Part shown: positions 1-32,102 of the stretch, in pieces
Layout of the letters: each line of letters opens with the position of its first letter
How positions within the stretch are numbered: position 1 is the stretch's first letter
From: Actinomycetota bacterium
GTDB lineage: Bacteria > Actinomycetota > Acidimicrobiia > Acidimicrobiales > Ilumatobacteraceae
Direction of reading: 5' to 3'
DNA: 32,102 nt
Assembly (NCBI GenBank): GCA_009702045.1
Contig: WLIV01000038.1
Location: forward strand, 1-32,102
Program-made: the position numbers and the translations under genes
The notes under the pieces: model-generated
Databases searched by the model: none
The model's input: the letters and a program-made list of their open reading frames with translations, nothing else
Told to the model about the DNA's origin: nothing

Positions 1-100
1 CACCACCGTCGCCGCCACTGGAACACGCCGCCGCCACCAGACACAACACGAGCATCCCAGCGATCACAGTTCGATAACGGCGAGTCAAGCGAGATGCCAC
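1..100 (-). CDS. N-terminal fragment of a predicted lipoprotein, runs off the left edge
   Basis: Reading the minus strand from a GTG at 98-100 gives 33 uninterrupted codons to the window edge. They form a textbook lipoprotein signal: a basic n-region (RLTRRYR), a hydrophobic stretch (VIAGMLVLCLVAAA) and Cys26 followed by SSGGDGG, a flexible linker typical of exported actinobacterial lipoproteins. A Shine-Dalgarno AAAGGA (plus positions 108-113) sits 7 nt before the GTG and supports this start. The mature domain lies outside the window, so substrate-binding protein, enzyme and unknown function all remain possible. It is divergent from the lipoprotein at 272, with 171 bp between them. Seen: signal peptide and ribosome-binding site. 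Inferred: that the frame continues as a real gene. Confidence 0.72.
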   Translation of the reverse strand, partial: MASRLTRRYRTVIAGMLVLCLVAAACSSGGDGG

Positions 101-271
101 GGGCGGATCCTTTGATCATCGAGGACCGCTCATCGGTACCGAGAACCACCATTCAACCAGGCAGAGACAGTAAGTCGCACACTTTGTTTCAACCTCGGAT
201 ACAGTTTGCATCGATTGGCTCTGCATCCGCCGTTGGCTGCCGAACGTCACCGACTGCGAGAACCAGCACCC

Positions 272-2053
272 ATGAACACCCAACGAACCGCTCGACGACG
301 CGCCACCGGCACCATCGCCGTACTGCTCTGCATCTCGTTGGCTGCTGCCGCATGTAGCGACGACACCAACAACGCCAGCGGCCGCACCCGCAACGCCGCC
401 CTCGTCGGGCTGATCAACGGAACCTTCACCGCCGACCAAGGCGGATGGGTCGGCGCAGGATTTCCACTCGGCACCTGGGGTCAATGCGCTGGCGGGTTGC
501 CGTCACTTGGCGACCCAGCCAATGCGCTGAGCTTCGGAACCAGCGGAGCCACGATCACCCAAAGTGTGACGATTCCGAGCCCTAGCACGGTGACCTTGTC
601 AGCAAGCGGTCGGGTCGGCGGCAACGTCGCCAATTCGTACACCTTCAGCCTGGCCGACACCAACGAAGCACGCTCCACCGGCGCGCTCACCGGTATGTCA
701 TACGCCTCACCCACGGCGTCGACCCTCTCTGTCACTACCACCGCGGCCAACGAGAACGTCACCATCACGATCGCTGCCGTCACTGCGACTTCATCACAAA
801 CCGGTTGCATCGGACCCGTCATCTCCGACGCATCGCTCGCCATCGCAGTCACGCCTCCGGCCACGACGACGACTACGACCATCGCACCAGTGATCGCGTC
901 CACCACTACGACCACCCTCGCGCCGGTCGTACGCGCCGAATGCGTGGCCCCCACACCCTGCATCGTCGGTAGCGTCGACTCCAAGGGACGCACCGTAATC
1001 TTCTACGGCCCCGCACACCTGATATTCGGATCATCCGCATATGACCAGTATCAAAATGACGCAACTATTGCCGTCCAGATGGCGCCGAACAACTGGAACG
1101 CCAGCACAGTCGGCGATCCGATTATCAACTGGGGAGAGGCCGGAAGGTGGGCCGCAGCGTACGGGGCTGCCGGGGAAGTCTGGCACCTGCCCTACTGGAC
1201 TGAAGCGGCATCGATGTGCGCAATTGCGTCGACGGCACCATCAGGTTGTTTCACTGACGATCAGCATCTTAAGCCGGGATTTGGTGACATCTACTGGTCC
1301 GGCGAGTACAATCAGGCAGCCGGAACCGCACGCGCGATTCTATTTACGGGTACGAACGGATGCACCACTACGTGCAGTCAATACAATACTGCGGGGCTCT
1401 TTAGTTTCGTTGACGCAAGCAAGGCTGCAGTGACTGCGGCGGGGGGTGTGTTCTCACAGCTCAACTGGTTCGTCAACAGCGCTGTTCCTTTGTCGGTCCG
1501 CCCCGTGCGCGAGGTGACGATCGTGCCCGTGCCGCCGCCGCCCGCCCCGACCGTCCCCGCGCCAGTCGTCGTTGCGGCTACGGTGTACAAGGTTGGCGAC
1601 ATCGGCCCGAGCGGCACTGGCATCGTGTTCTATGCAGACCCCAATGCACCCGCCGGGTCCCGTTATCTGGAGGCTTGTCGTCCCGGCTGTTTTCTTACGG
1701 ACGGCGATTACGGAATCGTTCATACCTTCTCCGGCATCTTTCGATGGAGCGGAATTGACCCCTGGTACACCTGGGCCGGTGCCGTAAACAGGCAAGGGGC
1801 GATTCCGGGAGGAGGTCGGTATGGCGATTGGGTCTTACCCACCACAGTCCAGTTGCGGATTATGTATAACGCAGCCGGAACGCCAGGCGACTTGCACCTC
1901 GATTCCCAGTGCGAGGATTATTGGAGTTCGGAACATGCTTCAGCCTCGCTGGGTGGAGTAGCGCTCGCGTATGCCTATGCCGTTGGATCGGCAATCACTT
2001 TCCTGACCCCTGACACCAATATTCTCTGCATACGCATGATTCGAAAGTTCTGA
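272..2053 (+). CDS. Secreted lipoprotein with Thr-rich linker and two DUF1566/Lcl-like repeats
   Basis: A 593-aa exported protein. Residues 1-27 are a signal peptide (basic QRTARRRA, hydrophobic IAVLLCISLAAAA) ending at Cys28, with a slightly degenerate lipobox (AAAC, Leu at -5). Residues about 45-195 are Ser/Thr/Gly-rich and look like a beta-sandwich. A linker of two Thr runs follows at about 195-222. Two copies of a module resembling the Lcl C-terminal/DUF1566 fold come next (about 225-425 and 440-593): each has a V-G-D/S-x-G-x-x-V-F-Y opening, a W-x-L-P segment, a YWSG/YWSSE motif and, in the first, a V-R-P-V-R ending. The repeats are Cys-rich, suggesting disulphides. DUF1566-type domains occur in surface and adhesive proteins, so a cell-surface role is inferred. 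The ATG at 272 is chosen because it places the signal peptide at the N-terminus; its ribosome-binding site is weak. Base composition drops from about 1020 onward. Confidence 0.75.
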   Translation: MNTQRTARRRATGTIAVLLCISLAAAACSDDTNNASGRTRNAALVGLINGTFTADQGGWVGAGFPLGTWGQCAGGLPSLGDPANALSFGTSGATITQSVTIPSPSTVTLSASGRVGGNVANSYTFSLADTNEARSTGALTGMSYASPTASTLSVTTTAANENVTITIAAVTATSSQTGCIGPVISDASLAIAVTPPATTTTTTIAPVIASTTTTTLAPVVRAECVAPTPCIVGSVDSKGRTVIFYGPAHLIFGSSAYDQYQNDATIAVQMAPNNWNASTVGDPIINWGEAGRWAAAYGAAGEVWHLPYWTEAASMCAIASTAPSGCFTDDQHLKPGFGDIYWSGEYNQAAGTARAILFTGTNGCTTTCSQYNTAGLFSFVDASKAAVTAAGGVFSQLNWFVNSAVPLSVRPVREVTIVPVPPPPAPTVPAPVVVAATVYKVGDIGPSGTGIVFYADPNAPAGSRYLEACRPGCFLTDGDYGIVHTFSGIFRWSGIDPWYTWAGAVNRQGAIPGGGRYGDWVLPTTVQLRIMYNAAGTPGDLHLDSQCEDYWSSEHASASLGGVALAYAYAVGSAITFLTPDTNILCIRMIRKF

Positions 2054-2215
2054 TCTGGTCCGGTCGAGTACCGCCACACAGCCAATAGCGGCAGCGTCGG
2101 CGCAGCAGCATCCGCACCAAAGCGAGCGGCGACCACCGACAACGACACCGCACCCTGCAGTGGACGGGCGCACCTGGCCGCTCGCGAGCACCCTCATCGC
2201 CGATCGCACGCTCGG

Positions 2216-2221
2216 TAGAGT
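2216..2221 (+). promoter_or_regulatory. Candidate -10 box (TAGAGT) for leaderless start of the GT2 gene
   Basis: TAGAGT ends 7 nt before the ATG at 2229, so transcription would begin at or next to the start codon. No clear -35 is visible. It is one of nine such boxes in the window. Confidence 0.45.
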
Positions 2222-2228
2222 TGCCGCC

Positions 2229-3128
2229 ATGTCACGGGCGCGGATTCAACTCGTCGTCTACCGCAACGAGTTCGACGCCTTCCGGCGCACGATTACGGCA
2301 GTGCGTGCATGTGTTCGCCACGCCGTCGCCAGCGGCCTCGTGGAGAGTGTCACCGTTGCGATCGGCGACTGCTCCCCCACCCCTTCACTCGACGCACAGC
2401 AGGTGTCCGCTCTCGCGGCCGAACTCGACGGTGTCGCAGCGCTCACGTACACGTTCTTCGATGCGAACCTCGGCTCTGCTGGCGGTTCGAACCGCCTCGC
2501 CGCCGAGGGCGATGAGGAACTGATCTGGGTGCTGAACCCCGACACGTACCCGACGCCGTCGTGCCTGTCGGTGCTGATCGAATCGCTCGCGGCCGAGGGG
2601 GTCGGCGCCTGCGACGCCCGACAACTACCGATCGAACACCCGAAGGGTTACGACCTCCTCACTGGTCAGGCGTACTGGCTCACTGGCGCGTGCATGCTGG
2701 TGCGCCGAGCAGCGTTCGAGTCGGTGCAAGGGTTCGACGGGCACCATTTCCCGATGTACTGCGACGACGTCGACTTCTCCTGGCGACTACGTCACGCGGG
2801 GTGGACTCTGCGCACCGCGCCGCGGGCCACGGTGTTCCACGACAAGCGCCCCACGCCGGAAGGACTACCCTCCGGCTCGGAGTTCGAACACGAATCGGGT
2901 GCGCTGGCCCGGCTGAAGCTCGCCCGGCGCTATTGCCGGCCCGAACTCGAACAGAATGAACTCGCGGCGTTCGAGGCCGCCCCAGTCCCGGCGCTCAACC
3001 GAGCGGCAGCCGATTTCCGAGCCCTCGATCGAGCCGACGACCTGCCTGCACCGATGCCTGACGCCGCAGCGGTGGCCGATATGGAGCAGGACTACTACGG
3101 CCCTCACCGCTTCAGGTACGCGCTGTGA
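2229..3128 (+). CDS. GT2 family glycosyltransferase (rhamnosyltransferase-like)
   Basis: A 299-aa GT-A fold enzyme expected to transfer a sugar from an activated nucleotide-sugar to a growing surface glycan on the cytoplasmic side. Visible family marks are N-L-G-S-A-G-G-S-N (the N-x-G-x-x-G-G-N type turn of WbbL-like enzymes), a metal-binding-type D-x-D inside LNPDTYP, an acceptor-side LTGACMLVRR segment, and MYCDDVDFSWRL matching the (E/D)DVDxxxR block with the likely catalytic acid. The first ~60 residues carry the nucleotide-binding strand (IQLVVYRN). It has no membrane segment. It starts a three-gene set: its TGA overlaps the GTG of the next gene by 4 bp. The ATG at 2229 is preferred over an upstream in-frame ATG at 2160 because homology begins just after it and a -10-like box is placed for leaderless initiation. 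Sugar and acceptor cannot be told from sequence. Confidence 0.85.
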   Translation: MSRARIQLVVYRNEFDAFRRTITAVRACVRHAVASGLVESVTVAIGDCSPTPSLDAQQVSALAAELDGVAALTYTFFDANLGSAGGSNRLAAEGDEELIWVLNPDTYPTPSCLSVLIESLAAEGVGACDARQLPIEHPKGYDLLTGQAYWLTGACMLVRRAAFESVQGFDGHHFPMYCDDVDFSWRLRHAGWTLRTAPRATVFHDKRPTPEGLPSGSEFEHESGALARLKLARRYCRPELEQNELAAFEAAPVPALNRAAADFRALDRADDLPAPMPDAAAVADMEQDYYGPHRFRYAL

Positions 3129-4198
3129 CCCCGAACCATCGCCATATCCCGGCGGGTACACCACTCGGCGATCTGCTGCGGCTCGTGCCTGAGGTTGAAT
3201 CTGGGGCCGACAACGCCTCGGTGTTCCTCTCCGTCGCTGTGCGCACACAGGGCACGCGGGCGACGCTGGCCGACACGCTCACCTGCCTCGCTGCGCAGAC
3301 ATGCGACGACCTCGAGGTGTTGCTCTACGTCGACACCACGGTCGATGCCAACGAGGCCGCTGTCCGCGCCATGCTTGCGTCGTTCGACGAGACGTTCCGC
3401 AGCCGTGTGCGTGTCGAGCGACTCGAAGCAGGAAACCGGGTTGCACCGTTGAACCGTGCCATCGAGTCGGCCACGGGTCGCTATCTCGCGATCCTCGACG
3501 ATGACGATCTTGTGTTTGCCAACTGGGTGGAGGACTTCCTGGCATCGGAAGCACCTGGACGCATGCTGCGGAGTCGCGCCGTGGAGCAAGAAGTGCACCT
3601 CACCACAGGCGGCGTCAGCGACCTCGAGCCCGTGTCGGGTTTCGTGTCGCCGTACGCGGAACGATTCGACATGCTGCAGCACGTCGGCGTCAACCATTCG
3701 CCGATCCACACACTCGCGTTCCCGCTCCAACAGCTGCGGCAGTGGGGACTGCGGTTCGATCCCACGTTGCCCGTGCTGGAGGACTGGGATCTGCTGTTGC
3801 GCACCGCCCCCTGGACCGGTGTGATCGACACCGGCCACATCACCGCGCTGTACCGCAAGTGGGGGCACACCGAGGCCTCGATCCACAAGGTGCCGAAGTC
3901 GGAATGGGCCGCAGCAAGCGATGCGCTGCTGGATCGTCTCGATGCCCGACCACTCCTGCTGCCGCCAGGGAGCGCCCGCCAGATCCACCAACTGGTCAAC
4001 ACCTACGAGATCGCCATCGGCCGCGCAGAGCGGGCAGAGGCCCGGATTGAGGCGATCGAACGTTCACGAGTGTGGCGAGCCACCAAACCCGTTCGCGCCG
4101 CGCTCCAGAACCCGAAGCTACGCGGTGCAGTTCGTCCGGCGCTGCGCCTGGTGCGCCGTATGGCGCGACGGTCCGATCGGCCCCAGGGCAACCCGTGA
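3125..4198 (+). CDS. GT2 family glycosyltransferase with C-terminal RSRVWRATKP tail
   Basis: A 357-aa glycosyltransferase, GTG start, coupled to the upstream gene by a GTGA overlap. The GT-A core runs from about residue 33 (FLSVAVRTQG) through L-x-D-T-L-x-C-L-A-A-Q-T, then LNRAIESATGRYLAILDDDD with the nucleotide/metal-binding Asp run at about 125-128, and LRFDPTLPVLEDWDLLLR carrying the probable catalytic acidic residues. A charged helical stretch follows, then RSRVWRATKPVR near residue 315 and a very basic C-terminus that could sit on the membrane or bind a partner. The S-x-x-W-R-x-T-x-P-x-R signature is known at the ends of many bacterial glycan-assembly glycosyltransferases. The same layout recurs in the downstream fusion protein, pointing to duplication. 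Substrate is unknown; surface polysaccharide or glycolipid synthesis is inferred. Confidence 0.83.
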   Translation: MTPNHRHIPAGTPLGDLLRLVPEVESGADNASVFLSVAVRTQGTRATLADTLTCLAAQTCDDLEVLLYVDTTVDANEAAVRAMLASFDETFRSRVRVERLEAGNRVAPLNRAIESATGRYLAILDDDDLVFANWVEDFLASEAPGRMLRSRAVEQEVHLTTGGVSDLEPVSGFVSPYAERFDMLQHVGVNHSPIHTLAFPLQQLRQWGLRFDPTLPVLEDWDLLLRTAPWTGVIDTGHITALYRKWGHTEASIHKVPKSEWAAASDALLDRLDARPLLLPPGSARQIHQLVNTYEIAIGRAERAEARIEAIERSRVWRATKPVRAALQNPKLRGAVRPALRLVRRMARRSDRPQGNP

Positions 4199-5979
4199 AG
4201 TACGAGTTCGCCTACGAACCACAGAGTCCGTACGGACACCTCGTCGACCTACTCATCGAGCACGTACCCGTGGGCGTCGTGATCGATCTCGGTTGCGGCC
4301 ACGCAGCGATCGCACAGCCATTGATCGAGCGCGGTCACCGCTACGTGGGCGTGGACATGGATCCCGCCACGATCGAGGCCCTCACCGCACGAGGGATCGA
4401 AGCACACCGGCTCGACCTCGCCGACACGGCAGCCCTCGCCGATGGAATCGTGGCGCTAGCCGCCGGTCGTCCCGTGGTGGCCATCACCGCCCTCGACGTG
4501 GTGGAGCACCTGCCGCGCCCCGTCGACGCCCTGCGCGCCGTGCACGAGGCGATGGTCCGCCTCGGCGCCGAGTGGCTCGGCGTGTCGATCCCCAACGTCG
4601 CCCATGCAGACCTGGCCGGAAAACTCCTCGTCGGCCGCTGGGATGTCACGCCCACGGGATTACTCGACGACACCCACGTCAGCCTGTTCACCGCGGCGCG
4701 ACTTGGCACCGACATGGCAGCCGCCGGATTTGCCCCTGGCCCAGCGAACGACTTTCACCTGGAAGCCAGCGACCAGCACTACCCCACCGACCTCGCCACC
4801 TTGTCGCCCACGGCCCCGCTCGCCCGCCTGCTGCGCGTTGTGCGCGATGGCGCCGATGCCGATGCCACCACGAACCAGTTCGTGCGCCTTTTCCGGCGGA
4901 CCGAGCAAGCGCTGAGCGACGCCGCGCCCGACGCGGACACCGCGCCGTTCCTCACCGTAGTGGTCCATACCGGCGGCACGCAGCCCACGCTCGCCGACAC
5001 ACTCACCTCTCTCGCCGCTCAGACGTGTCCCGATTTCGAAGTGTTGCTCCTCGTCGACGCGCAATCCGACGACGACGAGGCAACTGCCGTCGCCCAGCTG
5101 ACGTCGTTACCCGCCGACTTCGCCCTACGCGTTCGCAGCGAGCGGCTGCACGCCAACCACCGAGTCCATGCGCTCAACCGAGCCATCGAGTTGGCCCGCG
5201 GCCGGTACGTCGCAATCCTCGACGACGATCAACAGGTGCTCGCCAACTGGGTGGCGGACTTCAGCGGTGCTCTCGCGGACCCCGGCGCGCTGCTGCGCAG
5301 TCGAGCACTCGTGCAACATGGGCGCGAGAACGACGCCGTCACTGATGCGACCACGGCCCCCCGGTTCGACTTCGTGCAACACCTCCGCGAGAGCGAGACA
5401 CCGCTGCACTGCATCGCATTGCCGATGTCGGTGTTCCGCGACCTCGGGCTGCGCTTCGACCCCGAACTACAGGTGTACGCGGAGTTCGACCTCATCCTCC
5501 GGGCAGCGCAATGGTGCGGGGTCACCGACACCGAGGCAGTCACTGCCATCCAGCGACCATCCGCCGGCACCTCACCCGAACACGATGCTGCCAGAGCACA
5601 GCTGATCGCTCATCTCGACAGTCGGCCGCTGCTGTTGCCTGAGGGCAGCGCCACCCGTCTGTTGGAGTTGCTCACCAACTCCGCCACCGGGCAGGTTGGC
5701 ACCGGGCAGGTCGACTCCGTGGCTGCTGCGCGAGAGCGTGTGCTGGCCAGTCCCGACATGCGGGCAGCGCTCTCACGCGAGGGCTTGGCGACGCGCACTG
5801 CGGTGCTGCTGGACGAGCTGGCTGTGCAGCGCGACCGTGCCGATCGCGCCGAGGCGGAAGTCGCTGCGTTCGAACGATCGCGAGTGTGGCGGGCGACCAA
5901 ACCGCTGCGCATGGTGCTGCACGCCGATTCGGTGCGCCGCATCGGCGGCAAGCTACAGGGGCGTCTGCGCGCTCGCTGA
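4195..5979 (+). CDS. Fusion of SAM-dependent methyltransferase and GT2 glycosyltransferase
   Basis: A 594-aa two-domain protein, GTG start, overlapping the previous gene by GTGA. The N-terminal ~230 residues are a class I methyltransferase: SAM-binding VIDLGCGHA (30-38), acidic ribose-binding VGVDMD (51-56), and ALDVVEHLPRP, typical of UbiG/methyltransferase-11-like enzymes. From about residue 247 a GT2 domain begins (FLTVVVHTGG, TLADTLTSLAAQT, LNRAIELARGRYVAILDDD), ending in the same RSRVWRATKPLR tail (about 560). This half closely mirrors the gene at 3125, but the fourth Asp of DDDD is Gln and EDWDLL is replaced by AEFDLI, so its transferase activity may have changed. A role in capping or modifying a glycan by methylation plus glycosyl transfer is inferred. 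A longer in-frame start at 4072 would bury 41 codons in the upstream gene and is rejected. Confidence 0.82.
   Translation: MKYEFAYEPQSPYGHLVDLLIEHVPVGVVIDLGCGHAAIAQPLIERGHRYVGVDMDPATIEALTARGIEAHRLDLADTAALADGIVALAAGRPVVAITALDVVEHLPRPVDALRAVHEAMVRLGAEWLGVSIPNVAHADLAGKLLVGRWDVTPTGLLDDTHVSLFTAARLGTDMAAAGFAPGPANDFHLEASDQHYPTDLATLSPTAPLARLLRVVRDGADADATTNQFVRLFRRTEQALSDAAPDADTAPFLTVVVHTGGTQPTLADTLTSLAAQTCPDFEVLLLVDAQSDDDEATAVAQLTSLPADFALRVRSERLHANHRVHALNRAIELARGRYVAILDDDQQVLANWVADFSGALADPGALLRSRALVQHGRENDAVTDATTAPRFDFVQHLRESETPLHCIALPMSVFRDLGLRFDPELQVYAEFDLILRAAQWCGVTDTEAVTAIQRPSAGTSPEHDAARAQLIAHLDSRPLLLPEGSATRLLELLTNSATGQVGTGQVDSVAAARERVLASPDMRAALSREGLATRTAVLLDELAVQRDRADRAEAEVAAFERSRVWRATKPLRMVLHADSVRRIGGKLQGRLRAR
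5686..5715 (+). repeat. 15-bp in-frame tandem repeat (two copies)
   Basis: ACCGGGCAGGTTGGC is followed at once by a near-identical copy, coding for TGQVG-TGQVD in a linker between the GT2 domain and the C-terminal helix. It is a probable slippage site and length-variable linker. Confidence 0.6.
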
Positions 5980-6005
5980 CCGCGACACACTCTGCGCGCG
6001 GCTCG

Positions 6006-7400
6006 TCACGCCGTCACGATCGGCCGACGATCGTCGGCGAACAGTTGCTCGAATGCCGCCATTGCAGCAAGCACGCTGAGGTCGTCCTGCTGCGACCCCA
6101 CCACCTGTAGCCCCACCGGCATGCCGTCGTCGGTGAACCCGCAGGGCACCGACCCAGCCGGGTGGCGGGTGAGGTTGAACAACTGCGTGAACGGCGCCCA
6201 GAAGATGGTCTCCTCGCCGTTCACCGTTCCCTGCGCGCCGCAGGCCGCGGTCTGACCGGCGACCGTGGGGCACAACAGGATCGGCGCCGCCTCGAAGTGG
6301 GCCTGGAGATCGAGGTTGTGGCGGTGCGCAGCGTCGAGCGAGCGCACAAAGTCGGCAGCGCTGACCCGCTGGTCGGCGTGGTCGACCTGCGCGCGAATGC
6401 CGCGGTCGAGCATCTCCCACTCGGGAGTGCCGCGCCGATGCCCATGCAGTCGCTGCTGGTAGACGGTGGCGACGGTGTAGTAGTCGAGCAACGGGATGCC
6501 CTGTACGAAGGAATCGACCGCGATGACCTCGACCCCGGCGGCCACCAGGCGCTGCAGCGCCGCCGCGCACACGCGAGCAATTTCGTCGTCGACCGGCCAG
6601 CCCGGGGCGGGCGCCCACACCACGCGCGTGGGCAGTTGCGCCACCACCGACGACGGCCAGGACGAGGTGGGAATGGAATGGAGGTCGGTGGCCTCATGGC
6701 CCACCAGTGCACCCAGGGCGTACACGTGGTCGGCCACGGTGCGCGCCATGATCGACCGCACACCCAACCAGCCGTTACCGGGCGGGGTGGGGCCACCGAC
6801 CGGGGTGCGCCCGTTGCTGGGCTTGTACCCAGGCAGACCGCACAGCGCCGCGGGGATGCGGATGGACCCGCCGGAGTCGCCAGCGGTCACCAGCGGTACC
6901 GCGTTGCTCACGAGCATGGCTGCACACGCGCCGGAGCTGCCACCTGGTGATCGACCGAGCTGCCACGGGTTGTGCGTGCTGCCCATCACCGGGCTGGTGG
7001 TGTCGGCCGAGAACCCGTATTCGGGGGTATTCAGCTTGCCCAGCACCACACAACCAGCCGCCCGCAGACGGGCGACCAGCACCGAGTCGGCCGTGGCGGG
7101 CGCATCGTCGCGGTGGATCAGCGAGCCATAGGTCGTGACGTACCCCGTCGCCGGCTCCATGTCCTTCACACCCAGCGGGATTCCGGCGAGCGGGCCGACG
7201 TCCTCGCCACTCGCAATGCGGGCATCGACGGCGTCGGCCTCGGCGAGCGCCCGATCACCATCGAGGACCACCCATGCGTGCAGCGAGGACTCCACGCGCT
7301 CGATACGGGCCAATGCCTCACCGACGAGCTCGCGGGAGGAGACATGGCGGGCTCGCACCGCCGACGCAAGCTGGTGCAACGGATCCCAGGGAGTGGTCAT
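6006..7400 (-). CDS. Amidase signature family hydrolase
   Basis: A 464-aa member of the amidase signature family (GatA/aryl-acylamidase type), which hydrolyses carboxamides through a Ser-cisSer-Lys triad. The triad is readable: Lys79 in IPLGVKD, Ser155 in SPGGSSG and nucleophile Ser179 in AGDSGGSIRIPA. The 24-residue spacing of the two serines is the family norm. Length is usual for a stand-alone amidase. There is no gatB or gatC nearby, so a role in tRNA amidation is unlikely; a catabolic or detoxifying amidase is more plausible, with substrate unknown. No signal peptide, so cytoplasmic. It converges with the glycan genes (26 bp between stops) and diverges from the esterase gene, with 55 bp between starts. 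The ATG at 7398-7400 has no clear ribosome-binding site; a near-match to a -10 box (AAGAGT) lies 6 nt upstream. Confidence 0.88.
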   Translation of the reverse strand: MTTPWDPLHQLASAVRARHVSSRELVGEALARIERVESSLHAWVVLDGDRALAEADAVDARIASGEDVGPLAGIPLGVKDMEPATGYVTTYGSLIHRDDAPATADSVLVARLRAAGCVVLGKLNTPEYGFSADTTSPVMGSTHNPWQLGRSPGGSSGACAAMLVSNAVPLVTAGDSGGSIRIPAALCGLPGYKPSNGRTPVGGPTPPGNGWLGVRSIMARTVADHVYALGALVGHEATDLHSIPTSSWPSSVVAQLPTRVVWAPAPGWPVDDEIARVCAAALQRLVAAGVEVIAVDSFVQGIPLLDYYTVATVYQQRLHGHRRGTPEWEMLDRGIRAQVDHADQRVSAADFVRSLDAAHRHNLDLQAHFEAAPILLCPTVAGQTAACGAQGTVNGEETIFWAPFTQLFNLTRHPAGSVPCGFTDDGMPVGLQVVGSQQDDLSVLAAMAAFEQLFADDRRPIVTA

Positions 7401-7445
7401 GGTGTTACTCTTGCACAGCGTTCAAGGCTGCACGGGCAGCGGATG

Positions 7446-7451
7446 AAGGGG
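7446..7451 (+). promoter_or_regulatory. Shine-Dalgarno AAGGGG for the esterase gene
   Basis: AAGGGG lies 4 nt before the ATG at 7456. It supports that start and leadered translation of this gene, in contrast to its leaderless-looking neighbours. Confidence 0.55.
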
Positions 7452-7455
7452 CGAG

Positions 7456-8706
7456 ATGGTGCATCCTCTGCTTGACGAACTCGACATCGCCACGCTGCGT
7501 GCGGCGTTGCACGACCAGGGCGGCCCACTGCTCCGACTCAGCGACGACGGCACGGTCACCGTGAGCTTCGTGTGGATCGACGACAGCGCGCCGGGCTCAC
7601 CGACGCGGCCGGTGTCATTGCAGTGCGGACTCGCCGACCACAGCGGCCACTCCGTGGCGATGACCCACCTCGAGGGCACCGGGGTGTGGGTGCACGAGGT
7701 GGTTGCCCCCTCTGACGCACTGGTGTCGTACCGCTTCGTCGTCGACGACCCCTTCGCCGGGGTCGGCGACACCGATGTGGCTGAGTTCCAACGGCTCATG
7801 CTGGTGGCGCAGCAGGGGTCGTTCGCCGACCCGTTCAACCCGGAACGCATCGCGCCGCTCGCGGTGCTGTTCGGCCTTACCGTGCCGCCCGAGATGTGGG
7901 AGTCGGTGTTGCGACTGCCCGACGCGCCGCCCGCACCGTGGTTCGGACCGCACGATGCTCCACATGGTCGGCTCACGTCGTTCGACCTCACCTCCACCGC
8001 ACTGGGCAACACACGCACCATCACCGTGTACTCCCCCGCCGTCGAGTCCACCGAGGCACTGCCAATGGTGGTGCTGCTCGACGGGTCGTCGTTCATCCAC
8101 ATCGGTGGTGCTCCGCGAGCGCTCGATGCAGCCATCCACAGCGGCGCACTCCGCCCCTGTCACGTCGCGTTTGTCGGCGAAGCACACGACGCCACCGGCC
8201 TCGCCAACCGCGTGGAGGAACTCAGCTGCAACCCCCGACACGCAGAGATGCTCGTGCACGAACTGTTGCCACAGGTCCGCCAGCGGTTCCGCGTCGATCC
8301 CTCGCCGGACGCGGTGGTCCTCGGCGGCGCCAGCCTTGGCGGGCTGGCCTCCACCTACACCGCGCTCGAGCACGCTCCCGCCATCGGCAAGGTGCTGTCC
8401 ATCTCCGGCAGTTACTGGTACGGCAGCGAGCGTGACCAAATACCTGAGTGGCTCACCCGTCGCCTCGCCGAGGAACCGGCCGCGCCGTTCCACATCCACC
8501 AGCAGATCGGCCGGCTCGAGGATGCACCGCTCGCGTTGTCACCCGGAGTCAGCCACTTGGTGGCCAACCGTCACTTCCGCGATGTCGCCGTGGCCAAGGG
8601 GTATCGGGTGCGCTACATCGAGGACGCCACAGCACACGATGTGGTTGCCTTTCGTATGGCCGCGATGCGTGGCCTCATCGATCTCTTGCCAGGAGCCGCT
8701 GTATGA
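7456..8706 (+). CDS. Enterobactin-esterase (Fes)-like alpha/beta hydrolase
   Basis: A 416-aa protein with the two-part Fes architecture. Residues 1-~165 form a beta-rich domain (VTVSFVW, VWVHEVVAPSDALVSYRFVVDDP, DPFNPERIA) like the N-terminal domain of enterochelin esterases. From about 175 an esterase-D-type hydrolase follows: LPMVVLLDGSSF, nucleophile Ser293 in GGASLGGLAS, and His394 in ATAHDVVAF near the C-terminus, comparable to the G-H-D-x-x-x-W of Fes. Known Fes enzymes cleave ferric catecholate tri-esters in the cytoplasm. Here there is no siderophore gene nearby, and the partner is a peptidase joined by an ATGA overlap, so cleavage of some other ester or a peptide-like compound is equally possible. 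The family assignment is firm; the substrate is not. Confidence 0.78.
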   Translation: MVHPLLDELDIATLRAALHDQGGPLLRLSDDGTVTVSFVWIDDSAPGSPTRPVSLQCGLADHSGHSVAMTHLEGTGVWVHEVVAPSDALVSYRFVVDDPFAGVGDTDVAEFQRLMLVAQQGSFADPFNPERIAPLAVLFGLTVPPEMWESVLRLPDAPPAPWFGPHDAPHGRLTSFDLTSTALGNTRTITVYSPAVESTEALPMVVLLDGSSFIHIGGAPRALDAAIHSGALRPCHVAFVGEAHDATGLANRVEELSCNPRHAEMLVHELLPQVRQRFRVDPSPDAVVLGGASLGGLASTYTALEHAPAIGKVLSISGSYWYGSERDQIPEWLTRRLAEEPAAPFHIHQQIGRLEDAPLALSPGVSHLVANRHFRDVAVAKGYRVRYIEDATAHDVVAFRMAAMRGLIDLLPGAAV

Positions 8707-10499
8707 CCACCTCGTCCTCTCCGCCTACGTGGTCCACCAGCTATCTCTACGACGGCCTCGACGACCCGCGTTTCCTCGCTGACTTCGACCGCCTGGGGGC
8801 CTACAGCGAGCAACTCACGGCGCTGCTCGATCAGCATCGCGTGCGTGGCGGCACCACACCGGGCACGGACGATGCGTCCATCGCCGAGGCCGTCGTTGCC
8901 GTACTCAATGAATCAGGCGACCTCGGACGCATGCTGTGGGCCTTCATCGAGGCCCACGTTCGGGTCGACAGCAGGGATGACACGGCGCTGTCGTTCGCAG
9001 CCCGTCTCGGTGCCACCATCGGACGCTCGCGTGGCCTCAACGCTCGCTTCGCTCAGTGGCTCGGCGATCGCAACGTCGACGCGCTGGCCGACGTCAACCC
9101 GGTACTCCACGACCATCGTGGCGTCCTCTCGCAGTTGGCGCTGCGGGCCCGCCACCAGATGAGCGAGTCGGAGGAGACGCTGTACTCCGAGCTCAGCAGC
9201 ATCGGATCGATGGCCTGGTCGCAGCTGCACGGTCAGGCGTCGGGGCTGCTCGAGGTCGAGGTGCATCTGCCGGGCGGGGTGCAGCGGATGCCCGTAGCGG
9301 CCGCGCGCGGCCTCGCCACCCATACCGACGAAGCCGTACGGCGCGCGGCGTTCGAGGCTGAACTCGCGGGGTGGCCCACGATCGCCCGCCAGTGCGCGGC
9401 TGCGCTCAACGGGGTGAAGGGTGAAGCCGGCATCGTGAACCGGCGCCGCGGCTGGCCGTCCACGCTCGAGGCATCGCTGTTCATGAACAACGTCGAGCGT
9501 TCCGCGTACGACGCGATGAGCGAAGCGGTCGTCGAATCGCTCCCCAACTTCCAGCACTTCCTTCGTGCCAAAGCCGCGCTGCACGGGCACGGCGCCGCAC
9601 TCCCATGGTGGGACATGGTGGCCCCGTTGCCCGGTGCCGACAACGAGCGATCCTGGGACGACGGCATCGCCCAGATCCGTGCCACGTTCGCCGCCTACAG
9701 CCCTGAGCTCGGAGCGCTCGTCGACCGGGCGGTTGACGAGCGCTGGATCGATGCACTCCCCCGCTCCGGCAAGGCCCCGGGCGCATCATGTATTCCGGTC
9801 AGGGGCGACCGTTCGCTGGTCGTGCTGAACTGGAACGGTGCGCTCGACCAGGTGTTCACCACCGCCCACGAGTTGGGCCACGCCTATCACAACACCCAAC
9901 TCGGTCGTCGACCGGCGATGCAGCGTGATGTGCCGATGGCACTTGCGGAGACCGCCAGCATCTTCTGCGAGACCCTGATGATGGACGCCGCCTTGGTGGC
10001 GGCCGACGGGGCCGACCGGCTCGCGATCCTCGACCTCGACCTGTGCAACGCGACACAGGTGGTGGCCGACATCCACAGCCGGGTGCTGTTCGAGACCGCC
10101 GCCTTCGAGCGACGGGCGAGCGGTCCGCTCTCCGCCGACCAGTACTGCGAACTGATGCACCAGGCGCAGATCGCCTCGTTCGGCGATGCGGTGCAACGCG
10201 ACACCCTGCACCCGTACATGTGGGCGGTGAAGCGGCACTACTACACGAACAACTACTACAACTGGCAGTACACCTTCGGGCAGCTGTTCGGCCTGGGGCT
10301 GTTCGCCCGCTACCGAGCCGACCCCGACACGTTCCGCGCGCAGTACGACCGCATGCTGGGTCGAGCTGGCAGCGACACTGCTGCGCAGTTGGCGGCACCG
10401 TTCGGCATCGACCTCTCCGACATCGCCTTCTGGCGCAGCGGGCTCGACGTGCTGCGCGACCGGATTCGGCAGTACGACGACGCGATCGCTGCACGCTGA
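8703..10499 (+). CDS. M3 family oligoendopeptidase (PepF-like)
   Basis: A 598-aa zinc metallopeptidase of the thimet/oligoendopeptidase F group, which degrades short peptides in the cytoplasm. The zinc site is TTAHELGHAYH, with His389-Glu390 and His393. The third ligand is expected in ALAETASIFCETLM about 25 residues later, a typical M3 arrangement. The N-terminal half is a long helical region (ELSSIGSMAWSQLHGQASGLLEVEV) forming the narrow channel that limits substrates to oligopeptides. The C-terminal block YYTNNYYNWQYTFGQLFGLG is also family-typical. The ATG at 8703 overlaps the esterase TGA (ATGA), implying coupled translation. Earlier in-frame starts lie inside the esterase gene and are not credible. 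It ends 13 bp from the convergent M20 gene. Confidence 0.92.
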   Translation: MTTSSSPPTWSTSYLYDGLDDPRFLADFDRLGAYSEQLTALLDQHRVRGGTTPGTDDASIAEAVVAVLNESGDLGRMLWAFIEAHVRVDSRDDTALSFAARLGATIGRSRGLNARFAQWLGDRNVDALADVNPVLHDHRGVLSQLALRARHQMSESEETLYSELSSIGSMAWSQLHGQASGLLEVEVHLPGGVQRMPVAAARGLATHTDEAVRRAAFEAELAGWPTIARQCAAALNGVKGEAGIVNRRRGWPSTLEASLFMNNVERSAYDAMSEAVVESLPNFQHFLRAKAALHGHGAALPWWDMVAPLPGADNERSWDDGIAQIRATFAAYSPELGALVDRAVDERWIDALPRSGKAPGASCIPVRGDRSLVVLNWNGALDQVFTTAHELGHAYHNTQLGRRPAMQRDVPMALAETASIFCETLMMDAALVAADGADRLAILDLDLCNATQVVADIHSRVLFETAAFERRASGPLSADQYCELMHQAQIASFGDAVQRDTLHPYMWAVKRHYYTNNYYNWQYTFGQLFGLGLFARYRADPDTFRAQYDRMLGRAGSDTAAQLAAPFGIDLSDIAFWRSGLDVLRDRIRQYDDAIAAR

Positions 10500-10512
10500 C
10501 AGCGACCGAACC

Positions 10513-11718
10513 TCAGTGGCTCAGGTGATGCAGTGCAAGTGAGGTGTGCATCGCGATGCCGATCGGCAACGCGGCATCGTCGTGCACCACCGTGTTCGAG
10601 TGGTTGCTGGCCGCCTTCGTGTAGTCACGATCGTGCGGCGTGCAGCCGAGGAACAGCATCGCTCCGGGTACCCGATCGACGATGTAGCTGAAGTCCTCGG
10701 CACCCATCGTCGGGGTGGCGAGGCGCACTGTCATGTCGGCGCCCACCACGGCGGCGGCAACCGACAGCACCGTCTCGCAGGCGGCAGCATCGTTGACCGT
10801 GACTCCATAGCCGTCACCCATGATCACTTCAACGCTGGCACCATGCGCCGACGCGATCCCCTCGGCCACCCGGCGCGCACCGTCCTGCAATCGCTGACGG
10901 GTGCGCGCGCTGATCGCTCGCATGGTGCCCTCGATGACCGCCGTCTCAGGAATGACGTTGTTGGTGGTTCCGGCTGCGATACGGCCGATGGTGACGATTC
11001 CGGGGTCGAACACATCGATGCTGCGCGTGACCATCGTCTGCAGCGCCTGCACGATCTCACACGCCACCGGGATGGGATCGAGCGCTGCGTGCGGCTGGCT
11101 GGCGTGCCCTCCGCGACCGGTGACCACGATGGTGAGACTGTCGCTGGACGCCAACAGCGGCCCGGCGCGAGAGATCACCACACCCGTGGGCGCGTTCGGC
11201 GTGAGGTGAATGGCGTAGGCGTGTTCCACAGCCGACGGGCTGCCATCTGCGGCATGCGGCGGCAGATCGAGCAGCCCTTCATCGAGCATGTGCAGCGCAC
11301 CGGCGTGACCAGTCTCCTCGCCGGGCTGGAACATGAACAGCACTCGGCCGGCCAGTTCGCCTTTCCGCTCGGCGAGCATGCGCGCCGCTCCCACCAACAT
11401 CGCTGTGTGCCCATCGTGGCCGCACGCGTGCATCACCCCATCGATGCGTGAGGCACAGTCCTCGCCGGTGGCCTCCTGCAGCGAAAGGGCATCCATATCG
11501 CCACGCAGCAGCACGGTGGGGCCGGGCCGATCGCCGGTGAGCAACGCGGCCACACCCGAGGTGGTGCGGTGCAGCGTGAGGTCGAGCGGAAGGCCTTCCA
11601 GCGCTGCGAGCACGGCATCGCGAGTGTGCGGCGTGTGCAGACCCAGTTCGGGCCAACGGTGCAGTTCATGACGCAACGCGATTGCGTCGACTGCGAACCC
11701 CTTGGCGTCGTCAAGCAC
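10513..11718 (-). CDS. M20 family metal-dependent amidohydrolase (N-acyl amino acid / hippurate hydrolase type)
   Basis: A 401-aa binuclear zinc amidohydrolase. Motifs in order are RHELHRWPELG (substrate-entry segment), LRGDMDAL (first metal ligand with its Asp), MHACGHDGHTAML (Cys and His ligands), FQPGEE (catalytic Glu and bridging ligand), the dimerisation domain with GRGGHASQP, and a C-terminal MGAEDFS closing the metal site. This order is diagnostic of the M20D subgroup, which removes acyl groups from amino acids or aminoacyl conjugates; the acyl group cannot be specified. The GTG at 11716-11718 is used, with TAACGT 7 nt upstream and no Shine-Dalgarno, suggesting a leaderless message. 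It lies 64 bp downstream of the CAU tRNA on the same strand. Confidence 0.9.
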   Translation of the reverse strand: MLDDAKGFAVDAIALRHELHRWPELGLHTPHTRDAVLAALEGLPLDLTLHRTTSGVAALLTGDRPGPTVLLRGDMDALSLQEATGEDCASRIDGVMHACGHDGHTAMLVGAARMLAERKGELAGRVLFMFQPGEETGHAGALHMLDEGLLDLPPHAADGSPSAVEHAYAIHLTPNAPTGVVISRAGPLLASSDSLTIVVTGRGGHASQPHAALDPIPVACEIVQALQTMVTRSIDVFDPGIVTIGRIAAGTTNNVIPETAVIEGTMRAISARTRQRLQDGARRVAEGIASAHGASVEVIMGDGYGVTVNDAAACETVLSVAAAVVGADMTVRLATPTMGAEDFSYIVDRVPGAMLFLGCTPHDRDYTKAASNHSNTVVHDDAALPIGIAMHTSLALHHLSH

Positions 11719-11725
11719 GTAATCG

Positions 11726-11731
11726 ACGTTA
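11726..11731 (-). promoter_or_regulatory. Candidate -10 box (TAACGT) for the M20 gene
   Basis: TAACGT on the minus strand ends 7 nt before the GTG at 11718. The gene has no recognisable ribosome-binding site. A convincing -35 was not found. Confidence 0.45.
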
Positions 11732-11782
11732 CTCGCGAGAAAGGTGTGGGCTGTTTCCCAGACGCTGGATACGGCCTGGTAG

Positions 11783-11855
11783 TGGGGCGGGTGGGTATCG
11801 AACCCACGACCCAGGGATTATGAGTCCCCTGCTCTAACCACTGAGCTACCGCCCC
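11783..11855 (-). tRNA. tRNA with CAU anticodon, probably tRNA-Ile2 (lysidine-modified)
   Basis: A full cloverleaf folds on the minus strand: a perfect 7-bp acceptor stem (GGGGCGG/CCGCCCC), D-arm GCTC/GAGC, anticodon arm GGGGA-CTCATAA-TCCCT, variable loop GGGTC, T-arm GTGGG-TTCGATA-CCCAC and discriminator A. The CAT anticodon is at 11820-11822. CAU can mean elongator Met, initiator Met or Ile2. The D-loop AGTGGTTA, the G27-U43 pair and the run through the anticodon arm resemble bacterial tRNA-Ile2 (E. coli form recalled from memory) more than elongator Met, and an initiator would have an unpaired first position. If Ile2, TilS would convert C34 to lysidine to read AUA. No CCA is encoded. Confidence 0.9.
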
Positions 11856-11866
11856 CGGAGGTGCAC

Positions 11867-11872
11867 ACCGTA
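11867..11872 (-). promoter_or_regulatory. Possible -10 box (TACGGT) for the CAU tRNA
   Basis: TACGGT lies 11 nt upstream of the mature tRNA 5' end, which would give a short 5' leader for RNase P to remove. There is no good -35, so this is tentative. Confidence 0.3.
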
Positions 11873-11910
11873 TCCGCAGACTGCGGCACGAGATGCGCCC
11901 AAAACGTCGA

Positions 11911-11933
11911 ACGGTCCGCACGAGGCGGACCGT
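11911..11933 (-). terminator. Hairpin between the two tRNA genes, probable terminator after tRNA-Asn
   Basis: A perfect 9-bp stem (ACGGTCCGC / GCGGACCGT) with a 5-nt loop. On the minus strand it begins 6 nt after the encoded CCA of tRNA-Asn and is followed by a short T-containing tract (TTCGACGTTTT). The weak U-run makes it an imperfect intrinsic terminator. It could also separate processing of the two tRNAs. Confidence 0.6.
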
Positions 11934-11939
11934 TGACCT

Positions 11940-12015
11940 TGGCTCCGAGAGCAGGGCTCGAACCTGCGACCCGCTGATTAACAGTCAGCTGCTCTGCCAG
12001 CTGAGCTATCTCGGA
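11940..12015 (-). tRNA. tRNA-Asn (GTT)
   Basis: A full cloverleaf on the minus strand: acceptor TCCGAGA/TCTCGGA, D-arm GCTC/GAGC, anticodon arm GCTGA-CTGTTAA-TCAGC with GTT at 11980-11982, T-arm GCAGG-TTCGAGC-CCTGC, discriminator G, and an encoded 3' CCA (11940-11942). It lies 31 bp downstream of the sigma factor stop codon, so it may be co-transcribed with that gene and released by processing. Confidence 0.96.
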
Positions 12016-12046
12016 ATGGCAACCCGAGGATAGCAACCCGGTCGGG

Positions 12047-13321
12047 CTACTCCTCCTCCAGAAACTCCTTCAAACGCTGGCTACGCATGGGATGACGCAA
12101 CTTGGCCAACGTCTTCGCCTCGATCTGGCGGATGCGCTCGCGAGTGACACCAAACTCCTTGCCGACATCCTCCAGCGTGCGTGCCTGCCCATCGTCGAGA
12201 CCGAACCTCATGCGCACGATCTCCTGCTCGCGTTCGGTCAACTCACCGAGTGCTTCTTCCACGGCCGCCGTGAGCATGCGCTTGGTGGCCATGTCGGCAG
12301 GGGCCTCGGCGGACATGTCTTCGATGAAGTCGGCCAGGTTGCTGTCGTCTTCCTCACCCACCGGCGAATCGAGCGACAACGGGTCTTGCGAGATGCGCAG
12401 GATCTCGCGCACTCGCTCGGGGGTGATGCCGCAGCGATCAGCCAGTTCGTCGAGCGTGGGTTCGCGCTCGAGTTCCTGATGCATCTGACGTTGCATCCGC
12501 AACACGCGGTTCATGCTCTCCACCATGTGCACCGGGATGCGAATCGTGCGCGCCTGATCGGCGATGCTGCGCGTGATGGCCTGACGGATCCACCACGTGG
12601 CGTAGGTGGAGAACTTGAAGCCCTTCGTGTAGTCGAACTTGTCGACCGCTCGCATCAGCCCAAGGTTGCCCTCTTGGATGAGATCGAGGAACTGCATACC
12701 CCGACCGCTGTACCGCTTGGCGATACTGACCACCAGGCGCAAGTTGGCCTGAATCAGTTCGCTCTTCGCGCTCTGGCCGGCGGAGATCGTGCGCAACAGT
12801 CGTCGCTGCTCGATGGCATCGAGATCGCCGTCCTGGCGCTCGATGTCGAGCAGCACCGCTGACCGATTTCCCTCGTCGATCGCTTGCGCGAGGCGCCGCT
12901 CGTCGTCGGTCGTGAGCAGGTCGACCCGGCCAATCTCCTTGAGGTACATCCGCACCGTGTCGGCAGTACCGCCAGTGTCGACGCCGTCGTGATTCATCCG
13001 CTCCGATCGTCGACGCCAGCGACGAGCGAGCACGCCTTCGGTGTCCTCCACGGAACTCGGGCGAGCGGCGCCTACCGGAGGAGTTTCGTCCGGCAGATCA
13101 TCGATCCGATCATCGATCGCGATGCCGAGTCCGGTGAGTGTCGCCTGCACATCCACCAGCACGTCGCCGGTGAGTTCCACCTTGCGAAGCACGTGCGCGA
13201 TCTGATCTGCGTGCAGCACACCCTTGGCGGCGCCACGCGCAACCATGGTCTGCCACTCCCCGCTGTCCACCCCATCAAACGGGGTCGGCACGGTGGTCAT
13301 GTCGAACGTCCCCTTGCTCAC
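12047..13321 (-). CDS. rpoD: Primary RNA polymerase sigma factor (sigma-70, RpoD/SigA)
   Basis: The 424-aa housekeeping sigma factor, which directs RNA polymerase to -35/-10 promoters. Domains in order are a short divergent N-terminus (~110 aa), region 1.2 ([23 protein letters not shown]), region 2 with [40 protein letters not shown] and the -10-reading [15 protein letters not shown], region 3 ([13 protein letters not shown]), and region 4 with the helix-turn-helix [21 protein letters not shown]. The long acidic N-terminal extension of mycobacterial SigA is missing. The GTG at 13319-13321 overlaps the dnaG TGA (GTGA) and has AGGGG at suitable spacing. An ATG at 13300 also has AAGGGG at similar spacing and would shorten the protein by 7 residues, so the start is not settled. 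The dnaG-rpoD order is the classical macromolecular-synthesis arrangement, without rpsU. Confidence 0.95.
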
Positions 13322-15066
13322 GTGGTCCCCTCGTCTACCCCTTGCAGCCACCCTAGCAATGCCTCCGCTGCCGTATCTGCCCGTTCCGGATTGTCGATCT
13401 CTTCGAGAGCGAGACGTGCGTCACGCACCGCGAGGAGCTGATTGGGTTCGGTCAGCTGAACCGACCGAGTCAGCCGACGACGAGTGGCCGCCGCAATCAG
13501 GTTGCGAGCCTCGATGATTGGGTCGGCATCAACATCGGCCACCGATGCCCGCTCGAGCAGCTCGCGCGCTTCGGGGTCGGCCAACTCGAGAGCAGCCTCG
13601 ACTGCACCACCCGCCTCGGCAACCGCGAGGAACGCGCGACGGGCGATTTCGTCAGCGAAGAGATCCTCCAACATCCATGGAGCGATGTCGTCCCAGCGCT
13701 GCAATAACATCGCCAACGCAACGAACTCGGCGTTCTCCGCAGCACCAACGCGCCGGAGCGGAGCAACCTTGATCGATGGTGCTCGCGTACGTCGCTCAGC
13801 GATCGCCACGAGATCGCCAGCGGGAATACCCACATGGGTGGCCACCTGACCGGCGTACAACTTGCGCACCTCGGCGTTCGGGTGCTCGTTCACCAAGGCC
13901 ATCGCCTCACCTGCCACCTGGGCACGGTCTTCGGGTGAACGCAGCTTGCGGCTGTTCAACACCCGGTTCACCCGGAACCCCAGGAACGGCAATGCGTGCT
14001 CGACCGCGTCGCGCAGCGCATCGGGGTCGCTGACCGCCAGATCCCCGGGGTCCTTACCAGCGGGGAAGCGGGCGACGCTCACGCGCACCTGGTAGCGCTC
14101 CTCCCATTCGTAGAAGCGTTGCGCCGCACCCTGGCCGGCGGCATCGGCATCGAACGCCAGCACCACCTGGCTGGCGTAGCGCTTCAGCAGGCGCACGTGG
14201 TCCTCGGTCAGTGCGGTTCCACAGGTGGCCACTGCGCGGCGCACACCAGAGCGATGGAATCCGATCACGTCGGTGTAGCCCTCGCACACGATCACTTGAT
14301 CAGCAGCGACCACATCGTTCTTCGCCCAGTTCAATCCGTACAGCGTTTTGGACTTCGCATAGATGGTGGTCTCGGACGAGTTCTTGTACTTCGCCGGGTC
14401 GCTGCTCCCCGGAAGGATGCGGCCGCCGAAGGCAACCGGATCCCCGTTCTCGGTGAGGATCGGGAACATCACCCGCCCGCGGAACGAGTCCTGCATCCGA
14501 CCCGCCTTGTTGGTGAACCCCAAGCCCGTGTCGCGGAGCACGTCGGCCGACGACCCGAGCGCCTTGCACAGCGCATCCCAGTCGTCGGGCGCATAGCCGA
14601 GCTTGAAGTTGCGGGCGACATCGCCAGCCAAGCCGCGCTTACGCAGATAGTCGCGGGCCTCGCGCGCATCGGAGGAATTCAACAGGCGATCGTGATACCA
14701 ATCGACCGCCTTGCCCATTGCATCGACCAACTGTCGACGACGCTGACGGACGCGATCGCCCGCCTCCCCCGTCGTGTACCGCAGTTGGATTCCTGCTTTG
14801 GACGCCAAACTCTCGACAGCGGCCACGAAGTCGACATGTTCGATCTCTTGCACGAACTTGATCACGTCGCCACCGGCGCCACAGCCGAAGCACTTGTAGC
14901 GACCGGTCTCGTCGCGCACGTTGAACGATCCCGAGCGCTCAGCATGGAACGGGCACAACCCCACCCAGTTGCGGCCGACACGTCGCAACGCAACGTACTG
15001 CTGGACGACGTCGGACAGAACGAGCGATGCCCGCAGTCGTTCCAAGTCCTCGTCGACAATCGCCAT
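13318..15066 (-). CDS. dnaG: DNA primase DnaG
   Basis: A 582-aa primase that makes RNA primers at the replication fork. The N-terminal CHC2 zinc finger is intact ([11 protein letters not shown] ... CFGCGAGGD, residues about 38-65). The RNA polymerase core follows, with FRGRVMFPI and VAFGGRIL, and then a TOPRIM domain holding [12 protein letters not shown] (catalytic Glu) and [13 protein letters not shown] (D-x-D metal site). The C-terminal ~130 residues are helical and correspond to the DnaB-helicase-binding region. The ATG at 15064-15066 gives the usual MAIVDEDL beginning; an upstream ATG at 15078 adds only MVLL. TATGGT, a consensus-like -10 box, sits 7 nt before 15066, which favours that start and a leaderless message. 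The stop overlaps the sigma factor start. Confidence 0.96.
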
Positions 15067-15073
15067 CAGCAGC

Positions 15074-15079
15074 ACCATA
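15074..15079 (-). promoter_or_regulatory. Candidate -10 box (TATGGT) for dnaG
   Basis: TATGGT on the minus strand ends 7 nt before the dnaG ATG at 15066. It would give dnaG-rpoD a promoter independent of the terC gene upstream. Confidence 0.5.
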
Positions 15080-15118
15080 GCGGCCCCACCGTGCGGCAGT
15101 TCGGCCGCGGACAGCTGC

Positions 15119-16120
15119 TCAGCGTTCGTCGACCGGTGGCAACTCCTCGGGGATCTCGATCGTGTCGATCGCCGGTGACACCCGCAGCGAGAAGCCGACC
15201 GCGGCAACGAGCACGAGAGCGATCACGAGCAGCGACAGCCAGGTGGGGATGTGATACCACCCGTCGATCAGCATCTTCATGCCAACGAAGGCGAGGATGA
15301 TCGCCAGGCCTTCCTGCAGATAGCTGAAGCGGGCATGCATGTCGGCCAGCAGGAAGTACAACGCCCGCAGACCGAGGATCGCGAACGCGTTCGAGGCGAA
15401 CACCACGAACTGCTCGTGGCTGACCGCCAGCACCGCTGGCACCGAGTCGACGGCGAACAAGACATCCGTCATCTCGATCAGTAGCAGCACTGCGAACAGC
15501 GGTGTCGCCAGTCGCTTGGCGTTGACACGAGTGAACAATCGCTGGCCGTCGAGTTCATCGTGCATTGGTACGACACGGTGGATCAATCTGAGGAACTTGC
15601 TCTTGGCCGGATCGACGTGGTCATTCTCGGAGACCACCAACTTCACCGCGGTGAACAGCAGGAAGGCGCCGAAGACATACAGCACCCAATCGAAGCGCTC
15701 GATCAACGCCACTCCAGCGAAGATGAAGATCGCCCGCAACATCAGTGCTCCGAAGATGCCCCAGAACAACACCCGGTGCTGGCACTTCGGCGGTACCTGG
15801 AAGTAGGCCAGGATCAGCGCCCACACGAACACGTTGTCGACACTGAGGCTTTTCTCGATGAGATAGCCGGAGTAGTACTCACCGGCCGCGCCGCCACCGA
15901 ATCCCCACCAGACGACCAACCCGAAGGCCAGCCCGATCGAGATCCAGACGACGGACTCGATCGCGGCCTCACGTGTCTTCACCTCGTGGCTCTCGCGATG
16001 CACCACCAGCAGGTCGACGAGCAACAGCACTGCGAGCAGCACCAGCAGTCCTATCCACCAATATGCGGCCACATTGATGTCGACGAACTTCTGCGACCCG
16101 GTGTCGCTCGCGAACAGCAC
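15119..16120 (-). CDS. TerC family integral membrane protein
   Basis: A 333-aa polytopic protein of the TerC/Alx family, linked to tellurite resistance and metal (manganese) efflux or homeostasis. Hydrophobic helices begin at YWWIGLLVLLAVLLLVDLLVV, and about eight more follow. The two conserved acidic membrane motifs are present: SVDNVFVWALI and EMTDVLFAVDSVPAVLAV, with Asp residues placed to bind a cation. The cytoplasmic loop with RLIHRVVPMHDELDGQRLF is typical of the longer TerC group. The GTG at 16118-16120 starts 3 bp after the AIM24 stop and has an AGGGA ribosome-binding sequence, so the two genes are very likely co-transcribed. The transported ion is not determined. Confidence 0.9.
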   Translation of the reverse strand: MLFASDTGSQKFVDINVAAYWWIGLLVLLAVLLLVDLLVVHRESHEVKTREAAIESVVWISIGLAFGLVVWWGFGGGAAGEYYSGYLIEKSLSVDNVFVWALILAYFQVPPKCQHRVLFWGIFGALMLRAIFIFAGVALIERFDWVLYVFGAFLLFTAVKLVVSENDHVDPAKSKFLRLIHRVVPMHDELDGQRLFTRVNAKRLATPLFAVLLLIEMTDVLFAVDSVPAVLAVSHEQFVVFASNAFAILGLRALYFLLADMHARFSYLQEGLAIILAFVGMKMLIDGWYHIPTWLSLLVIALVLVAAVGFSLRVSPAIDTIEIPEELPPVDER

Positions 16121-16123
16121 CCG

Positions 16124-16855
16124 TCAGTCCCTACCGAAGAGTCCGCCGCCGATGCCGCCGACACTGCTACCCGAGTTGCTGGTACCCACGAAGCTCTGGA
16201 TCCAGCCGATCAGTTCCGTTGGGTTACGCGTCTGCGTCCACACACGGCCGGGACCGGTGAAGTCGAACACCAGACCTTCGCCGCTCTTGAAACTCTGGAT
16301 CAGGCCGCCACCACTGGCCTTGCGCATCGTCATTGTGATCGTGTCCTCGTAGGCCACCATGTGCCCGGTATCAACGGTGATCGCCTGACCAGCGGCGAGG
16401 TTCCAGACCTCGAGCGCGCCGTAGCAGGCGAACACCACGGTGCCCTGACCCTCAGCGCGGAGGATGAACCCGCCCTCGCTACCGAACATGTTCTTGAAGC
16501 CACCCCACTGGGTGTCGACCGTGACGGTGACATCGTTCGCCAGCCACGATCCCTTTTGGATGAACAGCGCGCGGCCGGGCGCGAAACCGTAGGTGGTGAT
16601 GTCGCCGGGCAGACGTGCCGCCACGTCGACGAAACCACCTTGCGGCGGGGCGGTGTAGGTACTGACGAAGAAACTCTCGCCACCGAGTGCAGCGCGCTTC
16701 AGCGACTTCATGATGCCGCCCTCAGCCTTGGCCTGGAGGCCGACACCCGCGGACATCGCCATCATCGCGCCAGCTTCGACACGTACGGGCTCATTGGGAG
16801 CGAGTGTGAGGCGGGCCACGCCGTAGGCCGGGCCCTGTCGTGTTACTACCTGCAT
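16124..16855 (-). CDS. AIM24 family protein (TIGR00266/DUF124)
   Basis: A 243-aa protein of the AIM24 family, a beta-rich two-lobe fold built from duplicated strands and without known catalysis. Family-typical segments are NEPVRVEAGAMMAMS near the N-terminus, GGIMKSLKRAALGGESFF, GDITTYGF, and QGTVVFACYGALEVW with GHMVAYEDTI in the second lobe. The C-terminus is the usual Gly/Ser-rich tail (GSSVGGIGGGLFGRD). There is no signal peptide. Bacterial members are thought to act in membrane or stress functions, but the role is unproven. The ATG at 16853-16855 is fixed by an excellent Shine-Dalgarno (GAAGGAG, 6 nt spacing); an in-frame codon at 16870 lies before it and is discarded. The tight spacing with the TerC gene suggests a shared role. 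Confidence 0.88.
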   Translation of the reverse strand: MQVVTRQGPAYGVARLTLAPNEPVRVEAGAMMAMSAGVGLQAKAEGGIMKSLKRAALGGESFFVSTYTAPPQGGFVDVAARLPGDITTYGFAPGRALFIQKGSWLANDVTVTVDTQWGGFKNMFGSEGGFILRAEGQGTVVFACYGALEVWNLAAGQAITVDTGHMVAYEDTITMTMRKASGGGLIQSFKSGEGLVFDFTGPGRVWTQTRNPTELIGWIQSFVGTSNSGSSVGGIGGGLFGRD

Positions 16856-16898
16856 GTCGTTCTCCTTCACTCAGGTCCCGACACACCACCGGCAATCG

Positions 16899-16928
16899 TC
16901 GGGCCGCCCGGTTTCCCGGGCGACCCGA
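16899..16928 (-). terminator. Strong hairpin with GAAA tetraloop downstream of ppdK
   Basis: Two 13-nt arms (16899-16911 and 16916-16928) pair with a single G-T wobble around a 4-nt loop. On the minus-strand RNA the loop reads GAAA, a stable GNRA tetraloop. It begins 7 nt after the ppdK stop and lies upstream of the AIM24 ribosome-binding site. There is no U-run after it, so it may stop transcription with help or protect the ppdK 3' end. Confidence 0.6.
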
Positions 16929-16935
16929 TTCTTGC

Positions 16936-19590
16936 TCACTTCGTGTCGGTCTTGCTGCCACCGATGACGGCCTGCGCGGCAGCGAGGCGGGCGATCGGCA
17001 CACGGAACGGGCTGCAACTGACGTAGTCGAGGCCGGCCTCGTAGAACAGGGCGATGCTCTCGGGGTCGCCTCCATGCTCGCCGCACACGCCGAGCTTGAG
17101 GCCCTTCTTCACCGAGCGACCGCGGATGGCACCCATCTTCACGAGGGCGCCGACGCCGTCCTTGTCGATGGTCTCGAACGGGTTGCGCTTCAGCAAACCC
17201 TGCTCGAGGTACGCCGGCATCATCTTGCTCTCGATGTCGTCGCGGCTGAAACCGAACGTCATCTGAGTGAGGTCGTTGGTACCGAAGCTGAAGAAGTCGG
17301 CCTCTTCCGCGATCTGATCGGCGCAGATGGCCGCACGCGGCGTCTCGATCATCGTGCCGATCGTGACGTGGGGCTTGTTCTTCATACCCTTCACAGCCCG
17401 GTCGATCTCTGTCTGCACCCAGCTGCGAGCGAGCTGCAGCTCCTCGCGGGTGACCGTGAGCGGGATCATCACTTCGACGATCGGGTTCTTGCCCCGCTTG
17501 CGCAGCGAAGCGGCGGCGGCCATGAGAGCCCTCACCTGCATGGCGTACAGGCCCGGCTTGACGACACCAAGGCGCACGCCGCGGGTACCGATCATCGGGT
17601 TGTGCTCGGCCCATTCCTCGGCAGCCTTCAGCTCGGCCTTCTCGGTCTTGTTGAGACCGGTGGTGGCCTGCTTGATACGCAGCTCTTCGGCCGACGGCAG
17701 GAACTCGTGCAGCGGCGGGTCGAGCAGACGCACCGTGACGGGCAGACCATCCATCGCTTCCAGGATCTCCTCGAAGTCGATCTGCTGCACACGGCCGAGT
17801 TCGGCGAGCGCTGCGGTCTCCTCTTCTGCGGTCTGCGCGAGGATCATCTTGCGCACGACCGGCAGACGATCCGGAGCGAGGAACATGTGCTCGGTGCGGC
17901 ACAGGCCGACACCTTCAGCACCCAACTCGCGAGCGTTCGTGGCGTCCTCACCGGTATCGGCGTTGGCGCGCACTCCCAACTTGCCCTTGCGAACGACGTC
18001 GGACCACTTGAGGATGGTGTGGAACTCGGGCGGCGGCTCGGCGGCGGCGAGCTTCATCGCTCCCAGCATGACTTCACCAGTGGTGCCGTCGATGCTGATG
18101 GTGGCGCCTTCCTTGACGACGGTGCTGCCGACGTGGAACGACTTGCCCTCGATCTTCACCGCTTCGGCGCCGACGATGGCCGGCGTACCCCAACCACGGG
18201 CCACCACTGCAGCGTGGCTGACGAGGCCTCCACGGGCGGTGAGGATTCCCTGGCTGATCATCATGCCGTGCACATCTTCTGGGCTGGTCTCGTTACGAAC
18301 GAGGATCACCTTCTCGCCACGCTCGTGCGCCTGCACTGCGTGATCAGCAGTGAAGTACACGCGACCGACGGCGGCGCCGGGTGAGGCGGCGAGGCCCTTG
18401 GCCAGCACCTTGCCCTTGTTGGCGAACTGCGGGTGCAGCACCTGATCGAGGTGATCGGCGCCCACGCGCATGATCGCCTCGTGCCGGGTGATGTTCCACT
18501 TCGCGTTGCCCTTGCCCTGCGGCTTGGTCATGTCGACGGCCATCCGCAACGCGGCTGCACCGGTGCGCTTGCCCACGCGGGTCTGCAGCATCCAGAGCTT
18601 GCCCTGATCGATGGTGAACTCGGTGTCGCACATGTCGGCATAGTGACGCTCGAGGCGAGCGAAGATGTCGAGCAGTTCCTTGTGGATCACGGGGAAATGC
18701 AACTTCATGTGGTCGAGGTCTTCGGTGTTACGGATACCAGCAACGACGTCTTCGCCCTGAGCGTTGATCAGGAAGTCGCCGTACGGCTTGTTCTCACCGG
18801 TGGCCGCGTTGCGGGTGAAGCCCACGCCGGTGCCGCTGTTGTCGTCGCGGTTGCCGAACACCATGGTCTGCACGTTGACGGCGGTGCCGAGGTCGTGGCT
18901 GATGCGCTCACGCACGCGGTAGGCAATGGCGCGAGCGCCGTTCCAGCTGGCGAACACGGCTTCGATCGCGCCACGAAGCTGCTCGCGCGGCTTCTGCGGG
19001 AACGGCTTGCGAGTGGCCTTCTTGACGACGGCCTGGTACTGCTTGCACAGATCCTTCAGCGCCTTCGCCGTCAGTTCTGCGTCGCTCTTCACACCAGCCT
19101 TGTGCTTGGCCTGCTCGAGCGGGTGGTCGAAGAGTTCGCCGTCGACGCCGAGCACGATGCGTCCGTACATCGCAATGAAACGGCGGTAGCTGTCGTACGC
19201 GAAGCGCTCGTCGTTGGTGACGGTGGCAAGACCCTTCACACTCTCGTCATTGAGACCGAGGTTGAGGACGGTGTCCATCATGCCCGGCATCGAGAACTTG
19301 GCGCCGGAGCGAACCGACACGAGCAGCGGATCGAACGGGTCGCCGAGTTTGCGGCCCATCGTCTTCTCCAGCTTGAAGACGTGTGCAGCGATCTCCTCAT
19401 CGAGACCTTCGGGCCAGCCGCCGTGCATGTAGGCGCGGCACGCATCAGTGGAGATGGTGAAGCCCGGGGGTACCGGCAGCTTCAGCACGCTCGTCATCTC
19501 TGCGAGGTTGGCGCCCTTTCCACCGAGGAGATCCTTGAATTCCATCGGAGGGCGGCGATGCTTGTGGTCGAATGCATAGACGTATGACAC
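16936..19590 (-). CDS. ppdK: Pyruvate, phosphate dikinase
   Basis: An 884-aa enzyme interconverting pyruvate + ATP + Pi with phosphoenolpyruvate + AMP + PPi, a reversible step in central carbon metabolism. The N-terminal ATP-grasp domain starts with VSYVYAFD and LLGGKGANLAEMT. The phosphohistidine domain carries GGLVSHAAVVARG with His459. The C-terminal TIM barrel has GEHGGDPESI and YVSCSPFRVPIARLAAAQA with catalytic Cys859. Length and motif positions match the bacterial enzyme. The GTG at 19588-19590 is chosen because YVYAFD is the normal N-terminus of the family. A reading frame continues about 97 codons further upstream into the divergent gene but has no homology or ribosome-binding site. 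TAGACT lies 8 nt before the GTG. No regulatory-kinase (DUF299) gene is present in the window. Confidence 0.96.
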   Translation of the reverse strand: MSYVYAFDHKHRRPPMEFKDLLGGKGANLAEMTSVLKLPVPPGFTISTDACRAYMHGGWPEGLDEEIAAHVFKLEKTMGRKLGDPFDPLLVSVRSGAKFSMPGMMDTVLNLGLNDESVKGLATVTNDERFAYDSYRRFIAMYGRIVLGVDGELFDHPLEQAKHKAGVKSDAELTAKALKDLCKQYQAVVKKATRKPFPQKPREQLRGAIEAVFASWNGARAIAYRVRERISHDLGTAVNVQTMVFGNRDDNSGTGVGFTRNAATGENKPYGDFLINAQGEDVVAGIRNTEDLDHMKLHFPVIHKELLDIFARLERHYADMCDTEFTIDQGKLWMLQTRVGKRTGAAALRMAVDMTKPQGKGNAKWNITRHEAIMRVGADHLDQVLHPQFANKGKVLAKGLAASPGAAVGRVYFTADHAVQAHERGEKVILVRNETSPEDVHGMMISQGILTARGGLVSHAAVVARGWGTPAIVGAEAVKIEGKSFHVGSTVVKEGATISIDGTTGEVMLGAMKLAAAEPPPEFHTILKWSDVVRKGKLGVRANADTGEDATNARELGAEGVGLCRTEHMFLAPDRLPVVRKMILAQTAEEETAALAELGRVQQIDFEEILEAMDGLPVTVRLLDPPLHEFLPSAEELRIKQATTGLNKTEKAELKAAEEWAEHNPMIGTRGVRLGVVKPGLYAMQVRALMAAAASLRKRGKNPIVEVMIPLTVTREELQLARSWVQTEIDRAVKGMKNKPHVTIGTMIETPRAAICADQIAEEADFFSFGTNDLTQMTFGFSRDDIESKMMPAYLEQGLLKRNPFETIDKDGVGALVKMGAIRGRSVKKGLKLGVCGEHGGDPESIALFYEAGLDYVSCSPFRVPIARLAAAQAVIGGSKTDTK

Positions 19591-19598
19591 GAGATGCG

Positions 19599-19604
19599 AG
19601 TCTA
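19599..19604 (-). promoter_or_regulatory. Candidate -10 box (TAGACT) for ppdK
   Basis: TAGACT ends 8 nt before the GTG at 19590. No Shine-Dalgarno precedes that codon. It shares a 76-bp divergent region with the M50 gene. Confidence 0.45.
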
Positions 19605-19654
19605 CGGCGCGAGTGTGGATCCGCGAAGGGACTGTGGTGGATCTGGCCGCACCG

Positions 19655-19660
19655 TAGGCT
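19655..19660 (+). promoter_or_regulatory. Candidate -10 box (TAGGCT) for the M50 protease gene
   Basis: TAGGCT ends 6 nt before the GTG at 19667, and no ribosome-binding site is visible. The same hexamer precedes hisI. Confidence 0.45.
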
Positions 19661-19666
19661 CCGTGT

Positions 19667-20869
19667 GTGCCCTCCCCACCCGCGTTTCGCGTGTTCGGGT
19701 TCCCTGTCCAAGTGCGGTCAGGGTTCCTGATCCTGCTCGTCCTGATCATCCTGGTGAATCCGGGAGCACGCGGTATTTGGCTGGCTGCGTTCATCGCGCT
19801 GTTCACCCTGCTGCACGAACTCGGCCATGCCTTCGCCGCACGGGCCACGGGCGCCGAGGCGGAGATCGCCCTCGACTTCATGGCCGGCTATGCGTCGTTC
19901 GCTCCCACCCGAGCGCTCTCGCGCTGGGAGCGGGCGGGCATCTCGTTCGCCGGACCGGCGGCGCAGATCACGGTCGGAACGCTCGCCTACATCGGGGCCA
20001 ACGGTGGTTGGGGATGGCCGCAGGTCAGCGACGATGTGGCGATCGCCGTGCTGTGGGCCGGGCCGACCATCGGACTGTTCAACCTGATCCCGATCCTGCC
20101 ATTCGACGGCGGCACGATCCTCGAACAGTTCATCTCGTACTTCGCCCCACAAAGGGCGCGACGGATCATGTTCATCATCACCGTCGCAGTGGTGTTCAGC
20201 ACTGTCGCTTTCGCCATGACCCGTCCCGCTCTGCGGCCGTACATCATCTTCATGGTCATGCCGCTGCTGTCGGTCGCGCAGATGGCCACCGCGGGGAAGG
20301 CCAACACCGCTCGGGATCATGCGCAAGCGGAGTTGGCGCGTGCAGAGGCCCTCGCTTGGGCGACCGGCGATGTGTCACGGTTTCCGGCGGGCCATGTTCC
20401 GTCGCCGTGGTATCGCGCTCACCAACAGCTCACCCAGGGCCACCCGGAGATTGCCAGGGAGCTCGTGCTCGCGGACCTGCAGAGCCACGAACCGCTCGAC
20501 TGGTGGCCGCCCGATGCGGCCCCACTCGCGGCCCTTGCTGAAGTGGTCGCCGAGTTGCCGCGGCCGCTGCCGGTTGGCCGCCCATTCAGCTCCTTCGTGC
20601 TCTCCGGGGTGCTGCTGCGCATCGGCGAGTATGAGGCGGCAGCGCACTACGCCGCGTCCGCCTATGGAAACGGCCGGGCACCCATGTCGGCGATCCACGT
20701 GGCCCGCGCGGCCGCCGCACTGGGCGACGCGACCACCGCGATTGGCTGGATCCGCACCGCCACCGCCGGCGCCCCACTCAACGTCGTGCGCATCGCCGTC
20801 GCGTCTTCACCCGAGTTCGAGCCGCTGCGCCACGACCCAGCCCTGGCCGCCGTCCTCGCCCACCCCTGA
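19667..20869 (+). CDS. M50 (site-2 protease) family membrane metalloprotease with C-terminal helical domain
   Basis: A 400-aa membrane protein. A hydrophobic helix (FLILLVLIILV, about 20-30) is followed by IALFTLLHELGHAFAAR with the zinc motif His50-Glu51-x-x-His54. A later membrane segment carries LFNLIPILPFDGG, with Asn139 and Asp147, the third zinc ligand of M50 proteases. Two more helices (IMFIITVAVVFSTVAFAM, PYIIFMVMPLLSVAQMA) follow. Residues ~205-400 are soluble and built of helical pairs (YEAAAHYAASAYG, ALGDATTAIGWIRTA) reminiscent of TPR-like repeats, so they may dock a partner. There is no PDZ domain, unlike RseP. The family cuts membrane-bound substrates such as anti-sigma factors, or processes peptides; the target is unknown. 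The GTG start is supported by a -10-like box 6 nt upstream. Confidence 0.85.
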   Translation: MPSPPAFRVFGFPVQVRSGFLILLVLIILVNPGARGIWLAAFIALFTLLHELGHAFAARATGAEAEIALDFMAGYASFAPTRALSRWERAGISFAGPAAQITVGTLAYIGANGGWGWPQVSDDVAIAVLWAGPTIGLFNLIPILPFDGGTILEQFISYFAPQRARRIMFIITVAVVFSTVAFAMTRPALRPYIIFMVMPLLSVAQMATAGKANTARDHAQAELARAEALAWATGDVSRFPAGHVPSPWYRAHQQLTQGHPEIARELVLADLQSHEPLDWWPPDAAPLAALAEVVAELPRPLPVGRPFSSFVLSGVLLRIGEYEAAAHYAASAYGNGRAPMSAIHVARAAAALGDATTAIGWIRTATAGAPLNVVRIAVASSPEFEPLRHDPALAAVLAHP

Positions 20870-20885
20870 CCGGGTCGCCGCCCGG
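20870..20885 (+). terminator. Short GC hairpin after the M50 gene, possible weak terminator
   Basis: CCGGG (20870-20874) and CCCGG (20881-20885) flank a 6-nt loop directly after the M50 stop codon. The stem is only 5 bp and has no T-run, so this is a weak call. Confidence 0.25.
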
Positions 20886-20895
20886 CCCCGCCCAG

Positions 20896-20919
20896 CCCCG
20901 TCCCCGTCCCCGTCCCCGT
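20896..20919 (+). repeat. Four tandem copies of CCCCGT
   Basis: A simple-sequence repeat of four perfect 6-bp units inside a C-rich non-coding stretch (20881-20946) between the M50 gene and the palindromic repeats. Length variation between strains would be expected. Confidence 0.7.
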
Positions 20920-20946
20920 CCGGCCCCCCAGACCCCGGCCCCCCCA

Positions 20947-21059
20947 GGTTGGGCGCGATTCATGTCGTTGGTGTCCGGCGCAGCTCCCACGGGCGCGAAA
21001 AATGCGCACAACCGGCACGAACCGCACCCGTACGACAGCAGCGGCACGAATCGCGCCCA
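20947..21059. repeat. 113-bp palindromic intergenic repeat, copy 1
   Basis: First of two direct copies (111 of 113 positions identical to copy 2, 128-bp period). The unit from 20950 is bounded by perfect 12-bp inverted ends (TGGGCGCGATTC / GAATCGCGCCCA), extending to 26-nt imperfect arms (20950-20975 with 21034-21059, 22 of 26 matching). Inside is a second inverted pair, ACGGGCGCG (20989-20997) with CGCACCCGT (21023-21031), so the strand can fold into a nested long hairpin. It lies between convergent genes. Short reading frames crossing it have no start signals and are not called. Confidence 0.85.
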
Positions 21060-21074
21060 CGAGAAAGCGGGGCC

Positions 21075-21187
21075 GGTTGGGCGCGATTCATGTCATTGGT
21101 GTCCGGCGCAGCTCCCACGGGCGCGAGAAATGCGCACAACCGGCACGAACCGCACCCGTACGACAGCAGCGGCACGAATCGCGCCCA
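21075..21187. repeat. 113-bp palindromic intergenic repeat, copy 2
   Basis: Second copy, separated from the first by 15 bp (21060-21074). The two differences from copy 1 are G to A in GTCGTTGG/GTCATTGG and A to G in GCGAAAAATG/GCGAGAAATG. The 12-bp inverted ends and the inner inverted pair are kept. It ends 28 bp before the stop codon of the ygfZ-like gene. Confidence 0.85.
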
Positions 21188-21214
21188 GTGGGGTGGGGTG
21201 GAGGCGCGGGGCAG

Positions 21215-21910
21215 TCAGGAAGGAAGGTCGCTGCGCTTGACGTAGGCGAGCGCGAACTCGCTGTGCGACGAGGTGACGGTGCCGACACCGTCGGACACGC
21301 GAACACGCTGCAGCAACTTGGGTGCGGTGGCGCCGCGACTGTCCATCCGCTCGACGAGTTCCTGACCCGGGTAGCAGCCCTTGCTGAAGCTGACGGCGAC
21401 ATCGGTGATACCGGTCTCCGCTGGAATCGTGTCGCCGGGCACGATCTCCGCACCCATCTGCGGCCAGACGGCGTCGATACGTGCCGCGAGTAGCTGTTCG
21501 GGCTGAGCAGGTTCGGCATTCGCAGGCGGTTGCGGAGCGGGGCCGAGTACGTCGACTCCCCCACCCCACGACGCCAGACCCTCGACCTCAGCCGCGCCTT
21601 CGCCACGGATGGCGATGCACGTCCACGGCAACACTTCGATCTCCGCCTTCACACGGATCTTGAACCGATTGAGACGGGCCATCATCACGTCGCCGAAGCC
21701 GAGATCGGTGTCGAGCACGAAGGTGTCGTCGGCCATGCGCCACACACGGGCCAGCACGTCGACCTTGCCGGTGGGCTGCAGCACGAACGTCCACGCCGAC
21801 GACCCAACCTGGAGCGGTCGCAGCTCCTGCGAGACCTGCGATTGCAGATACGAGGCCGCGTCGGGGCCACTCACTTGGACGACATCTCGCGGGTACTCAC
21901 AGAACCACAT
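21215..21910 (-). CDS. ygfZ: YgfZ/GcvT-like folate-binding protein
   Basis: A 231-aa protein of the YgfZ (COG0354) group, a tetrahydrofolate-binding relative of GcvT needed for assembly or repair of some iron-sulphur enzymes. The diagnostic K-G-C-Y-x-G-Q-E block is present as SFSKGCYPGQELVERM, with the conserved Cys. The N-terminal part shows SGPDAASYLQSQVSQEL and LQPTGKVDVLARVWR, also typical. It is shorter than E. coli YgfZ (326 aa), with a reduced C-terminal barrel, as in other actinobacterial members. The ATG at 21908-21910 is preferred, with GAGAGGG upstream; the in-frame GTG 15 nt earlier contains that ribosome-binding sequence. It is divergent from the membrane protein gene at 21971. 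Confidence 0.85.
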   Translation of the reverse strand: MWFCEYPRDVVQVSGPDAASYLQSQVSQELRPLQVGSSAWTFVLQPTGKVDVLARVWRMADDTFVLDTDLGFGDVMMARLNRFKIRVKAEIEVLPWTCIAIRGEGAAEVEGLASWGGGVDVLGPAPQPPANAEPAQPEQLLAARIDAVWPQMGAEIVPGDTIPAETGITDVAVSFSKGCYPGQELVERMDSRGATAPKLLQRVRVSDGVGTVTSSHSEFALAYVKRSDLPS

Positions 21911-21970
21911 ACACCACCCTCTCACCGGAACAGTCTGCGGCGTTCACCAGCGACTGGCACACTGGGGAGC

Positions 21971-22498
21971 ATGGTTTCGGATTTCGTCGCCCGACGGGCC
22001 AGTGACGGCCTGCAGCTCACACTTCGCCGCCTCACCAGCCTTGCCGCGGGTATCGCGATGATGGCCTTCGCCATCGGCGCCGCCACGTTCGCCACCGGCG
22101 TGTGGGTGTTCGGGAGCGGTAGCACCGGCTGGTTCATCGTCGGCGGGCTCCTCGCGTTCGGCCCGGCGTTGGCCGCCATCGTCGCCACCTTGCGAGTTCG
22201 ACGTACGGCGCACCATGCTCCCCAACTGCTCGACGAGGTACACAGCTTCACCGGCGCCACCGGCAGTTCTGCCGATGTACTGCTCGACTACGACAGCGGG
22301 CAGCCAGTGGCAATGACCGCCAAGAACCTCAGCTCGCTCCGTTCCGATCTCGAACAACGAAGCAAGGAGTTCCCCGCACTGACGTCAGCCGTCAAGGCGA
22401 TCACCACTGTCCCCAAGCTGATTGCACTCGCCGTGCCCGGCACGATCGCCGCGGGGGCGCTCGGCACCGTGCTGTTGCTGGTGGGCCTGCTCAGCTGA
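21971..22498 (+). CDS. Small membrane protein of unknown function
   Basis: A 175-aa protein I do not recognise. Residues ~25-48 (LTSLAAGIAMMAFAIGAATFATGVWVF by eye) and ~52-70 (GWFIVGGLLAFGPALAAIVATL by eye) form two transmembrane helices with a short Gly/Ser turn. A soluble, mildly acidic stretch (about 75-140) contains LDEVHSFTGATG and KNLSSLRSDLEQRSKEFPAL, probably helical. The C-terminus is a third hydrophobic segment (IALAVPGTIAAGALGTVLLLVGLLS). GGGGAG directly before the ATG is too close for an ideal ribosome-binding site, so the start is uncertain. It is divergent from the ygfZ-like gene (60 bp), and its stop codon overlaps the trpE stop region tail to tail. Confidence 0.7.
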   Translation: MVSDFVARRASDGLQLTLRRLTSLAAGIAMMAFAIGAATFATGVWVFGSGSTGWFIVGGLLAFGPALAAIVATLRVRRTAHHAPQLLDEVHSFTGATGSSADVLLDYDSGQPVAMTAKNLSSLRSDLEQRSKEFPALTSAVKAITTVPKLIALAVPGTIAAGALGTVLLLVGLLS

Positions 22499-24011
22499 GT
22501 CGACGCTGCTCGGTCATCCGTCGCGCCGCAGGCACCGCTGCCAACAGCGCTGCCGCCTTGTTACGGCATTCGAGATCCTCATCGTCGGGCACCGAATCGG
22601 CGACGATGCCAGCGCCCGCCTGGAACGACGCGCCATGTGCGCCCACGAACATCGTGCGGATCGCGATCGCCGTGTCGAGGTTGCCACTGAAGTCGACGTA
22701 GCCGACGACGCCCGCATACGGTCCACGCTTCACCGGTTCGAGCTCGTCGATGATCTCCATCGCACGCACCTTCGGCGCACCGCTCACTGTGCCCGCGGGA
22801 AGCGTGGCCCGCAACACGTCGATCGGCGTCTTGCCGTCCATCAGCTCACCGCTGACCTGCGAAGTGAGGTGCATCACGTGGCTATAGCGCTCGAGCGTCA
22901 TCAACTCGTCGACGTGCACCGTGCCGAACTTGGCGACGCGACCCACATCGTTGCGAGCAAGGTCGACGAGCATGATGTGCTCGGCGACCTCCTTCGGATT
23001 CTCCTTCAGCTCGCCGGCCATACGACGATCGTCCTCGTCGTTGGCCCCACGACGGCGTGTACCGGCGATGGGACGGCTGACCACTTTGCGACCCAGCACC
23101 TGCACCATCGGTTCGGGCGAACTGCCAGCGATGGTGATGTCGTCGTAGCGCAGGAAGTACATGTACGGGCTGGGGTTCACCTGCCGCAGCACGCGATAGA
23201 AGTCGAACGGATCGGCTTGCAGATCGATGTCGTAACGCTGGGACAGCACGACCTGGAAGATGTCGCCAGCAACGATGTGTTCTTTCGCGACTTCGACGGC
23301 CTGCTGATACATGCCGTCAGCCATCGAGCTGCGCACTGTGGGCGGCACTTGACCTGCGACCGGCGGCTCGACGAGCGGCATCGTGAGCGGTAGCCCGAGC
23401 TTGTCGAACGTGGCTTGCACACGTTCGCACGCCAGGTCGTACTCGCGGTCCACCCCTTCAGCATCCATGTCGAGCACGGGAACGCTCTCGATGAGGTACA
23501 TCCGTTGGCGCCAGTGGTCGAACGCGACGAGCGATCCGATGATGCTCATCACCGCATCGGGCAGGTTGCGATCGTCATGCGGCGTGTTCGGCAGATGCTC
23601 GACCTCACGGACGATGTCGTAGCCGAGGAACCCCATGATGCCGCCCTGCAAGGGAGGTAGGTCAGGAATGATCGGACCCCGGTACGCGGCAATCACCGCG
23701 TCGAGCAGCGCCAGCATGCCTTGGTCGAGCGGGATCTCAGGAGTAAGGCGCTGCCCGCGCTTGATGATGATGCCGTCGCGCAGTTCGAACGTGGCCACGG
23801 GGTCGTGACCCACGAAGCTGTACCGCGACCAGCGCTCGCCGTGCTCGACCGATTCGAGCAAGAAACCTTCGCCCTCGCCCACCAGCTTGAGGAACGCGGA
23901 CACGGGCGTTTCGAGATCGGCCAGCACCTCGGTCCAGAGCGGCACGACAGTATGTTCCGCAGCCAGCGCGTGGAACTCTTCGCGGCTGGGACGGACGGCG
24001 AACCGATTCAT
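22491..24011 (-). CDS. trpE: Anthranilate synthase component I
   Basis: A 506-aa enzyme converting chorismate to anthranilate (with the TrpG glutaminase), first step of tryptophan synthesis. The N-terminal regulatory region has FLLESVEHGERWSRYSFVG, with the LLES element and serine used for tryptophan feedback binding. The C-terminal chorismate-binding domain shows SPEPMVQV, RPIAGTRRRG, LVDLARNDVGRV, SHVMHLTSQV, LPAGTVSGAPKVRAMEII and the final QAGAGIVADSVPDDE, so all active-site blocks are present. The ATG at 24009-24011 overlaps the hisI TGA, so trpE is translated with hisI. No trpG is in the window. The final bases overlap the convergent membrane protein gene by 8 bp. Confidence 0.96.
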   Translation of the reverse strand: MNRFAVRPSREEFHALAAEHTVVPLWTEVLADLETPVSAFLKLVGEGEGFLLESVEHGERWSRYSFVGHDPVATFELRDGIIIKRGQRLTPEIPLDQGMLALLDAVIAAYRGPIIPDLPPLQGGIMGFLGYDIVREVEHLPNTPHDDRNLPDAVMSIIGSLVAFDHWRQRMYLIESVPVLDMDAEGVDREYDLACERVQATFDKLGLPLTMPLVEPPVAGQVPPTVRSSMADGMYQQAVEVAKEHIVAGDIFQVVLSQRYDIDLQADPFDFYRVLRQVNPSPYMYFLRYDDITIAGSSPEPMVQVLGRKVVSRPIAGTRRRGANDEDDRRMAGELKENPKEVAEHIMLVDLARNDVGRVAKFGTVHVDELMTLERYSHVMHLTSQVSGELMDGKTPIDVLRATLPAGTVSGAPKVRAMEIIDELEPVKRGPYAGVVGYVDFSGNLDTAIAIRTMFVGAHGASFQAGAGIVADSVPDDEDLECRNKAAALLAAVPAARRMTEQRRLS

Positions 24012-24370
24012 GCGCTGGGGCCGAAGGCGCGGTAGAAGCACGAATACTCGCCGGTGTGGCACGCACCGTTGCCCTCCTGCTCCACCAGGAACAACAGCGT
24101 GTCGCCGTCGCAGTCGTAGTAGCCGGCGCGCACGAACTGTCGGTCACCGCTGGTGTCGCCCTTGCGCCACACCTCTTGGCGACTGCGGCTCCAATAGACC
24201 ATGCGTCCTTCGGCCAGCGTCATCGCCAACGTCTCGGCGTTCATGTACGCCATCATCAGCACGGACTTGGTGTGCACGTCCTGAGCAATGACAGGCACCA
24301 GGCCGCTGGCGTCGTACTTGACGGCAGCGAGCTGCTCGGGGCTGGCGAGGGTCGACACTGCGTCGGGCAT
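24008..24370 (-). CDS. hisI: Phosphoribosyl-AMP cyclohydrolase
   Basis: A 120-aa enzyme opening the adenine ring of PR-AMP, third step of histidine synthesis. Both signature blocks are intact: VYWSRSRQEVWRKGDTSGDRQ (substrate and zinc-binding region) and DCDGDTLLFLVEQ followed by ACHTGEYSCFYR (Asp magnesium ligands, zinc Cys and His). It is the stand-alone form without the HisE pyrophosphohydrolase domain, as in other actinobacteria. The ATG at 24368-24370 has no Shine-Dalgarno but has TAGGCT 7 nt upstream. It is coupled to trpE by ATGA and lies 50 bp downstream of groES. The other his genes lie about 4.6 kb away in a separate operon. Confidence 0.95.
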   Translation of the reverse strand: MPDAVSTLASPEQLAAVKYDASGLVPVIAQDVHTKSVLMMAYMNAETLAMTLAEGRMVYWSRSRQEVWRKGDTSGDRQFVRAGYYDCDGDTLLFLVEQEGNGACHTGEYSCFYRAFGPSA

Positions 24371-24377
24371 GCGGTAC

Positions 24378-24383
24378 AGCCTA
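24378..24383 (-). promoter_or_regulatory. Candidate -10 box (TAGGCT) for hisI-trpE
   Basis: TAGGCT ends 7 nt before the hisI ATG, inside the 50-bp gap after groES. It would give a leaderless hisI-trpE message with no room for an attenuator leader peptide. Confidence 0.5.
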
Positions 24384-24420
24384 GGAGCGACGCTCGACCG
24401 GCGCCCCATGCATTGCTGTT

Positions 24421-24747
24421 CTACAGATACAGGCCCGTGCTCGACTCGATGCGACTGGCCGCCACGGCATGGATATCGCGCTCGCGCAGCATGATGTAGT
24501 CGGTACCGCCGACTTCCACCTCGTAGCGATCCTCGGGGCTGAACAACACCTGATCGCCGACCTCGGCGGTGCGCACGTTCTGACCCAGGGCCATGACTTC
24601 GGCCCATACAAGCCGCTTCGAGATCTGTGCCGTGGCCGGGATGAGGATGCCGCCGGTCGTGCGCCGCTCGCCGTCTTTCTCCGGGATGCGCACGAGCACC
24701 CGGTCGTTGAGCATCTTGATCGGGAGTTTTTGGTCATCCAAGGCCAC
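24421..24747 (-). CDS. groES: GroES-type co-chaperonin (Cpn10)
   Basis: A 108-aa Cpn10. The fold marks are PIKMLNDRVLVRIPEKDG, the mobile-loop region RRTTGGILIPATAQ (chaperonin contact hydrophobics I-L-I), WAEVMALGQNV, VGDQVLFSPEDRYEVEVGGTDY and MLRERDIHAV. The mobile loop and dome strands are complete, so it should be functional. There is no groEL nearby. Either the genome has it elsewhere or this is a second, divergent copy; TTGGILIP and the C-terminal extension (AASRIESSTGLYL) differ from standard GroES. The GTG at 24745-24747 is chosen for its position before the conserved region and the TACCCT box 7 nt upstream. An ATG at 24714 would remove the first strand's beginning. Confidence 0.88.
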   Translation of the reverse strand: MALDDQKLPIKMLNDRVLVRIPEKDGERRTTGGILIPATAQISKRLVWAEVMALGQNVRTAEVGDQVLFSPEDRYEVEVGGTDYIMLRERDIHAVAASRIESSTGLYL

Positions 24748-24754
24748 GACGGGC

Positions 24755-24760
24755 AGGGTA
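24755..24760 (-). promoter_or_regulatory. Candidate -10 box (TACCCT) for groES
   Basis: TACCCT ends 7 nt before the GTG at 24747. No CIRCE-type inverted repeat is seen, so HrcA control is not supported for this copy. Confidence 0.4.
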
Positions 24761-24805
24761 CCGTCGGTGGTGTCGTGGCCCCAACGGGTCGGGAAAGGAA
24801 CCACT

Positions 24806-25342
24806 GTGCAGCATCGCTCCCCCATCGTCCTCGCCGTCTTCACCGCCGTCGCCGGACTGTCGCTCGTCGCCGGATGCTCCGGCGACAGCTTGAAGGAGAG
24901 CACCCCCAACAGTTCGAGTGGCACGCTGGGCACCCCCGACTACTCGTTCGGCCCCACCACCACGTTCATGCCCGACTGTTCGAGCATGCCGTCGCCAGCA
25001 GCACTGTCGACGCTCGCCGGCATCCCCCTTGCCGACGGCACAGTCATCGCCACCGGCACCTGCGAGTTCCGAGGGCTCAACGATCAGTCGCGCGTGGTCA
25101 CGCTAGGACTGCTCACCGACCCGGTCGACCAGACCAACTTCCACGACCTCGTTGCGTCGGTGGGCACCACCACCCCACTCGGTGACGCGACCGTGCCGGG
25201 AGCCATGCTCGGGCCCGACTCCACTGTGTTCGCGCTCGTCAACAATGCGATCTACACGGTGCAAACGAATGTCACCGATGCTCCGGTCGCCGATCAGATC
25301 CCAACGTCGGTGGCCATCCTCGGGGCTTGGCTGACCCCGTAG
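24806..25342 (+). CDS. Small predicted lipoprotein, function unknown
   Basis: A 178-aa exported protein. The N-terminus has a short basic start (QHRS), a hydrophobic core (IVLAVFTAVAGLSLV) and a good lipobox V-A-G-C with Cys24, followed by a Ser/Thr/Pro-rich linker. The remaining ~130 residues have a repeating hydrophobic pattern (VIATGTCEFRGL, SRVVTLGLLTD, NNAIYTVQTNV), suggesting a small alpha/beta domain like DUF3558-type lipoproteins. I do not recognise the family with confidence. The GTG at 24806 has AAAGGA 6 nt upstream, a clear ribosome-binding site. It is divergent from groES (58 bp between starts) and convergent with the carbonic-anhydrase-like gene (11 bp). Confidence 0.78.
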   Translation: MQHRSPIVLAVFTAVAGLSLVAGCSGDSLKESTPNSSSGTLGTPDYSFGPTTTFMPDCSSMPSPAALSTLAGIPLADGTVIATGTCEFRGLNDQSRVVTLGLLTDPVDQTNFHDLVASVGTTTPLGDATVPGAMLGPDSTVFALVNNAIYTVQTNVTDAPVADQIPTSVAILGAWLTP

Positions 25343-25353
25343 CACCACACCGG

Positions 25354-26076
25354 TCAGCGGTGCAACGCACGGCGCACGGCGTCGTCGCGCAGTGTCACCC
25401 ACGCGTCCGCCACATACACGCGGTCCTCGTCGTGATGGTGCACCACAACACCCGAGAACATCGCGACATCGGCGTCGGCGTTGCGAACCAAGCCGTCCGC
25501 AAGTCGCGCCATCTCGTCGGATGCCAGCCGACGCACGAGGTCGGTAAGAGCCACGAGGTCGGGCGTCTCGCCAGGCCCTAGGTCGGCGACGACGTCGCGA
25601 CGGAGCAGGCTCATCTCCAAGTCGTCGTGGTCAAGCTCATCTCGACGCAACCCTGTTGCAAGCTCTTGTTGCAGACCGACGAGCGCACCACAGGCCGAGG
25701 ACTCGTGGTGCTGGCCATCGCGTAGCACGAGTCCGACCGAACCATCCTCGGCGACACCAATGTGCGGCATCACGACGATGACATAGCGACGGCGGCCGTC
25801 GAGTCCCGGTGCATGGTGCGCTGCGGCAGCCATACCCGATGAGCCGAGCCACACCATGCCCGCCAAGCTGGAAATGTCGAACGCGGCGCCCCACTCGGCG
25901 GCGATCGCCGACTCGATGGCGAACATCAACTCGTCGCGGCACACACCGATGAGCGCGAGCGCATTACCGGGCTCGAACCCGTGCGGAGCAAGTGCTTCGA
26001 TGGTCCAACGGGCAAACTCGTCGAGCGCCATCGTGCCTGCAGCACCGGGCGCGAGCGCATCCCTCAGCGAACTCAT
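25354..26076 (-). CDS. LCIB-type beta-carbonic anhydrase-like protein
   Basis: A 240-aa protein resembling the LCIB/LCIC family (limiting-CO2-inducible proteins), an atypical group of beta-carbonic anhydrases first studied in algae and diatoms. Visible marks are GVCRDEL with Cys46 and Asp48 (the C-x-D zinc/gate pair), LAGMVWLGSSGMAAAAHHAP (71-90), YVIVVMPHIGVAEDGSVG with His105, and SSACGALVG with Cys129. Cys46, His105 and Cys129 would make a Cys-His-Cys zinc site. DDLEMSLLRRDV further on is also reminiscent of the family. The assignment is from memory of family motifs, without alignment. The protein is cytoplasmic, with no signal peptide. The ATG at 26074-26076 lies 13 bp after the methyltransferase stop, so it appears to be the last gene of the long his operon. 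An alternative is a zinc protein of another function on this fold. Confidence 0.68.
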   Translation of the reverse strand: MSSLRDALAPGAAGTMALDEFARWTIEALAPHGFEPGNALALIGVCRDELMFAIESAIAAEWGAAFDISSLAGMVWLGSSGMAAAAHHAPGLDGRRRYVIVVMPHIGVAEDGSVGLVLRDGQHHESSACGALVGLQQELATGLRRDELDHDDLEMSLLRRDVVADLGPGETPDLVALTDLVRRLASDEMARLADGLVRNADADVAMFSGVVVHHHDEDRVYVADAWVTLRDDAVRRALHR

Positions 26077-26089
26077 GATGATCGGAGCG

Positions 26090-27091
26090 TCAGCCGCGCG
26101 AGCGACGAGGGCGACGATCGGTAACCACTTCGCTGGGCGCAGAGTTCGTGAGTGGCCCGATCGCTGACACGATCGAATCGATCGTGGGCTTGTCGCCAGC
26201 ATTCGGATGCGCATCGATCGCTGCCCGCATCGAGGCGAGGTGCTCGGGCGTGGTACCACAGCACCCACCGACGATCCGCGCTCCGGCGTCGACCGCCAGC
26301 GCGGCGTACTTCCCCATCAGGTCGGGAGTGCCGCTGTAGACGATCTCGGTGCCGTGGAACTGCGGCACCCCACAGTTCCCCTTGCTGATGAGCGCGCGTT
26401 GCGAAGTGGTACCCATCTCCAGCAGCGTGACGAGGATGTCGGATGCGCCGACACCGCAGTTGGCGCCGACGGCCAGCGGAGCCTCAGGCTCATCGGTGAA
26501 CAGGGCGTCGAAGTTCGCCGGCAGCAAACCCATCATCGTGCGACCCGCAGTGTCGAACGAACAGGTGACGACGTAGGGCATACCCTCCTGGATTGCGGCG
26601 GTAGCCGCCGCGTGCACTTCCTCTGCTGCAGACATGGTCTCGATCCAGGCGACGTCGGCGCCACCGGCCTTGAGCCCACGGATCCCCTCGGCGAACGACG
26701 CCACCGCTGCGTCGTGCGTGAGCGCACCGAGCGGCTCGAACAGTTCGCCGGTCGGGCCGACGCTGCCGGCCACGACAACCGGACGCGGCGATGCATCGGC
26801 CACCTCGCGGGCCAACTCAGCGGCACGTTTGGCCAATTCGAACGTACGGTCCTGCGCCTTGTGCAACTTCAATCGGTGCGGGTTGCAACCGAAGGTGTTG
26901 GTAAGGATGATGTCGGCGCCAGCATCGACGAACTGCCGGTGCAATGCCTGCACCCGCTCGGGGTGGTCGACAATCCAGAACTCGGGCGGCTCACCGGCGG
27001 TGAGACCGGCAGCGAAGTAGTTGGTGCCAGTGGCGCCGTCTGCCAGCAGAACGCGGCCGGTGGCGAGGAGATCGGAAAGCGAGGTACGCAT
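26090..27091 (-). CDS. Homocysteine S-methyltransferase family protein (MetH-N/BHMT-like)
   Basis: A 333-aa TIM-barrel methyltransferase making methionine from homocysteine with a methyl donor such as betaine or S-methylmethionine. Family blocks are [56 protein letters not shown], and the zinc ligands in GANCGVGA and [10 protein letters not shown]. These resemble the N-terminal module of MetH and bacterial BHMT-like enzymes more than MmuM; no cobalamin domains are present. The last ~35 residues ([14 protein letters not shown] to the Arg-rich end) are an extension without recognised function. The ATG at 27089-27091 is 15 bp after the aldo/keto reductase stop, with a TAGCCT box 8 nt upstream. 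A second, more distant family member lies two genes upstream. Confidence 0.87.
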
Positions 27092-27099
27092 TGTGTACC

Positions 27100-27105
27100 A
27101 GGCTA
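27100..27105 (-). promoter_or_regulatory. Possible internal -10 box (TAGCCT) before the methyltransferase gene
   Basis: TAGCCT in the 15-bp gap between two same-strand genes ends 8 nt before the ATG at 27091. It may be coincidence or an internal leaderless promoter. Confidence 0.3.
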
Positions 27106-27106
27106 C

Positions 27107-28081
27107 TCAGGAGACTGCGGTGTCGATCCGAGCCATGACGTCGGGGGTGAGCAACGGCAGCACATCGAGCGCTGCGAAGTTCTCCAGCACCTGGCTCGCG
27201 CGGCTGGCACCCGTGATCACCGTGGACACGTGCGGGTTGGCCGCACACCAGGCGATCGAGAGCTGAGCCAGGGTGCAACCGAGCTCCTGAGCGATCGGGC
27301 GGAGCAGCTCGACCTTCGCGAGAGATGCCGCATCGGTGACTCGCCCGGTCAGCCACTCGTAGCCGGCCAACGCGCCGCGGCTGTCCTGGGGAACACCGTC
27401 CTTGTACTTGCCGGTCAGCAGACCGGAGGCCAGCGGGCTCCAGATCGTGGTTCCAAGGCCGATGTCGTCGTACAGGCGGGCGTACTCCCATTCGACCTTG
27501 CCGCGGGTGAGCAGGTTGTACTGCGGCTGCTCCATCACCGGCTTGTGCAGGTGATGTCGCTCGGCGATCTCCCATGCGGCGCGGATCTCGTCGGCCGCCC
27601 ACTCACTGGTGCCCCAATAGAGCGCCTTCCCCGAGGACACGATGTCGCTCATCGCCCACACCGTTTCCTCGATCGGAGTCTTCGGGTCGGGGCGGTGACA
27701 GAAGATCAGGTCGAGGAAGTCGAGTTGCATGCGCTCGAGCGAACCGTCCATGGCCTGCATGAGGTACTTGCGGTTCAGCGTGTTCTGCATGTTCGGTCGG
27801 CGGCCGTCGATGCCCCAGAAGAACTTGCTGCTGACCACGTACGAGTTGCGCGCCCAGCCGAGTTCCTTGAACACACGACCCATCTGTTCCTCGGACTTGC
27901 CGCCGGCGTAGGCCTCGGCGTTGTCGAAGAAGTTGCAGCCGGCGTCGTACGCGGTCTGCATGCACTCGATCGCCATCTGATCGCCCAATTGGGTGTCGAA
28001 CGTGACCCAACTGCCGAAGGAGAGGATGGACACCTGCAAGCCACTACGGCCCAGGCGGCGGTACTGCATTCTCGAAGTCAT
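27107..28081 (-). CDS. Aldo/keto reductase (Kv-beta / YghZ-like)
   Basis: A 324-aa NADPH-dependent (beta/alpha)8 oxidoreductase. The catalytic tetrad is readable: Asp53 and Tyr58 in [14 protein letters not shown], Lys86 in VVSSKFFWG and His129 in LIFCHRPDP. The cofactor-binding end shows [13 protein letters not shown] and a later [19 protein letters not shown] segment for the adenosine phosphate. The sequence style ([19 protein letters not shown]) is that of the voltage-gated potassium channel beta-subunit-like branch, which includes YghZ reductases acting on glyceraldehyde 3-phosphate or methylglyoxal. The substrate here is unknown. The ATG at 28079-28081 is favoured by a TAGTTT box 7 nt upstream; an ATG at 28069 is the alternative. 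It lies between two homocysteine methyltransferase genes. Confidence 0.9.
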
Positions 28082-28088
28082 GCCACGC

Positions 28089-28094
28089 AAACTA
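28089..28094 (-). promoter_or_regulatory. Candidate -10 box (TAGTTT) for the aldo/keto reductase gene
   Basis: TAGTTT ends 7 nt before the ATG at 28081, in the 30-bp gap after the second methyltransferase gene. It could let the reductase and following genes be transcribed apart from the his genes. Confidence 0.4.
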
Positions 28095-28111
28095 CTGCCA
28101 CGACCGTCCGC

Positions 28112-28999
28112 TCATGCGAGCGAGGAGCGAAGCTCGGCCAACGCACGGATTCCGGCGGAGCCGACGCCGCAACAGCCGCCGATGAGGGCGGCCCCGCGGC
28201 CAAGCCATGCGGGCACAAGCGACGGAAGCTCCAGACCACCGGCAGTGCCGATCCAACACTGGTGATCGCCGTCCCACTGTGCGCCGTGGTTCGGGTAGAC
28301 GACGTACGGCAACGTGATCCCCGCAGCAAGCAAGGAATCCAGCAGCGGCTCGACCAACCGCGGCGCAGTGCAGTTCAGACCCACCGCCGACACACCCGGG
28401 GCAACCCGTGCGGCCGCCTCGGCGAACACGTCACCGCCGCACGTGTGCGCTTCGTCGGCACAGCTGAACGACACCCATGCCGGCGCATCCGTGAGCGCGC
28501 GCAGCTCTTCCAACACGATCTCGGCCTCGGCCAGCGTGGGGATGGTCTCGATCGCGTAGACATCGGGCGACGAATCGACCAACACTTCCAGCCGCTCACG
28601 ATGGAACGCGCGCACTTCGTCCCACGACGCGGCATAGTCGCCGCGATATTCGCTGCCGTCACCCAAACAGGCACCGAACGGCCCGACAGAGCACGCGACC
28701 ACCGCCGCCCCCGACGCACGGGCGACCGCGGTCGTGGATGCGAGCAACTGGCGAGCGGCGGACCACGTGAGGCCAGCGCGCACGAACCCAGCTGCGCTGG
28801 CCTGATAGCTGGAGGTAAGGACGACATCGGCCCCGGCATCCACATACAACCGATGGGCCGCGGTGATGACTTCCGGATGATCGAGCAGTGTTGCCGCGGT
28901 CCACAACAACCCGGCAGGACGTTCGCCGAGTTCCTCCAACGCGGTGGAGAGTCCGCCATCGATCACCGTGAACGGCGAGCGCAGCAGACCGATACTCAC
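28112..28999 (-). CDS. Homocysteine S-methyltransferase (MmuM-like)
   Basis: A 295-aa single-barrel enzyme of the MmuM type, which methylates homocysteine with S-methylmethionine or S-adenosylmethionine. Blocks are [63 protein letters not shown], and the zinc cysteines in VGLNCTAPR and [21 protein letters not shown] is a hallmark of the MmuM branch. The GTG at 28997-28999 overlaps the hisF TGA (GTGA), so it is translated as part of the his operon. Why a methionine-cycle enzyme is joined to histidine synthesis is not clear from sequence. Confidence 0.9.
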
Positions 29000-29772
29000 G
29001 CGGGCCGCACCGTGATACCGGCAGCAGCCATCACGGCCTTCGCCTCGGCGATGGTGTGCTGACCGAAGTGAAAGATGCTGGCAGCGAGCACACCGGTGGC
29101 ACGTCCTTCGGTGACACCGTCGACCAAATGCTCGAGCGTGCCGACACCACCGCTGGCGATGACGGGGACACCGACGGCATCCGCGACGCGGCGAGTGAGA
29201 GGAAGGTCGAACCCTTCCTTCGTTCCATCGCGATCCATCGAGGTGAGCAAGATCTCACCGGCACCCAAGCGGGCGGCCTCAGTGGCCCACCACACGGCAT
29301 CGATGCCGGTAGCCGTGCGACCGCCGTGCAAGTACACCTCGAAACCACTCGCGATATCGGACCCTGGCATCGTGCGCTTGGCGTCGATCGCGCACACACA
29401 GCACTGGGCGCCGAACTCGGCAGCGATCTCACGGATCAGTCCCGGCCGCTGCACTGCAGCGGTGTTGACACTGACCTTGTCTGCGCCGGCGCGCAGCATC
29501 GTGCGCGCATCTCCTGCGCTGCGGATACCACCACCAACGGTGAACGGGATGAACACCTGCTCGGCCGTGCGATACACCACATCCACCATCGTTTCGCGAC
29601 CATCGGACGACGCAGTGATGTCGAGGAACACCAACTCGTCGGCACCCTCTGCGTCATACCGCTTGGCCAGTTCCACCGGGTCGCCGGCGTCGCGCAGGTC
29701 GACGAAGTTGACACCCTTGACCACACGACCGTTGGTCACGTCGAGGCATGGGATGACACGGGCGACCCTCAT
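28996..29772 (-). CDS. hisF: Imidazole glycerol phosphate synthase, cyclase subunit
   Basis: A 258-aa (beta/alpha)8 enzyme joining PRFAR and ammonia from HisH to give imidazole glycerol phosphate and AICAR. Catalytic Asp11 (VIPCLDV) and Asp130 (CAIDAKR) are present, with phosphate-binding loops FTVGGGIRS and [21 protein letters not shown] is the family-typical segment. ATG start, overlapping the hisA stop (ATGA), and its own stop overlaps the methyltransferase start. Confidence 0.97.
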
Positions 29773-30485
29773 CGCGCCAGCACCTCAAGTGCCTGAGCCA
29801 CAGTGAAGCGCCCCTCGTAGATCGCCTTGCCGCTGATTGCGCCGGAGATGCCGGGAACCGACATCAGCTCGACGAGGTCGTCGAGCGTGGCGATACCGCC
29901 GCTGGCGATCACCGGGATTGCCGTGGACCGAGCGGCGGCAGCGAGCCCGGTGATGTCCGGTCCGGTGAGCATGCCATCGCGAGCGATGTCGGTGATGACG
30001 AACGCCGCCGCCGTCGGGAACCATTGCAGCGCGTCGGCGAGCTGGACACCGGACCCTTCGGTCCAGCCGTGCACCGCCACCTCTCCAGCACGGTGATCGA
30101 GGCCCACCGCCACGGCCACGACCGCACTGGCGGCCGCCACGAGGGAGGGATCCTTCACCGCCGCCGAACCCATCACCACGCGGGCCACACCGGCCTCGGC
30201 GAGTGCACGCGCGTCGGCGACCGAGCGAACTCCCCCACCGGTCTGCACCGCGGCGCTACCTGCCACAGCGCGGGCGATCGCGGCGACCACCGGCCGGTTC
30301 ACCGGCGAGCCGCTGCGCGCGGCATCGAGGTCGACCACGTGGATCCAACGCGCGCCGGCTTCGGCGAACGACACCGCGGTTGCGACTGGGTCGTCGCCAT
30401 AGGTCGTCTGATCGTCGTAGTCGCCCTGTCGCAGACGCACCACCTTGCCGTCACGCAGATCGATTGCGGGATAGAGGTCGATCAC
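29769..30485 (-). CDS. hisA: ProFAR isomerase HisA
   Basis: A 238-aa (beta/alpha)8 isomerase converting ProFAR to PRFAR. Catalytic Asp9 ([10 protein letters not shown]) and Asp130 ([11 protein letters not shown]) are readable, with phosphate loops QTGGGVRS and VIASGGIAT. Many actinobacteria use the bifunctional HisA/TrpF enzyme PriA. Here the segment after Asp130 reads VAVHGWTE, closer to ordinary HisA than the R-G-R-G-W form recalled for PriA, so single function is slightly favoured. GTG start (30483-30485) overlapping the hisH stop. Confidence 0.95.
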
Positions 30486-31117
30486 GCCGACACCCCCGAT
30501 GACACCAGTTGCACGAAGTTACGCAACAGCGCGAGCCCGTCAACACCCGACTTCTCGGGGTGGAACTGAGTGGCGAACACGTTGCCCTTGCGGAACGCTG
30601 CGTTCACCGTGCCGCCGTAGTCGCACGTCGCCGCCACGAGCGACGGGTCGGCGGGCACGCCGTGTAGCGAATGCACGAAGTACACCCAAGGCTGCCCGGT
30701 GAGACCAACAAACATCGGATCGTCGGATCGGGTCAGCGAGAGCTGGTTCCACTGCATCTGTGGACGCGGGAGCTGATCGGTGATCCACCGGATCTGCCCG
30801 TCAATCACCCCGAGACCGGCGTCGTCGGGGTCCTCGTCGCTCCCGGTGAACAGCATCTGCATACCGACGCAGATTCCGAGGAACGGCCGACCGGATGCAA
30901 CTGCTTCGTGAACGACCGACTCGAGACCGGCCGCACGCAGCGCCTGCATGCAGGCTCCGAACGCGCCGACACCCGGCAGAACCACAGCGTCGGCGGACCT
31001 CACGAACGCAGGGTCGGCGGTGAGGCGCGCATCTGCACCGCACACCTCGAGTGCCTTCTGAGCCGAGCGCAGGTTGCCGATGCCGTAGTCGAGTACGGCC
31101 ACCAACGGTGCAGTCAC
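30482..31117 (-). CDS. hisH: Imidazole glycerol phosphate synthase, glutaminase subunit
   Basis: A 211-aa class I glutamine amidotransferase supplying ammonia to HisF. The triad is complete: Cys83 in FLGICVGMQML, His186 and Glu188 in QFHPEKSG. VLDYGIGNLRS and VVLPGVGAFG form the usual N-terminal strands and oxyanion region. GTG start at 31115-31117 overlapping the hisB stop; the hisA start overlaps its own stop. Confidence 0.97.
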   Translation of the reverse strand: MTAPLVAVLDYGIGNLRSAQKALEVCGADARLTADPAFVRSADAVVLPGVGAFGACMQALRAAGLESVVHEAVASGRPFLGICVGMQMLFTGSDEDPDDAGLGVIDGQIRWITDQLPRPQMQWNQLSLTRSDDPMFVGLTGQPWVYFVHSLHGVPADPSLVAATCDYGGTVNAAFRKGNVFATQFHPEKSGVDGLALLRNFVQLVSSGVSA

Positions 31118-31704
31118 AGCACGCCCTTGGTGGACGGCACTTGCGTACCTTCGACACGAACAGCGTCGCGCAGGCAACGCGCCAGACCCTTGAACGCCGC
31201 TTCGATAATGTGGTGCACGTTGGTGCCATGGCACAGGCGCACATGAAGCGTGATGCCGGCAGCGTTGGCAAACGAACTGAACGCGTGTTCCGCGAGTTGC
31301 GGGTCGAATGCCGGGTTGCCCAGCGCCAACACTTCCGGCATCGGCACATCCCACACGAAGTACGGGCGGCCGGAGAGGTCGAGGGCCACCTCCACGAGTG
31401 CCTCGTCGAGCGGGTACAGCCCACTCGCGAACCGCCGCACACCAGCCTTGTCGCCGAGCGCTTCGCGGAACGCCTCGCCGACTGCGATACCGACATCTTC
31501 CACGGTGTGGTGCGTGTCGATGTGCAGATCGCCGACGGCTTCGACGCGAAGGTCGAACCCTCCGTGCTTGCCCAGTTGCTCGAGCATGTGATCGTAGAAC
31601 GGGATACCCGTGCTGACCTCGGTGTTGCCGCTGCCGTCGAGTTCGATCGCTACCGAGATCGAAGTCTCTTTGGTCGTGCGTTGCTTGGCGGCGAAACGGC
31701 TCAT
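31114..31704 (-). CDS. hisB: Imidazoleglycerol-phosphate dehydratase
   Basis: A 196-aa manganese enzyme dehydrating imidazole glycerol phosphate. Metal-binding histidines lie in FYDHMLEQLGKHGGFD, DTHHTVEDVG, LCHGTNVHHIIEAAFKGLAR and the mid-protein SGRPYFVWD segment. It is the monofunctional form without an N-terminal phosphatase. ATG at 31702-31704 overlapping the hisC stop; length is normal for the family. Confidence 0.97.
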   Translation of the reverse strand: MSRFAAKQRTTKETSISVAIELDGSGNTEVSTGIPFYDHMLEQLGKHGGFDLRVEAVGDLHIDTHHTVEDVGIAVGEAFREALGDKAGVRRFASGLYPLDEALVEVALDLSGRPYFVWDVPMPEVLALGNPAFDPQLAEHAFSSFANAAGITLHVRLCHGTNVHHIIEAAFKGLARCLRDAVRVEGTQVPSTKGVL

Positions 31705-32102
31705 GCCGTCACCTCTGCAAGGGCCTTCAGGAACACGTTGTTCTCCTCTGCGGTACCGATCGTCACGCGCAAACAGTTTTCCAGTCGCGGCCACCCCGAG
31801 CAGTCGCGCACGAGCACGTCGCGGTCGAGTAGTTGTTGCCACACGTCGCGTCCCGAGTGCTTGCGAGGCCGGAACAGGATGAAGTTGGCGCCGCTGGGGA
31901 ACACGTCGATGGGCATGTCGGCCATCGCTGTGCTCAGCCGTTCGCGTTCGTCGATGATGAACTGCACGCGCGACTCCATCTCGTCGACGTACTGCAGCGC
32001 GAGCCGCCCGGCAATCTGCTTGGCAGTGTCGAGGTGGTACGGCAGCACCACCTTGTCGAGTTCGGCGACCAACCACTCGGGACCGACGAGATACCCCAGG
32101 CG
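31701..32102 (-). CDS. hisC: Histidinol-phosphate aminotransferase, C-terminal part (cut by window edge)
   Basis: The last 133 codons of a PLP-dependent aminotransferase. The fragment begins RLGYLVGPEW, the segment just after the PLP-lysine loop (its Arg contacts the cofactor phosphate), and continues with KVVLPYHLD, PSGANFILFRP (family-typical substrate-side strand) and LRVTIGTAEENNVFLKAL (the Arg that holds the substrate carboxylate or phosphate). The lysine-bearing N-terminal part is outside the window. It is joined to hisB by ATGA, which makes histidinol-phosphate the likely substrate. Confidence 0.93.
   Translation of the reverse strand, partial: RLGYLVGPEWLVAELDKVVLPYHLDTAKQIAGRLALQYVDEMESRVQFIIDERERLSTAMADMPIDVFPSGANFILFRPRKHSGRDVWQQLLDRDVLVRDCSGWPRLENCLRVTIGTAEENNVFLKALAEVTA

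Follow-up and report, generated by a model that had tools for sequence, protein, structure and literature searches.

The structure of the tandem pair and its neighbours

Two nearly identical palindromic units lie in tandem between convergent genes in an Ilumatobacteraceae genome (Actinomycetota), and the question raised by this locus is what kind of element they represent and what maintains it. The window, by which we mean the whole stretch of DNA analysed, is 32,102 nucleotides long and belongs to contig C32 of a 3.65-Mb genome (G000). Our answer is that the pair are probably REP-like palindromes with a dedicated nuclease, an AbiEi-type winged-helix (wHTH) protein with a Vsr/EDxHD-type domain that is unrelated to RAYT and is encoded elsewhere.

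The two 113-bp copies occupy positions 20947-21059 and 21075-21187, start 128 bp apart, and are identical without gaps at 111 of 113 positions (98%). Copy 1 is a four-arm palindromic repeat whose canonical orientation is on the minus strand, where it is matched by the sequence-only repeat model R1 (C32:20947-21033); copy 2 lies on the same strand. The outermost 12 nt, TGGGCGCGATTC and GAATCGCGCCCA, read as perfect inverted ends. The outer arms of 26 nt are 85% complementary in copy 1 (20950-20975 and 21034-21059) and 81% in copy 2 (21078-21103 and 21162-21187). Nested between them is a 39-nt inner hairpin, which in copy 1 has the form GGGCGCG-N25-CGCACCC (20991-21029, columns 6-44 of alignment A1, described below) and in copy 2 is placed by the 128-bp offset at 21119-21157; the arms, hairpins and spacer have no strand assigned. 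The inner-hairpin format of copy 1 reappears in several genera. Between inner and outer arm runs a conserved linker with the minus-strand sequence GTGGGAGCTGCGCCGGACA, located at 20972-20990 from A1 and the core motif, and a 15-bp spacer (21060-21074) separates the copies. The neighbouring genes encode a Peptidase_M50 protein upstream (19691-20869, plus strand) and a GCV_T folate-binding, YgfZ-like protein downstream (21215-21910, minus strand). The architecture given in the original prediction, namely the tandem pair, the 15-bp spacer, the 12-bp ends, the 26-nt arms, the nested pair and the convergent neighbours, was reproduced in full, and its statement that the unit occurs only here within the window agreed with our search, in which strong matches to the 113-bp unit on C32 were confined to the tandem pair.

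A dispersed repeat family in the genome and its relatives

The 113-bp unit matched many sites across G000 with a recurrent core motif, and a single-arm pattern gave 69 matches in this genome compared to 4 for the reversed pattern. When R1 was searched at a cut-off of E<=0.001 against 221 genomes of the family, matches were obtained in 21, comprising 13 of the 15 genomes of the genus and 8 outside it, where the matches were weak. Within the genus the counts were 21 each in G000 and its sister genome G011, 17 in G008 and G014, 14 in G001 and G012, 13 in G013, 12 in G004, 8 in G006, 5 in G005, 4 in G010, 2 in G003 and 1 in G007, with none in G002 and G009; at least one of the 21 matches in G000 is partial and adjoins another match. 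Across the genus the sequence of the repeat is species-specific while its layout is constant and its length almost fixed, as judged, like the gene setting below, from 89 R1 matches from among those listed and 31 copies from G000 and G011. The repeat is thus dispersed, extragenic and length-constrained. Single arms also form two arrays: G000 C12:60005-60100 is a direct tandem array of six 16-nt arm copies of the GTCGGGCGCGATTCGT type (L010), and C9:3991-4088 has three arms in direct tandem at 41-nt spacing, an array longer than that of G011 (L004).

A local tandem duplication without wider meaning, to which the original prediction would have reduced the pair had neither further copies nor compensatory changes been found, is refuted by these dispersed copies in G000 and its relatives. 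The greater likeness of the two copies to one another (98%) than to the counterpart in G011 (92%) fits such an event, yet the 21 matches in G000, the repeats in 21 of 221 family genomes and a spacer that was not duplicated along with the unit leave it next to no probability.

History of the site

In G011 the orthologous place holds a single copy, the counterpart of copy 1, followed by sequence equivalent to the spacer of G000 (CGAGAAAGCGG...), and copy 2 is absent. Copy 2 therefore appears to be a clean extra unit of ~111 nt that was gained recently relative to G011, without duplication of the spacer. We hold this with moderate confidence, given the divergence of the sequence further on and a G011 contig that starts 56 bp upstream of the repeat. 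Target-site duplications, which had been proposed as a check on mobility, were not seen at the single site comparable with G011, where the flanks have diverged. In the other genomes of the genus, the orthologous gap contains a divergent element in unchanged orientation in G008, is short and element-free in G009, G005, G006 and G013, and holds other sequence in G010, G002, G001, G004 and G003; the M50 neighbour was not found in G014, and the query gene was unmatched in G007 and G012.

Comparison of 20 element loci of G000 with 17 stretches of G011 showed that 14 share both flanks and element; the 17 stretches are element-bearing by selection, and empty sites elsewhere are invisible to this comparison. 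Since at least 14 sites are common to the two genomes, most copies are not recent. Five loci (L003, L008, L017, L018 and L024) had no counterpart among the 17 element-bearing stretches, and the locus at C12:60445 sits in a block missing from G011. At C12:60165-60570 (L022), ~400 bp past one element are replaced by 41 nt in G011, through deletion or insertion, and this block contains a second element of the G008-like type.

A nuclease-like gene bracketed by the repeats

Comparison of flanking genes identified one locus that bears repeats in six genomes of the genus (G000, G011, G004, G005, G008 and G012). Wherever both sides are visible, inverted repeat copies lie ~1.1 kb apart around a gene of ~309 aa, which in G000 is located at C54:121852-122769. 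Named by eye from their translations, the neighbours at this shared locus are glutamine-amidotransferase-like and NuoN-like, and no AbiEii-like partner was recognised by eye among them.

Two full-length proteins searched against Pfam matched AbiEi_4 above and MTES_1575 below the cut-off, and PADLOC called the ~309-aa protein AbiEi. As the MTES_1575/DUF559 matches mostly fell under the curated cut-off, the assignment as a nuclease rests on the predicted fold. The AlphaFold2 model, generated with 21 sequences, had a pLDDT of 90.7. Residues 3-198 of this predicted model resembled the AbiEi antitoxin 6y8q (Z 12.4, rmsd 4.2 A, 185 aligned), and residues 203-307 resembled the catalytic domain of I-Bth0305I, 3r3p (Z 12.8, rmsd 2.3 A, 96 aligned), as well as Vsr, 1cw0 (Z 10.4). 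According to the model, the protein joins an AbiEi-like region to a domain of the Vsr/homing-endonuclease-like type. Residues E206, D238, E249, D251, H256 and D265 are invariant in alignment A2, which contains 21 of the 22 orthologues and leaves out the interrupted gene of G007; we take the conserved acidic and histidine residues to be those of the EDxHD motif.

Apart from the AbiEi-nuclease, no gene was repeatedly found between repeat copies. The transposase-family search, which covered Y1_Tnp (PF01797, the RAYT domain), was negative in all 15 genus genomes, five of which are <90% complete, and positive in 5 of 14 control genomes. The earlier suggestion of a REP/MITE-like mobile palindrome family holds to the extent that the repeats are dispersed, extragenic, palindromic and multicopy; they are not members of REP-RAYT, Y1_Tnp being unmatched in the genus. 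That they are MITEs of a classical transposon with an unrecognised transposase is very improbable: the terminal inverted repeats and the one apparently clean extra copy would suit such an origin, set against the lack of a target-site duplication at the copy-2 site and the repeated bracketing of this one gene.

Plasmid sequences contained no match to the nuclease gene, and the matches among viral sequences, of which 80 of 82 loci were kept, covered mostly the nuclease domain, with best segments 25-49% identical. The lack of plasmid matches and the mostly partial viral ones are in keeping with a gene of the chromosome that is passed on largely by inheritance, as RAYTs are described to be at the species level (PMC3116915). 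A scan of GTDB R220 contigs identified 27 orthologue loci, all in MAGs, the titles of which name Actinomycetota, Actinomycetes/Actinobacteria (no further rank), Acidimicrobiia, Acidimicrobiales, Acidimicrobiaceae or Ilumatobacteraceae. Such nucleases are not rare in the phylum, with homologues at E<=1e-15 in 56 of 396 sampled genomes.

Association of the repeats with the nuclease

An orthologue group was defined by at least 270 bits and at least 44% identity, thresholds placed at a break in the scores once these had been viewed. Of the 221 family genomes 22 carry a member of the group, and 10 of these carriers belong to the genus. R1 repeats occurred in 15 of the 22 carriers and in 6 of the 199 non-carriers (Fisher p 1.1e-13), and outside the genus in 5 of 12 carriers and 3 of 194 non-carriers (Fisher p 1.4e-5), relatedness being ignored in both tests. 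At least three exact GGGCGCG-N25-CGCGCCC hairpins were present in 8 of 22 carriers and 4 of 199 non-carriers; the reversed pattern gave one match in each of five genomes. These p-values overstate the case, owing to the relatedness of genomes and homologues and to a cut-off for orthologues that was chosen with the scores in view.

By eye, most of the 22 orthologues have palindromes on both sides, the first upstream of the start codon and the second usually directly past the stop codon, and the 38-39-nt palindrome format recurs across several genera. The flanks were compared by the best local match, in either orientation, between the 250 nt upstream and the 250 nt downstream of each gene, with z>6 against 200 shuffles taken as significant and palindromy not required. 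The test was significant for 22 of 27 genes of the orthologue group, in which second copies are counted, for 14 of 18 nearer paralogues and for 11 of 26 phylum-wide homologues, compared to none of 39 control genes (highest control z 2.3). It was thus non-significant for 15 of 26 phylum-wide and 9 of 45 nearer homologues. Within the family, 19 of 22 orthologues were significant, the failures being G011, where one side is reduced, G007, where the gene is interrupted, and G214. Any repeated flank can satisfy the test, and some of the phylum-wide matches (L280, L286) are long direct repeats; the set also includes the near-duplicates L226/L227, L273/L275, L272/L274 and L206/L207. Paralogues of ~30-35% identity had been intended as negative controls and were dropped in favour of ordinary genes, as most of them carry their own, different palindromes. 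R1 had no match beside eight such paralogues, and most of those with ~30% identity lie between matched palindromes whose sequences are unrelated.

The dispersed copies mostly resemble the sequences beside the nuclease in the genome from which they come. With the nuclease-flanking copies at seven loci and the G142 copy excluded, 67 of 88 dispersed copies were most similar to the flanks in their own genome, G000 and G011 being pooled, and none of 2000 label permutations reached this value (mean 11.5, maximum 63). Without G000 and G011 the figure was 40 of 60. Counter-cases were G001, in which 9 of 12 copies were nearest to G012, G013, with ~4 of 9 nearest to its own flanks, and G005, with 0 of 3. 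Lineage-specific versions of the repeat bracket the nuclease, and the pattern of one nuclease and one palindrome recurs for many members of the family.

This pattern was also found with other palindromes. In the complete genome G116, an arm of the palindromes that flank the nuclease (C1:4620178-4621077) gave 59 matches compared to 3 for the control. All but one of these (58) form 29 palindromes with identical 18-nt spacing, of which 2 flank the nuclease and 27 lie elsewhere; the 23 palindromes that were compared are nearly identical. G000 itself encodes a second AbiEi-nuclease homologue (L273, gene C45:126722-127594, locus C45:126569-127717) bracketed by a different palindrome of 39-40 nt with CGAGTGGGTGGTGRC arms. 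Nine palindromes of this type were read from the match list, 2 flanking the gene and 7 elsewhere; with one mismatch allowed the arm gave 73 matches compared to 49 for the control, so that many single-arm matches are due to chance. At a third homologue (C6:69468, L272) the flank match was not significant.

Gene setting, folding and covariation

The gene setting was assessed for 120 copies, of which 12 without a gene on one side were set aside. Genes were predicted with a home-made caller that was trained on four window genes and checked by eye on the genes of the window, and the counts include many mutually orthologous copies from G000 and G011. None of the remaining 108 copies lay inside a gene; 54 were between convergent, 35 between codirectional and 19 between divergent genes. 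Of the element-free gaps of at least 20 nt in these loci and in the window, 9 were convergent, 66 codirectional and 34 divergent, so that convergent gaps account for 54 of 108 copies and 9 of 109 element-free gaps. Among the codirectional copies, 16 were oriented with the genes and 19 against them.

These positions bear on whether the palindromes are primarily operators, by which an AbiEi-type repressor or defence nuclease regulates its own gene, the dispersed copies being a regulon or decoys spread by other means. AbiEi is described as binding inverted repeats of its own promoter and autoregulating (PMC3985639); the palindromes upstream of the nuclease start codon and the predicted AbiEi fold of the N-terminal region agree with such a role. 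An operator would, however, be needless just past the stop codon, where the second copy usually lies, and only 19 of the 108 copies are divergent whereas 54 are convergent. The nuclease residues are moreover invariant, and we regard a primarily regulatory role as rather unlikely.

RNA folding of copy 1 gave z-scores of -4.2 on the plus and -4.1 on the minus strand, with 0 of 200 shuffles as good on either strand; for single-strand DNA the z-score was -2.7, with 1 of 200 shuffles as good. Alignment A1 comprises 31 repeat copies (19 from G000, 11 from G011 and 1 from G008) over 89 columns with zero indels and a mean column identity of 81%. Left out were the false pattern matches L018@1353, L069@1754 and L040@1255, as well as the copies C5:12786, C12:60445 and G011 C275, which are cut or degenerate. 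For the inner hairpin, 75.4% of cells were paired compared to 71.7 in shuffles, 28 cells had changed on both sides compared to 12.8 +- 3.2, and the covariation score was likewise above all 500 shuffles, as were the other two measures; slid controls scored lower. Two stricter measures were within the range of the shuffles: 8 pairs had changed on both sides compared to 6.1 (84 of 500 shuffles as high), and 17 further pair types were counted compared to 13.8 (33 of 500 as high). The RNAalifold consensus of A1 chose a different pairing with almost no covariation, favouring in part one between the 5' arm of the inner and the 3' arm of the outer pair. That pairing was rejected as a conserved structure, its covariation not being above shuffles. 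Rfam covariance models gave no match up to E 1 at 20800-21300. Compensatory change, for which the original prediction had asked to test, was thus seen on three of five measures, and the two stricter measures, Rfam and the RNAalifold consensus lent the reading as a structured RNA no support.

The T-tract terminator search at the window's copies found 1 weak site compared to 0.4 +- 0.6 in shuffles. A bidirectional terminator, the other role that had been proposed, consequently lacks support in the sequence despite the enrichment in convergent gaps. More broadly, the repeats might serve the host as bidirectional terminators, stabilisers of mRNA 3' ends or supercoiling sites, and the nuclease might merely neighbour two of them. 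Strong folding of copy 1 and the convergent enrichment would be expected of such elements. We nevertheless consider this improbable, as there are only ~20 copies per genome, T-tracts at the window's copies do not exceed chance, the lineage-specific sequence mostly tracks the nuclease flanks, and the association with the nuclease recurs with unrelated palindromes.

Relation to known systems and a proposed mechanism

REPtrons and TIRtrons are described as short, often paired and dispersed palindromes with a gene that is flanked by repeats and specific to them (PMC3733652; PMC3116915). The repeats studied here share with REP/REPIN-RAYT systems short extragenic palindromes, often paired and in 3' intergenic DNA, and bracketed genes specific to the repeat. 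The 39-nt inner hairpin, with 21 R1 matches in G000, falls within the 20-40 nt of REP palindromes, and a dedicated bracketed gene is present, here a non-homologous one. In REP-RAYT systems this gene encodes a Y1 HUH tyrosine transposase, whereas here it encodes an AbiEi-wHTH and Vsr-like nuclease. The GTAG tag is also missing, columns 1-5 of A1 being variable (CGTAC, TCAAC, CGTGT...). The arrangement of repeat and nuclease is therefore REPtron-like, yet it is not a member of REP-RAYT, since the enzyme is unrelated and the tag is missing.

GTAG REPs are explained by RAYT, and for a second large class, the CGTC REPs, a dedicated transposase is reported to be lacking (PMC3733652). Our repeats resemble that class in being palindromic with no Y1_Tnp match in the genus, and differ from it in lacking a consistent CGTC tag in A1 and in their host, an actinomycetotal bacterium. 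I-Bth0305I (EDxHD, Vsr-like) has, by the predicted model, the same catalytic-domain fold, but it resides inside an intron, whereas the protein here is fused to an AbiEi-type region and bracketed by palindromes. With the AbiE type IV toxin-antitoxin the protein shares a predicted N-terminal winged helix and AbiEi fold, and AbiEi binds inverted repeats; the nuclease domain, and a shared locus in which no AbiEii-like partner was recognised by eye, set the two apart. The MTES_1575 domain has been described as a Vsr-type REase, and palindromes go unmentioned in the available part of its description (PMC3710099). No earlier report of a pairing of palindromes with an AbiEi/nuclease was found in full-text searches of open-access PMC papers.

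We propose that the nuclease would recognise, cut and spread its palindrome. The AbiEi-type winged helix would recognise the cognate palindrome, and the upstream copy may double as an operator for the nuclease's own gene. The nuclease domain might nick or cut at the palindrome or next to it, whether this forms a cruciform, is single-stranded at the replication fork or is duplex. When the break is then repaired or copied, the copies in permissive 3' intergenic DNA could slowly multiply and become homogenised. The nuclease would thereby play the part supposed for RAYT with REPs, through an unrelated catalytic domain. AbiEi-DUF559/Vsr-type proteins are common in Actinomycetota and probably annotated as antitoxins. 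We suggest more tentatively, as something close to an even call, that these proteins may drive a large group of palindrome systems, selfish or domesticated, that has so far gone unrecognised, in which each nuclease brackets itself with its own palindrome of ~33-50 nt and spreads or polices it around the chromosome in a homing-like, non-HUH manner. In that case the arrangement of REP-RAYT would have been invented independently.

Palindrome families that are each tied to their own AbiEi-Vsr nuclease offer a concrete candidate for the origin and upkeep of palindromes that lack a RAYT, and point to a role, open to testing, for the proteins classed by Pfam as AbiEi antitoxin or DUF559. The idea is directly testable, as each pair of nuclease and palindrome predicts its own target sequence.

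Exceptions and further loci

Repeats were also observed apart from an orthologue of the nuclease. G014 and G010 have 17 and 4 R1 matches, respectively, and no orthologue, and G087, G219 and G220 have 13, 4 and 21 GGGCGCG-N25-CGCGCCC hairpins and no orthologue; in G003 and G093 the repeat matches were weak only. The G087 hairpins (C1:470122 and others) are near-perfect among those listed, and a distant homologue in that genome (C12:391399) has a different palindrome. In G116, two palindrome pairs ~900 bp apart (L399 and L400, C1:135774-136724 and 482299-483213) enclose ordinary-looking genes and no nuclease. The interrupted nuclease of G007 (L212, C13:7644-8423) has flanks with no significant match, in a genome that is 63% complete and has one R1 match.

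G006 carries two copies of the nuclease (L204, C13:40782-41705, and L236, C7:247528-248451), with 65% and 62% identity to that of G008, and a different palindrome, GGTGCGCC...GGCGCACC, lies on either side of the C7 copy. At two pairs of repeat-bearing loci in G012 and G013 (L036 and L034, L188 and L197), the flanking proteins are 94-99% identical. The nucleases of these two genomes, compared by eye in A2, visibly differ far more than do these flanking proteins, and exchange or shared contigs may possibly account for the near-identical repeat loci.
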